DNA from: Natronolimnobius baerhuensis
GTDB taxonomy: Archaea; Halobacteriota; Halobacteria; Halobacteriales; Natrialbaceae
DNA: 64,000 bases
Direction of reading: 5' to 3'
Assembly: GCF_002177135.1 (NCBI RefSeq)
Contig: NZ_MWPH01000001.1
Location: 310,001 to 374,000 of the forward strand
Positions 1 through 64,000 of the stretch are shown here, piece after piece; position 1 is the first letter of the stretch, and every line of letters begins with the position of its first letter. The notes below the pieces were generated by a model that ran no database searches, had not been told where the DNA came from, and saw only the letters and a program-made list of their open reading frames with translations. The position numbers and the translations under genes were made by a program.

Positions 1-345
1 GGCTTCGGTGCGCTGGTCGGCGTCGCGACGATGTTGCTGGCGATTCGGTCCGGTCTGCCACGCCTCGCGACGGCGCTGGCCATCGCCGTTCTCGCGACCG
101 CCGTCGCCGCAGTCCCCCTCGCGGCGTTGCTCGCTCGAGGACTGCTCCTCCCAACTGTGCTGTTCGCGCCCGTCCCGTATCTGCTGGTCTACGAGGTGTT
201 CGTCACGACCGACAGCCACGTCCACATTTTGCTGTTCGGCCCCTACGCGCTCGTCCTCGCACTCGCGTGGGCGCTCGAGGCTGTGCTCCGGTCGCGGCTG
301 CGAGGCTGGGACGGCGGCCGGTTTACGAACCACAACGCTGCGTGA
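1..345 (+). CDS. C-terminal part of a multi-pass membrane protein
   Basis: The frame is open from the first base, so the gene begins before the window; 114 residues are visible up to the TGA. About three hydrophobic stretches (roughly residues 14-40, 46-66 and 74-96 of the visible part) are rich in Ala, Leu and Val, followed by a short Arg-rich polar tail, so this is an integral membrane protein ending on a hydrophilic tail. A Thr-Asp-Ser-His-Val-His stretch lies between the last two segments. No motif identifies the family and no function is proposed. The folate fusion gene follows 71 bases later on the same strand. Confidence 0.7.
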   Translation, partial: GFGALVGVATMLLAIRSGLPRLATALAIAVLATAVAAVPLAALLARGLLLPTVLFAPVPYLLVYEVFVTTDSHVHILLFGPYALVLALAWALEAVLRSRLRGWDGGRFTNHNAA

Positions 346-416
346 GGCGACGCCGCCGGAGACGGGGGCAGCCCCGAGTCCGACACCCTAAAGCGGGCTG
401 ACTCTGTGGTTCGGAT

Positions 417-2915
417 ATGGAGTATCACGAGGCGGCGGACACGCTTTTCGGGCTGCGGCGATTCGGCCCGAAACCGGGAACGGAGTCGACCGAACGACTC
501 CTGTCCCACCTCGAGGACCCCCACGACGGCGTTGATTTCGTGCAGATTGCCGGCTCGAACGGGAAGGGAAGCACGGCACGGATGCTCGAACGAACGCTTC
601 GCGAGGCGGGGCTCTCGGTGGGACTGTACACCTCGCCGCATCTTGAGGACCTGCGCGAGCGGGTTCGGGTTGATGGACGCAAGATCCCGAGGTCAGCGGT
701 CTGTGCGTACGTCGCAGACATTCAGGAGTATGTAACGAAACGGGCCGCCGACGGCGAGTCGCCGACCTTCTTCGAGGCGATGACGGCCATGGCGCTGTGG
801 CACTTCGGGAACGAAGACGTCGACGTGGCCGTCCTCGAGGTCGGTATCGGCGGAAAACTCGACGCGACGAGCGTCGTCGACCCGATTGCGAGTGCAGTGA
901 CGAGCGTTACCTTAGAACACACCGGTATCCTGGGCGACACGGTCGAAGAAATCGCCCGCGACAAGGCCCACGTCGCCCCCGCCGACGCGCCGCTGGTCAC
1001 CGGCGTCACGGGCGCTGCGCTCGAGGCGATTCGCGACGTGGCCGGCGAGGTGGTGACGGTCGGTGGCGTCGATGGCTCAGAATCGGGCACAAGACGCGCA
1101 CGGCCTGACGTTCGGGTCGCCTACGACGGCCTGACGAACCACACCGAAGCGGGCGTCTCGATTACGGCCGACGACTGGGACCTCCAGACGCGGGTCCCAC
1201 TCCCCGGCGAGCACCAGGCCGAAAACGCCGGCATCGCCGCGACGCTCGCTCGGCAGGTCACGGCCGTCTCGAGCGCGGACATCGCTCGCGGCGTGCGAAA
1301 CGCCCACTGGCCCGGGCGGTTCGAAGTGATGGGGACCGACCCGCTGGTCGTCCTCGACGGCGCGCACAACCCTGGTGCGTGCGAGCAACTCGCGGCGACG
1401 CTCGAGCAGTACGCATACGACGATCTGACGCTCGTTTTCGGCGCGATGCACGACAAGGACCACCGGGAAATGGCCGATGCCCTGCCGACGCCCGACAGCG
1501 TCGTCGCAGCCGAACCGTCGCTCGAGCGGGCGGAGGACCCGGCCGTTCTCGCCGACGTATTCGAAGACGCTGGCGTCCCGGACGTTCGAACCGAATCCGC
1601 CGTCACCGACGCCCTCGAGACGGCACTTGTAGATGCTGACCCGAACGACTGCGTGCTCGTCACCGGCTCACTGTTTGCGGTCGCCGAAGCCCGTTCGCGC
1701 TGGACTCGCGCGGACGTGCCAAAGCGGGTTCGTGACCGCACAGACGCCCGAAAAACGCTCGAGAACGCAGACGTGACGCCAGAAACCGTCCGGCGACTCG
1801 AGGACGAGGCGGTCCACCGCGTCGTGAAGACGACGGTCCAGCCCGGCCAGGCCGACCGCCTGCAAGAGGAACTGCTGCGTCTCGGCGGCGAGTGTGCGAT
1901 TTCCGGCCACCGGGACGCCGGCGAGCGCGTCGAGGCCGTGCTGATGGGCACGCTCGCGCAGTTCGAAGGACTGATCGACACCCTCGAGAGCGAGTCGACG
2001 GGCGACGGCCTCGCGGCGGTCACCCGCCACCTTCGCGAGACCATCGGACTCGAGGAACGCGACCCCACCGTCGGGGCCCCGGAGAGCAATCCACAGTACC
2101 CGTGGCACGACCGTACTGCCGTCATGGGTATTCTGAACGTCACGCCGGACAGTTTCCACGACGGCGGCGAGTACGACGCGCTCGAGGATGCCGTCTCTCA
2201 GGCCGAGGCGATGGTCGAGGCCGGCGTCGACGTGATCGACGTCGGTGGCGAATCCACGCGCCCCGGTGCAGAACCCGTCTCGACGCAAGCAGAAATCGAC
2301 CGCGTCGTCCCCGTTATCGAACGCATTCGCGACCTCGAGGCCCACATCTCGATTGACACGCGCAAGGCCGTTGTCGCCGAGGCCGCACTCAAGGCCGGCG
2401 CGGACATCATCAACGACGTTTCGGGGCTCGAGGACCCCGAGATGCGCTTCGTCGCGGCCGAGTACGACGCGGGCCTGATCGTCATGCACAGCATCAACGC
2501 GCCCGTCGTGCCGGACCAGGACGTGACCTACGACGACGTCGTCGAGGACGTCATCGATCAGCTCTCAGAGCGCGTGTTGCTCGCCGAGAAAGCGGGCGTC
2601 GACCGTGCAAACATCGTTATCGACCCCGGAATCGGCTTCGGGAAAACGGCCCGCGAGAGCTTCGAGATGCTCGACCGCCTCGCCGAGTTTCGCGCGCTCG
2701 GCTGTCCCATCCTCTTTGGTCACTCCCACAAATCGATGTTCGCACACGTCGGCGGCGAGGCCGGCGACTGTCTCGAGGCAACTGTCGCGGCGAGTGCGCT
2801 GGCGGCGGATCGCGGCGTCGATATCGTCCGTGTCCACGACGTGCCCGAAAACGTCGCCGCCGTTCGGACAGCGCTTGCGACGCGTGACCCGGAACAATTC
2901 GAGTGGGAGGGGTAG
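417..2915 (+). CDS. folCP: Bifunctional dihydrofolate/folylpolyglutamate synthase - dihydropteroate synthase fusion
   Basis: Joins two consecutive steps of folate synthesis: dihydropteroate formation from pABA and the pterin pyrophosphate (FolP), then glutamate addition (FolC). The 832-residue protein starts with a Mur-ligase-type FolC half: P-loop AGSNGKGST at residues 45-53, central domain to about 270, C-terminal ligase domain to about 430. A linker domain of about 130 residues follows. The FolP TIM barrel begins near residue 570 with the signature GILNVTPDSF, with SIDTRK near 644 and GHSHKS near 767. This FolC-FolP order is known in halophilic archaea; the length fits a complete fusion. 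The start is an ATG 72 bases after the upstream gene. No folate partner genes lie beside it. Identity is seen directly from both signatures; the linker's role is unknown. Confidence 0.95.
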   Translation: MEYHEAADTLFGLRRFGPKPGTESTERLLSHLEDPHDGVDFVQIAGSNGKGSTARMLERTLREAGLSVGLYTSPHLEDLRERVRVDGRKIPRSAVCAYVADIQEYVTKRAADGESPTFFEAMTAMALWHFGNEDVDVAVLEVGIGGKLDATSVVDPIASAVTSVTLEHTGILGDTVEEIARDKAHVAPADAPLVTGVTGAALEAIRDVAGEVVTVGGVDGSESGTRRARPDVRVAYDGLTNHTEAGVSITADDWDLQTRVPLPGEHQAENAGIAATLARQVTAVSSADIARGVRNAHWPGRFEVMGTDPLVVLDGAHNPGACEQLAATLEQYAYDDLTLVFGAMHDKDHREMADALPTPDSVVAAEPSLERAEDPAVLADVFEDAGVPDVRTESAVTDALETALVDADPNDCVLVTGSLFAVAEARSRWTRADVPKRVRDRTDARKTLENADVTPETVRRLEDEAVHRVVKTTVQPGQADRLQEELLRLGGECAISGHRDAGERVEAVLMGTLAQFEGLIDTLESESTGDGLAAVTRHLRETIGLEERDPTVGAPESNPQYPWHDRTAVMGILNVTPDSFHDGGEYDALEDAVSQAEAMVEAGVDVIDVGGESTRPGAEPVSTQAEIDRVVPVIERIRDLEAHISIDTRKAVVAEAALKAGADIINDVSGLEDPEMRFVAAEYDAGLIVMHSINAPVVPDQDVTYDDVVEDVIDQLSERVLLAEKAGVDRANIVIDPGIGFGKTARESFEMLDRLAEFRALGCPILFGHSHKSMFAHVGGEAGDCLEATVAASALAADRGVDIVRVHDVPENVAAVRTALATRDPEQFEWEG

Positions 2916-2986
2916 GATCGCCTGCAGGCGGCCACAGCCATCGAAACATCTGATCGCCAAAAAAGCTCGAGTCGCCTGACAGAGAG

Positions 2987-3976
2987 CTACCAGCGGTGGT
3001 GGACGTGCTCTGCGACGGACGCTTCGTAGACGTCCTGCGTCGCGCCATGGGCCTGATTCGAGAGCGACTCGAGGTCCGACACCGCGGCGTTCGAGCGGAC
3101 GTGCTCCGGCGAGGTCGTCCCCGGAATGACGGTCGAGACCGCCTCGTGGTCCAAAATCCAGCGCAGTGTGAACTCGGCCGTGGTCAGGTCCTCGGGGACG
3201 TGGTCCTCGAGTGCATCGACGGCGTCGTGGCCGGTTTCGTAGGGGACGCCCGCGAACGTCTCGCCCACGTCGAAGGCCTCGCCCTCGCGGTTGAAGTTGC
3301 GGTGGTCGTCCTCGGCGAACTCCTGGTCGCGCTCGAGTGCGCCCGTCAGAAGCCCTGAGGCGTATGGAACGCGGACGATAACGCCGACATCGTTTTTCTT
3401 CGCCTGTTCGAAGAACAGTTCGTTCGGACGCTGTCGGAACGGGTTGAAGATGATCTGGATCGTCTCGACGACGTCGTACTCGATGGCTTTCAGCGCCTCC
3501 TCGACCTTCTCGACGCTGACGCCCGCGTGGGCGAGTTTCCCATCGGCTTTGAGTTGCTCGAGCGCCTCAAACGTCTCTGGCTGGTAGTACGCCTCGGTCG
3601 GCGGACAGTGCAGTTGCAGGAGATCGAGCGTCTCCATTCCGAGGTAGTCGCGGCTCCGGTCGACGAACCACTCGAGATTCTCGTGCGTGTAGCGGTCCGC
3701 CTCGTGCGGGTCGAGTCGTCGCCCCGCTTTGGTCGCGACGAACACGTCGTCGTAGGCGTCTTCGTCCTCGAGGACGTGACCGATGTGTTTCTCACTGCGG
3801 CCGTCGCCGTAGACGTCCGCCGTGTCGATGAAGTCGATGTCCGCCTCGAGGGCGGCGCGGACGACCTCGCGGCCGGTTTCATCGTCGACATCGCCCCAGC
3901 TGCCGCCGATGTTCCAGGTGCCGAGGCCGACTTCCGAGACGTCGTGATCGGTCGAACCGAGTCGTCGATGGTTCAT
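2987..3976 (-). CDS. Aldo/keto reductase
   Basis: A soluble NAD(P)H-dependent carbonyl reductase of the AKR superfamily, 329 residues, the usual length. Visible family features: an N-terminal strand with GLGTWNIGG, the catalytic Asp and Tyr in DTADVYGDGRSE (about residues 51-62), and LDLLQLHCPP (about 119-128) with the catalytic-site His. The C-terminal part carries a cofactor-binding VIPGTTSPEHVRSN. It resembles the YdjG/general stress AKR group, but substrate cannot be read from sequence. It ends opposite the folate gene (convergent, 71-bp gap) and the F420-type oxidoreductase lies upstream on the same strand, 159 bp away. Confidence 0.9.
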   Translation of the reverse strand: MNHRRLGSTDHDVSEVGLGTWNIGGSWGDVDDETGREVVRAALEADIDFIDTADVYGDGRSEKHIGHVLEDEDAYDDVFVATKAGRRLDPHEADRYTHENLEWFVDRSRDYLGMETLDLLQLHCPPTEAYYQPETFEALEQLKADGKLAHAGVSVEKVEEALKAIEYDVVETIQIIFNPFRQRPNELFFEQAKKNDVGVIVRVPYASGLLTGALERDQEFAEDDHRNFNREGEAFDVGETFAGVPYETGHDAVDALEDHVPEDLTTAEFTLRWILDHEAVSTVIPGTTSPEHVRSNAAVSDLESLSNQAHGATQDVYEASVAEHVHHRW

Positions 3977-4135
3977 GCGTAGCTACTGGGGCTGGTGGCG
4001 GGTATGGGTTTGCCTCGTGGCAATCGCTTCGGTGGAGTTACGGGCACGGTGACGACAGTCTCCGAGACAACTGTCGAGATCGAGGCCGCGTCGTTATCGA
4101 CGACCGAAGTGCCGCTCTAGCCCCATGACTGACCG

Positions 4136-5092
4136 TTACCGGAGCGACGGCAACACGTCCTCCTCGTAGAACTCGAGTGCGGGTCCCTGTTCCGGCCCGA
4201 TCTGGTGGAAGTAGACGTGGTCGTAGCCCGCGTCGATGGCCTGCTCGAAGCTGTCGATGTGGGCTTGGGGGTCGGGGCTGGTAATCGTCGCGGATTCGTC
4301 GATATCGTCTTTGTCGACCATCTGGGCGGCCTGATCGAAGTGTACTGGCGTCGGCAGTTCCTGGGTGAGTTCGCCCGGAATCGAGCCGTTGGGCCAGTAT
4401 TCGTACACGGTGTCGACGGCTTCCGCTTCGGTTTCGGCGTAGCACCCATGTAGTTGCGTATACGCCGGCCCGTCGCCGCCGGCGTCTTCGTAGGCCTCGA
4501 CGGGTGATTCTTTCGGGCCGGAACACCAGAGGCCATCAGTTTCCTCGGCAACCCACTCGGCCGTTTTGGGGCCGAACGCGCTCCCGATTACCGTCGGCTG
4601 CTCGTCGGGACAGGTGTAGAGTCGCGCGTTCTCGAGGGTGTAGTGCTCGCCGTGATGGCTGACAGTTTTGCCAGTCCACAGTTTTCGCATGACCTCGAGC
4701 GATTCGTCTAACATCTCGAGGCGGACGTCGTGTTCGGGCCAGCGTTCGCCGGTGACGTGCTCGTTGAGATTTTCGCCGGTGCCGATGCCGAAGGTGAATC
4801 GGTCGCCGAGCATTTCGTCAACCGTCGCAACCGCGTGGGCGACGTTGACCGGGTGGATTCGAATTGTGGGGCAGGTGACGCCGACGCCGACGTCAATTTC
4901 GTCGGTTGCTTCGGCGATAGCACCGAGCGTCGACCAGACGAACGGCGATTCGCCCTGTGCTGAAACCCACGGATGGAAGTGATCCGAAATCGAGAGAAAG
5001 TCGAAGCCAGCTGCTTCGGCGCGCGTAGCAATCTCGACCAGTTCCATCGGCGTGTGCTCCTCACTCGAGAGGGTGTATCCGAGTTGTGTCAT
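4136..5092 (-). CDS. LLM-class F420-dependent oxidoreductase (G6PDH-like family)
   Basis: A luciferase-like TIM-barrel oxidoreductase expected to use coenzyme F420. The N-terminus (GYTLSSEEHTP) and motifs FDFLSISDHFHPW (residues about 34-46), GIGTGENLNEH (about 100-110) and the late HQIGPEQ match the subgroup named after F420-dependent glucose-6-phosphate dehydrogenase; true substrate is unknown and sugar phosphate is not implied. Length (318) is normal. The neighbouring aldo/keto reductase is on the same strand but 159 bp away, so separate promoters are likely. Divergent from the DUF420 gene across a 151-bp spacer. Confidence 0.88.
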   Translation of the reverse strand: MTQLGYTLSSEEHTPMELVEIATRAEAAGFDFLSISDHFHPWVSAQGESPFVWSTLGAIAEATDEIDVGVGVTCPTIRIHPVNVAHAVATVDEMLGDRFTFGIGTGENLNEHVTGERWPEHDVRLEMLDESLEVMRKLWTGKTVSHHGEHYTLENARLYTCPDEQPTVIGSAFGPKTAEWVAEETDGLWCSGPKESPVEAYEDAGGDGPAYTQLHGCYAETEAEAVDTVYEYWPNGSIPGELTQELPTPVHFDQAAQMVDKDDIDESATITSPDPQAHIDSFEQAIDAGYDHVYFHQIGPEQGPALEFYEEDVLPSLR

Positions 5093-5243
5093 TCGAGCGT
5101 GGCTACACTGAAGACGTCAGTAATGGTTGAGCCTGCGAGAGCGCGGGCCATAGTGAGCAGGCACAGGCCGGGAGCGAATCTGTTCGGCTGCGTTCAGTCA
5201 CGGAACAAGAAGACAAATACGCCATCGCTACAAATCCTCGATA

Positions 5244-5843
5244 ATGGCAACTGTGAACGCGAGACGGCGGCTTCGGGAGCGACCAATTGGTTTCACACTA
5301 CTGCTGACAGTTGTCGGCTATACGCTCGTCATCGGCACGTTCGTCCTCGATATTCCGCTCTATCCAGAGCTAACGAACGAGCAGGTGAACATCCTCACAC
5401 ACGCGATTGCGGTGATCAATGCGGTGACCACTGTACTGCTACTCGCTGGCTGGTACTGGATCCGCAACGGCGAAACAGGCAAACATCGCGCTGCGATGCT
5501 TAGCGGCTTCGCGACCATTTTGCTCTTTCTGGTCGTCTACCTGATCCGTGTCGGTGGCGGCGGCACGAAAGAGTTCGTCGGTGGCGCACTCGTCCGCAAC
5601 GCCTACCTGCTCATGTTGGCGATCCACATTATCCTCTCAATCGTCGCTGTTCCGGTCGTCCTCTATGCGCTGATCCTTGGACTGACTCATACACCCGCAG
5701 AACTCCGCGAGACTGCCCACGCTCGAGTCGGTCGAATTGCGGCTGGCTCGTGGATTCTGAGCCTCGTCCTTGGCATCGTCACGTATCTCATGCTCAATCA
5801 CATCTACGACTACGAGTTTGCGATGGTCGTCGGGCTTCCGTAG
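5244..5843 (+). CDS. DUF420 family membrane protein
   Basis: A 199-residue protein with about five transmembrane segments (roughly residues 17-37, 53-74, 90-108, 126-150 and 168-185). Conserved His residues sit at membrane borders (LTHAIAV, GKHRAAM, AIHIILS, LNHIYDY), the pattern of DUF420, a family often found near cytochrome oxidase or haem-copper assembly genes. That pattern suggests metal or haem contact, but no oxidase gene is adjacent here, so a respiratory role is only inferred. The ATG at 5244 follows an AT-rich stretch without a clear Shine-Dalgarno sequence. Confidence 0.82.
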   Translation: MATVNARRRLRERPIGFTLLLTVVGYTLVIGTFVLDIPLYPELTNEQVNILTHAIAVINAVTTVLLLAGWYWIRNGETGKHRAAMLSGFATILLFLVVYLIRVGGGGTKEFVGGALVRNAYLLMLAIHIILSIVAVPVVLYALILGLTHTPAELRETAHARVGRIAAGSWILSLVLGIVTYLMLNHIYDYEFAMVVGLP

Positions 5844-5953
5844 GCTCAGCGTCTCGAGGCCGTTTTTACTCGAGACATCCATCTTGAGACGAGACGCGCG
5901 CGGTGATCTGTCAACACTCGAGGGATGGCATTTACAGTCCGCAAACGAGTAAT

Positions 5954-7972
5954 ATGGCCGAGATGGGGCCGTCGGACAACCGATCAAACGACGAACTCGA
6001 GTACCACGCTCACCAGCAACAGGTTCTCGCCGATCTGGGGTCCCAGGCACTCGAGACGAGCGATCTCGAGACGCTTTTAGAGGATGCAGCGGAGACGGTC
6101 CTCGAGACATTGCCAGTAGATCGGTGTAGCGTCCTCGAGTACCAGCCAGACTGTGGTGAGAACGCCGACGATGGCAGGATTGTTCTTCGAGCAACTGCCA
6201 GCGATGGTGCGGAAGACGCAGTCGGCAAGACGACTTCCCCAGTCGACGAGGAGACACAGGCTGGCTACGCACTCGAGGCTGCGGAGCCTGTCTTGGTTGA
6301 AGATCTTCGGAGCGATTCCCAGTTTCAGGCACTCGATCCGTTTTTCGCGGACGAGATGGACACCGGTATCACCGTCAGGATCGGACCGGAACCCGATCCG
6401 TGGGGTGTTCTCAGTGCCCATTCATCGACGAGTGACTCGGTTGGACGGACGGCAGGGACATTTCTCCAGACCGTCGCGAACACCCTTGCATCGACGATCA
6501 AACGCGAACAGACGACACGGCAACGTGACGAGGAGGCGGCGGTCAGACAAACGATTCTCGAGACGTGCCCTATTGGCATCACACTGATCGACGCTGACGG
6601 GATGAACGTGTTTGCAAACCAACGCGCCGAGGAGTTACTTGGTCGGTCGAATCCGGAACTGCAGACGTACGCTCACGATGACGAGCGGTGGGATCTGATC
6701 GACGAACACGGCGTTCCACTTGCAGCAGACGAGCTTCCGTTCGCAACGGTGAGAGACACCGGTGAGCCGGTGTACGACGAAATCGTTGGCATCGACCATC
6801 CAGACAGAGACCGGGTCTGGCTCTCGGCTCACTGCGGTCCAGTCATCCACGACGGCGAGTTCGATGGAGCAGTCTACGCGTTACGGGAAATCACCGAACG
6901 ACGACGCCTCGAGAGCAAACTCGAGGAGATTCTAGGCCGAGTCGATGATGCGATCTGTGCGTTCGATACGGACCTGCGGTATACACACGTCAACGAACGT
7001 GCCGAGGAACTCCTCCAGCGGCCCGAATCCGAACTGCTCGGTGAGACACTCTGGGATCGGTTTCCCGAAGCAACCGAAGACGAGATCGTTCAAGAGAGCT
7101 TCGAGGAGGCACTCGAGACCGGCGAACAGCGCAGTTACGAACACTACTACGATCCCGTCGACGCCTGGTTCGAAGTGACGGTGTATCCCTCCGAAACCGG
7201 CGTGTCGGTGTACTTTCGCGACATCACCGAACGGAAGGAGTCCCAGCACCAACTCGAGGAATCGAACGAACGACTCGAGCAGTTCGCGTATGCCGCCAGT
7301 CACGATTTACAGGAACCCTTGCGGATGGTCACGAGCTATTTGCAGTTAATCGAGAGTCGCTACGGTGACGAGTTAGACGAGGACGGACAGGAGTTCATCG
7401 ACTTCGCTGTCGACGGTGCCGAGCGAATGCGCGAAATGATCGATGGCTTGCTTGCGTTCTCACGGGTCGAAACGCAGGGAGAGCCGTTCGAACCGGTCGA
7501 TCTGGACGATGTGCTCGCGGACGTCACCCATGACCTGCGCGTTCAGATCGATGAACACGACGCGACGATCACAGCCGACTCGTTGCCGACGGTGTATGGC
7601 GACGGGAACCAGTTACGTCAGGTGCTCCAGAATCTGCTCTCGAACGCGATTACATACGCTGGCGACGAGCCACCGGAGATCGACATCTCGAGCGAGCGGG
7701 CCAGCCGGAACTGGTGGCAGATCGATGTCAGCGACGAGGGCATTGGCATCGACCCAGCGGAGGCAGAGCGGGTCTTCGGTGTTTTCCAGCGCCTGCATAC
7801 TGACGACGAGGGGTCTGGAAGCGGCATCGGACTGGCGCTGTGTGAACGGATCGTCGAGCGCCACGGCGGCGACATCTGGGTCGACTCCGAACCCGGTGAG
7901 GGCTCGATGTTCTCGTTTACGGTGCCAGCAACTGACACTGCGGTCATGCCGAAAACCACGAACAACGCGTAA
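5954..7972 (+). CDS. GAF-PAS-PAS sensor histidine kinase
   Basis: Signal-transducing kinase without transmembrane segments, so presumably cytoplasmic. From ATG 5954 it has 672 residues: GAF domain about 30-175, PAS domain about 190-300, second PAS about 310-420, HisKA with phospho-acceptor His450 in AASHDLQEP, then HATPase_c with N-box QNLLSNAITY and G-boxes DEGIGID and GSGSGIGLA. An in-frame GTG at 5903 would add 17 residues, but the family N-terminus and nearby ATGs (5954, 5963) favour the shorter form. No response regulator is adjacent: an orphan kinase, as is common in haloarchaea. Its signal cannot be read from the sequence. It converges on the ABC permease gene. Confidence 0.9.
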   Translation: MAEMGPSDNRSNDELEYHAHQQQVLADLGSQALETSDLETLLEDAAETVLETLPVDRCSVLEYQPDCGENADDGRIVLRATASDGAEDAVGKTTSPVDEETQAGYALEAAEPVLVEDLRSDSQFQALDPFFADEMDTGITVRIGPEPDPWGVLSAHSSTSDSVGRTAGTFLQTVANTLASTIKREQTTRQRDEEAAVRQTILETCPIGITLIDADGMNVFANQRAEELLGRSNPELQTYAHDDERWDLIDEHGVPLAADELPFATVRDTGEPVYDEIVGIDHPDRDRVWLSAHCGPVIHDGEFDGAVYALREITERRRLESKLEEILGRVDDAICAFDTDLRYTHVNERAEELLQRPESELLGETLWDRFPEATEDEIVQESFEEALETGEQRSYEHYYDPVDAWFEVTVYPSETGVSVYFRDITERKESQHQLEESNERLEQFAYAASHDLQEPLRMVTSYLQLIESRYGDELDEDGQEFIDFAVDGAERMREMIDGLLAFSRVETQGEPFEPVDLDDVLADVTHDLRVQIDEHDATITADSLPTVYGDGNQLRQVLQNLLSNAITYAGDEPPEIDISSERASRNWWQIDVSDEGIGIDPAEAERVFGVFQRLHTDDEGSGSGIGLALCERIVERHGGDIWVDSEPGEGSMFSFTVPATDTAVMPKTTNNA

Positions 7973-8043
7973 CCTCCTCATATGGTCTCGTGCAGTCAGT
8001 ACCGCTGCACTTCCGAGTGCGGCGACAGTGACAGCAGTCCGTC

Positions 8044-8820
8044 TCAATCCGTCTGCGGGATCGAGCGCGCACCGAGTGCGAACGTGACGACGGCGATTGC
8101 GAATAAAACCCCCAGGTTCGCAATCGCCGGGTCGAGTCCAGCAACCGCGGCCGTCTCGGTGGTCTCTGGGGCTGTCGCCGCACGGACGCCGCGCGAAAAG
8201 TACGTCAGCGGCGAGAGATTCACAAATGGCTCGAACCAGCCGGGCAGTTGCTCGAGCGAGATGAACGTCTCGGAGAGAAAGAGCAGCGGGAGACCGATTG
8301 CGTTACTGGCGGTGATCGCGCCATCTTGAGAGTCGGTGTAACTGCCGAGCATGGCACCGATACCACAGAAGGCGACGACGCCGACGAGGACGTAGGGGAT
8401 CAAAAGCGGCGAATAGGTGATGTTTGCGCCCGTCAGCAGAACCACGAGCGCGAGGATCAACAGACTCGCGATAGCGATGATAACGGCGTTGACGACGGTC
8501 TGGGCGAACAGCCACTCCGGTCGCGACAGCGGTGTCGTCGCGAGTTTCTCGAAGCGACTCCCTTCACGGTGGCGTGCGACCTCGCTCCCCATCCTCGAGA
8601 AGGGCGTAAAGAGGACGACGACGGCGAGATAGCCCGGCACGTAGTATGCGGCGGGTTCTGCGAACAGGCCACCGTCGCCCGGGTCCGTTCGGACGAGCGC
8701 ACCGAAGATGACGATCAGGATCACCGGGAAAAAGAACGTAAAGAAGACTGCCGTTCGGCGGCGGATGAACGACCGCCAGCCGGCACCCGTTTCGGATCGG
8801 ATGCGTGAGAGTCGGCTCAT
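8044..8820 (-). CDS. ABC-2 type transporter permease
   Basis: Integral membrane half of an ABC exporter, 258 residues with about six transmembrane helices in the ABC-2 layout. It begins with a polar region (RSETGAGWRSFIRRRTAVFF), then has FTPFSRMGSEVARHREGSRFEKLATTPLSRPE-type amphipathic region (quoted in parts: EVARHREGSRFEKL then TTPLSR) between helices 2 and 3, a hallmark of this family. The start overlaps the stop of the upstream ATPase gene by four bases (8817-8820), so the two are translated together and form one exporter. Substrate is unknown; drug or lipid export is typical of the family. Confidence 0.9.
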   Translation of the reverse strand: MSRLSRIRSETGAGWRSFIRRRTAVFFTFFFPVILIVIFGALVRTDPGDGGLFAEPAAYYVPGYLAVVVLFTPFSRMGSEVARHREGSRFEKLATTPLSRPEWLFAQTVVNAVIIAIASLLILALVVLLTGANITYSPLLIPYVLVGVVAFCGIGAMLGSYTDSQDGAITASNAIGLPLLFLSETFISLEQLPGWFEPFVNLSPLTYFSRGVRAATAPETTETAAVAGLDPAIANLGVLFAIAVVTFALGARSIPQTD

Positions 8821-9815
8821 GCCGTCTCACCCGTTTGTGGGGCGTCCTCAGCGTCGGCATCCGTTTCCGTCCCCATTTTCGTCGTCCGCTCGCGCTCGGT
8901 CGAATCTGCGAGTGCGAGATAGACGTCCTCGAGGTCGGGTTCGGCCCACGTCAGGCCGGAGTACTCGAGGTCGTTCCCCTCGAGATAGTCGACGACAACG
9001 CCGATATCGGCAGGCTCGATGTCTTGGACGACGATGGTGTCTGGCTGGCGACGTCGATGTGGCTTCGAGTCGGACTCGCCTGAGGCGACAACCGGATACG
9101 CGAGGTCCTCGAAGGCCTGTGGGTCAGCATCGGTTTCGATGGCAAGCCGACTCGAGCCGGCGTGGTCAGCGACGAGCGCGGCAGGAGTTCCCTGTGCGAT
9201 GAGCGCGCCATCCGCGAGGAGGCCAACACGGTCTGCCAGTCGCTCGGCTTCGGCCATGTCGTGGGTCGTCAGCAGGACGGTCGTTCCGCGTTCGGTGAGG
9301 GCTTCGATGAGTCGCCAAATCGTTCGCCGGCCAGCGGGGTCGATCCCCGTCGTCGGTTCGTCGAGAACGAGCACATCCGGGTCGTTGACCAGCGTCGCAC
9401 CCACGCAGGCGCGTCGTTGCTGGCCACCGGAGAGGTTCTCGTACCACGTATTACTGGCATCGACGAGTCCAACGTCGGCCAGCACGTCGTCCGGATCACG
9501 CGGGTCGTCATAGAGGCCGGCGTAGTAGGTCAGCAGTTCTCGAGCTGTGAGCCGATCCGGCGGTGAGAAGTCCTGTGGTAACACTCCGAGTCGGTCCCGG
9601 TCGATTGCAGTTGGCTCTCCCTCGAGGACTCGCACGGACCCCGAGTCAGGAACGGTCGTTCCTGTCAATGCACGAACGAGCGTCGTTTTTCCGGCTCCGT
9701 TTGGCCCGATGAGCGCGTAGACCTCGCCGGCTTCGACGGACAGTGACGCCGACGATAGCGCCACTGTCTCGCCGTAGGTCTTCGCTACGTCCGTCGCTTC
9801 GACTACGGCGGTCAT
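8817..9815 (-). CDS. ABC transporter ATP-binding protein (exporter type)
   Basis: Energises the permease encoded just downstream. From ATG at 9815, 332 residues: Walker A GPNGAGKTT near residue 38, Q-loop in VLPQDFSPP, signature LSGGQQRR near 135, Walker B VLVLDEPTTGID, switch His in LTTHDMAEAE. A C-terminal extension of about 100 residues contains an ABC-2-associated regulatory region and an acidic, Thr/Asp-rich tail. A TTG at 9830 is in frame but the ATG is preferred. Upstream is a 106-bp spacer to the HalOD1 gene. Confidence 0.92.
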   Translation of the reverse strand: MTAVVEATDVAKTYGETVALSSASLSVEAGEVYALIGPNGAGKTTLVRALTGTTVPDSGSVRVLEGEPTAIDRDRLGVLPQDFSPPDRLTARELLTYYAGLYDDPRDPDDVLADVGLVDASNTWYENLSGGQQRRACVGATLVNDPDVLVLDEPTTGIDPAGRRTIWRLIEALTERGTTVLLTTHDMAEAERLADRVGLLADGALIAQGTPAALVADHAGSSRLAIETDADPQAFEDLAYPVVASGESDSKPHRRRQPDTIVVQDIEPADIGVVVDYLEGNDLEYSGLTWAEPDLEDVYLALADSTERERTTKMGTETDADAEDAPQTGETA

Positions 9816-9921
9816 ACTGGCCGATTGCAACGCATCGCGGGTAAGGCGTTCGATTTACCGGACAACAGTCAGTGACGAGTTTCGATAGTCGAATAGCTGT
9901 CACTCGTGTTGTCCAGCAGTA

Positions 9922-10248
9922 TCACTCGTGGTCGTCCGGATCGAGAACAACACGTCCATCGGCCATGACGACGACGTGATAGCCACAGTATTGAAAGGAG
10001 ACAGAACCGCCGATTCGTGGCGTTCCATCTGCCTGTTGACTGAACAAAGTATCGAGTGACTCCGGATCAATTGCCGTGTGCAAGGGTTCATACTCCGGCG
10101 GCCGCAAGTCAGTTGTGGGGATGTCTTCTGCAGCCGCGACCGCTTCGATTACTGCCCGACTCGGTGGTTTTCTGACTGCCCCACCGACACTATCGCCACC
10201 ACTCTCCATACTCCACACTTCCAAACCGTCTCGAATAAAACTATCCAT
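9922..10248 (-). CDS. HalOD1 output-domain protein
   Basis: A small (108 aa from ATG 10248) haloarchaeal protein whose C-terminal 70 residues fit the HalOD1 domain: a helix with AVIEAVAAAEDI, then DLRPPEYEPLHTAIDPESLDTLF, split here as DLRPPEYEPL and AIDPESLDTLF, and a final beta hairpin with VSFQYCGYHVVV and GRVVLDP. HalOD1 is predicted to be a signalling output domain, often free-standing; target unknown. An upstream in-frame TTG is possible but unlikely. A perfect 18-bp palindrome (10283-10300) lies 35 bp upstream of the start and may control it. Confidence 0.85.
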   Translation of the reverse strand: MDSFIRDGLEVWSMESGGDSVGGAVRKPPSRAVIEAVAAAEDIPTTDLRPPEYEPLHTAIDPESLDTLFSQQADGTPRIGGSVSFQYCGYHVVVMADGRVVLDPDDHE

Positions 10249-10282
10249 ACCAAATCTCCATATTGACAAATAGATTTCGATG

Positions 10283-10300
10283 ACCTTCGATATCGAAGGT
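10283..10300. promoter_or_regulatory. Perfect 18-bp palindrome upstream of HalOD1 gene
   Basis: ACCTTCGAT followed directly by its exact reverse complement ATCGAAGGT. It sits 35-52 bp before the ATG of the HalOD1 gene, just upstream of an AT-rich TATA-like stretch near 10270-10277, where a haloarchaeal activator or repressor would bind. The dyad is seen directly; its role is inferred. Confidence 0.5.
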
Positions 10301-10452
10301 GTTCGGAGCGGTGAGCTGCCTCTTGATTTCAGGACAATAGTGATGCCGCCGCTTATGCCTTTCCACGAATGTACTAGTTACTGGACAAAAATATCGACAC
10401 TGTTTGCACTCAAGTACATGTGAGACTGCAAAACCCCTACCCGGCGTCGTCG

Positions 10453-10788
10453 TTATCGGCCGGAGACGTTGTAATCGACGTGGACGTTCGGCGTGCTCGC
10501 AGATTCTGGCGCTGGAACACCGTTCCAGTCGACGAGGTGGACGTTCGCCATGTCACCTGAGAATCTGAATCGCTGCACACCGACGTCGATTGCCCCTTCG
10601 GCAACGTTCTCGGAGACGACCGTCGCTTCCGCCACGGGGTCGTCTGTGAGCATCTCGATTTCACCGTCGACGGCGATCTCGAAGTTCGAGGGAACGCCGC
10701 GACCAACGATGGTCACGAGATTCGGCAGGTGTGAGTCGTCTGTTGATGCTGTTTGGCTCCGACGTTGGACCGGATTGTCGCGTGCCAT
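10453..10788 (-). CDS. Hypothetical haloarchaeal protein, 111 aa
   Basis: I do not recognise the family. The protein has a polar N-terminus (residues 1-22) and a beta-rich body with short alternating hydrophobic strands (NLVTIVGRG, NFEIAVDGEIEML, AIDVGVQRFRFSG, ANVHLVDWNG, NVHVDYNV), which looks like a small beta-sandwich. No signal peptide, Cys or membrane segment. The start is supported by a TATA-like TTATA about 30 bp upstream and the small perfect palindrome ACCGGCCGGT (10804-10813) between TATA and start. Codon use matches the genome, which supports it as a real gene. Confidence 0.65.
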   Translation of the reverse strand: MARDNPVQRRSQTASTDDSHLPNLVTIVGRGVPSNFEIAVDGEIEMLTDDPVAEATVVSENVAEGAIDVGVQRFRFSGDMANVHLVDWNGVPAPESASTPNVHVDYNVSGR

Positions 10789-11070
10789 AATTGCAAAAGT
10801 AGAACCGGCCGGTATAAGCTTTCTTGCTCAGCAAACGGTTAGATTGGTCGAATTACCCACTGAGCGTATAAAATACCGTGAGTAGTTGGAAGTACGTATA
10901 GTACCAACTGCAACGTTACACACTGCTCGCCGACTCGACTGGCGGTCACGTATACACTGCGTGTCAGTGACTACGCTCTCTCCCACTCGATACCTGTTTG
11001 CCCCCTCGCCTCATTCGGCAAGCGCCGTGATGGTTCGGCGTAGACCTCCAAGTGAGGCCTCGATTTCTCC
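10789..11070. other. Gene-free 282-bp spacer with strong TATA and hairpin
   Basis: Holds the promoter of the 111-aa gene at its left end. Further right there is a strong TATA-like GTATAAAATA (10866-10875, readable on either strand) and an inverted repeat AGTTGG...CCAACT (10884-10909) whose inner GTAC copies also pair. No convincing protein frame is present. It might be a small RNA promoter, or only regulatory sequence for the 111-aa gene. Confidence 0.35.
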
Positions 11071-12222
11071 TTAGAAGCCCTTTCCGAGCATCTCTCGAGC
11101 GATAATGTTCTTCTGGATTTCGGTCGTGCCCTCGTAGATCTGGGTGATCTTGGCGTCGCGGTAGAAGCGCTCGACAGGGAAGTCGTTGACGTAGCCAGCG
11201 CCGCCGTGGATCTGGACCGCTTCGTCGGCGACTTCGACGGCGACGCGAGAGGCTTGCTCTTTGGCCATCGAGGCGAGTTTCGTCACGTCGCCGCCCTGAT
11301 CGACGTTCCAGGCTGCTTTGTAGGTGAGATTGCGGGCGGCCTCGGTGTCGGTTGCCATCTCGGCGAGTTTGTGCTGGATCGCCTGAAACTCCGAGATCGA
11401 CTTGCCAAACTGTTCGCGGTCCTGTGCATACTCGAGGGCGGCCCGAAGCGCGCCTTTCGCGATGCCGACGCCCTGTGCGGCGACGGCGGTTCGGGTTTCG
11501 TCGAAGAACTGCATCTGTTGCATGAATGCGGCGTCTTTGGTGCCGATGAGGTTCTCCTCGGGGACGCGAACGTCGTCGAAGACGAGTTCGGCGGTGTCGG
11601 AAGCGCGGATGCCCAGTTTGCCGGTGATCTTCTCGGCGCTGAAGCCATCGCGGTCGGATTCGACGACGATCTGGCTGAAACCGTTGTACCGGCCCTCGGC
11701 GTCGGGGTTGGTCTCACAGAGGACGACGAAGAAGTCCCCGACGGTGCCGTTCGTGATCCACATTTTGTTGCCGTTGATTACCCACTCGTCACCGTCTTTC
11801 TCCGCCCGCGTGGAAACGGAGGAGACGTCCGAGCCGGTGTCCGGCTCAGAGATCGCTGCGCCCGAAATCTTCTCGCCCATTGCAACGGGTTCTAAGAAGC
11901 GCTCTTTCTGGTCTTCAGTCCCGAAGTTCATGATCGCCTCACAGCCGAAGGAGGTCGAGACAATCGAGAGCGCAATGCCGGGGTCGTACGCGAACAGTTC
12001 CTCGGTGATGATCGCTGTATCGAGGATGGAGTAGCCAGCACCGCCGTACTCGAGTGGGATGTACGCGCCGGTCAGGCCCATCTCGGCTGCCTTGTCGATG
12101 ATCTCGTGTGGGTACTTCTCTTCCTCGTCGTACTCGGCGGCGACGGGAACGATCTCGTTCTCCGCGAATCGCTGAATTTCGTCGCGGATCTGCTCTTGTT
12201 CGTCAGACAGGCCAAAGTCCAT
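11071..12222 (-). CDS. Acyl-CoA dehydrogenase
   Basis: FAD-dependent first step of fatty acid beta-oxidation (or branched-chain acyl-CoA oxidation). 383 residues, full length for the family: N-terminal helical domain, middle beta domain with [13 protein letters not shown] and [14 protein letters not shown]-terminal helical domain with [14 protein letters not shown] and the C-terminal [13 protein letters not shown]. The catalytic base is expected in the IYEGTTEIQ region (Glu). Divergently transcribed from the hydroxyacyl-CoA dehydrogenase/hydratase fusion across 116 bp with TATA-like ctttatcaata about 25 bp before its ATG, so the two genes for successive steps may share control. Chain-length specificity cannot be told. 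Confidence 0.92.
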
Positions 12223-12338
12223 GTGGGTCCCTAACTATGGCTATTGATAAAGACCTTTGTAACCAGACATAAACCTAAACATAGTTTTTCCAAGGGAATG
12301 GGGAAACGTTCAAACGGCTCCCCATCGCATTACAACGT

Positions 12339-14306
12339 ATGGACGTCGAAGATATCAACACCGTCGCAGTTCTCGGTGCCGGAAATATGGGCCACGGAAT
12401 CGCGGAAGTTGCCGCGATTGCTGGCTACGATGTGGCGATGCGTGACATCAAAGAGGAGTTCGTCCAGAATGGCTACGAACAAATCGAGTGGTCACTCGGC
12501 AAACTCGCCGAGAAAGACCGCCTCTCGGAAGACGAAGCCGACGCTGCCTTAGCGCGCGTGACGCCGGTGGTCGAGATGGAAGAAGCCGTCGGCGACGCCG
12601 ACGTCATCATCGAGGCCGTCCCCGAGCAGATGGACATCAAGAAAGACGTCTACGGGGAGGTCGAGGAGTATGCGCCCGACCGTGCACTGTTCGCGACGAA
12701 CACCTCGAGTCTGTCGATTACGGAACTCGCTGGCGTCACGGAACGTCCAGAGCAGTTCTGTGGGATGCACTTTTTCAACCCGCCAGTTCGGATGGATCTC
12801 GTCGAAGTGATTTCGGGCGCGGAGACGGCCGAGGACACACTCGAGGCAATCGAGCAACTGGCCGAGGCGTTCGACAAGTCGCCCGTGCGCGTCCACAAAG
12901 ACGAGCCGGGATTCATCGTCAACCGGATTCTGGTGCCGCTGATGAACGAGGCCTGCTGGCTCGTCAGCGAGGACGACGCCACCATCGCCGAGGTCGACTC
13001 CACGACGAAGTACGGCATGGGCCTGCCGATGGGCAGTTTCGAACTCGCAGACCTCACCGGCATCGACGTGGGCTACCACGTCCTCGAGTACATGCACGAG
13101 GTCCTCGGCGAGGCCTACGAGCCGAGCCCGCTGTTCGAGTCGAAAGTCGAGAGCGAGGAACTTGGCAAAAAGACCGGCAAAGGCTTCTATGACTACGACA
13201 ACGGCGGCGTCGACATTCCGACCGACGAGCAGTCTGAACTCGTCGAAAAGCGTCTGCTCGCGGCGATGGCCAACGAGGTTGCCAAACTCGTCGGCGGCGA
13301 CGTTGCGCCACCGAAATCCATCGACGAAGCCGTCCAACTTGGTGCCGGCTTCCCAGATGGCCCCGTGAAACTCGTCGACGAGTACGGTCTCGAGAACCTC
13401 CAGGAGACACTCGAGGAGGCCTACGAAGAGACGGGTCACGAGCGCTACAACCCCGATGAGTACCTCGCCGAACGTGCCGACGAAGGCGGCTTTTACGTCT
13501 CTGACGAGAGCGACGACGGCCTCGAGTTCGAAGCAATCCGCGTCGAGTACCCCGGCGACATGGTCGGTCACATCGTGATCGACCGCCCACACCGGATGAA
13601 CACGATCAGCAACGAACTACTCGCCGAGTTATCCGAGGCGATTGACCTCCTCGAGGACGACGACGAGGTCCGCTCGATCCTGATTACGGGCGAGGGCGAC
13701 CGCGCGTTCTCGGCTGGCGCTGACGTCCAGAGCATGGCAAGCGGCGCAGACCCATTACAGGGCCAGGAACTCTCACGCGAGGGCCAACAGACCTTCGGCA
13801 AACTCGAGGCCTGCGATTTGCCCGTTGTCGCTGGGATCGACGGCTACTGTCTCGGCGGCGGGATGGAACTTGCGACCTGTGCGGACCTGCGCGTTGCCAG
13901 CGAGCGCTCGGAGTTCGGCCAGCCAGAACTCGATCTCGGCTTGCTGCCCGGTTGGGGCGGCACCCAGCGCCTGAAGCACATCGTCGGCGAGGGCCGCGCA
14001 AAAGAGATCATCCTCACTGCAGACCGCTTCGAGGCCGCAACGATGGCCGATTACGGCTTCGTCAACGACGTCGTCGACAACGACAACCTCCTCGAGGAGG
14101 CCCTCGAACTCGCGAGCGACCTCGCCGGAGGACCACCAATCGCCCAGAAGTTCACCAAGCGCGCGATGCTCGCCGGCCGCGACGACACGGATGCCGGCCT
14201 CGAGTACGAGGCGTCAGCCTTCGGACACCTCATGGGGACAGAGGACCTCATGGAGGGAATGACGGCGTTCATGGGTGACGGCGAACCGGAGTTCGAAGGC
14301 AAGTAA
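12339..14306 (+). CDS. 3-hydroxyacyl-CoA dehydrogenase / enoyl-CoA hydratase fusion
   Basis: Carries steps 2 and 3 of beta-oxidation on one 655-residue chain. The dehydrogenase comes first: Rossmann motif VAVLGAGNMGHGIAE (residues about 9-23), FFNPPVRMDLVEV near 146-158, NRILVPLMNEA, and a second 3HCDH C-terminal domain to about 380. A crotonase domain fills about 395-655, with oxyanion-hole stretch DRAFSAGADV and CLGGGMELA and Glu-containing LLPGWGGTQRLK. This order is the reverse of bacterial FadB and typical of archaea. It is paired divergently with an acyl-CoA dehydrogenase; no thiolase is adjacent. A structured repeat (14327-14409) follows its stop. Confidence 0.93.
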   Translation: MDVEDINTVAVLGAGNMGHGIAEVAAIAGYDVAMRDIKEEFVQNGYEQIEWSLGKLAEKDRLSEDEADAALARVTPVVEMEEAVGDADVIIEAVPEQMDIKKDVYGEVEEYAPDRALFATNTSSLSITELAGVTERPEQFCGMHFFNPPVRMDLVEVISGAETAEDTLEAIEQLAEAFDKSPVRVHKDEPGFIVNRILVPLMNEACWLVSEDDATIAEVDSTTKYGMGLPMGSFELADLTGIDVGYHVLEYMHEVLGEAYEPSPLFESKVESEELGKKTGKGFYDYDNGGVDIPTDEQSELVEKRLLAAMANEVAKLVGGDVAPPKSIDEAVQLGAGFPDGPVKLVDEYGLENLQETLEEAYEETGHERYNPDEYLAERADEGGFYVSDESDDGLEFEAIRVEYPGDMVGHIVIDRPHRMNTISNELLAELSEAIDLLEDDDEVRSILITGEGDRAFSAGADVQSMASGADPLQGQELSREGQQTFGKLEACDLPVVAGIDGYCLGGGMELATCADLRVASERSEFGQPELDLGLLPGWGGTQRLKHIVGEGRAKEIILTADRFEAATMADYGFVNDVVDNDNLLEEALELASDLAGGPPIAQKFTKRAMLAGRDDTDAGLEYEASAFGHLMGTEDLMEGMTAFMGDGEPEFEGK

Positions 14307-14628
14307 TACTGCCGGACAACACGACTCAGACGGATTGCTGTCCCGATTTGCCGACGCACCCGTACCGGGTCGCGGGTGTACCGGGAATGACTGACAGAAG
14401 ACCGTCTCACAGCGGTCCGACCGACCGAGCGAACGAAACTCAGAGTTCCTGTCGTGTGGGTATATCACAAGCATTGACCGACGTACCGTCTTGTTTCTCG
14501 GTGACAGGCTGCATGAAAAACTCCAATATAATGTAACCTGTCCTATATATGGTCGCGAAGTTTATGAACCAGAGGGACAATTGGTGACCCGTGGCTGTAA
14601 TCGACGAAGGGTATGGAGGGGTCAGCCA
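14307..14628. other. 322-bp spacer: structured repeat plus AT-rich leader
   Basis: The first 100 bases hold the hairpin repeat at 14327-14409. The remainder (14440-14628) is visibly AT-richer, with ATATAATGTAACC and CCTATATATGG stretches around 14525-14552 that look like TATA boxes for the response regulator downstream. An in-frame upstream extension of that regulator (from 14491) is open but unlike a receiver domain and is not annotated. Confidence 0.5.
14327..14409. repeat. 83-bp hairpin repeat, copy 1
   Basis: Begins CAGACGGATTGCTGTC and ends GACAGAAGACCGTCTCA; the ends pair as an imperfect outer stem (12 of 15). An inner stem pairs CGCACCCG with CGGGTGT around a loop containing CCGGGTCG. 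The second copy at 62439-62523 has the same ends, the same central GGGTCGCGG and the same AATGAC, but different stem bases that still pair. It lies 20 bp after the stop of the beta-oxidation fusion gene. Confidence 0.7.
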
Positions 14629-15201
14629 GTGAGTGACGAGGGACACGTTCTCGTCGTTGATGATGAATCCCGACTCGCCGATCTGTTCGCTGCATGGCTC
14701 CAGAGCGACTGGACCGTCGATACCGCCTATGACGGCGATTCGGCCCTCGAAACGATGTCAGACGACGTTGATGTCGTCCTCCTCGACCGACGGATGCCGG
14801 GACTCTCGGGCGATGAGGTGCTCGCACAACTCCGCAAAGAGGGATACGACTGTCGTGTCGTGATGGTCACGGCAGTCGATCCCGACTTCGATATTATTGA
14901 GATGGGCTTTGATGACTACCTCGTCAAGCCGGTCTCCAGAGATGAACTGATCCAGATGGTTGAGGATGTTTCAACGCGCTCTGCGTACGCATCCACCATT
15001 CAGGACTACTACGCGCTGGTGTCGAAAAAAGCACTCCTCGAGAGTGAAAAAGCCACCCGCGAACTCAAAGATCATAGCGACTATCAAGACCTCTGTACCC
15101 GCGTTGCCAAACTTGAGTCAGAGGTCGACGAAACGGTCGCCGGGATGTCCTCACACGATGAGTTCGTCGGTGCTTTTCAGGACCTACAGACAGAGAACTG
15201 A
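14629..15201 (+). CDS. HalX-domain response regulator
   Basis: Two-component output protein. The GTG at 14629 gives 190 residues: a receiver domain (residues 1-120) with acidic pair Asp11-Asp12, phospho-acceptor Asp53 in VVLLDRRMPG and conserved Lys in YLVKPVS, then a coiled, charged HalX domain (about 125-190), a haloarchaeal C-terminal module of unknown target. The frame is open further upstream to 14491 but that part is not receiver-like, so the GTG is preferred. It runs head-on into a histidine kinase gene (7 bp between stop codons), a likely partner by position, which is an inference. Confidence 0.88.
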   Translation: MSDEGHVLVVDDESRLADLFAAWLQSDWTVDTAYDGDSALETMSDDVDVVLLDRRMPGLSGDEVLAQLRKEGYDCRVVMVTAVDPDFDIIEMGFDDYLVKPVSRDELIQMVEDVSTRSAYASTIQDYYALVSKKALLESEKATRELKDHSDYQDLCTRVAKLESEVDETVAGMSSHDEFVGAFQDLQTEN

Positions 15202-15208
15202 CGACGCT

Positions 15209-17314
15209 TCACAGTCGTCGCTCGTCACCGGTCGTGTCGAACTCGAATCTGGCCCCACCCGCCTCGCTTTCCCCCGCAGTGACCGACCAGCCGTGTCCGG
15301 TAGCGACTTCTCTGACGACCCACAGTCCGATTCCTAACCCTGATGAGGATGTCGACACCGACGGGTCGAATATTTCGTCGCGAATTTCCTCGGGTAACCC
15401 ACAGCCATCATCAGCAACGTAGAAGCCACGACCGTTCTCGAGCGTGCCAACCTGAATCGTGATGGCGCTGTCGATGTCGGCTCCACCGTTGGTGCTCGTG
15501 CCGCCGTTTGTTTGGACTGCCTCAGCACTCGTACTCGCGCTCGCACGTTCCTGTTGCTCACGCTCCGGACTGCCGTGTTCGACACTGTTTCGGAAACAGT
15601 TCTCGAGGAGTCGCAAGAGCCGGGAGCGATCAGCCGCGACGGTTGTCGACGCTGTTACTGACAGTGTCGCAGCCGGTGTCTCGACGTGTTCCCAAGCATC
15701 GGTTGCAACGGCCTCGAGGTCGACAGGGTCGGTGTCGGCTGCCCACTCGCCGCCGCGGGCGATTGCGAGCACGTCATCGATGATCGACTCCATTCGGTCG
15801 AGTCCGTCGCGAATCTGTGGAATGTGGTCGGCCGAATCGGTCTGGTCCATCAAGTCGAGATAGCCCTGGGCCACGCCGAGGGGGTTTCGCAAGTCGTGGC
15901 TGACGATCTGTGCGAAGGCATCGAGGCGCTCGTTTCGCTCGCGAAGTTTGCGCTCGCGTTGCTTTCGCTCGGTGATGTCGCGGACGACACCGACCGAGCC
16001 ATGGAACGTCCCATTGTGTGTCAGTACAGCGATCTGAATCTCACAGGGGATCGTCTCGCCCGATTTCGTCTCGAGGACGACCTCGAGCGTGTCGGTGCCA
16101 CGGTCGTCCTCGAGGAGTGATTTGATGACGTCCGTCCCGGCTTCGGCGTCGGCTTCGTCGAGCAGGAAGGTTGCGTGCTCGCCGAGCAGTCCCTCACGAC
16201 TGTAGCCGGTCATCTCGACGAGGGCGTCGTTGACCGTCATGAAGTTGCCGTCCTCGTCGAAGACGTACATGCCGTCGCCTGCTGTTTCGACGAGTCGCTC
16301 GTATCGCTGGACGGCCCGTTCCTGTTGGGCGAGTTGACCGCTTGTCGCAATCGTCTCGAGGACGTGCGAGGCGACGTCCGCGCTCGAGTGGATAACCTGC
16401 TGGTCAGCCGACGACAACCCACGGCGTGCGTAGACGACGAAGACGCCGTAGAGTTCATCCTCGCTGCCGAGTGGAATCGCAGCGACCGTTCCGACGTCTT
16501 GCTCGAGTGCGTATTCGGCGAAGGGCACGAGCGCTGTGTCGGGTTCTGTGATCGTCGATAGATCGACTATCTGCAACTTGCGTGATTGCAATGCCCGCTC
16601 GAGGAGCGTCCGTGAGCCGTCGTCGGAGCCGATGGGAAACGTCCGCTGTATCGGCCAGTCTGTCGCCGATGGATCTGTGAGCCATGGCACGATCTCGCGT
16701 TCGCCGCGGTCGTACTCGCCGACCCAGGCGAAGATGAATCGGTCACTCGCGACGAACTCTTCACGAAGCACACGCTCGACGGTTGCAGGCGAGGTCGCAT
16801 CGGTCAGTCCCCGCCGAACCGCGTCGTCGATCCAGGCGAGATCCGGCGGGAGGTCGGGTTGTGTGTCGGCTGCATCCGCGTCTGTGTCCGTTTCAGCATC
16901 GACTCGAGCGTTCGCGATGATGCGGCCGGCGACCGCTTCGTTTCCAATGCCGTCGTTCAACTGCTCCGTGATCGTATCGGCGAGGCGATTCGAGCGCTGC
17001 TGGTCGGTGCTTCGAGCGACGACCTGGCTTAAGACAGCCATCGACTCCTCGTCGGTGTCGTCTGCAGTCTCCCAATAGATGAACGTCGGCAGTTTCGGTG
17101 TCTTGGCCTCGGCTGCGCCGATCACCCGCGGTACATCCGCAATCGACCCTGCGTCGATAACGATTGCATCGATTGATTCGTGCTCGAGTCTCGAGCCGGC
17201 TTCGTCGGCTTGCTGTGCGAAGACGACGTTGACGGGTTCGTCCGTCAGCGCCAGGGTAAGCGATGCTCGCGTCGCTCGATTACCACTGACACAGAGAACG
17301 CGTGGACGACTCAT
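15209..17314 (-). CDS. Pseudo-receiver-GAF-PAS histidine kinase
   Basis: Sensor kinase of 701 residues from ATG 17314. N-terminus (1-120) folds like a receiver domain with Asp in AIVIDAGS at the acceptor position, but the acidic pair after strand 1 is missing (VLCVSGNRATR), so phosphorylation there is doubtful. Then a GAF domain (about 160-320), PAS domain (about 340-455, with DITERKQRERKL coil), HisKA with His473 in SHDLRNPLG, and HATPase_c with N-box ENCFRNSVEHG and G-box DDGCGLPEE and GLGIGLW. A Gln/Ser/Thr/Gly-rich insertion sits between N-box and G-box. Cytoplasmic. Converges on the HalX regulator. Confidence 0.9.
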   Translation of the reverse strand: MSRPRVLCVSGNRATRASLTLALTDEPVNVVFAQQADEAGSRLEHESIDAIVIDAGSIADVPRVIGAAEAKTPKLPTFIYWETADDTDEESMAVLSQVVARSTDQQRSNRLADTITEQLNDGIGNEAVAGRIIANARVDAETDTDADAADTQPDLPPDLAWIDDAVRRGLTDATSPATVERVLREEFVASDRFIFAWVGEYDRGEREIVPWLTDPSATDWPIQRTFPIGSDDGSRTLLERALQSRKLQIVDLSTITEPDTALVPFAEYALEQDVGTVAAIPLGSEDELYGVFVVYARRGLSSADQQVIHSSADVASHVLETIATSGQLAQQERAVQRYERLVETAGDGMYVFDEDGNFMTVNDALVEMTGYSREGLLGEHATFLLDEADAEAGTDVIKSLLEDDRGTDTLEVVLETKSGETIPCEIQIAVLTHNGTFHGSVGVVRDITERKQRERKLRERNERLDAFAQIVSHDLRNPLGVAQGYLDLMDQTDSADHIPQIRDGLDRMESIIDDVLAIARGGEWAADTDPVDLEAVATDAWEHVETPAATLSVTASTTVAADRSRLLRLLENCFRNSVEHGSPEREQQERASASTSAEAVQTNGGTSTNGGADIDSAITIQVGTLENGRGFYVADDGCGLPEEIRDEIFDPSVSTSSSGLGIGLWVVREVATGHGWSVTAGESEAGGARFEFDTTGDERRL

Positions 17315-17573
17315 AGTTCGGTTTCGGATTTCGTCCGACACTTCGGCGGACGGACACGTCTTTGCACGTAGTGTTCGGGTCAATACGGTTGATTCTTTCG
17401 ACCGCGTGCTGTTGATATGGGGTCGCGTATCTGTCGCCAGTTGCGTCTCGGGCTAATTCGCTGAGAAACCCTTCATCGAGTCGGACTATTCGGCAACGTG
17501 GTGATTTTGTTACTGTGGCGACAATTGCAGGCACCGTCGTTTTACTCGCCCGTCGACTACCGCGCTCGAGAAC

Positions 17574-18002
17574 ATGAGTGATACGACAAACACCAATACC
17601 GGTCGGAACCGTGAGACGATGAATACGGACGCGATGCAGTGGCTGAGCGCTCTTGTCGCGCTGATCGGCCTCTATCTCGTTGCCTCGCCGTTCCTCTTCG
17701 AGGCGACAGATGCGGCGTACTGGAACGATACCCTGGTGGGGACGGCGATCTTCTTGCTCGCGGGTTACAACTTCTATTTGCTCTCGAAGGACCGACTGGC
17801 AAACGTCAGCATCGCGTCGCTTGCGGCCCTGCTCGGCCTCTGGGCGCTCGTCTCACCAGCGGTCATCGAGATGGGCAGCAACGAACTTGCGACCGGGACC
17901 GCGATCTCCGGGCTCCTCGTCGCCATCCTCTCAGCGTACAATGCCTACGCGAACAGCAAGGCCGATACGCCGGATCACGCTGGTGCTGGCGCTCGAGGAT
18001 AA
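17574..18002 (+). CDS. SPW-repeat membrane protein
   Basis: A 142-residue protein with four predicted transmembrane helices arranged as two similar halves: MQWLSALVALIGLYLVASPF then NDTLVGTAIFLLAGYNFY, and ASLAALLGLWALVSPAV then ELATGTAISGLLVAILSAYN. The Ser-Pro after a helix in each half, followed by Trp/Asn, is the SPW-repeat family pattern. Function of the family is unknown. The N-terminus is polar, Asn/Thr-rich. It stands alone, converging on an acyl-CoA dehydrogenase gene. Confidence 0.85.
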   Translation: MSDTTNTNTGRNRETMNTDAMQWLSALVALIGLYLVASPFLFEATDAAYWNDTLVGTAIFLLAGYNFYLLSKDRLANVSIASLAALLGLWALVSPAVIEMGSNELATGTAISGLLVAILSAYNAYANSKADTPDHAGAGARG

Positions 18003-18065
18003 CGTATAATCCGGCCGTCAGTCAGCTATTTTTGCCGCGCGTGGGAACGAACGACGGCTACGCGG

Positions 18066-19217
18066 TTACGGAGCCTGCCGGTAGATGAGGTTACGCTGAA
18101 TCTCGTTTGCGCCCTCGTAGATCACCGGAATGCGGGCATCGCGGTAGACGCGAGCGATCCGGCGTTCGTTGAGAACGGAGCGCCCGCCGTGGAACTGCAT
18201 GCCTTGTTCGGCGATGTCGACCGCGGCTTCCGTTGCGCTCGTCTTCGCGAGTGCGGCCCAGTAGCCGGCGTTGTCGTCGGTTTCGACCTTGTTGCAGGCA
18301 CGCCAGGTGAGTGCGCGTGCGCTCTCGAAGTCCATCAGCATATCCGCAAGCCCGTGCTGGACGGCTTGGAACTCGTTTATTGTGCGGCCGAACTGCTCGC
18401 GGTCGTGGGTGAACGACCAGGCTTCTTCGATGGCGGCCGCAGCCATGCCGAGACCGTGTCCGGCGACGGCGATACGGCCGTGGTTGAAGAAGTCCGCGAG
18501 CATCCAGAAGCCTGCGCCTTCGGCACCGATCAGGTTCTCCTCGGGAATCCGGCAGTCGTCGAACTCGATGTGGGCCTGTTTCGAGGCGCGCATGGCCATC
18601 TTCTCCGGGATGTGTTCGGCATCGTAGCCCTCAGTATCGGTCGGGACGATGAACATCGAGTGATTGCCATAGCGGTTGTCCTCGTCGTCGCCCGTTCGGG
18701 CGTAGAGGGTGATCCAGTCGGCCTCGACACCGTTGCCGATCCAGTACTTTTCGCCGTTGATGACCCACTCGTCGCCGTCCTTCTCTGCGCGGGTCTGGAC
18801 GCCCGCGAGGTCGCTGCCGGTCTCGGGTTCGGAGACGGCCAGTCCGGACAGTTGCTCGCCCTCTGCGACGGGCCGGATGTACTCCTCGCACTGCTCGTCG
18901 GTTCCGTACTCGTAGGTAATCTCACAGCCGAAACTCGCAAGTTGAAGCGTGAGGGCAATGCCTGCGTCCGCACGATAGAACTCCTCGGTCAGCGCGAGCA
19001 ACTGCGGCAGGTCAAAGCCACGGCCACCCCATTCTTCGGGAATATCCTGTGCGACCAGTCCCGCGTCCTGGCCCGCCTCGAGAATGTCGTGGGGGTACTC
19101 GCCAGCATCGAAGTACTCCTGGGCGTTGGGCGCGATGTACTCGTCGGCGAACTCGCGGGCTTCCTGCTTGACGTCGTGTGCGTGCTCGGGCACGATGGAG
19201 TCATCGAGTACGTCCAT
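18066..19217 (-). CDS. Acyl-CoA dehydrogenase (second paralogue)
   Basis: A second 383-residue FAD-dependent acyl-CoA dehydrogenase, clearly distinct from the one at 11-12 kb. Motifs: AVSEPETGSDLAG, WVINGEKYWIGNG, EQFGRTINEFQAVQ, and C-terminal VIYEGANEIQRNLI, in which Glu of YEGA is the expected base region. The N-terminal stretch has a longer charged leader (DSIVPEHAHDVKQEAREFAD). Stands alone; the BirA gene upstream is separated by 82 bp. Substrate class cannot be decided. Possibly for a different chain length or branched substrate. Confidence 0.9.
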   Translation of the reverse strand: MDVLDDSIVPEHAHDVKQEAREFADEYIAPNAQEYFDAGEYPHDILEAGQDAGLVAQDIPEEWGGRGFDLPQLLALTEEFYRADAGIALTLQLASFGCEITYEYGTDEQCEEYIRPVAEGEQLSGLAVSEPETGSDLAGVQTRAEKDGDEWVINGEKYWIGNGVEADWITLYARTGDDEDNRYGNHSMFIVPTDTEGYDAEHIPEKMAMRASKQAHIEFDDCRIPEENLIGAEGAGFWMLADFFNHGRIAVAGHGLGMAAAAIEEAWSFTHDREQFGRTINEFQAVQHGLADMLMDFESARALTWRACNKVETDDNAGYWAALAKTSATEAAVDIAEQGMQFHGGRSVLNERRIARVYRDARIPVIYEGANEIQRNLIYRQAP

Positions 19218-19299
19218 ACATCGCTAGACGGGAGCGACCCGAATATAGCCGCGGGTTTCGACTCAGTGACCGGCTGTCAGTCTCCCGCCGGTCTCATAG

Positions 19300-20238
19300 T
19301 CATACTGGCCGCAAGTGTTCGCAGTCGCCTGCCGCCACGGTCACCCGCCCGTCGTCGGCCTCGAGGACGAGCGCACCCGTTTCGGTGATGTCGACCGCCT
19401 CGCCGACGACCTCGCCGGCCGGTCGATCCACGCGCACGCGCTGACCGAGCGTCAACGCCAGCTCGCGCCAGTCGGGGACGACCGACTCGAGGTCGGATCG
19501 ATACGCGTCGAACTCCTCGAGGAATCGCTGGACGAATCGGCGTCGGTCGACGTCGCCTGCCTCCTCGCGGATGCTCGTTGCACCCTCGGGTAACGCCTCC
19601 GCGTCGATGTTCGCATTGGTTCCAGGGCCAACGATGAGCCACTCGATGCGGTCCGTCTCGCCTTCCATCTCCGTCAAAATTCCCGTTAGCTTTCGATAGT
19701 CGCCCTCGTCGCCGACGGGAATGACCACGTCATTTGGCCACTTGATCCGTGCATCGACGCCCGCTTCGCGTGCCGCTTTCGCCGTCGCCACCGCCGCCGC
19801 GAGCGTGTACAGCGGTGCTCTCGAGGGTGCAATTGCTGGCCGTACGACGATACTGAGCCAGACGCCACCCGACGGAGCCGTCCACTCGCGCTCGAGGCGG
19901 CCCCGGCCGCCCGTCTGTTCGTCCGCAAGGACCACGACATCCGTCGCGCCGTCGACTGCCAACTCGCGCGCTCGCGTGTTGGTACTCCCAATCGTCTCGT
20001 GGTATTCGACCGAAAACGGTGCCTCGAGGCCGAACTCGACGGCGTCGCTGCCGTAGGGGGCGACCTCGAGCAGGTCGTACCCTGCCGGTCCGCTCTCGAT
20101 GTCGAAGCCCGCGTCTCGGAGTTCCTCGACGTGCTTCCAAACCGCGGCGCGGGAGACCTCGAGTGACTCGGCCAGGTCGGGACCCGAGACCGGGCCGTCG
20201 TCGAGCGCCTCGAGGATGGCTCGTCGCGTCTCGTTCAT
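19300..20238 (-). CDS. birA: Biotin--[acetyl-CoA-carboxylase] ligase
   Basis: Attaches biotin to biotin-carrier domains and may also sense biotin. From ATG 20238, 312 residues: an N-terminal winged helix (residues 1-62, GPDLAESLEVSRAAVWKHVE) of BirA type, a catalytic domain (about 75-255) with GSTNTRAREL, biotin-binding GGRGRLEREW and KWPNDVV, and a C-terminal SH3-like domain (about 265-312). The HTH suggests DNA binding and autoregulation, as in the bifunctional bacterial BirA. No biotin-synthesis or carboxylase gene is adjacent. Confidence 0.93.
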   Translation of the reverse strand: MNETRRAILEALDDGPVSGPDLAESLEVSRAAVWKHVEELRDAGFDIESGPAGYDLLEVAPYGSDAVEFGLEAPFSVEYHETIGSTNTRARELAVDGATDVVVLADEQTGGRGRLEREWTAPSGGVWLSIVVRPAIAPSRAPLYTLAAAVATAKAAREAGVDARIKWPNDVVIPVGDEGDYRKLTGILTEMEGETDRIEWLIVGPGTNANIDAEALPEGATSIREEAGDVDRRRFVQRFLEEFDAYRSDLESVVPDWRELALTLGQRVRVDRPAGEVVGEAVDITETGALVLEADDGRVTVAAGDCEHLRPV

Positions 20239-20366
20239 AGCAATACGAGGGAAGCGCGCGCACTTCAATCGGAAGGATCGATGATTATCCAATGCCGATT
20301 CCTCGAGCGATCGATGGTATCGGAAAGGAGAGGACCGATATTGAAAAGAGCGTACTGATTGGTCGA

Positions 20367-21347
20367 TCAGTCCCGAATCTCGAGTAACTTCTCGCGACCC
20401 GGTGCGATCAGTTCATCGAGGTAGCTCGCGAGCGTTCCCTTCGCGTCGGCGGGGTGAAGTTCACCAGACTCGAGGTCCGTCGCTAGCGTCTCGTAGTCGT
20501 CGTAGGTCAGGTCGCCGCCGTACTCCTCGGGGCGCTCGACGACGATTTCCTCGAAGCGCGGGAAGACGTGGTACTCGAACAGTTCGAGGACGGGATTCTC
20601 GAGGTCGCCCTCCGGCTCGCGCGTCGGTGGACAGAACGCGGAGTTGACCTTCTCCTCGAGTTCTGCGGTCGAGTCTTCCATCGAGATGGTGACGCCCTCG
20701 CTCGAGGACATCTTGCCTTCGCCGCTGGTGAGGTCGGCGACGATGGGCGTGTGGAGTGCGGGACGCACGTCGTAGCCCAGTTCGGGCAGTTCCTCGCGAG
20801 CGAGCATGTGGACCTTGCGCTGGTCGAGCCCGCCGACGGCCAGATCGAGGTCGAGGTACTCGATATCGAGCGTCTGCATCAGCGGGTAGACGACGTGGCT
20901 CACCTTTGCGGTCTCGCCGCCCTGAATCTCGGCCATCGCACGCTGGGCGCGGTTGAGTGTCGTCGCGAGCTCGAGTTCGTGCAGATCGAGGGTGTAGTCC
21001 TCCTCGAGTTGGAACTCCGACCCGTAGACGAACTCGGTGTTGTCCTCCTCGAGGCCGTAGGCGATGAATTGGGCTTTCATCTGCTCGGCCGTCTCGCGGA
21101 TTTCCTCGAAGGTGCCTTTCCCGTTGAGGTAGGCGTGGACGTCCGCGAGGAGGACGACGACCTCCATGCCGGCGTCTTGGAGGTCGATGAGTTTGTTCGC
21201 GGTCAGGAGATGGCCGAGATGGAGCACGCCGGAGGGCTCGTAGCCGACGTAGGCGCGTTTGCCGTCGGCATCCGTGGCAAGGTCGCGTACTTCGTCGTCG
21301 GTCACGACCTCCTCGGCGTTTCGCATGATCAGGTCGTAGGTATCCAT
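20367..21347 (-). CDS. tyrS: Tyrosyl-tRNA synthetase
   Basis: Charges tRNA-Tyr. 326 residues, the compact archaeal/eukaryal form. Class I signatures: a HIGH variant in PSGVLHLGHLLT (residues about 39-50) and the KMSKS variant GKMSSSEG (near 216-223). No C-terminal S4 domain, as expected for the archaeal type. A small Gly-rich protein gene lies upstream on the same strand 66 bp away; a shared transcript is possible. Confidence 0.95.
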   Translation of the reverse strand: MDTYDLIMRNAEEVVTDDEVRDLATDADGKRAYVGYEPSGVLHLGHLLTANKLIDLQDAGMEVVVLLADVHAYLNGKGTFEEIRETAEQMKAQFIAYGLEEDNTEFVYGSEFQLEEDYTLDLHELELATTLNRAQRAMAEIQGGETAKVSHVVYPLMQTLDIEYLDLDLAVGGLDQRKVHMLAREELPELGYDVRPALHTPIVADLTSGEGKMSSSEGVTISMEDSTAELEEKVNSAFCPPTREPEGDLENPVLELFEYHVFPRFEEIVVERPEEYGGDLTYDDYETLATDLESGELHPADAKGTLASYLDELIAPGREKLLEIRD

Positions 21348-21413
21348 TGGTATCGGAGTGAAATCAGCGGACGGGTTTATGTGTTCTTGAACTGTGCGAC
21401 CATGTCGGTCGGC

Positions 21414-21596
21414 TCAAAACGGCAGTTTGTCTCGGGCCGATCCCGCGAGGTAGCCCGTCGCCGCGCCGACGCCCGCCCCGACGGCACCGCCAGCCGGACC
21501 GGCGACGCCGCCGACTTTACCGCCGACTTTCGCCCCCTTCGCTGCGCCTTCGGAGGCGTGTTTTGATCGCAAACACGGTGGCTCGAGTGATGGCAT
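21414..21596 (-). CDS. Small glycine-zipper protein
   Basis: A 60-residue frame with body EGAAKGAKVGGKVGGVAG and AVGAGVGAATGYLAG: Gly/Ala every fourth residue, the glycine-zipper pattern of membrane-inserting helices. The last residues DKLPF are polar. There is no signal peptide. Small glycine-zipper proteins are common in haloarchaea, but their roles are unknown. Codon bias follows the genome, which supports the frame; the start (ATG 21596, or ATG 21617) is uncertain. It precedes tyrS. Confidence 0.5.
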   Translation of the reverse strand: MPSLEPPCLRSKHASEGAAKGAKVGGKVGGVAGPAGGAVGAGVGAATGYLAGSARDKLPF

Positions 21597-21718
21597 ATCC
21601 CTCGCTTCGTCCGGCATCGAAATAATCGTTCGGCTCTCCTCGAGTACCTGGCCGGTGACAGATTGGGACCTGCCTGCCGTACACTCATCCGGTTCGCGCC
21701 CGTATCTTCGGGGCGTCT

Positions 21719-22369
21719 ATGGGGTACACGGAGGATTTCATCAACGCAGTCCGGCGAAGCTTCATTCCGCAAATCCACTACCTGCTTCGGGGCACGTTCG
21801 GCGGCTACGCCGTCAGCCACACCACAGCGAAAGAGTACGCCCTAACGGCTCGCTGTTCCGAAGCCGACCTTGAGGACATCCTCGAGAAACTGGGCTTTTC
21901 CCGGAACCCAATCGCCTCGCTGAAGGTTCGGATGGACGGCAACACCTCGGAGGGGTCGTGGGTCTGGCGAGCGTCGCCGCTCGCGGACAACCAACTGCAC
22001 ATCGTCCTCCACGAACTCGAGGACGAATCCGGCGTCGACGTCTACGCCCACTGGGAGTGTTCGTGGATTCGCCATCCCTACAAACACTACGTCGCGCGGG
22101 GCTACGACGCCGATCTGGGTGTCGAACTGGCTCGGCGCTGGCTCACCGACTACGGCGGCGACGAACTCGAGGGAACGGCAGTCGAGTACGAAATCGACAG
22201 CTCTGCGAGCCGCCGCCTGAGCGAGTACCTGTCGCTGTCATACTACCAGTTCGAGGACATGTTCGCGGCGATCCGCTCGCGGGTGCCGCAACTGGACGAC
22301 GAGGATGATCTCGATATCGACCGCGACGGCGAACGCGATGGCGTGTCGCCGCGGATCGCCGACCGCTGA
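21719..22369 (+). CDS. Conserved haloarchaeal hypothetical protein, 216 aa
   Basis: I do not recognise a characterised domain. The protein is soluble and aromatic-rich, with EDFINAVRRSFIPQIHYLL near the start, a central beta-rich segment (WVWRASPLADNQLHIVLHEL, DVYAHWECSWIRHPYKHY) and an Asp-rich C-terminal tail (DDEDDLDIDRDGERD). Such architecture suggests a small alpha/beta domain. Haloarchaeal codon bias and acidic composition support a true gene. It starts at ATG 21719, divergent from the glycine-zipper gene across 122 bp. Confidence 0.7.
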   Translation: MGYTEDFINAVRRSFIPQIHYLLRGTFGGYAVSHTTAKEYALTARCSEADLEDILEKLGFSRNPIASLKVRMDGNTSEGSWVWRASPLADNQLHIVLHELEDESGVDVYAHWECSWIRHPYKHYVARGYDADLGVELARRWLTDYGGDELEGTAVEYEIDSSASRRLSEYLSLSYYQFEDMFAAIRSRVPQLDDEDDLDIDRDGERDGVSPRIADR

Positions 22370-22430
22370 CTGAGGTTCCACCGGCAGCGGAACTCTCCTG
22401 AAATTGGCCTCAGTAAACTGTTTATTGCCG

Positions 22431-22446
22431 TTTGGCGGCCGCCAAA
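22431..22446. promoter_or_regulatory. Perfect 16-bp palindrome upstream of winged-helix membrane gene
   Basis: TTTGGCGG followed directly by CCGCCAAA. It ends 48 bp before the ATG at 22495, upstream of a TATA-like GGTTTAAC at about 22458-22465. Since the downstream gene encodes a winged helix, autoregulation through this site is plausible but unproven. Confidence 0.5.
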
Positions 22447-22494
22447 TTCGAATGTGGGTTTAACACCCCTTGCCGAAATGAGTCCACTAGCGCG

Positions 22495-23097
22495 ATGGCT
22501 TCGCTCCCTCCCTGGATCGACACCCGCATCGACGACGGCCTGAACAAGAAGTTAACACAGCGACACGTCGTCGAGACGATGCTCGAGGCAGACCGGCCCT
22601 ACTTTTCGGCCGAGCAGATCCGCGCACGGGTCCGCCCGGACGTGAGCAAAGAGACCGTTCGACTTCGGCTGAACGAACTGCTCGAAATCGACGTCATCGC
22701 AGCCGATACGTACCCGGAGTCGATCACGCTGTACTACATCAACCATCCCAACTCACATTGGCCACTAAGCCCCGAAGGAAAAGACGCCCTGGCAGACGAG
22801 ACACCGCTCGAAACACTTTCGGTCGGTGACTTTCTCCGCCTGCGGAATCCGGCCGGGATCAGAACGCTGGTGCTCGCGGGCTTTCAGTTGAGCCTCGTCT
22901 TCTTCGCTATCGGAATCGTGGCTCCGCTTATCGCAAGCGGCCTGCTCGTCCAGAGTTCGAACGCCTACTGGGAGGTTTCAGGGAACCTGTTCGTCCTCTG
23001 TGCCGGTCTGCTGATCCTCGAGCGTGGTGTCAGGAAGCTCCGAACGGATGGGATCCGTGTCAGCAGCGTTCGCTCGAGTAAAGCGGAATCGAAGTAG
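22495..23097 (+). CDS. Winged-helix protein with C-terminal membrane anchor
   Basis: 200 residues from ATG 22495. Residues about 15-85 form a helix-turn-helix/winged-helix domain (QRHVVETMLEADRPYFSAEQ, SKETVRLRLNELLEIDVI), and two hydrophobic helices follow (about 117-140 and 152-175). This is a DNA-binding domain tethered to the membrane, a layout seen in haloarchaea for putative membrane-coupled regulators. The next gene, a DUF4870 membrane protein, follows after 63 bp and may be a partner. The perfect palindrome 22431-22446 lies upstream. Function unknown beyond this. Confidence 0.75.
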   Translation: MASLPPWIDTRIDDGLNKKLTQRHVVETMLEADRPYFSAEQIRARVRPDVSKETVRLRLNELLEIDVIAADTYPESITLYYINHPNSHWPLSPEGKDALADETPLETLSVGDFLRLRNPAGIRTLVLAGFQLSLVFFAIGIVAPLIASGLLVQSSNAYWEVSGNLFVLCAGLLILERGVRKLRTDGIRVSSVRSSKAESK

Positions 23098-23160
23098 CTT
23101 CGAATTCCACTGCAATCAATCACGACGCCAGCGAACATCGCCACCCACACTACCCAACAT

Positions 23161-24015
23161 ATGTCCAACGAACACGACCATCCGACGGCATCGACGACAC
23201 AACCAGGACCGAGCATTCTCGAGGAGCGGACGCTTTCGGGAATCTTCGTCCACGTTCTCGGACTCGGGACTGGCGTCATGCTCCCCGCACTCGTCTATCT
23301 GGTCGCCGAGAACGAGTTCACGCGCGAGAACGCTCGGAACGCGTTCAACTGGCAGGTGATCGTGACCGGCGTCTTCACGGTCATGTTCGGACTCCTCGGC
23401 GGCGCAATCACGATTGATTCCGTGTTTCCAGAGGAGTCGGCCGTTCAGTATCTCGGACTGGCGTTGCTCGTCAGCGGGGCGATCATCATGTTCGGATCGA
23501 CGCTTTTCTTTTTCGTCAATTTCGCCTTCGGGCTGATTGCGATGGGGAAGGCAATCTTCGGGACGGCATGGGCCTACCCGCTTGCACCAGATTTCGTCGG
23601 CTGGCTCGCAGCGAGAACTAGCGACGATAGTCGCTGGTGGCGAGTCCTCGTCCCACACCTGCTTATCACGCCGCTACTGGGAGCGTTTTTCGCCCTCGAG
23701 TCGGGGACGGAAAACGACCCACTGTTTGTCGTCGGTTTCGGACTCGTACTGGCGGTACTCCTTACGTCCGTCCTCACACCGGGTGTACTCGTACGTGATA
23801 TGCAATCCGTTGCCGCGAGGACGTCGTGGCAGCCACAGTGGCTGTGGTACATTGGGGGTCCAGCTATTGTCGCCGTGTTCACCTATCTCGTCGCGGCCGT
23901 CCAGTTCACCTCCGAAAATCCAGGCGGGGATGCGATTTACGCGTTCGCGGGCGCGCTCTGGGTTACCGTACTCATCTACCTGCTCAGACGCTATCGGCAG
24001 GTTGGCGCGTCGTAG
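23161..24015 (+). CDS. DUF4870-type membrane protein
   Basis: 284 residues, about seven transmembrane helices. The first half fits DUF4870: SGIFVHVLGLGTGVMLPALVY, then ENEFTRENARNAFNWQ, the NAxNWQ signature between helices, and FFFVNFAFGLIAMGKAIFG. The second half has three or four further hydrophobic helices not in the basic family, so it is an extended version. Role unknown. It follows the winged-helix/membrane gene on the same strand, 63 bp after its stop, and converges on the CoA-pathway gene with only 14 bp between stops. Confidence 0.75.
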   Translation: MSNEHDHPTASTTQPGPSILEERTLSGIFVHVLGLGTGVMLPALVYLVAENEFTRENARNAFNWQVIVTGVFTVMFGLLGGAITIDSVFPEESAVQYLGLALLVSGAIIMFGSTLFFFVNFAFGLIAMGKAIFGTAWAYPLAPDFVGWLAARTSDDSRWWRVLVPHLLITPLLGAFFALESGTENDPLFVVGFGLVLAVLLTSVLTPGVLVRDMQSVAARTSWQPQWLWYIGGPAIVAVFTYLVAAVQFTSENPGGDAIYAFAGALWVTVLIYLLRRYRQVGAS

Positions 24016-24029
24016 AATCTGCTTCCCTG

Positions 24030-24806
24030 TTAGAGACCGCTTCGAATCCGTTCCTCTGCCTCCTCGAGCGCTTCTTCCCGGTCGAACGCTTCGATAATCC
24101 CCTCGAGTTCGCCCTCTCCAGCGTCGGCCAACTCCTGTGCATGTGCCGCCATGTTCGGCACGGCGCGAATGATGTTGTCGACGATTGGCACTTCGGCAAC
24201 CTGTGGCGACCGCGAGAGCGGATTCAGGTCGATCACGAGTTCCGTTTTGCCCATTGCCTCGAGCGCTTCGGCGCGGTCGCCGTCCTCGAGTGGGACGAGC
24301 ACCACGTCAGCCTCGTAGATGCCGTCGGCGTCGACTTTCGCGCGCTGGTGGTCGAGATTTGGGATGCGGGCGTCGGCCTCGAGGCCCTTTACTTCCGTCG
24401 CGCCGTGCTCTCGAAGATGGTCGGCGATGGCCGCGATGCGCTCGTCAGTCCGGTTGAAGAGGTTGATCTCGAGGTCGGCATCGGTCGCGTCTGCTAGGTC
24501 GACCATCTCGCCGGGGACGAGTGCGGCGACGTTGCCGTTGATCGAGAGCACGGGGTGGTCAGCCAGAAGGAGATGCGCCGCTGCGGCGCGCTCTGCGGCG
24601 TCGGCGCTCGGAATCGTCTCCTCGCCAAGCAGGTAATCGAAGGCGCTGCCCCGGCCTTCGGCGTGCATCCCCTGGAGGTGGGTAATCCCTTTCTCGACGC
24701 CCGTCTCGATGCGGTGGCGCGTGAGCAGGTCCTGATAGCGGGGGTGGTCCTCGGGAATCTCCTCCTCGTGCGTCACGTCGGCCGGAACGGTCTCGTCCTC
24801 GCTCAC
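24030..24806 (-). CDS. 4-phosphopantoate--beta-alanine ligase
   Basis: Archaeal CoA biosynthesis: joins 4-phosphopantoate with beta-alanine to give 4-phosphopantothenate, replacing bacterial pantothenate synthetase and kinase order. 258 residues. Recognisable stretches of the archaeal family: RHRIETGVEKGITHLQGM (about residues 30-47), HAEGRGSAFDYLLGE, LSINGNVAALVPGEMV, NLFNRTDERIAAI, and the C-terminal LVIDLNPLSRSPQ and VDNIIRAVPNM. The partner enzyme, pantoate kinase, is encoded at 33502-34329 on the same strand. It converges with the DUF4870 gene. Confidence 0.93.
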   Translation of the reverse strand: MSEDETVPADVTHEEEIPEDHPRYQDLLTRHRIETGVEKGITHLQGMHAEGRGSAFDYLLGEETIPSADAAERAAAAHLLLADHPVLSINGNVAALVPGEMVDLADATDADLEINLFNRTDERIAAIADHLREHGATEVKGLEADARIPNLDHQRAKVDADGIYEADVVLVPLEDGDRAEALEAMGKTELVIDLNPLSRSPQVAEVPIVDNIIRAVPNMAAHAQELADAGEGELEGIIEAFDREEALEEAEERIRSGL

Positions 24807-25015
24807 GTTCGCGAGGTGGCGTGGGGCGATAAAAAGACGACCGATCCGTCACTCGAGGCGCGTCTCCGCCATAGACGCCGCGCTCTCGAGACACCTGCAC
24901 GGACATTCGCTCTCGCTGAACAGTCGGTCCAAACTGGTTCTCTGGTAGATAGTTATATCAAGAATACGGGCGGTACGGTCGGGTTTAATGCATGATTCTG
25001 GCGTAGGAGTGTCTC

Positions 25016-26179
25016 ATGACATCTGTCCGCATGGAGAATGTTAGCAAATACTTCGATGCGGGAAACACCGTCGCGAACTATCAGCTCAATCTCGAGGTCG
25101 AAGACGGTGAGTTTCTCGTCTTTCTCGGGCCCTCCGGGTGTGGGAAAACCACGGCACTCAGGCTGATCGCGGGCCTCGAGCAGCCCTCGGAGGGAGCGAT
25201 CTACTTCGGCGACGAACGCGTCGATGGGCGCTCCTCGAGTGATCGTAACGTCGCGATGGTGTTCCAGAACTACGCGTTGTATCCGCATATGACGGTCGCG
25301 GAAAACATCGGCTATCCGCTGAAAGTCCGTGGGATGTCCCCCAACGACCGCGACCTGAAAGTCGAGGAGGTAACCGAGTTGCTTCACATCGAAGGCCAGG
25401 TCGACAAGAAACCGGGGGCCCTGTCTGGCGGCCAACGACAGCGGGTCGCGCTCGCTCGCGCAATCGTTCGCGAGCCGAGCGTCTTCTTGCTCGATGAGCC
25501 CCTGTCGAACCTCGACGCCAAACTCCGTCAAGAGATGCGAATCGAACTCAAACGCCTCCAGAACGAACTCGAGGTCACGACGGTCTACGTCACGCACAAT
25601 CAGGAGGAGGCGATGAGCATGGCCGACAGGGTCGTCGTGATGAACAAGGGAACGATCCAGCAGATTGCGCCGCCGGGCGAGTTGTACGAGCGCCCGCGGA
25701 CGGCCTGGGTGGCTCGGTTTATCGGCTCGCCGCCGATGAATCTCTTTCAGGGCCAGCGCCGAAACGGCTCGCTCGAGGTCGGCTCGGCGGGAGCGGTCGA
25801 CCTGACGAGCATTGCATCGACAGCGGAGTCCAGCCCACAATCGGGTGAGGAAGCTGTCGTCGAAGCGGGCCAGTCGGATGCGGGCTCGGCTGGCATGGTC
25901 ACGGACGCCTCTCAGGCGACGGGCGACCTCTCGCTCGGCGTTCGCCCGGAGGATTTGACGGTGACGACGTCGCCGCCGGCGACTGGTCACGCACTCGAGG
26001 GCACCGTCGACACCATCGAACCCTTCGGCGAGTACGACCTGATCAACGTCACCGTCAACGACCAACTGGTCAACGCGAAAATGGCAACGGCGACAGTCAG
26101 CCGCGGCGACACGGTCTATCTGACGTTCGAGGACGACGATGCATACCTGTACGACGAAACCGGCGAACTGGTCGGGTGA
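25016..26179 (+). CDS. Sugar-type ABC transporter ATP-binding protein (MalK/UgpC family)
   Basis: Energises uptake through the two permeases that follow. 387 residues: Walker A GPSGCGKTT (residues about 41-49), signature LSGGQRQR near 136, Walker B FLLDEPLSNLD, switch His in TVYVTHNQEEAM. A C-terminal regulatory region (about 240-387) carries a TOBE/MalK-type OB domain (LSLGVRPEDLTV). An acidic insertion around residues 262-300 (rich in Ser, Glu and Ala) separates the two. A GGAG about 8 bp before the ATG and a TATA-like GTTATATC near 24950 fit an operon promoter. First gene of a three-gene operon. Confidence 0.93.
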   Translation: MTSVRMENVSKYFDAGNTVANYQLNLEVEDGEFLVFLGPSGCGKTTALRLIAGLEQPSEGAIYFGDERVDGRSSSDRNVAMVFQNYALYPHMTVAENIGYPLKVRGMSPNDRDLKVEEVTELLHIEGQVDKKPGALSGGQRQRVALARAIVREPSVFLLDEPLSNLDAKLRQEMRIELKRLQNELEVTTVYVTHNQEEAMSMADRVVVMNKGTIQQIAPPGELYERPRTAWVARFIGSPPMNLFQGQRRNGSLEVGSAGAVDLTSIASTAESSPQSGEEAVVEAGQSDAGSAGMVTDASQATGDLSLGVRPEDLTVTTSPPATGHALEGTVDTIEPFGEYDLINVTVNDQLVNAKMATATVSRGDTVYLTFEDDDAYLYDETGELVG

Positions 26180-26185
26180 GATGAG

Positions 26186-27151
26186 ATGAGCTTCCGAGAC
26201 CGACTCGAGGACCTCGAGTTCGATACCGACCGCGATGAGGGGTCGATTCTGTCGTTCGACCGGGAGAAAGCGCTCGCGATAGCGGTATTTCTGATTCCTG
26301 GGCTGACACTGTTTGGCATTTTTTCCGTCGGGCCGATTGCCTACTCGGCGGTCGGCAGTTTCTACTCGTGGGAGACGTTCACGATGGGTGAGTTCGTCGG
26401 GCTGGACAACTGGATTGACTCGCTCACTAATCCGCTCATCGTCCACTGGTCGAACATGCGCGAGTTACGGTATCCGATGGGGGCGCTGACGCACAACCTC
26501 CTCTGGGTGGTGATTCATGTCCCGGCGAGTACCTTCCTTGGGCTAGGATTGGCACTCCTCTTTGCAGACCTGCGCGGGCGGCGAATCCTCCGTGCGATGG
26601 TGTTTGCGGGCTTTACCGTCCCACCAATCGTCATCGGACTGGTGCTGTTGTTCATCTACGACCCGCAGGCAGGGATCTTCAACGAGTTACTTCGAGTGAT
26701 CGGTCAGGAGCAGTGGGTTCGCAACTGGACGCAGTCACCACAGGTCGCCATCTACGCGCTCATCGCGGGCGGCATCTGGGTCCACACCGGCTTCAGCATG
26801 CTGCTGTATAGCTCGTCGCTGTCGGCGATTGACCCCTCGCTGATCGAATCAGCCAAAGTCGACGGCGCTGGCCCCTGGCGGCGATTCCGCGACATCATCT
26901 GGCCGCTGGTCAGGCCGGTGACTGCCGTCGTCGTCATTATGGGCATCATTTGGGTGATGCGCATGTTCGACATCGTCTACGCCGCCGGCGGCGCAGCAGG
27001 CGGGCCGAATCACGCCTACTCGGTCCTCGGCATCGAGGTGTATCGCGCGGCCTTCCGGCCGGAAATCGACTACGGGATGGCGATGGTCGTTGCCCTGTTG
27101 CAACTGTTCATCGTCGCCCCGCTCGCGCTGTACATCGCACGGATGAGATAA
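26186..27151 (+). CDS. Sugar-type ABC transporter permease (MalF family)
   Basis: Membrane subunit of the uptake system, 321 residues with six transmembrane helices after a polar N-terminal tail of about 30 residues. The EAA loop that contacts the ATPase is visible as ESAKVDGAGPWRRFRDIIWP (about 213-232). Starts 6 bp after the ATPase gene stop and ends 2 bp before the third gene, so all three are co-translated. The substrate cannot be deduced from the permease; family members carry mono-, oligosaccharides or glycerol phosphate. Confidence 0.92.
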   Translation: MSFRDRLEDLEFDTDRDEGSILSFDREKALAIAVFLIPGLTLFGIFSVGPIAYSAVGSFYSWETFTMGEFVGLDNWIDSLTNPLIVHWSNMRELRYPMGALTHNLLWVVIHVPASTFLGLGLALLFADLRGRRILRAMVFAGFTVPPIVIGLVLLFIYDPQAGIFNELLRVIGQEQWVRNWTQSPQVAIYALIAGGIWVHTGFSMLLYSSSLSAIDPSLIESAKVDGAGPWRRFRDIIWPLVRPVTAVVVIMGIIWVMRMFDIVYAAGGAAGGPNHAYSVLGIEVYRAAFRPEIDYGMAMVVALLQLFIVAPLALYIARMR

Positions 27152-27153
27152 TC

Positions 27154-28125
27154 ATGAGTAACGACGACCCACTCGAGCCGACTGGCACCGGTCCAGATTC
27201 AGACACGGCGGGCACAGACCGCTATCTGCGCGTCGAAGACATCCCCGAGACGGCTCCAGCAGCGGATCTCACGTGGCAGGAGCGACTCGCCGACGCCATC
27301 CCAACGAAACGACGCACGCTCAAGTACATCCTCGCGATTTCCATTGCACTCCTCTGGATCGTTCCCTTCATCGGCTTGCTCATGGCCTCGTTCCGGCCGC
27401 TCTCGGAGATCATCGGCGGCTGGTGGCACGTCGAGGGAATGACCCTCACGCTCGAGAACTACTACGGCGCGTGGAACTACAGCACGGCACCGATGAGCCA
27501 GGCGCTGCTCAACACGTTCATCGTGACGATTCCGGCAGTGTTAGTCGTCATGCTACTCGGCGTGATGGCGGCGTATCCGTTCGCTCGCTTCGAGTTCCCG
27601 CTGAAGACGACGCTGTTTTTCCTGATCTTGCTCGTGATGGCCGCGCCGCCGGAACTCGTCGCGATGGGCAACTACAACGCCCTGCGCGATATCGGCCTGT
27701 TCGACACCTACATGGGGCTGATTCTGATCCACATCGGCTGGGGCCTTGGCTGGGTCGTGCTGTTCTTGCGCAACTTCCTACTTGGCATTCCGAAAGAACT
27801 CGAGGAGGCTGCGAAGATCGACGGGGCATCTCGCTACCAGATCTTCCGGACGATCATCCTGCCGCTGTCGACCCCGGCGCTCGTCTCGGTTGCGGTGATT
27901 CAGTTCACTTGGGTCTGGAACGCCTTTTTCTTCCCGCTGGTGTTCATGCGCTCGCCGGAACTCTATCTCGCGCCACAGGTGCTCCCGCTGATGAGCGGAC
28001 GCGTCCAGGTCGAGTGGGGGATGATCGCTGCTGGCTCGATTATGACGATGGCAGTGCCAGTTATTCTGTTTCTGGTGCTCCAGCGTTACTACACGCGCGG
28101 AATGGTGGCTGCCGTGGCGGATTGA
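27154..28125 (+). CDS. Sugar-type ABC transporter permease (MalG family)
   Basis: Second membrane subunit, 323 residues from ATG 27154. A long acidic N-terminal tail (about 55 residues) precedes six helices, beginning KYILAISIALLWIVPFI. The EAA loop is EEAAKIDGASRYQIFRTIIL (about 222-241). An in-frame extension upstream runs through the previous gene and is not used; the ATG lies 3 bp after the MalF-type stop. Together with the two preceding genes it forms an importer whose binding protein is encoded on the other strand at 28934-30193. Confidence 0.93.
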   Translation: MSNDDPLEPTGTGPDSDTAGTDRYLRVEDIPETAPAADLTWQERLADAIPTKRRTLKYILAISIALLWIVPFIGLLMASFRPLSEIIGGWWHVEGMTLTLENYYGAWNYSTAPMSQALLNTFIVTIPAVLVVMLLGVMAAYPFARFEFPLKTTLFFLILLVMAAPPELVAMGNYNALRDIGLFDTYMGLILIHIGWGLGWVVLFLRNFLLGIPKELEEAAKIDGASRYQIFRTIILPLSTPALVSVAVIQFTWVWNAFFFPLVFMRSPELYLAPQVLPLMSGRVQVEWGMIAAGSIMTMAVPVILFLVLQRYYTRGMVAAVAD

Positions 28126-28581
28126 GTGTCGACTCGAGACGTTGTTGTGCTCGAAACGAGGGATAGATCACAGCACCACAGTAACACTTTTGCCCTCTAC
28201 ACTGATAGATATACACGTCGGTCGATTACAGAATCAGTCGCCTGGCAGAAACACATAAAATAGGGCTGGCCGTGTCAGCGACCAGCGTTACTCGTCAGGC
28301 GACTCATCGGACGGTGCGGCGATTGCGATGGCGACGAGCAGCCAACCGAATGCGTTCCCCTGTGTCAGCAGGGTCACGCCGCCAGTCGCAAGGGCCGCGC
28401 GAAGTTCAGGAGGTATCCGTTCTCACCTCCACTGCTGTCGTTTTGTTACCACGCAGCGTGCGTGGGTGGTCAATGACCACGTTCTATTCGAGACAGAAAT
28501 CCTGTATAAATAATGGCATACGAGCCAAAGCTGATCCGTCGACACCCACTTTTGCGACGGTTCCGATATGGCTAGCGTCCG
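28126..28581. other. 456-bp spacer without a complete gene
   Basis: Between the converging transporter operon and the small membrane gene. It contains a short minus-strand frame ending in a membrane-like tail (28288-28419) and a TATA-like TGTATAAATAATGG near 28503-28516 on the plus strand. No tRNA, repeat copy or convincing full gene was seen. Confidence 0.45.
28288..28419 (-). pseudogene. Possible C-terminal remnant of a membrane protein
   Basis: A minus-strand frame of 43 codons between two stops reads like a protein tail: ELRAALATGGVTLLTQGNA, then a hydrophobic GWLLVAIAIAAP helix and acidic SDESPDE before TAA. It has no ATG, the only start being a GTG within it, and no upstream body in any frame. 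It may be a decayed gene end or a very small membrane protein of about 28 residues. Weak evidence. Confidence 0.25.
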
Positions 28582-28926
28582 CTACAGCGGCATGTACCCG
28601 GCTCGAGTCACGGCCACTGTCACACCGATCACGAGCACGTTCGTGATGAAAAACAGGCGTGAGGACATCCACGCGAACGAGAGCAAGACGGCGATTGGGA
28701 GCAACGCGATGAGCGCCGGCCAGGTGCCCCGAATCGCGAGCGTCGCGAAAAACGCCATCGTGAACACGTACAGGAAGTCGACGGCGACGGCGTTGGCACT
28801 ACTGCGACGAATTTCTTGTCCGACGATGACGAGCGACTCGAGGGGGCCACGGCGGTCGCCAGTGGCCGACTCCGATCCCGACTGCTCGCTTCCATCGCCG
28901 TCGCTGCCGTCGGTGGGTGTCGCCAC
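28582..28926 (-). CDS. Small membrane protein beside the binding protein
   Basis: 114 residues from GTG 28926, eight bases after the binding-protein stop, so probably co-transcribed with it. The N-terminal 45 residues are polar and Ser/Gly/Asp-rich; then EIRRSSANAVAVDFLYVFTM leads to three short hydrophobic helices (about 49-62, 68-84, 89-108). No family recognised. By position it could help assembly of the transporter, but nothing in its sequence shows that. The start is uncertain. Confidence 0.55.
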   Translation of the reverse strand: MATPTDGSDGDGSEQSGSESATGDRRGPLESLVIVGQEIRRSSANAVAVDFLYVFTMAFFATLAIRGTWPALIALLPIAVLLSFAWMSSRLFFITNVLVIGVTVAVTRAGYMPL

Positions 28927-28933
28927 GGGTTGA

Positions 28934-30193
28934 TTAGGTCTCGTCCTCGCCGACGGTTTCCTGTAACACGTCGTCGAGCGACTCGAGCATCGGTTCGACG
29001 TCCTGTTCGGGTTCCGCCCAGAGGCCGAGCAGTTGCGACCAGAACTCCGCCTGGAACGGATCGCCGAGTGCGTCATCTAAGTCGGGGACGAGTTCGACCT
29101 CGTCTGCCTGCTCGGAGATATCTTGCATCACCTCGAGGTCGAAGGCGTCGTCGGGCACGTCGAGTGCGGTGGGGACGAACCCGCCGCGTTCGGTCCAGAC
29201 CTCCTGCCCGTCGGGTGAGATGATCGCCTCGACGGCATCAGTTGCGGCGTCGACGTCGGGTGCGTACGCGGGCACGGTAAACCAGTTGATGCTCGTCACC
29301 ATGGCCTCCGACCCAGGGAGCATGAAGTAGTCCAGATCCTCGGGGTCTTCGATTGCGCCGAAGGCGGGCGTCCACGAGCCCATGAAGTACAGCGGAATCT
29401 CGTTTTCCCAGAAGAACTCGTACTGGACGCCGAAGTCCCGCACTTCGCTGAAGTAGCCCTCCTCGAGCAGTTCCTGTAACTCCTCGAAGGCGGTGACGAC
29501 GCGGTCGTCAGTAAACGAGGCGTCGCCCTCGATGAGATCGAGTTGCAGTTCGGCCCCATCGTCCTGCCGGAGGATGAACGCCTCCGCGACGTCGCTCAAC
29601 GGCCAGCCGTCGCCGTTGCCCGACGCCAATGGCGCTTCGACGCCGTCGATATCGTCGATTTCGTCGAGCAGGTCGACGAACTCGTCGTAGTCCTCGGGCT
29701 CCTCGAGGTCGTGTTCGTCGAAAAACGACGGTCGGTACCAGAAGCCGGGTTTGATGTCCCCGCCGAAGGGTGCGGCGTACACTTCGCCGTCGACTTCGAC
29801 CGCGCTGTAGTCGGTCGCGTAGTCGTCTTCGTCCCAGAGATCCCCGAGTGGCTCGAGGTGGCCGGCGGCGCCGTCCCGTTGGACACGCCCTTCAGTCGGG
29901 AGGACGACGATATCAGCGGTTGCGACGCCGACCTCGTAGTCCATGAGCGTCTCCGTCAGGAGGGTCTCGGTGTCTCGAGGCGCATACGAAATCTCGAGGC
30001 CGGTCTCGTCTTCGGCGTAGTCGACGACGGCGAGGAAGTCCTCCTCTTCGTCATCGGTCCAGACCGCAGTGACCGTGATCGCTTCCTGTGCGCTTACCCC
30101 GCCAGCGCTTCCCAGACCAGTCAGTACAACGAGTCCGCCGCCTGCTCCTCGAAGGACCGTTCGTCGGCCGATAGGTGCGTTATTCTCGCCCAT
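28934..30193 (-). CDS. Tat-exported ABC sugar-type solute-binding protein
   Basis: Captures substrate outside the cell for the importer at 25016-28125. 419 residues. Twin-arginine signal: Arg10-Arg11 in GRRTVLRG, hydrophobic core to about 30, and an AxA-like cleavage site VSA (33-35) before Gln36. No lipobox Cys is present, unlike most haloarchaeal binding proteins, so anchoring is unclear. Mature part has the extracellular solute-binding family 1 pattern: ITVTAVWTDDEEEDF, a ligand-site aromatic cluster (GGDIKPGFWYRPSFF), FFWENEIPLYFMGSW. Encoded on the opposite strand from the permeases and converging on them. Confidence 0.9.
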   Translation of the reverse strand: MGENNAPIGRRTVLRGAGGGLVVLTGLGSAGGVSAQEAITVTAVWTDDEEEDFLAVVDYAEDETGLEISYAPRDTETLLTETLMDYEVGVATADIVVLPTEGRVQRDGAAGHLEPLGDLWDEDDYATDYSAVEVDGEVYAAPFGGDIKPGFWYRPSFFDEHDLEEPEDYDEFVDLLDEIDDIDGVEAPLASGNGDGWPLSDVAEAFILRQDDGAELQLDLIEGDASFTDDRVVTAFEELQELLEEGYFSEVRDFGVQYEFFWENEIPLYFMGSWTPAFGAIEDPEDLDYFMLPGSEAMVTSINWFTVPAYAPDVDAATDAVEAIISPDGQEVWTERGGFVPTALDVPDDAFDLEVMQDISEQADEVELVPDLDDALGDPFQAEFWSQLLGLWAEPEQDVEPMLESLDDVLQETVGEDET

Positions 30194-30237
30194 ACCAGCC
30201 GTATGCCGATCATATCCTTAATGGTTTCACACATGAT

Positions 30238-30251
30238 ACTGTATGTACAGT
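30238..30251. promoter_or_regulatory. ACTGTA-TACAGT dyad upstream of binding-protein gene
   Basis: ACTGTA-TG-TACAGT, followed by a further ACTGT half-site at 30259-30263. It lies 45 bp upstream of the binding-protein ATG and about 14 bp above a TATA-like CCATTAAGG (minus strand). Placement fits an operator for the transporter; function inferred. Confidence 0.4.
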
Positions 30252-30348
30252 TACGTGTACTGTCAGTCCCACCTCACACGTCTGCAACAAGTCGGGTCAC
30301 GTTCCGTCGACCCAAACAACTCGAAAAAACGATTGCTGACGTCTCGCG

Positions 30349-33288
30349 TTACTCGGTGAACGTGATCCAGCCGTTCGGTGCGTGGCTCTTGACGTCGTTC
30401 ATCGCCTCGCGGGCGTCCGTGCGGCTCTCGTAGGTCTGGGTGCTCTCAGCCATCGTCGAGCCGTACTCGTCGATTAGCTGCCAGACCCAGCCATCCTCGG
30501 CTGTGTGCAACTCGAAGGAGACGCTATCGATCTCGAGGATGCTCGCCGAGTCGATCAGCTCACGGACGTTCTCGAGTGCCTCGCGGGCGCGGTCGTTCGA
30601 CTCGTACGTTTCCGTGCCGGTTGCGACCCCACGGCCATCAGCATCGAGCAAGCGCCACTGCCAGCGGTCGTCCTCGTCGGCAACGAGTTCGAACGACGCG
30701 ACGTCGAAGTCGACACGGCCGGCCATCGGCGCGAGCTGGCGGACGTCCTCGACGACCGTATAGAGGTCGTCTTTCGTCGCCTCAGTGTCGGCCGAGCCAG
30801 CGACAACCTCACGGTCAGCACTGATGAGGCTCCACCGCCAGCCACCTTCGCTATCGTCGTCGCTCGCCGCAGTATCGCCGTCTTGCTCGAGTCGGACGAC
30901 AGTGTCTTCAATTGTGAAGATCGGTGCCGATTCGGCGTGGTCAGTGAGCGCTGCGACGCGCTCGCGAGCGTCTTCACGCGTGTCGTAGGAGACGTTCGAG
31001 TCGGCGATTTCCTCGCGGTCGCGGTCGAGGACGCGCCAGTGCCAGCCGCTGCTTTCGTAGAGTTGGGCAGTCGCGTCGCCAATCGTACAGCCACGTGCCC
31101 TTGCGGCGGCCTGTTTGATCTCTGGAACTCGCTCGGTGAGTTCGTCCCGAGTTGGATGTGGTTCGTCGTCGACGGCCACGGTCTCGCCCGACGGCAAGAC
31201 GAATCGCCAGTGCCAGTCCTCGGCGGCCGAGAGTTGGAAGATGGCGTCGTCCATCGTTCGCACGTCGGACTCGAGGTGCTCGAGCAGTCGGTTCATTGCC
31301 TCTCGAGCGGCGCTGCGGGTCGGATGGGTCGTCGGATCTTCGGCGACGAGTTTGCCGCCCTCGTCGATGAGCCGCCAGCCCCACTCGTCGTCATCGTTGA
31401 CGAACAGTTCGAACGCGGCCGTTTCGATCTCGAGCAGTTCGGCGTCGGGTGCCTGCTCTTTGAGCGTCATCATGGCCTCGGCGGCCTCGCCGCGGCTTGT
31501 GTGCTCTTCGCCGCTGTCAGCCAAGACGTTGCCGTCCTCGTCGATGAGCCGCCAGCGCCACTCGCTGTCATCGGCTTCGTAGACCTGGAACGCTGCGTTT
31601 TCGAACTCGATCAGATCCGCTTCGCTGGCCTGCTCGCGCATGCGCTGAATGGCGTCTTTCGCCGTTTCCGTGCCCATGTGGCGCTCATTGCTCGCTGCAA
31701 TAACGTCTCGCTCTTCGGTGACGAGTCGCCACTGCCACGGCGACTGTGGCTCTATGTCCTCGTCGTTATGCTCGAGCGTGACGCCGCCGTCGGTCGTCGC
31801 TGTCGGCGAATCGGCCGCCGCTGGAAGGTCATCGTCTGGCGTCATCCCGTCGCCGAGTGACATCTCACCAGCGGGGTAGAGTTCGTACTCTGCGCCATCG
31901 ATTTCGACGACGTCCGCGTCGGTTGCGTGTTCGGCGAACGTGTCGGTTTCCTCGCTCGCAATCGCGTGATTCGCATGACCGTCCGGTGAGCGAGCAACGA
32001 TGCGTTCGGCACTGTCGACGAGTCGCCACTGCCACTGTTCGCCGGATTGATAGCGTTCATACGTCGGTTCGCCAGCAACTGTCACGGGTGCCGAACCGAG
32101 ATCTGGCAACAGCGTCTCGGCGGCTTCCTCTGCATCACGGCGAGCATCGTAGGTCGCTGTCGCAGTCGCCATGACGGTGTCGGTGTCGTCGACAAATCGC
32201 CACGTCCAGCCTTCATCTCGCTCGTACAGTTCGACACCGAGATGTTCGATATCGAGCACTCGAGCCTGTTCGACCTGTTCAGCGAACGTTCGAGCAGCCT
32301 CCTCGGCACCGGCCTGATCCGCGTGACTCTCGTCGCTAGTCGCCAAAACGGTGTGGTCGTCGTCGACCAGTTGCCAGTACCAGTGGTCGCGTTCTTCGGT
32401 GTAGGTGAACGCAGCGCCTTCGATTTCGATGACGTCTGCCTCTGGGCCGCGGTCTTTCAGGAAACTCACCGACTCTTCTGCCCCATCTCGCTCGGCGAAC
32501 TCGCCGCTACAGGCACCGACGACGCTGCCGTCATCGCGAGCAAGCGTCCACTGCCAGGTGCCATCTCGACCCTCGTATAGCCGGAACGCCGAGGTCGTCA
32601 GTTCCATCAGTCCCGCGGAACTAATCTGGGACTTGACGCGCTCGATTCCCTCACGTGCTTCCGGTCGCGTCACGGCACTGCCATCACTCGTCGCCAGCGC
32701 CTCCCGGTGAAGCACGTTCCACTTCCAATCGCCGTTCTCGTCTCGGAACACGGCAAACTGGGCGTCCTCGAGCGCGTTCCCCGTCAAAATCGGCGGATCG
32801 TCCGTTGCCCCTTCCTCTTCGACGAACAGTCCTTTCCGTCCCGTCAGGACGGGCACGAGCGCCATTACACCCGCAATAATCGCAATCCCTGCCGTGTAGA
32901 CGACGATTACTTCGACGTCAAGTCCCTGACCGAGGTGTCGCCAATCGTGTGGGTACACAGAAGCGAACCAGCCAACGCCGCCGAGGGCAACGAGGAGACC
33001 GACGAAACTCGCCTGAATCCCGCGTTTTCGAACCGGCAGCATCAGTCCGATGCCGAACAGGCAAATCGCCAGGCTTGTCGCTGCTGCGGTGCCCGAAATC
33101 CTGATAATCGCCTCCTCAGTGACGCCGCCTGCGTATCCGATGACGAACGTGATCAGCGCCGCCGCCGCGATTGCATACCCCAAAATAAACAACCAGTACC
33201 CGTACACATCCTTCCCCGAATCCGGTTCTCCGACATAGTGTTCGTACAGTCGGTAGAGCCGGCGATTGATTTCGCTCGTGAATGACAT
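30349..33288 (-). CDS. Four-TM membrane protein with 13 DUF1508-like repeats
   Basis: 979 residues from ATG 33288 (ATG 33306 would add six). Residues 1-30 are polar, then four transmembrane helices (about 31-53, 67-86, 91-111, 126-148). The remaining 830 residues are a chain of repeats, each carrying WxW followed by a Leu/Val-rich strand, a Thr/Ser-Ala/Gly-x turn and a helix with Ala/Glu. First Trp of each: 188, 245, 303, 361, 419, 518, 577, 636, 692, 749, 817, 876, 934, so most are 56-59 residues apart, with an acidic 40-residue insertion between 5 and 6. This is the DUF1508 (YegP/UPF0339) pattern, usually found once or twice in small proteins. Function unknown; the repeats should face one side of the membrane. 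Confidence 0.85.
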   Translation of the reverse strand: MSFTSEINRRLYRLYEHYVGEPDSGKDVYGYWLFILGYAIAAAALITFVIGYAGGVTEEAIIRISGTAAATSLAICLFGIGLMLPVRKRGIQASFVGLLVALGGVGWFASVYPHDWRHLGQGLDVEVIVVYTAGIAIIAGVMALVPVLTGRKGLFVEEEGATDDPPILTGNALEDAQFAVFRDENGDWKWNVLHREALATSDGSAVTRPEAREGIERVKSQISSAGLMELTTSAFRLYEGRDGTWQWTLARDDGSVVGACSGEFAERDGAEESVSFLKDRGPEADVIEIEGAAFTYTEERDHWYWQLVDDDHTVLATSDESHADQAGAEEAARTFAEQVEQARVLDIEHLGVELYERDEGWTWRFVDDTDTVMATATATYDARRDAEEAAETLLPDLGSAPVTVAGEPTYERYQSGEQWQWRLVDSAERIVARSPDGHANHAIASEETDTFAEHATDADVVEIDGAEYELYPAGEMSLGDGMTPDDDLPAAADSPTATTDGGVTLEHNDEDIEPQSPWQWRLVTEERDVIAASNERHMGTETAKDAIQRMREQASEADLIEFENAAFQVYEADDSEWRWRLIDEDGNVLADSGEEHTSRGEAAEAMMTLKEQAPDAELLEIETAAFELFVNDDDEWGWRLIDEGGKLVAEDPTTHPTRSAAREAMNRLLEHLESDVRTMDDAIFQLSAAEDWHWRFVLPSGETVAVDDEPHPTRDELTERVPEIKQAAARARGCTIGDATAQLYESSGWHWRVLDRDREEIADSNVSYDTREDARERVAALTDHAESAPIFTIEDTVVRLEQDGDTAASDDDSEGGWRWSLISADREVVAGSADTEATKDDLYTVVEDVRQLAPMAGRVDFDVASFELVADEDDRWQWRLLDADGRGVATGTETYESNDRAREALENVRELIDSASILEIDSVSFELHTAEDGWVWQLIDEYGSTMAESTQTYESRTDAREAMNDVKSHAPNGWITFTE

Positions 33289-33295
33289 TCGTAAA

Positions 33296-33314
33296 TTCGA
33301 GTGCATAACTCGAA
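33296..33314. promoter_or_regulatory. 7-bp dyad between TATA and start of the DUF1508 giant
   Basis: TTCGAGT-GCATA-ACTCGAA, eight bases upstream of ATG 33288, with a TATA-like TTTATCATATTA on the minus strand at about 33317-33328. Such placement would let a repressor block initiation. It overlaps the alternative start at 33306, which argues for 33288. Confidence 0.45.
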
Positions 33315-33501
33315 CGTAATATGATAAAGGTTCGGCCTCGAGTTTGCTAAATTATGTGTTCTGAGAGATGTATTCGCGTCTCGGCCTCCTGTGAACTACA
33401 GCAATCACCAGACGAAACTGTACTGACTGAGTTGTGGCGGTTCCACTCTATCGCTGCACTATCCGTTGAAAACGACTGATTGTGGCGATCAGGGTCCGTT
33501 C

Positions 33502-34329
33502 TTACTGCAACATCGCCCCTGCCGGATGCGTCGCACAGACGTTCGGATCGTAGCCGGCATCGGAAAGGCCCGTCCCGAGTGCGAACACTGTTTCGCCGAG
33601 CATCGCCATTGAGGCCTGTCCCTCGACGTCCGTGACATCGCCAATCGTTCTGGCGACTTGCTCGGTCACCAATCCAGCCTCCCGCGCGAACAGTCGGGAT
33701 GCATACATAAAGGATAGAAGAGTCGGTTCTTTGACGACTCGAGAGAGTGCTTCTTTCCCGGCGTCCGTCAGTTGGTCGGTCTCCCCCGAGAGCACGTCGG
33801 CCGTCGAGAGTTCGCCGAACGTGACGTACTCGACGCGAGCGCGCGCTGGGATTGCATCGAGTGTATTCTCGTGTGGGCCACCAGGCTCGAGTCGAATCGG
33901 AATACCGCCGTGGGCCTGTGCAACCACGTCGCCGAGGCCGGTGCCAGCTTGCACCTCCGCGCCGTGGGCAATCGTCACGAGTTCGTTCATCGAGAGCGTG
34001 CGTTCGAAAACGCGATTTGCCGCGAGCGCGGTTCCAAGCGCCATCGCGCCTGACACGCCAAAGCCAGACCCAAGCGGCAGCTCCGATTCGGCCTCGACGC
34101 GAGCCGTCGCTTCGAGCGTCTCGAGGACGGTCGTCACGGGTTCGATCTCGAGTGACTCGCCGTCGAGCGCGATTGTCGTCTCCGCTGCCGGTTCAACCGT
34201 CACCGTCACCCCATCAGTGAGCGTGAGGCCCGCTCCTCGAGAGCCGGCTTTCGTCGGGTCGTCGTCCGGGTGGGCGCTGAAAAAGCCCGTGATGTGGCCG
34301 GGAACGAACGCAGTCGCCTCGTCGCGCAT
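33502..34329 (-). CDS. Pantoate kinase
   Basis: Archaeal GHMP-family kinase that phosphorylates pantoate at the start of CoA biosynthesis; its product feeds the ligase encoded at 24030-24806. From ATG 34329 it has 275 residues beginning with the family N-terminus AFVPGHITGFFSAH. GHMP motifs: ATP-binding ELPLGSGFGVSGAMALG (about 86-102) and GAGLTL earlier, and C-terminal ASMAMLGETVFALG. An upstream in-frame ATG (34401) gives a non-family extension and is rejected. Divergent from the zinc-finger gene across 153 bp. Confidence 0.92.
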   Translation of the reverse strand: MRDEATAFVPGHITGFFSAHPDDDPTKAGSRGAGLTLTDGVTVTVEPAAETTIALDGESLEIEPVTTVLETLEATARVEAESELPLGSGFGVSGAMALGTALAANRVFERTLSMNELVTIAHGAEVQAGTGLGDVVAQAHGGIPIRLEPGGPHENTLDAIPARARVEYVTFGELSTADVLSGETDQLTDAGKEALSRVVKEPTLLSFMYASRLFAREAGLVTEQVARTIGDVTDVEGQASMAMLGETVFALGTGLSDAGYDPNVCATHPAGAMLQ

Positions 34330-34482
34330 TACCTGCCGTTTCGGACCGAACGGTATAACAGTGAAGATTTCGCCCCTCGCTCCGGCGTCGGCTCCGATCA
34401 CCGTTCGTGTTGGGCCAACGGACTCTCATCACGCAGTGAAGGTCATGGTATTGTATTTATGTCACTCCGTTGGAGGATGCGT

Positions 34483-34881
34483 ATGAACTCAGACCCCGAT
34501 TCGACCACGACCGACGCCGCCAGCCTCCTCGAGACTGGAAGCCACCTCAAGCACGAAGCGACGGTGGAGGCGGTGAGCGACGGCGTCGAGACACACGCAG
34601 ACACCGACGACACGACGGTTGCTGACGGCTCGCTATCGATGGACTCTGATCGGCTCGAGCCCCAGTCAGATCGCTGTCGAAGTTGTGGCACAGCGATTGG
34701 TCCGCGCGAGTACCGACTCAGTTGGCTGATCACCGATGGCGCGGCGACGCTCGAGGCCCACTACTGTAGCGAGAGTTGTCTCCCGGACGATGCTCCTAGT
34801 GGGTCGACAACTGCGGACGAAGCAACCGCCTCGAGTGAGTCCGACCGCCACAGCCCACAGGACTGGTCGTACTGTCGCTGA
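34483..34881 (+). CDS. Small zinc-finger protein (DUF7576-like)
   Basis: 132 residues. Unstructured, Asp/Thr/Ser-rich N-terminus (1-70) and a zinc-binding core: CRSCGTAIG, then about 25 residues with YRLSWLI, then HYCSESC (Cys-x2-Cys ... Cys-x3-Cys). Such treble-clef-like modules in haloarchaea are usually unnamed. A GGAGG six bases before ATG 34483 decides the start over ATG 34459 and 34477. Its stop directly abuts the stop of the AAA ATPase gene on the other strand. Function unknown; DNA, RNA or protein binding is possible. Confidence 0.7.
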   Translation: MNSDPDSTTTDAASLLETGSHLKHEATVEAVSDGVETHADTDDTTVADGSLSMDSDRLEPQSDRCRSCGTAIGPREYRLSWLITDGAATLEAHYCSESCLPDDAPSGSTTADEATASSESDRHSPQDWSYCR

Positions 34882-36888
34882 TCAGCGCTGGCGCTCGATC
34901 ACGTCGGGTATCTCGGAGAGTCCCATCCCGCCGCGTTGGCCAGCGGATTCGTGCCAGCCCGCAAGCGTCGCCTCGATGGCGTCCGCCTCGGCGACGAGTC
35001 GGTCTGTCGTAATTTGTTCCTCCCGTCGAAGCGCCTCGCGAGCGACCCGTCCGGCGAGATGGCGAACGTCCCGAATGCTAAAGCCAGCCGTCGCCTCGGC
35101 GACCGCCTCGAGATCCATCTCTGCGTGCAAGAATCCCTCGGGGAGCGAGTCGGCAAGAATCGCTGCGCGCGTCGTCCCATCCGGTGGCGGCACCTCGATT
35201 CGCTCGTCGAAGGTTCCCGCATGCAGGACGTCGATGTTGACGCCATCGACGCTGCGCGCCGTTGCCACGACGAGCACATCGTCACCAAGCGTCGGCAGCA
35301 GCGTCTCGAGGCGCGTTGTCACTCGTCTAGTGTCTCTTGAGCCACTGGACGCGGGCGCGAGTTCGTCGAGATCATCCAGTATGAGTACGCACGGGGCGAG
35401 CGACCGGGCATCCTCGAGAATATCGGCCGCGCGGTCGGCTGGCTCATCGACGCCCTCCTGATGGAAGCGACCAACACTGAGTTCGACAATTGGCCGATTC
35501 AGTTCCGCGGCGAGCGACTGTGCGAGCGATGTTTTCCCTGCATCGGGCGGGCCGTACAACAGGACGCCGTCGACCGCAGGCACCGCGTACCGTTCGTAGC
35601 CGTCGGGATTTCGAACCGGCTCGAGAACCCGCCGTTCGAGTTGGGCCGTCAACTCGTCCATCCCTGCTAACGCATCGAAGGGAACGGGATCGTCGGCCGA
35701 TGAGCGCCCCAGATCCTCGTCGAAGTGATCCTCGTAGCGATCCAGCCAGCCCGCGATGCTGGTGTCGATTTCCTCGAGTGCCTGCTGGAGGTGACCCTGT
35801 TCGACCGGCGACTCATCAGCGATTGCGTGTCGGATCGCCACGTCCGCAACGAGCGTGACGTCACTCGAGGCGTAGCCCGCTGTCGCCTCGGCGATGGCCT
35901 CGAGACTCACCTCGTCGGCGACCGGCGCATCGGCGAGTTCGAGCCGAAGCATCTCGAGACGTGCCCGCCGGTCCGGCGGCGGGATCTCGATGCGCTCATC
36001 GAATCGACCCGAGCGCAGGATGGCGTCGTCGACATCCTCGACGTAGTTCGTCGCCGCGAAGACGACGATATCGGCGTCAGTCTGTGACTCGAGTTCCGTA
36101 AGGAGTTGATTGACCATCTGCTGTTCGCTGTTTGCCATCCGACCCGAGCGGTCGCCCGCGATGGCATCGATTTCGTCGATGAAGACGAGACAGGGCTCAT
36201 TCTCGCGGGCCGTCTCGAACAGCGTCGCGACGTTATCAGCAGCCTCGCCGATGTACTTGCTCGTGATATCTGAGGGCGTGACCTCGAGGTAGTTGTAGTC
36301 TGTCTCGGCCGCGAGCGCGCTCGCGACGAACGTCTTGCCACAGCCCGGCGGCCCGTGAAAGAGGACGCCGTTGACCGTCCCGATTCCGTAGTAGTCGTAG
36401 ACGTCCTCGCGCGTTAGCGGGTCGATCACCCGGTCGTGGAGCGTTTCCTTCAACTCCATCATTCCGCCGACGTCCGAGAAGTCGTGTCCCGGCGGCTCTG
36501 TCTCGAGGTCGTCGCCCGCAAGTGCGGTTCCAGTTTCGTCCTCGCTGTCGCCTCGAGGGTTCGATCCGTGGCCGCCCTCGCCCGGCGCTCCCTGAATCTG
36601 GCGCGTCTGTGTCGCCCCGTCCGTGTGTCGGCCGACGAACTGCCAGGCCAGCGTCAGCGCTGGTGGTGCGAACACGAGCGCAGCGTCGCCGGTCGCGACG
36701 AAGCCGCCGACGCCGACGACGTACGCGGCACCCAAAAACAGCCGATCCGCCTGTGCGGCGACCGCCCACGAGACCGTCCGAAGCACGAGTGCGACCGTTC
36801 CGGCCATCAACACGACCGCGAGAAATGCGGTCGAACCGGGAACGAGCGCACTCGCGTCGGTGAGCAGCGCCGGTGTCAAACTGGTCAT
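34882..36888 (-). CDS. Membrane-anchored double-AAA ATPase (CDC48-like)
   Basis: 668 residues from ATG 36888. Two or three N-terminal hydrophobic helices (about 20-37, 49-65, 69-86), a Gly/Asp-rich linker, then two AAA modules. Module 1 is intact: Walker A GPPGCGKT (179-186), Walker B VFIDEID, sensor-1 Asn in ATNYVED, arginine finger in LRSGRFDER. Module 2 keeps Walker A GPPDAGKT (446-453) but has LILDDLDE (Glu to Asp in Walker B), ATARSVD (sensor Asn lost) and LHAGTFDER (finger Arg to Thr), so it may bind but not hydrolyse ATP. Probably a membrane-linked protein remodelling or unfolding machine; substrate unknown. Confidence 0.88.
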   Translation of the reverse strand: MTSLTPALLTDASALVPGSTAFLAVVLMAGTVALVLRTVSWAVAAQADRLFLGAAYVVGVGGFVATGDAALVFAPPALTLAWQFVGRHTDGATQTRQIQGAPGEGGHGSNPRGDSEDETGTALAGDDLETEPPGHDFSDVGGMMELKETLHDRVIDPLTREDVYDYYGIGTVNGVLFHGPPGCGKTFVASALAAETDYNYLEVTPSDITSKYIGEAADNVATLFETARENEPCLVFIDEIDAIAGDRSGRMANSEQQMVNQLLTELESQTDADIVVFAATNYVEDVDDAILRSGRFDERIEIPPPDRRARLEMLRLELADAPVADEVSLEAIAEATAGYASSDVTLVADVAIRHAIADESPVEQGHLQQALEEIDTSIAGWLDRYEDHFDEDLGRSSADDPVPFDALAGMDELTAQLERRVLEPVRNPDGYERYAVPAVDGVLLYGPPDAGKTSLAQSLAAELNRPIVELSVGRFHQEGVDEPADRAADILEDARSLAPCVLILDDLDELAPASSGSRDTRRVTTRLETLLPTLGDDVLVVATARSVDGVNIDVLHAGTFDERIEVPPPDGTTRAAILADSLPEGFLHAEMDLEAVAEATAGFSIRDVRHLAGRVAREALRREEQITTDRLVAEADAIEATLAGWHESAGQRGGMGLSEIPDVIERQR

Positions 36889-36980
36889 TACTGCTATGTG
36901 AAACGAATCCACCAAAATAGTTCTGGTGAGAGGTTCGATAATTGATCTGCGGTGGCGACGATAGCAAGCTCGAGAGTCGC

Positions 36981-37406
36981 TTACCGGACGATTGTCACCG
37001 GTACCGGCGCGCGCCGAGCAACCGTTTCTGCGACGCTCCCGAGCAGTAATCGTGCTGCGCCGTGTCTTCCCTCGCTGCCGATCACGATCAGATCGACGTC
37101 GTCTGCGGCGTCGATGATCGACCGCGTCGGATCGCCAATCCCCATCTTCGTCTCGAGCACCCCCTCGTGACCCGCGTTGGCAGTCAGTTCTTGTGCCCGG
37201 TCGAACACCGCCTCGGCCCGGTTCTCCATGCCCTGTTGTACGTCGCTGTCGAACCCAATCCCGTCACTGACCTCGAGCGTTGATCCCTCGAGTTCGACGA
37301 CGTGTAACACCGTAATCTCGGCATCAGGGTGGAACTCGAAGGCGTGCTCGAGGGCGGTTTCCGCCTGCTCCGAGCCGTCCATCGGAACGAGTACTCGTGT
37401 TGTCAT
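36981..37406 (-). CDS. UspA-family universal stress protein
   Basis: 141 residues, one Usp domain. Begins VLVPMDGSEQAETALEHA, has LIVIGSEGRHGAARLLLGSVAETVARRA split in its two known parts: the ATP-binding glycine loop GSEGRHG and GSVAETV, then VPVTIVR at the end. Typical cytoplasmic stress protein that likely binds ATP. It is monocistronic, upstream of the AAA gene by 92 bp. A second UspA lies at 51581. Confidence 0.92.
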   Translation of the reverse strand: MTTRVLVPMDGSEQAETALEHAFEFHPDAEITVLHVVELEGSTLEVSDGIGFDSDVQQGMENRAEAVFDRAQELTANAGHEGVLETKMGIGDPTRSIIDAADDVDLIVIGSEGRHGAARLLLGSVAETVARRAPVPVTIVR

Positions 37407-37706
37407 AGTCGATATAGGGGTGCCTCGCTGATAGTCCTTGGCGCGGTTCCGCTCACATCGTGCGTCTAGACAGCAGTCGCGTCGCTACTTTCGGGGGGAG
37501 TTTCTGCAAAATATGGGTGTCGCTCACGGCTTTGCCGTTCGCTGTCGTGGTTCTCGTTACACTCAAACCACGCACCGCTCGAGCCTTGCTGCCCCTCAGA
37601 GACTGCAAGACTCTCAAATCTTCATCAGGGACTCAAACGTTGGCGATCTCGCAAGACGTTGCTCGTTCCCACTCGCAACGACTTGCTAGCTCTCAGAGAC
37701 TTCGTC
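37407..37706. other. 300-bp spacer with degenerate repeat and hairpin
   Basis: Between aspS (its stop at 37707) and the UspA start. No protein gene seen. It holds repeat unit B (37595-37652) that copies the last codons of aspS, and an inverted repeat CGTTGC...GCAACG (37657-37680) that could form a hairpin at the aspS 3' end. Confidence 0.5.
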
Positions 37707-37734
37707 CTACGGACTCAGACGTTGACGATCTCGC
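37595..37734. repeat. Degenerate direct repeat spanning the aspS 3' end
   Basis: Two units of about 98-bp period. Unit A (37692-37734) includes the last codons of aspS; unit B (37595-37652) is intergenic. Both carry CTCAGAGACT and a 24-base core from GGACTCA to CGATCTCGC with 22 identities (37629-37652 and 37711-37734). Unit B has extra bases between those two parts. Confidence 0.6.
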
Positions 37735-39011
37735 GGGAAGAGAACAGCCTCTCGGATGTTGTCCAGCCCGAGAATCGTCATGATGAGGCGCTCGCCACCG
37801 AGGCCGAAGCCGGCGTGGGGCGGCATGCCGTATTTGAACATCTTCGTGTAGTACTCGAACTCGCTCGGGTCGAGACCCTGCTGTTCGAAGCCCTCGATGA
37901 GCTTCTCGTGGCGGTGTTCACGCTGGCCACCGGAGACCAGTTCCATGCGCGGGTGCATCAGGTCGAAGCCAGTCGAGAGGTCCGGATCGTCGTCGTGGTC
38001 CTTGATGTAGAACGGCTTGATCTCGCTTGGCCAGTCCGTGATGAAGTAGTGGCCGCCGACGTCCTGTCCGAGCGCCTCCTCGGCTGGCGTCGAGAGGTCG
38101 TCGCCCCAGACGAGTTGCTCGTCGAGTTCGCCCGTCGCGTTGATGCGCTCGAGTGCTTCCTCGTAGGAAATGCGTGGGAAGTCGCCCTCTGGAACCTCGA
38201 AGTCCTCAGCGAGGTCGAGGTCCTCGAGTGTGTCGCCGTACTGTTCCTCGACGGCTTCGTAGGCCGACTTGACGACGCCTTCGGCGACATCCATCGCGTC
38301 GGTGTGATCGCAGAATGCGCCCTCGAAGTCAATCGAGGTCGCCTCGTTCAGGTGTCGCGGCGTGTTGTGTTCTTCCGCGCGGAAGATCGGGCCGATCTCG
38401 AAGACGCGCTCGACGCTCGAGCCCGCGATCAGCTGTTTGAACAGCTGTGGCGACTGGTTCATGAAGGCCTCCTCACCGAAGTACGTGATCGGGAACAGTT
38501 CCGTACCGCCTTCGGTTCCGGTCGCGACGATCTTCGGCGTGTTGATCTCCGTACACTCGAAGTCGCGGAACTGGTCGCGAACGGCGCGCAGAACGTCCGA
38601 GCGGATTTCGAAGACCGTCTGGACCTCGTCCTTGCGGAGGTCGAGTGTCCGGTTGTCCAGTCGCGTCGAGAGTTCGGCGTCGACCTTGCCGGAGGGGTCG
38701 AGTGGCAGTTCGGGGTCAGCGGGCGCGATGACCTCGAGCGACTCGGGGGTCACTTCGACGCCGGTTGGCGCGCGTGGTTCTTCCTCGACTGCGCCGGAGA
38801 CTTTGACGACGCTCTCGCGGGCGGCGTCGAGACCGGTCTCGACGAGTTCATCGTCCATCTCGTCTTTCTCGAATTTGACCTGGATTTTCCCGGTCGTATC
38901 GCGGAGAATCAGAAAGGCGATGCCGCCGAGGTCGCGGATCTCGTGGACCCACCCAGCGACGGTTGCGTCGTCGCCTGGCTCGGCGTCCGCAGTGTAGGTT
39001 CTATCCTGCAT
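37707..39011 (-). CDS. aspS: Aspartyl-tRNA synthetase
   Basis: 434 residues, archaeal class IIb type. N-terminal OB-fold with [12 protein letters not shown] (about 19-30), class II motifs: motif 2 [14 protein letters not shown] and motif 3 [20 protein letters not shown], ending [10 protein letters not shown]. His in GWVHEI and Pro in PRAPTG correspond to residues described for non-discriminating archaeal AspRS, which also charge tRNA-Asn; here that is inference by position. ATG 39011 is used, as MRM at 39017 adds only two residues. A degenerate repeat covers its last codons. Confidence 0.94.
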
Positions 39012-39101
39012 ACGCACTGTTTCACGCAGGCGGAACTTAAGCGCAATCGTTCGGCCTCGCCAGCGTGTGTCGCAGTCTCGTGCTCACTCGAGTGCGTCGA
39101 G

Positions 39102-39473
39102 TTAGTACGACTGGGTCTGGGCTTGCGTTGGCTCGTACGTCTCAGGCTCTCGAGTCAGAATTGGCTCGTCGGCGACGATTGCTGTCGCAGCGACCATCAG
39201 ATCGAGGTTGTCGACGGATTTTTTGTCCTCGGTGAGTCGTTTGTGCTCCTGCAGTGCGCAGTGGCCTTCGTCGATGGTGTACTGAACGACGCCGACCTCG
39301 CGAAGAATCGAGTCGAACTCTTCGATTTTCTCTTCCGGAAGGCCGCGTCTGACCTCCGTGACCGTGATCAGCGAGACGGAGGCATCGCGCCAGTCGAATG
39401 TCTCGAGGGCGGCGATTGCGTCGTCGTCCTCGTCGAACAGGTCGATCAGGAACGTACTATCAAGCAGAACCAT
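39102..39473 (-). CDS. vapC: VapC-like PIN-domain ribonuclease toxin
   Basis: 123 residues, whole-length PIN domain. Acidic residues expected at the metal site: Asp5 in LLDSTFLIDLF, Glu40 in VTEVRRG, Asp88/Asp91 in VDNLDLMVAATA. Its start lies inside the preceding small gene (14-bp overlap), the classic toxin-antitoxin layout. Family members cleave RNA, often tRNA or rRNA. Whether this one is active is not known. The C-terminus is Thr/Gln-rich. Confidence 0.9.
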   Translation of the reverse strand: MVLLDSTFLIDLFDEDDDAIAALETFDWRDASVSLITVTEVRRGLPEEKIEEFDSILREVGVVQYTIDEGHCALQEHKRLTEDKKSVDNLDLMVAATAIVADEPILTREPETYEPTQAQTQSY

Positions 39474-39675
39474 CGTCGCCTCCGAGTAGTTCTGATTTAA
39501 GTTGGTCGACGGTTTGCGGGCGCTGGTCGTTCTCGCCCCGAAGTTTCGAGCGGAATATGTGTGATTCGCGTTTGACTGCCTCGAGTTCGTCCCCCTCGAC
39601 GAACCCGATCAGTTCGCGGAGCGGGTTTTCGTCACTGTCAGCGTGAGTCTCGTCTCCCATTGAACGCTCCGTCAT
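39460..39675 (-). CDS. vapB: VapB-like antitoxin
   Basis: 71 residues from ATG 39675, rich in Glu/Asp and Arg, with DENPLRELIGFVEGDELEAV and a C-terminal ENDQRPQTVDQLKSELL. The fold is not a clear AbrB or RHH match, but size, charge and position directly before a PIN toxin with a 14-bp overlap support an antitoxin. The dyad ATCATA-AATGTTG-TATGAT (39688-39706) lies 13 bp upstream, where self-repression would act. Confidence 0.75.
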   Translation of the reverse strand: MTERSMGDETHADSDENPLRELIGFVEGDELEAVKRESHIFRSKLRGENDQRPQTVDQLKSELLGGDDGSA

Positions 39676-39687
39676 AGGAATGCCATC

Positions 39688-39706
39688 ATCATAAATGTTG
39701 TATGAT
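39688..39706. promoter_or_regulatory. Dyad operator candidate for vapBC
   Basis: ATCATA-AATGTTG-TATGAT, arms 6 bp, perfect. It covers the likely TATA region of the antitoxin gene, whose ATG is at 39675. Autoregulation through such dyads is usual in toxin-antitoxin operons; here it is inferred. Confidence 0.5.
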
Positions 39707-39747
39707 CGACTCACAGTATGGGAGATTCTGCTCACGCGAACACAACG

Positions 39748-41094
39748 CTACCGCTCGCGAACGGTCATTGGTATCTCGTGTTTTGGTCGGGCAGTGATCG
39801 TCGCCCGCAAATCGAGGTCGATTCCAGGCACTAACTCGAGGTGATACTGCTGATAGATCGTCGCGAGCAGTAATTGTGCCTCAAGCATCGCAAAGCGGTC
39901 GCCGATACAGCGCCGTGGCCCGGCAGCGAACGGGAAGTACGCCAGTTTCGGCAGGTCGGCTTCCATCTCGTCGGTCCAGCGCTCTGGCTGAAACGCCAGC
40001 GGGTCGTCGTACCAGCGCGGGTCGCGGTGGACGACCCACTGATGCATGCGGACGGTCGCACCCGGTGGGATCGTGTAGCCACCGATTACGTCCGGCTTGG
40101 TCGGTTCACGGACGATTCCCGGCACTGGCGGGTAGAGGCGCATTGATTCTTTGACCACCTTCTCAGTGTATGTGAGACCCTCAAGATCGGCCATCGTCGG
40201 CACCTCGCCCTCGAGCACGTCCTCGAGTTCATCCACGAGACGAGTTTCGGCGGTCGGATTCGTCGCGAGCAGGTAGAACGTCAGCGTCAGCGCCAGCGCG
40301 GTCGTTTCGTGGCCGGCCAGCAAGAGCGTGACAACTTCGTCGCGGATCTGCTCGGTCGACAGCGTCTCTCCTGCCTCGTCGGTCACGTCGAGTAGTTTCG
40401 AGATGACGTCACGGTCGGTCGGATTCGCCCGGCGCTGCTCGATCAGGTGATAGACGACCTCGTCGAGTTGCTCGCGAGCGCGCCGAATCTGCAGGCGAGC
40501 GGGCGTCGGCACGCTTGGCGGGAGCACAAGATGGCCGAGGTTCTCGGTCGCCGCCATGAACGTCTCGAGGGCGTCACCGATTCGGTCGACGTAGTCGTCG
40601 ATGTCCGTTCCGAACAGCGCGCGGGCGACGATCCGCAGCGTCAGTTCCATCATCTCCTCGTGGATGTCGAACATCTGGCCGTCCTGCCAGTCCTCGAGTG
40701 CCGACTCGGTGGCGTCGGTCATCATCGTCGCGTACTCCTGAATGCGCTCGGGGTGAAACGCCGGCTGGATGAGATGGCGATTGCGCCGCCAGATTGCGCC
40801 TTCGCTGTTCAGAATGCCGTTGCCGGTGATCGGCCGGAGAATGTGCTGGAACTGCTCGCCTTTGACGTACTGTTCGTTGTGCTGGACGAGCACCTGCTCG
40901 ATGTAGTCGGGGTGATTGAGCTGATACACCGGTCCGCCAGGATCTTTCCAGGCCGCGATATCGCCGTACTCGCGGGCGATCCGCGTCATCGATTGGTAGG
41001 GCTCGCGCAAAAACGTGAGTTGGTTCCCGACCAGGGGCAACCCATCGGGACCCGGCGGTCGATCATCAGGGAGTGACGGTGTCTCGGATGCCAT
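39748..41094 (-). CDS. Cytochrome P450
   Basis: 448-residue soluble haem monooxygenase. I-helix AGHETTALALT (oxygen activation), ExxR at Glu316-Arg319 in KESMRLYPP, haem-binding FAAGPRRCIGDRF with Cys396. Acidic, typical of haloarchaeal P450s. No ferredoxin, reductase or terpene/carotenoid gene is adjacent, so the substrate cannot be deduced. It is divergent from the sirtuin gene over 100 bp, which includes GCGAGCG...CGCTCGC (41115-41140) around a TATA-like TTTATAC. Ends 72 bp before the antitoxin start on the same strand. Confidence 0.94.
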   Translation of the reverse strand: MASETPSLPDDRPPGPDGLPLVGNQLTFLREPYQSMTRIAREYGDIAAWKDPGGPVYQLNHPDYIEQVLVQHNEQYVKGEQFQHILRPITGNGILNSEGAIWRRNRHLIQPAFHPERIQEYATMMTDATESALEDWQDGQMFDIHEEMMELTLRIVARALFGTDIDDYVDRIGDALETFMAATENLGHLVLPPSVPTPARLQIRRAREQLDEVVYHLIEQRRANPTDRDVISKLLDVTDEAGETLSTEQIRDEVVTLLLAGHETTALALTLTFYLLATNPTAETRLVDELEDVLEGEVPTMADLEGLTYTEKVVKESMRLYPPVPGIVREPTKPDVIGGYTIPPGATVRMHQWVVHRDPRWYDDPLAFQPERWTDEMEADLPKLAYFPFAAGPRRCIGDRFAMLEAQLLLATIYQQYHLELVPGIDLDLRATITARPKHEIPMTVRER

Positions 41095-41194
41095 CTGTTT
41101 CGTTCATGTGCAACGCGAGCGCGTTTATACTCTCGCTCGCTTGGATCTCTCGAGTGACCTGTTCGCTTTTGTCGATCCCTCTCGAGGTGGGAGT

Positions 41195-42025
41195 ATGGAC
41201 GCAGCCCTCGAGCGACTCGCCGACGAAATCCGTCGTGCGGAGACGGTGGTGGCACTGACCGGGGCTGGCATTTCTGCGCCCTCCGGCGTCCCGACGTTTC
41301 GCGGCGACGACGGCGTCTGGGAGCACTTCGATGAGGGGCAGTTCACGTATGGGCGGTTTCAGCGCGATCCGGCGGGCTTCTGGGACGACCGCGTCGCCCT
41401 CCACCGAGACCTATTTGGTGAGGAGTACGAGCCAAACGTCGCCCACGAGGCACTCGCGGAACTGGGCCGCGACGGCCATCTCGAGGCGATCTGCACGCAG
41501 AATACGGACGGACTCCACCTCGATGCAGCGACTGGGGTCGGTGGGGACGGCGACTCGAGTCAGTCGCACTCGAGTACCGACGCGAACGCGACTGGCAGCG
41601 AGACGACAGTGCTCGAACTCCACGGCAACGCCCAGCGCGTCCGGTGTCAAGAGTGTGGCGCGCGAACCGATGCTGACCCGATTTACGACCGCGCCGAGAA
41701 CGGCGAGTTGCCTCCGACCTGTGACTGTGGCGGCATTTACAAACCCGATGTCGTCCTCTTTGGCGAGCAACTCTCGGGCGCCGCGATACAGCGGGCACAG
41801 GCACTCGCCCGCGAGAGCGACGTGTTCCTCGCGATTGGCTCGTCGCTCGTCGTCACCCCCGCGGCTTCACTGCCCCGCACCGCCGCTGCAACGGGTGCAA
41901 CCGTCGGGATCGTAACGCTCGAGGAGACCCCCCTTGATGACGTGGCTGACGTGTGTTGCCGACGAGACGTGACTGACGTGCTCCCGCGTTTGTCCTCTCT
42001 TGTGACGAGAGACTTGTCTCGCTGA
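41195..42025 (+). CDS. Sir2-family NAD-dependent protein deacylase
   Basis: 276 residues from ATG 41195. NAD-binding GAGISAPSGVPTFRG (about 23-37), QNTDGLHLDA with the NAD-contacting Asn-x-Asp, catalytic His in LELHGNA, zinc ligands CQEC and CDC, later GSSLVVTPA. An acidic/Ser insertion of about 25 residues (GGDGDSSQSHSSTDANATGS) sits just before the catalytic His, longer than usual. Family members remove acetyl groups from lysine in proteins such as Alba. A TATA-like TTTATAC lies about 65 bp upstream. A hairpin (42107-42127) follows downstream. Confidence 0.93.
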   Translation: MDAALERLADEIRRAETVVALTGAGISAPSGVPTFRGDDGVWEHFDEGQFTYGRFQRDPAGFWDDRVALHRDLFGEEYEPNVAHEALAELGRDGHLEAICTQNTDGLHLDAATGVGGDGDSSQSHSSTDANATGSETTVLELHGNAQRVRCQECGARTDADPIYDRAENGELPPTCDCGGIYKPDVVLFGEQLSGAAIQRAQALARESDVFLAIGSSLVVTPAASLPRTAAATGATVGIVTLEETPLDDVADVCCRRDVTDVLPRLSSLVTRDLSR

Positions 42026-42106
42026 ACTCGAGGTCAAGATCCGTACCTGCGTCTGCGAATTACCCGCTGTAGTCCCAACTGAACTGAGTTCTACACTGGT
42101 AGCCGA

Positions 42107-42127
42107 CACATCTAGCAGTTAGATGTG
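42107..42127. terminator. Hairpin between converging genes
   Basis: CACATCTA-GCAGT-TAGATGTG, eight perfect pairs with a 5-base loop, 82 bp past the sirtuin stop and about 99 bp beyond the stop of the converging 61-aa gene. No T-tract follows on the plus strand. It may be a transcription barrier between converging genes or an RNA stem; function inferred. Confidence 0.4.
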
Positions 42128-42225
42128 CAATGACTTACAATATGAACAAATATTCTGGATTATTGTCACTATCGGTTTCTGTTCCAACGGATCTGTGATC
42201 TGCGACGACCGGTACCCCTCGTCGA

Positions 42226-42411
42226 TCACTCCAATTGTTCGTTCTTTGTGACTTCCGTGATGATTACGTCCCAGTCAGGATGTTCGACTCCATTCCGACA
42301 TTCGAATCCGCCCTCCACGTCAACTCCACTCTCGTAGGCCCGCTGAAGGAGCGCTTTCAACTCCGCATTCAATTCTTCTTTCGACGTAAGCGAGGTATCC
42401 TCGAGAGTCAT
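42226..42411 (-). CDS. 61-aa protein coupled to HalOD1 gene
   Basis: Small soluble acidic protein: a helix with LTSKEELNAELKALLQRAYES followed by VDVEGGFECRNG and DWDVIITEV, giving one helix and two or three strands. Not a family I can name. Its ATG overlaps the stop of the HalOD1 gene by four bases, so both are translated from one mRNA, suggesting a functional pair. GC content is lower than in the surrounding housekeeping genes, as across this cluster. Confidence 0.65.
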   Translation of the reverse strand: MTLEDTSLTSKEELNAELKALLQRAYESGVDVEGGFECRNGVEHPDWDVIITEVTKNEQLE

Positions 42412-42758
42412 CTTCCCGCGCCCTCTTCGTATTTCTTCACAGTTGGTTTGTGTTCTGGTGTGATGGTACCCACACCGTCGCTGTGTACGGGTATCGCGTG
42501 CGCTTCATGCGTGAATACAACGTGGATATCCCTGTTTGTCCCGGTAGGAACTTCGACGAGTGCATCTAACGATTCGGGGTCAACAGTGGAATAGCACGGG
42601 TCGAGTTCGACCGGATCGGTTCCCAGTAGGTCCGCCAGCGTTGGGGCAACAGCCATGCTCGCGGGTGTCTTCTCATGATTGAACTGGGTGCGAACAGTCC
42701 CAGATTCCCGAACGTACTCGAGCGCTTCGACTCCAACCCCAGATACCGTTGTGTCCAT
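42408..42758 (-). CDS. HalOD1 output-domain protein (second)
   Basis: 116 residues from ATG 42758. The C-terminal domain fits HalOD1: MAVAPTLADLLGTDPVEL, YSTVDPESLDALV and IHVVFTHEAHAI. The N-terminal 20 residues are variable. TTG 42791 is in frame but rejected. A TATA-like TGTATAATC is found about 45 bp upstream. It shares a four-base overlap with the 61-aa gene. It follows an HTH-10 regulator on the same strand, 84 bp away. Predicted signalling output role, target unknown. Confidence 0.82.
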   Translation of the reverse strand: MDTTVSGVGVEALEYVRESGTVRTQFNHEKTPASMAVAPTLADLLGTDPVELDPCYSTVDPESLDALVEVPTGTNRDIHVVFTHEAHAIPVHSDGVGTITPEHKPTVKKYEEGAGR

Positions 42759-42842
42759 CTTGTCCGATTCTAGCCGTTTGTGTCGGTTCAACAGGTGTAC
42801 TGATTATACAGAGGGTTTAAATGAGGGGGTCTATCCGAGCGA

Positions 42843-43487
42843 TCACAACGAACTGCTGAGCGTCGCTCCAATGAGGCGTCGATGCCCGCGTCGAAGACGT
42901 GAGGAAAGCGACTGCTGAGTGATACCGAGTTCGTCAGCGATTTCTTCGAGCGACACCTCGCGTGGGGTGTCGAAATAGCCTCGTTCGTAGGCCAATATTA
43001 GTGCCTCGCGTTGAGTCTCGGTCAACTCGTAGCCTTCTCCCTGGATCGGAAGCATAGCGTGGACGGCGGTAATCGCTATCGGAATGTCGTTTTTCTGGCA
43101 GCGCTCTCGAAACTCCGCGATTGCCTCTTGACTCTCGGCGCGGACCTCGAATCGCCACTCGTTTTTCGTCCCGATTCCGGAGAGCACAACGACGTTGGCC
43201 TCTGCAAGGGCACTCAGGATGCCAAAGTACTCTTGGTCCCACTCAGCACGCATGAGATACTCGTCTTCAACGCTGTCGACCACTCGGATGTTGCTCACAC
43301 CGGCGTGTTGTTCGAACGCAGCTTCGATGTCCTCTGTTTCCGCACCGCGTACCCAGAAATACGGGATAATCAGCGTCTCGTGTGGAATCAGTCGCTCCAA
43401 TTCAACTCTCACTCCCGGCAAGTTCTCGAACACACTCCCTAGGGGAAACTCCGCTGTCGGGCTGGTAAACTCCATTACAGTCGCCAT
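42843..43487 (-). CDS. HTH-10 family transcription regulator A
   Basis: 214 residues from ATG 43487. N-terminal sensor half (1-150) of the bacterio-opsin-activator type, beginning TVMEFTSPTAEFPLGSVF and with VELERLIPHETLIIPYFWV split as ELERLIPHE and LIIPYFWV; C-terminal HTH-10 (about 160-212): ELTETQREALILAYERGYFD, then the LEEIADELGITQQSLSSRLRR helix pair. Such proteins activate or repress haloarchaeal genes; no PAS or GAF input is present. Divergent from paralogue B over 193 bp that holds a 22-bp dyad. Confidence 0.88.
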   Translation of the reverse strand: MATVMEFTSPTAEFPLGSVFENLPGVRVELERLIPHETLIIPYFWVRGAETEDIEAAFEQHAGVSNIRVVDSVEDEYLMRAEWDQEYFGILSALAEANVVVLSGIGTKNEWRFEVRAESQEAIAEFRERCQKNDIPIAITAVHAMLPIQGEGYELTETQREALILAYERGYFDTPREVSLEEIADELGITQQSLSSRLRRGHRRLIGATLSSSL

Positions 43488-43549
43488 GCGGAAGCCTTCA
43501 TCTAGCACGCAAATAATCGGGATGGGTGGTGTGCCATGGTTTTGAGATG

Positions 43550-43571
43550 AGCCAACACACAGTTGTTGGCT
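43550..43571. promoter_or_regulatory. 22-bp dyad between divergent HTH-10 genes
   Basis: Arms AGCCAACA and TGTTGGCT, perfect, 6-base spacer CACAGT. It lies 63 bp from regulator A's start and 110 bp from regulator B's start. A second dyad CATGGT-GT-ACCATG is at 43622-43635. Either could be the site of one of these regulators; binding is inferred. Confidence 0.5.
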
Positions 43572-43680
43572 ATAGCATACTGTGTGCTCCACGTGGGGTG
43601 TCCGTTTGATAGTCGGGCAGCCATGGTGTACCATGTCTCCTCCTTTTGTAGGACCATCCAATCTATTCGCACAAGCGAGC

Positions 43681-44346
43681 ATGAGTGTGATAACGGAGAT
43701 TCGCGTCCCGTCCGATGACTTTGAACTCGGACAAATCCTCAGTATAGAGCAAGCGTCTGCGGTCGAGCTTGAAACGCTCGTCCCAAGCGGGGACGTCACC
43801 GTGCCGCTCTTCTGGGTCTACGAACCGGTCGGGAACGACTTTCTCGATACCGTTGAGCGCTATCCAACGGTTAACAGCGTCACGGAGATGGACGTGTTCA
43901 AAGACCGGACGCTGTTCAAACTGGACTGGGATGCGACCCAGGACCACCTTTTTGAATGCATCTTGGAACACGGCGGGCAAATACTGAGTGCGACTGGAGC
44001 ACCTGAAGGATGGAATTTCGAGATACGATTCGCAAGCCGCGAGGAACTGAGTCAGTGCCAGGACTGTTGTGAAAACGCGCACATCTCCCTAAAACCAACC
44101 CGTATATACAATCCGGGGGACCCTGAGGCAGGTCCGTGGTACGGCTTAAGTAAGCCCCAACGAGAAGCGCTCACGCTTGCCATTCGAATGGGATACTACG
44201 ATATTCCACGCGGCTGTACGACCGCGGAGTTAGCTGAGGAACTCGGAATCTCCGATCAGGCAGTAACGGAGCGACTGCGTCGTGCCATTGGTACGTTCGG
44301 GAGGTATGCACTTCTCACTCCCGAGTCAGCGGCACACGTAGACTAA
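43681..44346 (+). CDS. HTH-10 family transcription regulator B
   Basis: 221 residues from ATG 43681 (an ATG at 43633 would add 16). N-terminal half as in paralogue A: SVITEIRVPSDDFELGQIL, VPLFWVYEPV, and FEIRFASREELSQC, with Cys-rich CQDCCEN. C-terminal HTH-10 from LSKPQREALTLAIRMGYYDI through TTAELAEELGISDQAVTER. Transcribed away from A, sharing the dyad-bearing spacer. Base composition is less GC-rich than neighbours. DUF7344-type gene follows after 58 bp. Confidence 0.87.
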   Translation: MSVITEIRVPSDDFELGQILSIEQASAVELETLVPSGDVTVPLFWVYEPVGNDFLDTVERYPTVNSVTEMDVFKDRTLFKLDWDATQDHLFECILEHGGQILSATGAPEGWNFEIRFASREELSQCQDCCENAHISLKPTRIYNPGDPEAGPWYGLSKPQREALTLAIRMGYYDIPRGCTTAELAEELGISDQAVTERLRRAIGTFGRYALLTPESAAHVD

Positions 44347-44404
44347 CTGGGTCCATGACTCACCATGGGGCAGAACCAGACGGTTGGACCTACACCCTGT
44401 GAGT

Positions 44405-44797
44405 ATGGATGAGAAACGAGAGTTGGGGACACGTGAGATTCAGTCAATTGAGACGGGTTCCGATTTTTCAGGGCGTGAGAGGCCGATCTCAGCCAATACG
44501 ATTCTGTCGGTCGTAGCGAACGAACACCGACGTGCCATCCTCTACACGCTAGACAAGGCATCCGAGAAGACACTGGCATATGATGTGCTCGTAGATCGCG
44601 TCGCAGACCGGGTTCGGGACAAAGACACTGAACGGGTGTCCGACGAACAACGACAACGCATCCAGATCGCACTTCACCATACCCATCTTCCAAAACTGGA
44701 AGCGGCTCAGATAATCGACTATGAGGGTGAAACGGGACACGTCCAGTTTGTTGGCGGTAAACTGGAACGAGATCTGTTGGCGCTGGTTGGACCATAG
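44405..44797 (+). CDS. DUF7344-like winged-helix protein
   Basis: 130 residues from ATG 44405 (ATG 44384 would add seven). It has the pattern of the haloarchaeal winged-helix proteins: ANTILSVVANEHRRAILYTL, VLVDRVADRVRD, then IQIALHHTHLPKLEAAQIID and YEGETGHVQFVGG wing. Likely a DNA-binding regulator, free of sensor domain. It follows regulator B by 58 bp on the same strand, so may be in one transcript, and ends 42 bp before regulator C on the other strand. Confidence 0.8.
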   Translation: MDEKRELGTREIQSIETGSDFSGRERPISANTILSVVANEHRRAILYTLDKASEKTLAYDVLVDRVADRVRDKDTERVSDEQRQRIQIALHHTHLPKLEAAQIIDYEGETGHVQFVGGKLERDLLALVGP

Positions 44798-44839
44798 TTA
44801 CACCCACTCCTGCATGAAGAACGCGGACTTCCGACCCTG

Positions 44840-45526
44840 TTAGCGCTGATTCAGCGACTCGAGCGTGGTCGAATTGGGAAGGACGTACTCTTCGATCACT
44901 CGAGCCTGCCCGCGTCGCAGCCGTTCGCTGACTGCCTGTTCCGAAATGTTGAACGCCGCTGCGACGGCCGATAGTTCGGTTTCGCGCGGCACTGAAAAGA
45001 AGCCATACTCGAACGCAAGCACCAGCGCCTCTCGCTGTGACTCCGTCAACGTCTCGCTTGCGGGCTGTGGGGTCTCGACTTCGGCTCCGGCTGCGAGTCG
45101 ATGCAAGTCGAATTCGACGCCGTTGTCCTCGAGAAACTCGTAATACTGCGCAAACGCCTCTTGGTCTGGAAACCGCATTGTGAACGACCAGATGCCGTCG
45201 GTTCCGCGACATTCGAGGAGTTGACCGCCGACGGTGACCCACTGACGATAGGCCGAAATGACTCCCGTGTCGCTGTGTCGAACGCGAACGAGCGTCTGCT
45301 CGGGTGTTCGATCAATGTACTGGAACTCGGCAACCGTCTGATCCCCAGCGAGCGTCTCCTCGAGGCGGTCGCGGTCCGAACAGCGCGCCCAGCAGAACGT
45401 AATCGGCCGTGCGGGATCGAGGGCGTACTGGCGCTCGATTGTGAGTTCGACCGACGGCATCGCTTGCAGCGTCGGACCGAGGATGAGGTCCGGCGATGTC
45501 ACGTCGAACTCTGCACGGAGGCTCAT
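44840..45526 (-). CDS. HTH-10 family transcription regulator C
   Basis: 228 residues from ATG 45526. Third HTH-10 paralogue within 3 kb, with sensor half MSLRAEFDVTSPDLILGPTL and FCWARCSDRDRLEETL, and HTH-10 in LTESQREALVLAFEYGFFS then LSAVAAAFNISEQAVSERLR. Higher GC than A and B, so perhaps the older member. An ATG further up (45586) gives a non-family extension and is rejected. A TATA-like TTATTTTATTGG lies about 28 bp upstream (minus strand). GGGP synthase lies upstream on the same strand, 128 bp away. Confidence 0.87.
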   Translation of the reverse strand: MSLRAEFDVTSPDLILGPTLQAMPSVELTIERQYALDPARPITFCWARCSDRDRLEETLAGDQTVAEFQYIDRTPEQTLVRVRHSDTGVISAYRQWVTVGGQLLECRGTDGIWSFTMRFPDQEAFAQYYEFLEDNGVEFDLHRLAAGAEVETPQPASETLTESQREALVLAFEYGFFSVPRETELSAVAAAFNISEQAVSERLRRGQARVIEEYVLPNSTTLESLNQR

Positions 45527-45654
45527 AGGAAATCCACCGGGTCCAATAAAATAACTGTTGAGGCCAATTTCGGCTACAAGGGCCACAAAGCACTAGTAGA
45601 CGGCAAAATCCGGCAAAACCATCACTCGAGAATGTGGGATACTGTGACCGAATG

Positions 45655-46356
45655 TCAGGCGTCCGATGCTCCCTTGACGGTTTCACGAACTGCCTCGACA
45701 CCCTCGTCGTGGGCGAGGTCGCCGACGACGATGACGTCTGCGTACTGGCCCATCTTGGCAGCCGAGTCGTAGTCGTGGATGCCGCCGCCGTAGAACAGTG
45801 TTGCCTCGTCAGTTGCGTGGCTTGCGGCGTCGACAATATCTTCGTCGCCAAGCATCCCGGAGTACTCGAGGTAGACGATGTCCTGGCCGAACATGCGCTC
45901 TGCGACTTCGGTGTAGGCTGCGACATCGTCGGCGTCGAGGTCGCAGTCGGCCTCGGTGTAGGTCGCCACGTCGGCGTCGGGGTTCATCACGATGTAGGCT
46001 TCCGTGCTCGTGCGATCCCAGTCGAGACCGGTATCGAGGCGGACCCACTCTTTGTGTGCGCCGGTGATCCAGAACGGCGAACCCGCGTTGAGCACCGTCG
46101 GGATGAGATAGCCATCCAGCGCATCGTCTTCGATGACCACGTCGGGACTCGAGGGCTCCTGATAGAGCGCGACGTCGTGTTCGGCACAGGCGCTGAGCAC
46201 GTCGGCCGTGTTCTCTTCGGTGATGCCCATCGTGCCACCGATTTCGATTGCGTCAGTCCCAGTCGCACAGAGATCGCCATAGGTCACGCCGTCGGGAAGG
46301 TCCTTGTCCGGGTCGATTTTGAGGATGTGGTCCCAGTCGGACCAGGGAGCAGTCAT
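45655..46356 (-). CDS. (S)-3-O-geranylgeranylglyceryl phosphate synthase
   Basis: Makes the first ether bond of archaeal lipids from glycerol-1-phosphate and geranylgeranyl pyrophosphate. 233 residues from ATG 46356. TIM-barrel signatures: [14 protein letters not shown] near the start, [38 protein letters not shown] and phosphate-binding [14 protein letters not shown]. Extension to 46440 is rejected because it lacks similarity. DUF488 gene upstream is 32 bp away on the same strand, making a joint transcript possible. Other lipid enzymes are not adjacent; the CDP-alcohol transferase is at 55050. Confidence 0.94.
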
Positions 46357-46388
46357 ACCGCTCCGTTGCCCGACAACCGGCAAAAACG

Positions 46389-46844
46389 CTACGAATCGGG
46401 TGTGCGCTCGAGTCGGTCCCGACAGATCGTCCGGTGACACCGCTTTTTGTCGGTATTTTCATAACAGACCAGCGCCAGCGACTCGCCACGCTCAAGGCGA
46501 TCCTCAAGGTCCTCGAGTGCCGCCCGTGCGTCGGCCGACTCCTCGAGATACTGGCGATACTGCTCGCCGAACTCGACGGTTTCCCAGGCGGCGTTGTGTG
46601 CGCCTTCTTCGCAGAGTCCCTGCAGTTTCATCTCGTCTTCGGCCTCACGAACCGCCTCGAGCAGGTTTGTCGGCGGCCCGAGTTCGGGATAGTTCTCGTC
46701 GACCGCGGCGTGAAACCACGAGGTCGGCCGGCGAACGACGCCGACCAGCGTTGCGTCCGCGGGCACGTCGGCCAGATCGTGCTGAAGGGCGGCAACGTAG
46801 GTGTCCGCGACCGTCCCGCGTTCGGAACAGGACTCGACAGTCAT
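46389..46844 (-). CDS. DUF488 domain protein
   Basis: 151 residues from ATG 46844. The DUF488 pattern is clear in [40 protein letters not shown] and the C-terminal [20 protein letters not shown], with Cys-x-x-His-type His-Arg residues near the end (CHRTICR). Family often has an unproven nucleic-acid or phosphoesterase role. A longer reading frame continuing upstream to 47711 is only the antisense of uridine phosphorylase and is not used. Divergent from udp over 66 bp. Confidence 0.85.
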
Positions 46845-46910
46845 ACCTGTTGTGACGGTCGCCCCGCATTTATATACGCCGCCGGTGCGAATCATCGCCC
46901 CTCGATATCG

Positions 46911-47735
46911 ATGCCAGGGGACAGCGAAGACCCGAACGCGGATGTACAGTACCACCTCGAGGTCGGCCCCGACGACGTCGCCAACACCGTGTTGCTGCCC
47001 GGCAACCCGGAGCGCCTCGAGAAGATCGTCGCTCACTGGGACGATCACGAGTTGCGGGCTCACCACCGCGAGTATCGGACGGCGACGGGAACCTACGAGG
47101 GAACGCCGATTTCGGTCACGTCGACCGGTATCGGTGGCCCATCCGCAGCGATTGCGCTCGAGGAACTCGCGCGCGTCGACTGCGAGACGTTCATCCGCGT
47201 GGGATCGTGTGGGGCGATCCAGCCGGAGATGGATGTCGGCGACCTCGTGATCACGACGGGCGCTGTGCGTCAGGAGGGGACCAGCGACGAGTACGTCCGC
47301 GAAGATTACCCGGCAGCAGCCGATTACGAGGTCGTCAGCGCACTCGTCGCTGCCGCCGAGCGACTGGGCTACGACTACCACACCGGTATCACGATGAGCG
47401 CGGATTCGTTCTACCCGGGCCAAGGCCGACCCGGATTCGACGGGTTCGAAGCCGCCGGTGCGGCCGATCTCGTTGACGACCTCAAGGAGGCGAACGTCGC
47501 AAACATCGAGATGGAAGCGAGCGCTATCTTGACTCTCGCGAACGTCTACGGTCTCCGCGCGGGTGCGGTCTGTTCGGTCTACGCCAACCGCGAAACCGGT
47601 GAGTTCCGAACCGAAGGCGAATCTCGAGCGGCCGAAACTGCGACACTTGCGACGCACCTGCTCGCGAAGATGGACGCGAAAAAGCGCGCGGTCGGTGCTG
47701 ATCGATGGCACGCTGGACTCTCACTCGAGGAGTAA
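46911..47735 (+). CDS. udp: Uridine phosphorylase
   Basis: Splits uridine with phosphate into uracil and ribose-1-phosphate, in pyrimidine salvage. 274 residues. NP-I motifs: VLLPGNPERLEKIV (about 24-37), ISVTSTGIGGPSAAIALEE, phosphate-binding RVGSCGAIQPEMDVGDLVI (about 97-115), and NIEMEASAILTLA with ribose-contacting Met-Glu. A TATA-like TTTATATAC lies about 38 bp before the ATG, close enough for a near-leaderless mRNA. The NCS2 uracil/xanthine permease gene (49826) is near enough to suggest salvage. Confidence 0.93.
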   Translation: MPGDSEDPNADVQYHLEVGPDDVANTVLLPGNPERLEKIVAHWDDHELRAHHREYRTATGTYEGTPISVTSTGIGGPSAAIALEELARVDCETFIRVGSCGAIQPEMDVGDLVITTGAVRQEGTSDEYVREDYPAAADYEVVSALVAAAERLGYDYHTGITMSADSFYPGQGRPGFDGFEAAGAADLVDDLKEANVANIEMEASAILTLANVYGLRAGAVCSVYANRETGEFRTEGESRAAETATLATHLLAKMDAKKRAVGADRWHAGLSLEE

Positions 47736-47788
47736 GACCCGACCACGCCTGGAAATTGGGAACGGCTTATTCGCCGTCGGAGGCCGTG

Positions 47789-48553
47789 TTACTCACGAAC
47801 GCGAGCGATCTCGTCATCGAACACCCGGCGATTAGGAATGATGTACTCCTCGCCGTTGTTTTCGACTTTCGTGACGAATAGATCGACCTCCTGGACGATG
47901 CCCGTCTGGTCGCCGATTCGAATCTCATCGCCGATGCCGTAGGGCTGGTTCAACAACAGGTAGATCCCCGCTGCACTCGAGACGAGGAAGTCTTTGAACG
48001 CGATTGCGCCGACAATGATGACGCCAGCGGTATAGACGAGCAGCAGGATCAGCAGTGGCTGAATGTAAACGCCGATCTGTCCGAGTGCGATAAGAAAGGC
48101 GACGTACAGAACGGTGTATTTGACGAGTTTTGGGATGATCGCAACTTCCGGGAGTTTGACGCTGCGAAGATATTCGCTGACGATGAGTTCGGCTTTGTCA
48201 GCGACGATGAAGCCGAGAATCACGACGAGAACGCCGATAAACACCTGCGGAATGAACTCGGTAATGCGGAACCAGAACTGGTCGGTATCGAGCAACTGTG
48301 CGATGTGAATCGCCGTCAGCACGGCGATGCCGTAGATGAACCACGAACTCAATCGGGCGACGATTTCGACCGTGGAGGTTCCAAGCGACTGGGCAGTCCG
48401 CTCGAACGGCGTTCCTTCGACGGCTTCCGGCACACCCGACGCCGAGAGCAACTCCTGATTCAGTCGGCCAACGAGATAGCCGACGACGAACCCGAGGGCT
48501 AACACCGCGGCTGCGATGACTGCCGGTTCGTTCAAAAACGTCTGCCAATCCAT
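47789..48553 (-). CDS. MscS-family small mechanosensitive channel
   Basis: 254 residues. About five transmembrane segments (11-31, 69-88, 104-124, 146-164, 167-200), the last with the Ala/Gly-rich pore helix pattern GAIAFKDFLVSSAAGIYLL. Then the beta domain: PYGIGDEIRIGDQTGIVQEV and VTKVENNGEEYIIPNRRVF. The large C-terminal alpha-beta cage domain is missing, so it is a short form. It starts one base after the stop of dacZ, giving tight coupling to the c-di-AMP synthase. Releases solutes on osmotic downshock by family knowledge. Confidence 0.88.
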   Translation of the reverse strand: MDWQTFLNEPAVIAAAVLALGFVVGYLVGRLNQELLSASGVPEAVEGTPFERTAQSLGTSTVEIVARLSSWFIYGIAVLTAIHIAQLLDTDQFWFRITEFIPQVFIGVLVVILGFIVADKAELIVSEYLRSVKLPEVAIIPKLVKYTVLYVAFLIALGQIGVYIQPLLILLLVYTAGVIIVGAIAFKDFLVSSAAGIYLLLNQPYGIGDEIRIGDQTGIVQEVDLFVTKVENNGEEYIIPNRRVFDDEIARVRE

Positions 48554-48554
48554 C

Positions 48555-49367
48555 TCAATAGGCCTCCGGGTCGACCTCGAAAATCAACTCGCCGCCTTTG
48601 AACGCACGGACGAGTCCATCACTCTCCGACAGCACGATTGTAATTGCGTTCGTATCTCGCGTAATCGCCCCGCCGGCCATGTGGCGCGTCCCAAGCCCCT
48701 TCGGAATGTCGACGCCTTCCGCCGAGGGCTCGAGATAGCGGTAGGCGGAGACGATTTTGCCCGCATCGGAGATGATGAACGCGCCGTCAAGTCGCGAGAA
48801 CTCCTTGAGCATGACGTTGACAATCGGGTCGCCCACGTGGACGTGGGATTTCTCGAATGGATTGTACGACAGCGGGCGGGACTTGTTCATCACCTTGCCC
48901 GCGTCGCCGACGACGAATAGCGCGCCAACTGGCTTGCCTTTCTGTCCTTTTTGCCCGAGTTCGATCACCAGTTCGAGAACGGACTTGATCACCTCGGGGT
49001 CGGCGCGGGATTTCGCAAAGAGGCCGTAAATACCGGTTTGCTGGTCGGAATTTGCGCGCACGCGACACATCGTATCAATATCGTCGTTGAACATGCTCGT
49101 CGCACAAAGCAACGTGTCGCCGTCGTCGATGACGTTTTTCTCGAGTGCGCCCTCGAGTGCAAAGCGGATACGCTCAGAGACGTCTTCGAACTCGAGTGGG
49201 AGTTCCACGAACGTCTCCGCATCGACGTCGTTCTCCGTCCCGACGACGATAACCTCGAGGTCGTCGATTGCGGTGATCTGTTCGTAGTATGAGCCACTTG
49301 GTGCAAAGAGCATGACCGCATCGACTCCCGAAAAGAGCTCCCCGAACACGTCGTCTAACCCGGCCAT
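48555..49367 (-). CDS. dacZ: Diadenylate cyclase (c-di-AMP synthase)
   Basis: Makes cyclic di-AMP from two ATP. 270 residues: an N-terminal alpha/beta domain (1-115, with VVGTENDVDAETF) and the DAC domain (about 120-262) with KGKPVGALFVVGDAG, the metal-binding LDGAFIISD (193-201) and the ATP-contacting GTRHMAGGAITRD (226-238). No membrane segment. The MscS-type channel gene follows after one base. Upstream, the dyad AGGTGTC-T-GACACCT (49407-49421) sits above a TATA-like CTTATTC about 30 bp from the ATG, so the transcript may be leaderless. Confidence 0.94.
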   Translation of the reverse strand: MAGLDDVFGELFSGVDAVMLFAPSGSYYEQITAIDDLEVIVVGTENDVDAETFVELPLEFEDVSERIRFALEGALEKNVIDDGDTLLCATSMFNDDIDTMCRVRANSDQQTGIYGLFAKSRADPEVIKSVLELVIELGQKGQKGKPVGALFVVGDAGKVMNKSRPLSYNPFEKSHVHVGDPIVNVMLKEFSRLDGAFIISDAGKIVSAYRYLEPSAEGVDIPKGLGTRHMAGGAITRDTNAITIVLSESDGLVRAFKGGELIFEVDPEAY

Positions 49368-49406
49368 TGCTCATACAACCTGTGTGTGGGTGAATAAGCG
49401 TTGTGG

Positions 49407-49421
49407 AGGTGTCTGACACCT
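49407..49421. promoter_or_regulatory. Dyad upstream of dacZ
   Basis: AGGTGTC-T-GACACCT, perfect 7-bp arms, 40-54 bp before the dacZ ATG, directly above a TATA-like element at about 49391-49400 (minus strand). Candidate site for control of c-di-AMP synthesis; function inferred. Confidence 0.45.
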
Positions 49422-49558
49422 GTCTGCCGATTCACCGCGAGTTCACTCACGTTCAATTAGTTCAGATGGAGCTGATACTGGACAGACAGATTCGTACAAC
49501 TGGCAGTATACGGTCTCCTCGAGCATTCGTAGACTGAAACTGTGTGAAACAATGATCG

Positions 49559-49696
49559 CTACTCGAGTGTCTTTGTCTCCGTGATCGGACGGAACTCGCC
49601 GTTGCCACACGTACACTCTTCGGACACACCGATTGGTCGAATCGATCCGTCTGCTCTGATCTCGGAGACGAACACCGAGTTACAGGAGCGACACAT
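49559..49696 (-). CDS. Small zinc-binding protein, 45 aa
   Basis: A 45-residue frame with CRSCNSVFVSEI and ECTCGNGEFRPI: two Cys pairs (C-x2-C and C-x-C) about 20 residues apart, a rubredoxin-like zinc knuckle. Tiny double-CxxC proteins are abundant in haloarchaea and mostly uncharacterised. ATG 49696 is chosen; a longer in-frame start at 49765 adds 23 residues of weak composition. It lies downstream of the NCS2 permease on the same strand, 129 bp away. Confidence 0.55.
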   Translation of the reverse strand: MCRSCNSVFVSEIRADGSIRPIGVSEECTCGNGEFRPITETKTLE

Positions 49697-49825
49697 ACCG
49701 ACGGTCTTCGACTGCGGTGATGACTTGCTCACGAAAGACACTACACGCCAGAGTCGTATCACCATTCTTCCAACCTGTTTTGGTACGACCGTCGGTGACT
49801 GTCTCCGAAAAAAGACTGTCGGCGA

Positions 49826-51445
49826 CTACTCGGTTCGATCCGTCGACGACTCGTCGTCACCGACCCAGCGCTCCCAGAACGGCTCGAACTCCGCATCGTC
49901 CTCGGCGATCCGGTTCCACTCTGCGAGACCGCGTTCTTCGCGCGTCCCAGGAATCGTATTGTCCAAGAAGAGTGCAGCCAGTCCGCCAACTGCCATTCCC
50001 GTCGAACCAATGATGTAGATCGTGTCGGCAACGGCAATCGCTGCGGCCTCGAGCCAGCCCGCAAGTCCCGCAGTCACGAGTGCCGTCTCGGTCAGTGACG
50101 CAATCATCGCTTCGACACCAACGGCATCGCGGAACTCGAGTGTCGTCTCGAAGTTGCCCATGTAGGCCGGAATCGCGAGTCCGACGAAGAGCGCAAACCC
50201 GATGATGAAGACGTTTCTCGAGGACTCGAGGTCGACGTGTCTGAGGTTGCCGATCCCGACGGCGACGATCTGGGCGAACATAGCGATGAAGAGGCCGCCG
50301 ATGATCGGGTCCGGTATCGTCGCGATGAGTTGGCCGAAGTAGCCGATAAAGCCGAAGATGAGCATGAAGACGGCCCCGATCTGGACGACGTATCTCGAGG
50401 CGACGCCGGTGAGTCCGATTGCGCCGATGTTCTCGGAGTAGGAGGTCGAGCCACCGGTTCCCATGATCCCCGAGAAGACGTTCATCAGCCCTTCCATCCC
50501 GATACCGTGGTTGATCCGCTTCTCGCTTGGTGCGGCGGAGCCAGTGATGTTGGCGACGGCGTAGTAGTCACCAATGCTCTCGACGATGGAGGCAAGCACG
50601 CCGGCGAACATGCCGATGACGAACGCCGTCGTCACCTCTGGTATGCCCCACTGGAACGGGTAGATGGGCATGAGTAGCGACGCATCCGTTACCTCTGCAA
50701 ACGAGATGTGGCCGGGATGGCCGCCACCAATCGTGCCGGTTGCCGAGAGCATCGCGGCGACACCCCAGGCGAGACCAACCGCAATGATGACCGGATAGAG
50801 ACGGAACGCGCGGTGTTTGACGTCGAGATACTGCGAAAAGAGGACGATGAGTCCAAGCGTGAACCCGAGCAAGAGCCAACTCTGGTCCGTCTGTGTCACC
50901 TGATCGACGTTGAACAGCGCCAGGCCGATCAGGGCAATCGTCGGCGCGATGACGACTGGCGAGAGGAAGCGCCGAAGCTTCCCAACCAGTCCGAAATACC
51001 CCATCGCGACCTGTACCGTTGCCGCGACGATGATTGCTCCCTGTAACTGTAACAGGGCCGTTTCCCAGTCACCAGCACCGACGCCGCCCGCAGTCACGAC
51101 CGTGATGATCGCGAGCGCGGGTGCAAGCATCGAGAACGGCGCGCCCTGGACGATTGGATACCGATTCCCGAACGTCGTCTGTGCGAGCGTCGCGATGCCG
51201 CTCACGACGAAGAAGGTGCCGATAAATCGGGCCGCAACGTCTCCCGGCATCCCCATCGCACCCGCCAGAATCAGCGGCACCGCGATGTTCGCCCCCACCA
51301 TCGTCAGATAGTGCTGGATGCCAAGTACCGTCGACTCGCCTATCGGCGGCCGGTCGTCGATCCCGTATTCGATGTCGTCGTTCTCCTCGACGGTCCCCGA
51401 CGAACCGTCGCGATTCCCCGCCGTCGTTGCATCGTCCCCCGTCAT
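49826..51445 (-). CDS. NCS2 xanthine/uracil permease
   Basis: Nucleobase:cation symporter, 539 residues with about 14 membrane segments in the UraA/XanQ fold. Signature stretches: IQHYLTMVGANIAVPLILAG at the start, SIVESIGDYYAVANITGS (the NCS2 Glu-containing region) and GIMGTGGSTSYSENIGAIGL. N- and C-terminal tails are acidic. Substrate purine versus pyrimidine cannot be decided, though the nearby uridine phosphorylase suggests uracil. Monocistronic, ends at an intergenic stretch with the small zinc gene. Confidence 0.9.
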   Translation of the reverse strand: MTGDDATTAGNRDGSSGTVEENDDIEYGIDDRPPIGESTVLGIQHYLTMVGANIAVPLILAGAMGMPGDVAARFIGTFFVVSGIATLAQTTFGNRYPIVQGAPFSMLAPALAIITVVTAGGVGAGDWETALLQLQGAIIVAATVQVAMGYFGLVGKLRRFLSPVVIAPTIALIGLALFNVDQVTQTDQSWLLLGFTLGLIVLFSQYLDVKHRAFRLYPVIIAVGLAWGVAAMLSATGTIGGGHPGHISFAEVTDASLLMPIYPFQWGIPEVTTAFVIGMFAGVLASIVESIGDYYAVANITGSAAPSEKRINHGIGMEGLMNVFSGIMGTGGSTSYSENIGAIGLTGVASRYVVQIGAVFMLIFGFIGYFGQLIATIPDPIIGGLFIAMFAQIVAVGIGNLRHVDLESSRNVFIIGFALFVGLAIPAYMGNFETTLEFRDAVGVEAMIASLTETALVTAGLAGWLEAAAIAVADTIYIIGSTGMAVGGLAALFLDNTIPGTREERGLAEWNRIAEDDAEFEPFWERWVGDDESSTDRTE

Positions 51446-51580
51446 CTACGAGTCACTCACGGAGTCACGAGTGGGGAAGCCAAAAGGCGTATTGATCCGT
51501 TCCGACCAGTACAGTCGCTGGCGTGACAAATTCGCCACTCGAAGGTCCTCCCCCTCTGCTCACAGCAGCGAGAACGGGTC

Positions 51581-52063
51581 CTACTCGAGGGCGACCTGTG
51601 GCTGTTCGCCCTCGATTGGCTCCTCCGGTGCGTTCGTGCCAACCTGGACGGTGAGGACGGGCACGTCGGCACAGCGGACGACGCGTTCGGTGACGCTCCC
51701 GAGCAGGAGGCGGTCGATGCCGCCGCGGCCGTGCGTTCCCATGACGATGAGATCACACGCGTCGGGACCGGCTTCCTCGACGATGACGCGACTTGGCGAC
51801 CCATCGAGGATCTTGGTTTCCACTTCGACACCCTCCGGCGCGAGTTCGCGAACGCGCTCGACTGCCGACCGCCCTTCCTCGCGCAGCGCCTCGCTAATGC
51901 CTTCCCAGGCTGTCTCCATCGGAAGCCCCCCATACCCCGCTGCGTTGACAACGTAGACGGCCCGAATCGTCGCGTCGTGTGCGAGCGCGAGGTCGAAGGC
52001 GTACTCGAGTGCGCGCTCCCCCTCCGGTGAGCCATCGGTTGGAACGACGATGCAATCGTACAT
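51581..52063 (-). CDS. UspA-family universal stress protein (second)
   Basis: 160 residues from ATG 52063. Starts YDCIVVPTDGSPEGERALEYA, has LIVMGTHGRGGIDRLLLGS split at MGTHGRGG, and ends with PVLTVQVG plus an acidic tail, a full ATP-type Usp domain with GTHGRGG loop. An ATG at 52090 adds nine residues but the YDCIVV start is standard. The promoter is unusually marked: TATA-like CTATAAT (minus strand, about 52091-52097), a dyad ATGATAA-CGT-TTATCAT directly before the start, and a perfect palindrome further up. Confidence 0.92.
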   Translation of the reverse strand: MYDCIVVPTDGSPEGERALEYAFDLALAHDATIRAVYVVNAAGYGGLPMETAWEGISEALREEGRSAVERVRELAPEGVEVETKILDGSPSRVIVEEAGPDACDLIVMGTHGRGGIDRLLLGSVTERVVRCADVPVLTVQVGTNAPEEPIEGEQPQVALE

Positions 52064-52069
52064 AGGTAT

Positions 52070-52086
52070 ATGATAACGTTTATCAT
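52070..52086. promoter_or_regulatory. ATGATAA-CGT-TTATCAT dyad before uspA
   Basis: Perfect 7-bp arms with 3-base spacer, 7 bp before the uspA ATG and next to its TATA-like element. Binding here would block initiation; a repressor site is inferred. Confidence 0.5.
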
Positions 52087-52157
52087 CCAACTATAATAAT
52101 GTTGTCGTAGCTCCGAGTGATCGTCAACTGGCGTGATAGGACTCGAGCGAGTCGATG

Positions 52158-52173
52158 CTGACTGATCAGTCAG
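52158..52173. promoter_or_regulatory. Perfect 16-bp palindrome upstream of uspA
   Basis: CTGACTGA-TCAGTCAG. It lies about 95-110 bp upstream of the uspA ATG and 38 bp after the amidohydrolase stop, so it may serve as a uspA upstream site or as the amidohydrolase 3' hairpin. Function inferred. Confidence 0.4.
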
Positions 52174-52210
52174 AACGTAATCCGAGATTAGTCTGAAAGA
52201 AGACGGATTT

Positions 52211-53242
52211 TCAGTCCGTCGCCGGCTCGAGGATCGTCTCCCGGACGTCGTCGACACCCGCCCGGCGGACGACCGCCCGAACCGGATCGCGCGCACCCGC
52301 GAGATTGTGCGAGTCGCCATCGAGCACCAGCAGTCGCGCCTCGCGGCCCGGCTCGAGAACACCGTACTCGAGGCCGGCGATTTCAGCGCCGTTGACCGTC
52401 GCCATGCGCAGGATTTCGTTCGTTGGCAGATCGGAGCATTTCGCCATGAACTCCATTTCGCGGAACATCGACGGCGAGTTGAGCATCACGTTGTCCGTCC
52501 CGAGCGCGAGCGTCGTCCGCTCGTGCAACTCGGCGTAGGGGGAGAGCCCGACGTTCGTGACGAGATTCGACCGCGGACAGACGACGATGGGGACGTTCTG
52601 GTCGGCGACGCGCTCGAGGTGGTGGGCTTCGGGGTGGACCATGTGGACGAGAAACTCCGGCTCGAGGTCCAGCGCGGGATCGATGTCGCTCGCGTCGACC
52701 TCGCCTGCGTGGATGCCAAACGGTTTGCCCGCCTCACGGGTGGCCTCGCGTTCGGCGTCGAACGTGTTGTCGTTCGCCCCGCTGGCACCGAAGCCGTCGC
52801 CCGCGTGCATCGCCTCCACCGAGCCGCGGGCGAACGACAGGGCGTCGACAGGGAGCCCCTGTTGTGCGTCCGCGAGCATCTCGACACCTGCTACGTCGCC
52901 CTCGCGAAAGTCCAGACAGGCCGCCGTTCCACTCTCCTGCATGAATCGCAGCGACCGGCGCATCTCGCGAACGAGGTCCTCGCGGTCGGCGCTGCGAAGC
53001 AGGCGATGTTTCAGCCCGTCCGGCGGCGCGACCAACTCCTCGAGCGAGAGACCGCGGCCGGCTTCTTTCGCAATCGAGTCGCCGATGTGGGTGTGGGCGT
53101 TGACGAACGCCGGACAGATGATGTCGTCACTCTCGACTGCCGCCTCCTCGATGGCCTCGATTCGCCCGGCCTCGTCGATCACGATCCGGCCCTCGACCGG
53201 CTCGAACTCCCGCCCGCGTAGAATCGTCCCCGTGCGTTCCAT
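52211..53242 (-). CDS. Amidohydrolase-family metal-dependent hydrolase
   Basis: 343 residues from ATG 53242. Metal-site motifs: PAFVNAHTHIGDS (about 46-58), GIHAGEVD with His ligand, LGTDNVML with the metal Asp and VHMVHPEA with His. The fold fits the amidohydrolase superfamily, in the guanine-deaminase/cytosine-deaminase-like group; substrate unclear. A longer frame starting at 53887 is antisense of hisC and is not used. Divergent from hisC with a 111-bp spacer. Confidence 0.87.
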   Translation of the reverse strand: MERTGTILRGREFEPVEGRIVIDEAGRIEAIEEAAVESDDIICPAFVNAHTHIGDSIAKEAGRGLSLEELVAPPDGLKHRLLRSADREDLVREMRRSLRFMQESGTAACLDFREGDVAGVEMLADAQQGLPVDALSFARGSVEAMHAGDGFGASGANDNTFDAEREATREAGKPFGIHAGEVDASDIDPALDLEPEFLVHMVHPEAHHLERVADQNVPIVVCPRSNLVTNVGLSPYAELHERTTLALGTDNVMLNSPSMFREMEFMAKCSDLPTNEILRMATVNGAEIAGLEYGVLEPGREARLLVLDGDSHNLAGARDPVRAVVRRAGVDDVRETILEPATD

Positions 53243-53353
53243 GTTGCGGTGTTCGGTAGCGGTGTTTTCAACGCCATCGGTTCGCGTTCCTGGCCGGCCT
53301 CGAGCCCGGAACAGGTAAGCAACCTTAAGAGCCGCGACGAACTGGGTTGGCGT

Positions 53354-54526
53354 ATGCAACCGCGCGACCTGTCCGATCACGTCGCTTACGAGGCGGGTCG
53401 GGGTATCGAGGAAGTCGCCCGCGAACTCGGGCGCGACCCTGATGAGTTCATCAAACTCGCCTCGAACGAGAACCCACACGGCCCCTCGCCGGCGGCCGCC
53501 GTCGCCCTTCGCGACGCCGCCTCGAGCGTGAGTTCCTACCCAAAGTCGACCCACACGGACCTCACCGACGCAATCGCAGACCGCTGGACCGTTGACCCGG
53601 CCCAGGTCTGGCTCGCAAACGGCGGCGACGGCGCGCTCGATTACCTCTCGAGAGCCGTCCTCGAACCCGACGACACCGTGCTCGTCCCCTCGCCCGGCTT
53701 CGCCTACTACGGGATGAGCGCACGATATCACCACGGCGATGTCCGCGAGTACGCTCTCGAGCGCGCCGCAGACTTCGCCCAGACGCCCGAGGCCGTCCTC
53801 GAGGCCTACGATGGCGACCGAATCGTCTATCTCACGAGTCCGCACAACCCATCCGGCTCGACGATTTCGCTCGAGGCAATCGAGCAAATCGCCGAAGAAA
53901 CCGACGACGAGACGCTCGTGGTCGTCGACGAAGCCTACGGCGAGTTCGCCGACGTCGACAGCGCCGTCTCGCTGATCGAGGGCCGCGATGGCTTCGAGGC
54001 CCGCGACGATATCGCGATTTTACGAACGTTCTCGAAGGCCTACGGACTCGCGGGCGTCCGACTCGGCTACGCCGTCGTTCCCGACGCGTTGGCGGACGCC
54101 TACGCGCGTGTGAATACACCCTTTGCTGCAAGCGAACTCGCCTGCCGGGCCGGCCTCGCCGCCATCGACGATGACGAACACGTCGAGCGTACCGTCGAGA
54201 CGGCTCGAAACTCTCGCGCGTACATGCGCGACCACATCGACAGCCACGTCTGGGAGAGCGAGGGCAACTTCGCACTCGTCGCCGTCGGCGACGCCAGCGC
54301 CGTCGCCGAGGAGATGCAAGCCCGCGGCGTCATCGTCCGCGACTGCACCAGCTTCGGCCTGCCGGGCTGTATCCGGATCACCTGTGGCACCGACGAGGAA
54401 ACAGAACGCGCCGTCGAAACTGTAAACGCCGTTCTTGCCGACCTCGAGATTGAGGTCGACGCTGAACTCGCAACTGACGGCGGCGGTGTACCTGCGGCTA
54501 CCGACTCGGAGGTGCCCGACGCGTGA
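53354..54526 (+). CDS. hisC: Histidinol-phosphate aminotransferase
   Basis: Converts imidazole-acetol-phosphate to histidinol phosphate using PLP and glutamate. 390 residues. LASNENPHGPSP (substrate-binding), DGALDYLSRAVL, LTSPHNPSGS, VVVDEAYGEF, and PLP-Lys in RTFSKAYGLAGVRLGYA. Ends with a longer acidic C-terminal tail. The ATG at 53354 fits the family start. Its last four bases form the start of the NMP kinase gene (GTGA overlap at 54523). Other his genes are not present in this window. Confidence 0.95.
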   Translation: MQPRDLSDHVAYEAGRGIEEVARELGRDPDEFIKLASNENPHGPSPAAAVALRDAASSVSSYPKSTHTDLTDAIADRWTVDPAQVWLANGGDGALDYLSRAVLEPDDTVLVPSPGFAYYGMSARYHHGDVREYALERAADFAQTPEAVLEAYDGDRIVYLTSPHNPSGSTISLEAIEQIAEETDDETLVVVDEAYGEFADVDSAVSLIEGRDGFEARDDIAILRTFSKAYGLAGVRLGYAVVPDALADAYARVNTPFAASELACRAGLAAIDDDEHVERTVETARNSRAYMRDHIDSHVWESEGNFALVAVGDASAVAEEMQARGVIVRDCTSFGLPGCIRITCGTDEETERAVETVNAVLADLEIEVDAELATDGGGVPAATDSEVPDA

Positions 54527-55053
54527 GGGTCGCTGTCACCGGTACGCCGGGAACTGGAAAGACAACCGCGAGCGACCTTCTCGAGCAGAGATTCGCTGAA
54601 AGCGAGAGCGACTTCGACGTCGTCCACCTCAATCGAGTACTCGAGGACGAGGACCTCTACACCGAGGTCGACGCCGACCGCGAGAGTAAGATCGCCGACC
54701 TCGAGGCGCTCGCGGAGTGGCTTGAGGGCCGCGACGACGTGGTCGTTGAATCGCACCTTGCGCATCACTTCGACGCTGACCGCGTGGCCGTCCTTCGGTG
54801 CGCACCGGCGACGCTCGAGGAGCGATTACTCGAGCGCGGCGAGACTGCGGCGAAAGCACAGGAGAACGCAGAGAGCGAAGCACTCGACGTGATTCTCGCC
54901 GAAGCGGTCGAGGAACACGGCCTCGAGTCGGTCTACGAGATCGACACGACTGATCGGAGCCCCGAAGCCGTTGCAGACGCACTCGAGGCAGTCGTAGCGG
55001 GCGAACGCGAGCCAAGTGCTGGCGAGGTTGAGTTCGTGGGGTATCTCGGATGA
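54523..55053 (+). CDS. Archaeal adenylate kinase family (AK6/Fap7-like)
   Basis: 176-residue P-loop NTPase. Walker A TGTPGTGKTT near residues 6-15, then FDVVHLNRVLEDEDLY, VVESHLAHHF with the substrate-binding pair and the lid-type LERGETAAKAQENAESEA. This matches the Fap7/AK6 type nucleoside-monophosphate kinase, whose eukaryotic relatives act in 18S rRNA maturation. Here it starts at GTG 54523, overlapping hisC by 4 bp, and its stop overlaps the next ATG by 4 bp, so the three genes are translationally linked. Confidence 0.88.
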   Translation: MRVAVTGTPGTGKTTASDLLEQRFAESESDFDVVHLNRVLEDEDLYTEVDADRESKIADLEALAEWLEGRDDVVVESHLAHHFDADRVAVLRCAPATLEERLLERGETAAKAQENAESEALDVILAEAVEEHGLESVYEIDTTDRSPEAVADALEAVVAGEREPSAGEVEFVGYLG

Positions 55054-55664
55054 CGCTCGATCAACTGCGCCCGTACGTCTCGCGGTTTCTCGACCCGTTT
55101 GTCAACGGATTCGACCGCATTGGGTTGACGCCGGACGGCGTGAGCGTGATCGCGTTCGGCATGGCCGTGCTGGCTGCCGTTGCCTTCTTCCTCGGCGGGC
55201 AGGCACACGAGATCTGGTACGTGGCGGCCGCTGTCCTGGTCTTTCTGAACGGCTGGTTAGATATCATTGATGGCGCACTTGCGCGCAAACAGAACGTCGC
55301 CTCCGCCGGTGGCGACCTGCTCGATCACGTTCTCGACCGCTACGCGGACATCGTCATCATCGCCGGGCTCGCCGCAGGTGTCGAGAACTACTTCCTCGGC
55401 TTCCTCGCCGTCACTGGCGTCATCATGACCTCGTATCTCGGTACGCAGGCCCAGGCTGTCGGTCTCGACCGCGTCTATGGCGGCCTCGTCGGCCGTGCAG
55501 ATCGGCTGGCAATCATCGGCGTCGTTGGCTTTCTGGCCTACCCACTCGCGGCGATGGACCCAGGCGGCCTCACAGTCATCGGCTGGTTGCTCGTCTTCCT
55601 CGCAGTCGTCGGGCACCTGACTGCACTCCAGCGCTTTGCGTACTCCTGGTCGGCACTCGAGTAG
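55050..55664 (+). CDS. CDP-alcohol phosphatidyltransferase (archaetidylinositol-phosphate synthase-like)
   Basis: Transfers an alcohol-phosphate onto CDP-archaeol, in phospholipid head-group synthesis. 204 residues, six hydrophobic segments. The CDP-OH-P signature is present: DIIDGALARKQ (about residues 70-80), then GGDLLDHVLDRYAD (about 86-99), giving the DxxDGxxAR...GxxxDxxxD pattern. The gene's place after the NMP kinase and the sequence suggest archaetidylinositol phosphate synthase, but closely related head-group enzymes cannot be excluded. Starts at an ATGA overlap with the kinase gene. Confidence 0.85.
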   Translation: MTLDQLRPYVSRFLDPFVNGFDRIGLTPDGVSVIAFGMAVLAAVAFFLGGQAHEIWYVAAAVLVFLNGWLDIIDGALARKQNVASAGGDLLDHVLDRYADIVIIAGLAAGVENYFLGFLAVTGVIMTSYLGTQAQAVGLDRVYGGLVGRADRLAIIGVVGFLAYPLAAMDPGGLTVIGWLLVFLAVVGHLTALQRFAYSWSALE

Positions 55665-55743
55665 GGTCGGTCGAGGTTTGATCCGTCTGTCGATTCGAGA
55701 GCACGCCGCATGCTTTATAGCTCGTCACGATATAGCTACGTGC

Positions 55744-56298
55744 ATGGTTCAGTGCGAGATGTGTGGCGCCGAGACGTCGTCTCCGAAGACAATCAAAGTC
55801 GAGGGCGCAAAACTCGACGTGTGTTCGAACTGTACGGACTTCGGCACTGAAGTCAAACAGACCTCGAGCTCGAGTTCTTCGAGCAAGTATTCGACCACCG
55901 CAGACTCGGGTTCCTCGAGTTCGAGTGGCGGTTCAAGCGGCGGCAGTTCGGGCTCCTCGAGTGCAAGCTCGAGTTCCTCCTCAAGCCGGCCCCGAACGGA
56001 CATGTTTGACGATATGGACGAACTCGCGACGGACTACGACGAACGGGTACGACAGGCCCGTGAAAATGCAGGGCTCAGCCAGTCCGACCTCGCGAACAAA
56101 CTCAACGAGAAAGCAAGCCTCATCCGCAAAATCGAACGCGGTGAGACGCTTCCGACTGACGCAGTCCAGTCGAAACTCGAGAGCAAACTCGAGATTTCCC
56201 TGAGTGCGGAGGGCAGTTCCGGCGACGATACCGAGTGGTCGGGTGGCTCCGCCTCTGGCAGCTACACGCTCGGCGACGTCGTCAAGCGCAAGGACTGA
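55744..56298 (+). CDS. Archaeal multiprotein bridging factor 1 (MBF1)
   Basis: Transcription coactivator-type protein with zinc ribbon and HTH. 184 residues from ATG 55744. N-terminal zinc ribbon: CEMCGAETSSPKTIKVEG with CSNC later (residues 4-7 and 27-30). A Ser/Gly-rich linker of about 47 residues (runs of Ser up to seven). HTH_XRE domain at about 96-150: ARENAGLSQSDLANKLNEK, ASLIRKIERGETLP. The tail is Ser/Gly-rich. The TATA-like TTTATAGC lies about 35 bp upstream. Known archaeal MBF1 has both modules; the extremely Ser-rich linker here is unusual. Confidence 0.92.
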   Translation: MVQCEMCGAETSSPKTIKVEGAKLDVCSNCTDFGTEVKQTSSSSSSSKYSTTADSGSSSSSGGSSGGSSGSSSASSSSSSSRPRTDMFDDMDELATDYDERVRQARENAGLSQSDLANKLNEKASLIRKIERGETLPTDAVQSKLESKLEISLSAEGSSGDDTEWSGGSASGSYTLGDVVKRKD

Positions 56299-56429
56299 CG
56301 ACGAAAGCCGTTTGAGCGGCCGAGTGACGAACAAGACCCGACGAGAATTAGACGGTCGACTCGTCGTCGACACACGGACAGCGACACCGACTCGCAAGCT
56401 ATTTCTTTGCTGGGACTGGGGTTGGATAT

Positions 56430-57074
56430 ATGTTCGTTCTCGTCAACCTGAAGACCTACCCGTGTGATCCACTCGAGGTCGCGCGGGCGGTTCGCGATGT
56501 CAATGACACCACTGACGCACGACTGGCAGTTGCGCCACAGGCCGCCCACTTAGAGCGCGTCGCCGAGACGGGCGTCGAAACGTGGGCCCAGCACGTCGAT
56601 CCAATCGACTACGGCAGCAACACCGGCCACACGCTGGCAGAGACAGTCGCTGAGTCGGGTGCCGTCGGGACGCTCATTAATCACTCCGAGCAGCGCCTGA
56701 AACTCGCCGACATCGATGGCTCGGTTCGGGCAGCCGAACGCGCCGACCTCGAGACGGTCGTCTGTGCGAACAATCCCGCACAGATCGGCGCGGCCGCAGC
56801 GCTCGGTCCGGACGCCGTCGCCGTCGAGCCACCGGAACTCATCGGGACCGGTACGCCGGTCAGTCAGGCGGACCCCGATGTTGTCGAGGATGCCGTCGCT
56901 GCTGCTGCCAGCGTTGATGACGATGTCTCAGTTCTCTGTGGTGCCGGGATCAGCACCGGCGACGACGTCGTCGCAGCTGGCGACCTCGGCAGCGAGGGTG
57001 TCTTGCTCGCAAGCGGCGTTGCAAAAGCCGACGACCCCGAAGCCGCACTCGAGGACCTCGTCGAACCGCTATAA
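56430..57074 (+). CDS. tpiA: Triosephosphate isomerase
   Basis: Interconverts glyceraldehyde-3-phosphate and dihydroxyacetone phosphate. 214 residues, the short archaeal type. Begins [10 protein letters not shown] with catalytic Lys, has [12 protein letters not shown] with catalytic His, [18 protein letters not shown] with catalytic Glu, and phosphate-binding [10 protein letters not shown] and [10 protein letters not shown]. Follows MBF1 after 131 bp; with a start at 56430 (TTT-rich promoter before it). No other glycolytic gene is adjacent. Confidence 0.95.
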
Positions 57075-57137
57075 GGACGCGGCGCGTCTCAACGCGACGC
57101 CCGACCATTTTTCCTCCCGCTCGTTGAATCGGTGTGT

Positions 57138-57563
57138 ATGACCGACGAGCCCCCGCTTTCCGTTGCCCTCGAGAACCGGTTGATGAGCCACGGCATCTAC
57201 CTACAGACGCTCGAGCCGATCCCACCTGCGGACGGGGCGGCGGATCAATCGGAAACCAGCAGTGACCGCCTTGACGCACACGACGGCATCGACGTTCGCC
57301 TCGAGTACGAGACCGTCGCCCAGACTGATCGGGTGACGAGCACTGAGGTTGGCGCTGTGATCCGGACGCTCCGTGCTGTCGCCGCCGAACGCGAGTGGAC
57401 GCCCGGCCGACTCGAGGCATCGTCGCTGACGACTGATGGAGATCGCCGGGGGACGTGGCACGTCGAAGCAGCGTGGTTCGACCGGCTCCACGAGGGCTTG
57501 ACCGAACTCGAATTCTCTCAATTAGTGCTTGAAACGATAAACGCCTCAACCGAAACCAGGTAA
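57138..57563 (+). CDS. Conserved haloarchaeal hypothetical protein, 141 aa
   Basis: Soluble acidic protein. An N-terminal LENRLMSHGIYLQTLEPIP, a variable Asp/Ser linker, then YETVAQTDRVTSTEVGAVIR, a WTPGRLEASSLT stretch and WHVEAAWFDRLHEGLTELEF near the end, which reads as an alpha/beta sandwich. I do not recognise the family. Codon use and acidity match neighbours. It lies 63 bp after tpiA and 32 bp before the TIR gene on the same strand, so these may share a transcript. Confidence 0.65.
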   Translation: MTDEPPLSVALENRLMSHGIYLQTLEPIPPADGAADQSETSSDRLDAHDGIDVRLEYETVAQTDRVTSTEVGAVIRTLRAVAAEREWTPGRLEASSLTTDGDRRGTWHVEAAWFDRLHEGLTELEFSQLVLETINASTETR

Positions 57564-57595
57564 ATTAATAGTGTATCGGTTACGTATCGGAGACG

Positions 57596-58216
57596 ATGAC
57601 GGGGGAACAGCTGTACGTTTCACACGCACCCGGCGACCTCGAACTCGTCCAAGAGCTGTTTTCCACTGTCAAGAATTTCCCCGTCGGCGTCCATATCGCA
57701 CTCGAGGAGATTGAATCCGGCCGGTCGCGGACGCGACTGACGGGCCGAATCTCGAATAGCGATGTCGTCGCTGTCGTGTTGACAGAGCGATCCGCGTCGA
57801 ATCAGTGGGTTAATCAGGAAATCGGCTACGCTCAGGCGAAGGGGATTCCACTCCTGCCGCTGTACGATCACGAACAACTTCGGAGCGGGTTTGTCAGCGA
57901 TATCGAGGGAGTGACAATTGACCGGCAAAACCTGTCCGTGACGGTCTTCAACCTGCTCTGTCGGCTTCGTAGTGAACTCGCCCCGCTTGGTGCGCTCTCA
58001 GTGCCCAACTGGTACGTCGAGTTCCCGTGTACCAGTCCGGGGTGTACGCACTCGGTCACACTCGAGATCGACCGCGATCAGACGAAACTCTGGAAACTGC
58101 ACCGGCGCGGTCGGCACCTTTCGACAGACTGTGAGGAATGTGACTCACGATACTACTTCGATCCGGGAACGATTGGATTCGTTGGTCGTGAGGACCGCTG
58201 TACGCAGCCTCGGTAG
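57596..58216 (+). CDS. TIR-domain protein with C-terminal zinc ribbon
   Basis: 206 residues. Residues 5-120 fit a TIR domain: LYVSHAPGDLELVQELF, a loop with EIESGRSRTRL, SDVVAVVLTERSAS and the conserved WVNQEIGYAQAKG with Glu75 at the position of the catalytic Glu in NAD-cleaving TIR domains. The C-terminal part (about 135-206) has CTSPGCTH and CEECDSRYYF, a four-Cys zinc ribbon. Bacterial and archaeal TIR proteins can be immune NADases; activity here is not shown. The J-domain gene is in the opposite direction, 15 bp away. Confidence 0.82.
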   Translation: MTGEQLYVSHAPGDLELVQELFSTVKNFPVGVHIALEEIESGRSRTRLTGRISNSDVVAVVLTERSASNQWVNQEIGYAQAKGIPLLPLYDHEQLRSGFVSDIEGVTIDRQNLSVTVFNLLCRLRSELAPLGALSVPNWYVEFPCTSPGCTHSVTLEIDRDQTKLWKLHRRGRHLSTDCEECDSRYYFDPGTIGFVGREDRCTQPR

Positions 58217-58231
58217 CGACGCGACGAGCCC

Positions 58232-58942
58232 TTACTCCTGTTGGAGTCGTTCGTAGGCGTCGGTCACGAGTTGGAACGCGGATCGACTCCCGCTCTGGCG
58301 GTCGGGATGGGCGCGTTTGACCTGTTGATGGTACGCAGTCTGGATTTCGTCGGCCGTTGCCCCCTGTCCGACACCGAGAACATCACGCGCTCGCGTGGCA
58401 CGCATATCGACGCGTTTGACGATTCCCCGTTCCTCGAAGCGCTCCTTGCAGGGCGGACAGAGTCGCTCACTGCGATCATCGACAGTCGTCACACGAAACA
58501 GTTCGACCGCGACCTGTTCGCCACACTGACTACAGCGGTTTTGTGCCGACGTGTCCTGGCTGGTCTCACTGGTGTCTGTCGTAGCGTCAGCGGAGTCCGT
58601 CGACGATCCCGTCGTCTCGTCTGCGTCCACTCGAGGCGCTTCGCTCGCACACGACGAACAACACGCGAGGACAGTGCCATCTTGCAGCACGATCTCCTCG
58701 AGGGCGGACTCGAGGACGGTGCGACGACAGCCGTCACAGGCGCGGCGTCGTTGGTCGAGTGTGGACTGGCTAGTAGGTTCAGTCTCCGTTCTCGAGTCAG
58801 TTTCACCGCCAACTGAGCGAGCGTGTGGCTCACACTCTGGGCAGCAACAGACTCGCTCGCCGGTGGGTAAGACGACGGTCGTCGACTGCTCGCGTGACAT
58901 CGACTTCCCACAGCCATCACAGCCAATTTCACCCGCGGCCAT
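58232..58942 (-). CDS. J-domain protein with three zinc-ribbon modules
   Basis: 236 residues. Three Cys modules, each with pairs like CDGCGKS/CCPEC (residues 8-37), CDGCRRT/CCSSC (69-99) and CSQCGEQ/CPPC (137-167), are followed by a J domain (about 180-236) with the HPD motif in VKRAHPDRQSG. J domains recruit Hsp70 (DnaK). The zinc modules replace the usual glycine/phenylalanine and Cys-rich zones of DnaJ, so this is a specialised co-chaperone. Runs toward the TIR gene. Confidence 0.82.
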   Translation of the reverse strand: MAAGEIGCDGCGKSMSREQSTTVVLPTGERVCCCPECEPHARSVGGETDSRTETEPTSQSTLDQRRRACDGCRRTVLESALEEIVLQDGTVLACCSSCASEAPRVDADETTGSSTDSADATTDTSETSQDTSAQNRCSQCGEQVAVELFRVTTVDDRSERLCPPCKERFEERGIVKRVDMRATRARDVLGVGQGATADEIQTAYHQQVKRAHPDRQSGSRSAFQLVTDAYERLQQE

Positions 58943-59072
58943 CGGGCCTGTAATTTGTAACCACCCCCTTTATTTCTACCGTCATTTGTATTCGATGTCA
59001 CGATTGTGGCTGGGAGTGGGTCGATTGTACGGTTTCAACGGGTACTAGAGCCTCCCGTCCGAAGAGACAGCT

Positions 59073-59504
59073 ATGACTGGCGCCGTTCGAACCGACCAGA
59101 CGGAGACACTCACATCGCAGACGAGACTTCGGCTGGCTGCGGGTGATTTTCTCGTGCTCGTCGGCCTGCTAGCCGTTGGTCTCTACGAACACAGAACCAA
59201 TCCGATCCTCGAGCCGGTGGCAGCGCTCGAGACGATGTTCCCGTTCCTGTTCGGCTGGGCAGTCGCTGCCGTGCTTGCCGGCGTCTATACGCGGGCTGTC
59301 GCGACCTCGCCGTGGCAGGCCGCCCGTGTCGTTGCAGTGGCCTGGCTCGCAGCGATGAACGTCGGGCTGCTCCTGCGTTCGTCGCCGCTGTTTGACGGTG
59401 GGGCCGCTTGGCAGTTCAACGCCGTGATGACGGGACTTGGGTTGGCTGTCTTGCTCGCCTGGCGTGTGGGCTACGCCGCGCTGGTTGGTGCAAAATCGAC
59501 GTAG
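59073..59504 (+). CDS. DUF3054 family membrane protein
   Basis: 143 residues, four transmembrane helices (about 23-41, 53-71, 81-100, 117-139). The family pattern GDFLVLVGLLAVGLYEHRTNP and WAVAAVLAGVYTRA, then AWLAAMNVGLLLRS, is clear. Family function is unknown. A polar 20-residue N-terminus precedes it. It stands alone between the J-domain gene (divergent) and an AT-rich spacer. Confidence 0.82.
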   Translation: MTGAVRTDQTETLTSQTRLRLAAGDFLVLVGLLAVGLYEHRTNPILEPVAALETMFPFLFGWAVAAVLAGVYTRAVATSPWQAARVVAVAWLAAMNVGLLLRSSPLFDGGAAWQFNAVMTGLGLAVLLAWRVGYAALVGAKST

Positions 59505-59976
59505 TTGCACCACACCATCCACAGCGCTGCTGAATCCCGTCTTGAGTCTCGAGTACGTTGCGTTCTTGGTTTCATCCTACTGGATTGATGCTATGTCAAT
59601 ATGTTTCGTGGCCATTGTTACCATTAGACTATGGAATCAAACAGAGATGTTCGCGATCACTCACAATTCAAAGAGGTTTGTGACCGGAAATCGCGCCGTG
59701 AGCGAGCGGCCTCTCCTGACTACTAGTTCTGATACCGTCAAAGTATTCGAAGTAGCGAGACAAACGTTTTACAATTCACGGTGAAATAGCCAATATTCGT
59801 CTACTCATTCTCGAGGATGGCTGTAAGGGTGATAAATGAGAGTGCCATTTCGGGCACCATATCCACCTCATAAGTTATGCGTAACCAGCTACCCAATTAC
59901 AGGTCACAAATGAATTCAGTATCGGCTAATTATGGGAAACACTTATATGGCTATTTGCCATACTGTAGGATACATT
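59505..59976. other. 472-bp AT-rich spacer
   Basis: The longest gene-poor stretch in the window and visibly more AT-rich than the coding DNA. It contains no complete protein frame: the longest short frames lack family similarity. It ends with a TATA-like CTTATATGG and a dyad before a 71-aa gene. A weak stem GTGCC...GGCAC is around 59844-59859. Could be a remnant of mobile DNA or regulatory. Confidence 0.45.
59946..59962. promoter_or_regulatory. Dyad between TATA and start of the 71-aa gene
   Basis: TATGGC-TATTT-GCCATA, perfect 6-bp arms. It partly overlaps the TATA-like TTATATGG and lies 15 bp before ATG 59977. Fits a repressor site on a leaderless promoter; inferred. Confidence 0.45.
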
Positions 59977-60192
59977 ATGACTGGATATTACGACATTGTT
60001 CTTGGCCTTATCCCGGTCGCACTGCTTGGAATCAGCGCAGCCCTGACGTTCGTTGGCCTGTCGTTGACAGCCGCAATTCCGGTTGGCGCGTTCGTCGCAA
60101 TGGCAATTATTGGCCACGCAATGTTCGTCAATACACCAGCAGACACCGCCGACGACGCCCGTTCTGCAAAGCCACCGATCAACGCAGACTAA
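59977..60192 (+). CDS. Small two-helix membrane protein, 71 aa
   Basis: From ATG 59977, TGYYDIVLGLIPVALLGISA leads into the first helix, followed by a second helix (VGAFVAMAIIGHAMFV) and a polar tail with DTADDARSAKPPINAD. An ATG at 59932 is in frame but the TATA-like box and dyad lie after it, so the later ATG is preferred. Similar small membrane proteins occur across haloarchaea; role unknown. The alanine-dehydrogenase-like gene follows. Confidence 0.7.
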   Translation: MTGYYDIVLGLIPVALLGISAALTFVGLSLTAAIPVGAFVAMAIIGHAMFVNTPADTADDARSAKPPINAD

Positions 60193-60294
60193 GCGGTATC
60201 CAGTCTTTCTCGCTCTCTACACACGATTGTGGTTCTTGCCTGTTGGGTTACTCCACAGGAGTACCTTTTCCTGTTCTGTCACCAATTGTCTCGT

Positions 60295-61293
60295 ATGACC
60301 ACAGCCTTGTTTCTCACCAGCGACGACGTCACAGACCTTGCATCGCCAAGAGCCTACGTTGACGCCGTTCGCGAGGGGTACCAACAGCGCGGCGACGGTG
60401 CACCTGCACAGCCGCGATCCAAATTCTTCCGGTCCGATCCGGGCGGGATGCTCACCAGCTACGCCGCAATCCTTCCCGATACCGGAGCTATGGGCGGGTA
60501 CATGTACAGCGCAGGCTTCGGTGCCGGCGACGCCTGGTTTATGACGCCGCTGTTCGATGCCGAGAGCGGCGAACCACTCGCCTTGCTCGATGGCGCGAGC
60601 ATGAACCCGTTCAAAACCGGCGCTGCTGGCGCTGTTGGCGTCGACGCACTCGCTCGAGACGATGCCGAAACCCTTGCAATCATCGGTAGCGGCGCACAGG
60701 CTCGCGGCCAACTTCGGGCAACAACGACCGTGCGCGAGTTCACGGACGTTCGCGTCTACTCGCCGACGACCGACCATCGCGAGGCGTTTGCAAGCGAGTT
60801 TGACGACCGCCTCGAGGCCGACGTTCGAGCTGTCGACTCGAGTACAGCGGCACTGCGGGGTGCCGATGTCGTTATCACCGCGACACGGGCCAGCGAACCG
60901 GTGTTCGACGGCAACGACCTCGAGCCGGGGGCACACGTCACGGCGATGGGCCAGTACGCGACGGACAGACGGGAACTCGATACGACGACACTCGAGCGCG
61001 CAACGTATGTCCCGGACCTTCGCGAACGCGCGACGTTCGACGCGGGTGCGTTTCTCGCGGCACTCGAGGCGGGTGTCGTCACTGAAGACGACATTCACGC
61101 GGAACTTGGCGAGGTTGTTGCCGGGAACGCGCCGGGTCGAACCAGTGCGGACGAGATTACGGTGTTCGACAGCGGCGGGACGGGTATCGAAACCGTCGCT
61201 GCAGCCTATTTGCTGTACGAGCGAGCGCTCGAGGCAGGTGTCGGCACCGAAATCGAGTTTTCACCAGCAAGTGAGGCACTAACCGGCGAGTAG
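60295..61293 (+). CDS. Ornithine cyclodeaminase / alanine dehydrogenase family enzyme
   Basis: 332 residues from ATG 60295. N-terminal substrate domain with YQQRGDGAPAQPRSKFF and GGYMYSAGFGAG, then Rossmann NAD-binding AIIGSGAQARGQL (about 124-136) and ADVVITATRASEPVF. Typical of the mu-crystallin/OCD family; archaeal members include alanine dehydrogenase, so NADH-linked interconversion of alanine and pyruvate is plausible, but cyclodeaminase cannot be excluded. A hairpin (61295-61311) follows the stop. Confidence 0.87.
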   Translation: MTTALFLTSDDVTDLASPRAYVDAVREGYQQRGDGAPAQPRSKFFRSDPGGMLTSYAAILPDTGAMGGYMYSAGFGAGDAWFMTPLFDAESGEPLALLDGASMNPFKTGAAGAVGVDALARDDAETLAIIGSGAQARGQLRATTTVREFTDVRVYSPTTDHREAFASEFDDRLEADVRAVDSSTAALRGADVVITATRASEPVFDGNDLEPGAHVTAMGQYATDRRELDTTTLERATYVPDLRERATFDAGAFLAALEAGVVTEDDIHAELGEVVAGNAPGRTSADEITVFDSGGTGIETVAAAYLLYERALEAGVGTEIEFSPASEALTGE

Positions 61294-61294
61294 C

Positions 61295-61311
61295 GACTGC
61301 AATCTGCAGTC
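61295..61311. terminator. Hairpin after alanine-dehydrogenase-like gene
   Basis: GACTGCA-ATC-TGCAGTC, perfect 7-bp arms, one base after the TAG. No T-run follows, so it is not a classic archaeal terminator, but it marks the 3' end. Function inferred. Confidence 0.4.
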
Positions 61312-61416
61312 ACACTGGCTGTATGCTGTCCGTAGCCCTGTGAGGCGGACAATTGGGCGTCCTTACGCTCCTGTACTGTCCCGTGATTCAAGCGTCTCGA
61401 CAGTGTAGCTGACAGT

Positions 61417-62427
61417 ATGTCCCGTGCGGCCGACCTCGTGTCCGTCCTCGAGACGGCCGACTCGTTGGCGATTGTCTGTCACGACAACCCCGATCCCGAC
61501 TGTCTCGCGAGCGCGCTCGCACTCGAGGCGATTGCACTCGATGCAGCGGTCGATGACGTCACCATCGTCTACGGCGGCGAGATCTCTCACCAGCAAAATC
61601 GGGCGTTCGTCAATATGCTCGATATCACGCTTGAAGGCGTCACAGACACAGCAATCGACGAATACGACTGTCTTGCGTTCGTCGATCACACCCAACCCGG
61701 CGCGAACACGGAGGTTGCTGGCACTGTCACCCCGGATATCGTCGTCGACCATCATCCCGGTGAGTCCAGTGGGGCACGATTCGAAGACGTCCGAACGAAC
61801 TACGGCGCAACCGCGACCATCTTCATCGAGTACCTGCAGACACTCGAGATCGACCTCACGACGCGACTCGCCTCGGCCTTGCTGTTTGCACTCCATCGCG
61901 AACGACTCGATTTCGTCCGCGAACCAACCCGCCGCGAGTACGAAGCCGCACTCGCCGTCTATCCCGATGCTGACCTCGAGATGCTCGAGCAACTGTACGG
62001 CAGCGCCTTCTCGCCGGGCACCCTCGATGCGATTGGGCGGGCAATCGACTCGCGTGAACGCCGTGGCTCCTCGTTGATTGCAAGCGTCGGCGTCACCGGC
62101 GAAACGGACGCTCTGCCACAGGCGGCGGACTATTTGCTCAATCTTGAGGGCGTCGACACCGTGCTGGCCTACGGCATCGTCGGCGATGCGATCCGACTGA
62201 GTGCTCGGTCGATTGATCCACGCGTCCACATCGGCGAGACGCTTGACGACGCCTTCGGCGAACTCGGTGCAGTTGGCGGGCACCACGATATGGCAGGCGG
62301 CCGAATCGAACTCGGCCTGTTCGCAGATTCGGCTGACGACGACGACGCACTGCTCGAGTTCGTCGGTCACCGGATCACGAACCGCTTTTTCGAGACGCTA
62401 AATCTCGACGATGAACACGACCGATAA
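61417..62427 (+). CDS. DHH-family phosphoesterase (NrnA-like)
   Basis: 336 residues. DHH motifs: CHDNPDPDCLASALAL with metal Asp, FVDHTQPGA, and the eponymous DHH in VVDHHPGE; the DHHA1 domain in the C-terminal third includes RSIDPRVHIGETL and GGHHDMAGGRIEL. Relatives degrade nano-RNA, pAp or c-di-AMP/pApA. The window encodes DacZ, so a c-di-AMP-turnover role is possible, but family knowledge alone does not decide it. It ends 12 bp before the structured repeat copy 2 and converges on hsp20. Confidence 0.88.
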   Translation: MSRAADLVSVLETADSLAIVCHDNPDPDCLASALALEAIALDAAVDDVTIVYGGEISHQQNRAFVNMLDITLEGVTDTAIDEYDCLAFVDHTQPGANTEVAGTVTPDIVVDHHPGESSGARFEDVRTNYGATATIFIEYLQTLEIDLTTRLASALLFALHRERLDFVREPTRREYEAALAVYPDADLEMLEQLYGSAFSPGTLDAIGRAIDSRERRGSSLIASVGVTGETDALPQAADYLLNLEGVDTVLAYGIVGDAIRLSARSIDPRVHIGETLDDAFGELGAVGGHHDMAGGRIELGLFADSADDDDALLEFVGHRITNRFFETLNLDDEHDR

Positions 62428-62438
62428 GAGCGTTTTCT

Positions 62439-62523
62439 CAGACGAATCACTGTAACAATGTACCGGCGTAACCGCCGCCCGGGTCGCGGTTACGCCGGCA
62501 ATGACGTACAGTAAACCGTCTCA
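62439..62523. repeat. 85-bp hairpin repeat, copy 2
   Basis: Begins CAGACGAATCACTGTA and ends TACAGTAAACCGTCTCA. An inner 13-bp perfect stem pairs CCGGCGTAACCGC with GCGGTTACGCCGG around a CGCCCGGGTC loop. Same ends and centre as the copy at 14327-14409 but different, still pairing stem bases. It lies between converging genes and its last three bases are the hsp20 stop codon. Confidence 0.7.
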
Positions 62524-63024
62524 GTCGATATCAATCGTCGTCGAGTCGTCTCCGGACGCGTGTGCTCGTTTTGGAAGTTGAACCGTGAGAATCCCGTTGT
62601 TCACGGTTGCATGTACCTCATCCGACTCGACCGCTGCAGGAAGTGTGACCTGCCGGGTGAACGATTGGACGTGTCGTTCCTGGCGGACGTACTCTGTCGC
62701 TGACGCTGTCTGTGTTGTCTCTTGCTCATGGTCGCCACTGATGAGCAACGACGGTCCATCGAGTCGAACCTCGAGGTCGGTCGTGTCGTAGCCGGGGACA
62801 TCGACGGTCACAACGAACTCGTCTCCCTCATCGGTCAGATCGAGACTCGTCATTCCCGACCCCTGTGAGGGCATCGATGGCATCTCCCACGCTGGGAGAC
62901 CGAGTCGTCGATCAGCGTGGTCATCGTCGCCGCGCTCGAGCGAGCGAGTGACGGGTTCGAAGTGCTCGGTGAGTCGGTCAATGAACCGCTCGAGGTCGTC
63001 GAGCGGGCCTGATCGGTCAGTCAT
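62521..63024 (-). CDS. Hsp20/alpha-crystallin small heat-shock protein
   Basis: ATP-independent chaperone that holds unfolding proteins. 167 residues: a variable N-terminal arm (1-58), then the alpha-crystallin domain (about 60-150) with EFVVTVDVPGYDTTDLEVRL split, LLISGDHEQE and AAVESDEVHATVNNGILTVQLPK, of which GILTVQLPK is the family signature. The C-terminus is short. Its stop is the end of the hairpin repeat. The DJ-1/PfpI gene starts divergently 141 bp away, so they may be co-regulated by stress. Confidence 0.93.
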   Translation of the reverse strand: MTDRSGPLDDLERFIDRLTEHFEPVTRSLERGDDDHADRRLGLPAWEMPSMPSQGSGMTSLDLTDEGDEFVVTVDVPGYDTTDLEVRLDGPSLLISGDHEQETTQTASATEYVRQERHVQSFTRQVTLPAAVESDEVHATVNNGILTVQLPKRAHASGDDSTTIDID

Positions 63025-63165
63025 AGCGTATCGTAGGCGTGCAAGCGCGAAAAAGCCACTGTGGGAGTGACCTGACTCTCATGAGGGCCGACGCGTTCGC
63101 CGAACCTTCCGGCAACATCGATGGCAGGGCCGGGAGTTTTCACCTTGCCGTTCGTAGCTGGAACT

Positions 63166-63846
63166 ATGACGAACGCACTGTTTGTTGTCAGCGAGGAAGG
63201 GTATTGGGGAGAAGAGTGTATCGAACCGCTCGAGACGCTCTCTGCTTCCGGGTTCGAGATTACGGTTGCGACGCCATCGGGTGGGCCACCGAAACTCGAC
63301 GAAACGTCGGCCGATCCGGACGAAGTTGGCGAGGAGACCGCTGAACACGTTCGTGAGGTCCACGAGAACGACGAGCGACTGAATGATCCGATTCCGACCG
63401 CTCGAGCGGACGCAACGGAGTACGACGCGGTCGTCTTCCCCGGCGGCCACGGCACCGAGTGGGACGTGAATCAGGACCACGATGCGCGGCGACTCCTCCG
63501 AGACGCCGTCGAGGGCGACGACGGCAAGGCGCTCGTCGTCTGTCACGCCGTCGGCATCCTTGCGTTCGCCCGCGACAGCCAGGGCGCGTTCATCGTCAAC
63601 GGCCGCGACGTGACCGGCTTCCCCAACGAGTGGGAAGAGGGCATCGTCGACGAGGACGGCGTGATGCCAACCGGTCGGAAGCTCCCCTACTGGGTCGAAG
63701 ACGAGGTTATCACCGCCGGCGGTAACTGGGACGCCGAACTCGAGGCCGACACGAGCGTCACCGTCGACGGCGACCTAATCACCGCCAGAGGGCCGGAATC
63801 CTCGAGCGCCGCGGCCGAGACGCTGCTCGAGGAGTTGGGCGTATAG
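63166..63846 (+). CDS. DJ-1/PfpI family protein (Hsp31-like)
   Basis: 226 residues from ATG 63166. Catalytic Cys126 followed by His in LVVCHAVG, Glu16/17 in GYWGEECIEPLETL and His95 in FPGGHGTEWDVN form the expected site. Relatives act as glutamine-amidotransferase-like chaperones, deglycases or methylglyoxal-handling enzymes; which one is unknown. An in-frame ATG upstream (63121) adds 15 residues; family start favours 63166. Divergent from hsp20. Confidence 0.9.
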   Translation: MTNALFVVSEEGYWGEECIEPLETLSASGFEITVATPSGGPPKLDETSADPDEVGEETAEHVREVHENDERLNDPIPTARADATEYDAVVFPGGHGTEWDVNQDHDARRLLRDAVEGDDGKALVVCHAVGILAFARDSQGAFIVNGRDVTGFPNEWEEGIVDEDGVMPTGRKLPYWVEDEVITAGGNWDAELEADTSVTVDGDLITARGPESSSAAAETLLEELGV

Positions 63847-63918
63847 GGCTATTTCGGGGCGACTCGAACGTATTTCGGGCAAAGAACTATCCGTTCAATC
63901 GCGCATTCCAACGGACGA

Positions 63919-64000
63919 ATGACGCTTTCGGTTGGACTCATCGGCGCTGGCGGTATCGGCAAGACGCACGCGACGAACATCGAAGCACATCCTGACGCGA
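63919..64000 (+). CDS. Gfo/Idh/MocA-family oxidoreductase, 5' end only
   Basis: Only the first 27 residues lie in the window. They begin MTLSVGLIGAGGIGKTHA: a Rossmann start with GxGxxG in GLIGAGGIGKTH and HATNIEAHP after it, typical of Gfo/Idh/MocA dehydrogenases acting on sugars or inositol. The ATG is at 63919, 72 bp after the preceding stop. Confidence 0.85.
   Translation, partial: MTLSVGLIGAGGIGKTHATNIEAHPDA

Follow-up and report, generated by a model that had tools for sequence, protein, structure and literature searches.

A haloarchaeal membrane protein with thirteen DUF1508 repeats, the middle one of which keeps the canonical loop

What might a cell do with thirteen DUF1508 units joined in a single chain and tied to a membrane domain? 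To our knowledge, DUF1508, a widespread domain whose structure has been solved, is without a known function. The question is raised by a gene of Natronolimnobius baerhuensis, a member of the Natrialbaceae for which Halobiforma was the nearest named relative in our tree. The gene was analysed within a stretch of 64,000 nucleotides (contig NZ_MWPH01000001.1, positions 310,001 to 374,000), called the window below. An initial annotation, made from the sequence alone, had described its product as a membrane protein with 13 DUF1508-like repeats and suggested that it forms a scaffold, a surface array or a sensor array.

Domain organization of the array protein

The reading frame is open from 33288 to 30349 on the reverse strand and encodes 979 amino acids, in which 13 DUF1508 modules come after a DUF7139 domain with four transmembrane (TM) helices. 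The orthologues back the ATG at 33288 as the start, and an ATG at 33306, which would lengthen the protein, falls within an upstream dyad. The gene has a TATA box of its own, as had been proposed: the TATA-like TTTATCAT lies about 40 nt ahead of the ATG (33321–33328, reverse strand), and CTTTATTAT occupies the same place in most orthologues. The dyad, which had also been remarked upon, is indeed a perfect inverted repeat in the window (TTCGAGT-TATGC-ACTCGAA, 33296–33314), but it is not conserved in the orthologues, which rules it out as a conserved regulatory operator.

Profile searches bear out the identity of both domains. The Pfam model for DUF1508 (PF07411) matches the protein with 220.7 bits against a curated cut-off of 22, eight repeats lying singly above its domain cut-off, and that for DUF7139 (PF23600) matches residues 10–151 (32836–33261, reverse strand) with 130 bits against a cut-off of 30. 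The NCBIfam model for HVO_2922 (NF041908) matches 12 stretches, and its score of 269.2 bits (cut-off 90) is the sum over these 12. An independent repeat HMM, built from five-repeat proteins of other genomes only, recovered 13 domains in register. Twelve of these score between 17 and 58 bits; repeat 9 is the weakest at 3.6 bits, where the best of 200 shuffles of the repeat part reached 3.3. The repeats are therefore DUF1508 units throughout the chain, and not in a few places only.

Thirteen WxW sites mark the repeats, with first tryptophans running from position 188 to position 934 as initially counted, and with a spacing of 56–59 residues except for 99 and 68 at two hairpin insertions. All repeats are encoded on the reverse strand. 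Repeat 1 (W188; residues 174–230, 32599–32769) has a shortened β2-β3 hairpin, and repeat 2 (W245; residues 231–287, 32428–32598) is well conserved. After repeats 3 (W303, 32254–32427), 4 (W361, 32080–32253) and 5 (W419, 31903–32079) comes repeat 6 (W518, 31606–31902), whose first hairpin holds an inserted stretch of about 40 residues (475–513) that is disordered and variable. The middle repeat 7 (W577; residues 562–620, 31429–31605) is followed by repeats 8 (W636, 31258–31428), 9 (W692, 31084–31257) and 10 (W749, 30907–31083), by repeat 11 (W817, 30706–30906) with a short insertion in its first hairpin, and by repeats 12 (W876, 30532–30705) and 13 (W934; residues 920–979, 30352–30531).

The AlphaFold2 model of the full-length protein, for which 29 orthologues were used, has a mean pLDDT of 82.8, mostly 80–95 over the repeats, and contains 13 β/α units, the relative placement of which is uncertain given a pTM of 0.55. 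E. coli YegP (2k8e), SO3888 (2k49) and HVO_2922 (6q2z) are among the best Foldseek matches, with a probability of 1.00, and these matches together with the modelled units give the repeats the β-β-β-α fold of YegP. The single units are thus modelled with confidence. When four adjacent repeats were modelled by themselves, a check that had been suggested, the fragment spanning repeats 7–10 was poorly predicted (pLDDT 69.5) and was left unused. As for neighbouring repeats that might pair like those of two-unit YegP, the Foldseek r.m.s.d. was 13.5 over the two-unit proteins and the TM-score 0.42.

The four TM helices expected ahead of the repeats are found by hydropathy, by AlphaFold2 and through the Pfam DUF7139 match, and in the AlphaFold2 model they span residues 25–53, 59–83, 88–111 and 124–149. 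DUF7139 resembles MAPEG (LTC4 synthase) with a Foldseek probability of 0.8–0.9, a likeness between models that probably reflects just the four-helix bundle. Averaged over 51 sequences, the TM2–TM3 loop holds 2.53 Lys and Arg and 0.06 Asp and Glu residues, and the two outer loops hold 0.14 and 0.90 Lys and Arg. Because the TM2–TM3 loop is rich in basic residues and both ends of the TM domain would thus lie inside (N-in/C-in), the positive-inside rule predicts that the repeats, together with both termini, are cytoplasmic, which answers as a prediction the earlier question of the side they face. No hydrophobic segment of TM strength follows the DUF7139 domain in the array protein.

A constant number of repeats and a distinct middle repeat

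Strong matches to the array were found in 93 of the 125 Natrialbaceae genomes. About 32, or about a quarter, lack the gene, which is therefore dispensable. Relatives outside this family occur in Halorubellus, Salinarchaeum, Halosimplex, Halomarina and Haloferax marinum. Counted with an iterated repeat HMM, the repeats number exactly 13 in each of 71 intact loci, a set that comprises the Natrialbaceae main copy, a paralogue and distant families (at least four other haloarchaeal ones), with some genomes counted twice. A search for orthologues with different repeat numbers, also suggested initially, hence rules out variation between them, save for one deletion derivative and a separate five-repeat family. 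The order of the repeats is kept as well, since the closest repeat of the main copy stood at the corresponding position in 100 of 104 cases for the paralogue and in 136 of 169 for the distant families. From the positional match and the constant number together we infer that the array was complete before these lineages separated, and that it has neither expanded nor shrunk since.

The exceptions to 13 are the deletion derivative in genome G053, frameshifted copies and truncated contigs, and at the threshold used one paralogue (L123) shows only 12 repeats. The G053 orthologue (L040, 7540–8934) is 465 residues long; an in-frame deletion joins approximately repeat 2 to approximately repeat 12, leaving DUF7139 and four repeats between unchanged neighbours. 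A frameshift breaks the array gene of Natrinema thermotolerans / G076 (L112/L041) into two overlapping reading frames.

The paralogue class has kept 13 repeats and carries one or two TM segments in place of DUF7139. It arose within the Natrialbaceae with a support of 100/100 in the tree, which was read without row L131, translated in a wrong frame. N. baerhuensis itself encodes such a paralogue (L039, 8774–11743; G000:C2), with 13 DUF1508 repeats in unchanged order, two predicted TM segments and no match to DUF7139. At the threshold used, DUF1508 matches in this genome are confined to the array gene and its paralogue, and no free-standing DUF1508 protein was found.

The repeats are not equivalent. 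They have diverged individually, and the canonical loop is kept by repeat 7 alone, which stands exactly halfway along the array, with six repeats on either side. Taking the three groups together, 34 of the 60 columns of repeat 7 are conserved at ≥90%, compared with 7–19 columns in the other repeats, where repeats 2 (19), 8 (18) and 6 (16) come closest. Coming after the third strand, the ADSG loop is found in 64 of the 71 copies of repeat 7 and at none of the other 12 positions. Repeat 7 is also the best sequence match of the array to HVO_2922, over nearly the full length (E = 1.6e-9). Across all homologues, similarity is weakly raised between repeats five positions apart (1-6, 2-7, 6-11, 8-13; permutation p = 0.004 before correction for eight lags), which is suggestive only of an array that may stem from block duplication of a five-repeat ancestor.

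Gene neighbourhood and possible roles

Upstream of the array gene lies a conserved neighbour, a pantoate kinase of the GHMP kinase type (33502–34401, reverse strand). The downstream neighbour in most relatives is phosphopantothenate synthetase (PPS; here at 24030–24668, reverse strand). In the window, a sugar-type ABC transporter intervenes (25016–30193), in a place where most relatives have little or nothing; it comprises an ATPase, a pair of permeases and a substrate-binding protein that is divergent and bears a twin-arginine-like signal. A double AAA ATPase whose N-terminus contains a hydrophobic stretch (34882–36915, reverse strand) adjoins the pantoate kinase, and is found near the array in L095 and Halorubellus (L119) as well, but not generally.

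The reading that we favour, tentatively and with somewhat less than even confidence, is that the array protein is a membrane-tethered cytoplasmic structure of fixed length, made of 13 DUF1508 units, in which the single canonical unit binds or dimerises. The DUF7139 domain would anchor the assembly on the cytoplasmic side of the membrane. The 12 diverged units would be structural, serving as spacer, support or secondary contacts, and would hold repeat 7, which may bind a partner or ligand or dimerise with another chain, as HVO_2922 appears to. The suggestion that repeat 7 may pair with a second array or take up a ligand starts from two observations: the PDB entry 6q2z contains two chains of this 60-residue protein, and the search of the same genome, at the threshold used, yielded no DUF1508 protein standing by itself. 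A scaffold role, one of the functions first suggested, is possible; assigning it, like the assignment of partner binding or dimerisation to repeat 7, is a guess. We are less inclined to a sensor array made up of like units, as the repeats have diverged one by one and the canonical loop is confined to repeat 7.

A bolder version of this reading, which we consider doubtful, would make the protein a ruler of counted length on the inner membrane face, with six diverged units, one canonical unit and six diverged units, a number of 13 kept by selection ever since the haloarchaeal families that have the array diverged, and a centre that dimerises or binds a ligand. The low pTM, the poor model of four repeats and the dispensability of the gene weigh against the reading that we favour, and the fixed repeat number may reflect descent instead of function. 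If the ruler reading were true, the protein would amount to a modular device of set length in which one position is active, made from a domain that is otherwise seen mainly in very small proteins. The constant 13 raises the question of what the chain measures or closes. With the canonical loop in one of its 13 units, and 12 that keep the fold but have lost the loop, the protein lets the structural part of DUF1508 be told apart from the functional part. The kept loop of repeat 7 tells where to mutate, and the combination of constant length and a single kept copy is directly testable.

The neighbouring genes suggest another role, that of a helper of coenzyme A synthesis which recruits or regulates pantoate kinase and PPS. 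Both genes flank the array on the same strand at 29 of 37 Natrialbaceae loci and at 3 of 11 loci elsewhere, counts that include several loci on short contigs, and the linkage recurs in several deep clades of the tree; it is real and probably old. However, PPS keeps its own TATA box and GTG start, and a separate, conserved promoter precedes the array gene. Of 16 genomes that lack the array, 14 have the genes of the two enzymes no more than 0.6 kb apart, and the four such sites examined were free of any remnant of it; the enzymes thus work in its absence. Haloferax marinum, Halosimplex and Halomarina, moreover, carry the array at another place. We therefore hold a role in coenzyme A synthesis to be improbable; an operon of these genes is likewise weakened by the separate promoters and the clean empty sites.

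Somewhat less improbable, if still unlikely, is a stress- or damage-response protein that works like bacterial YegP, with the array multiplying the effect. In its favour, multi-stress induction has yegP as a hub in E. coli (PMC9501238), perchlorate induces HVO_2922 (PMC12175516), and yegP homologues follow the DNA-damage-responsive capK/capS genes in 57 cases (PMC13373217). Yet these data concern expression or gene neighbours, and come from proteins of one or two units, while the lack of the canonical loop in 12 of 13 units argues against a single activity that has been multiplied. A surface or extracellular array, adhesin-like or serving as a cell-wall scaffold, would suit a long acidic repeat chain on a membrane domain; a surface array had been among the initial suggestions. 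This reading becomes very improbable in view of the charge distribution, which places the N- and C-terminal ends of the four-helix domain on the cytoplasmic side, and of the lack of any later segment of TM strength. We give least credence of all to a neutral or relict expansion, in which the array decays without a specific function. Sporadic loss, the in-frame deletion to four repeats in G053 and the frameshift in Natrinema thermotolerans would agree with it, but repeat number and order have been retained in five families or more, and likewise in the duplicate copy, and position-specific conservation is strong, above all in repeat 7.

Relation to other DUF1508 and DUF7139 proteins

The two domains were already known. 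Unexpected is how a constant count, positional orthology and the retention of one canonical unit come together in one protein. In the literature searched, DUF1508, YegP, UPF0339 and HVO_2922 were named only in passing, and COG3422 and DUF7139 were the subject of no paper found. No partner, ligand or phenotype of any DUF1508 protein came up there, nor any description of the array architecture, most subscription papers lying outside the reach of the search.

HVO_2922 (PDB code 6q2z; NF041908) has the domain in common with the array, and shares the motif LADSGE with repeat 7. It is a protein of 60 residues, however, with one unit and no membrane domain, whereas the array has 13 units, 12 of them without ADSG, and a four-TM domain. 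The array protein can thus be rejected as an HVO_2922 equivalog in spite of its score, since it comprises 979 residues, 13 units and four TM helices and the equivalog is a single-domain protein of about 60 residues. NF041908 is a 54-position “equivalog” model, and automatic annotation would label the 979-residue membrane protein “HVO_2922 family protein”. The current naming model would therefore conceal the array under the name of a 60-residue protein. YegP/UPF0339 proteins (PF07411; PDB codes 2k8e, 2k49, 3bid) share the fold and the Pfam model with the array repeats, but are small, with one or two units and no membrane anchor. Nor is the array a typical small YegP protein, for the domain is present but the canonical ADSG loop occurs in repeat 7 only.

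Other haloarchaeal families (f4 and f5 in the genome set; e.g. L134, L136, L148, L149) combine DUF7139, a coiled coil and five canonical DUF1508 units. They have the membrane domain and the type of module in common with the 13-unit array; in contrast to it, their units are all near-canonical, resemble each other more than any position of the array, and are linked to the membrane by the coiled coil. In two haloarchaeal genomes (G376 and G193; loci L145, 7098–8867, and L146, 6611–8428) a stop codon divides the five-repeat gene at about the same place into a three-unit membrane protein, which retains DUF7139 and the coiled coil, and a two-unit YegP-like protein with its own ATG. The split may represent either a natural fission or a translational device.

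DUF7139 itself occurs in 372 of the 392 Halobacteriales genomes sampled, mostly in proteins of about 320 residues. Two of these, both from N. baerhuensis (L154 and L155), were read; they share the four-helix domain with the array protein, but end in an acidic or cysteine-containing C-terminal tail and have no DUF1508. The 366-residue L154 protein (913–2010, reverse strand) has a Cys-rich C-terminus (YCGNCQHFEY...YCGRHE...CEEW) that looks like a zinc-binding end.
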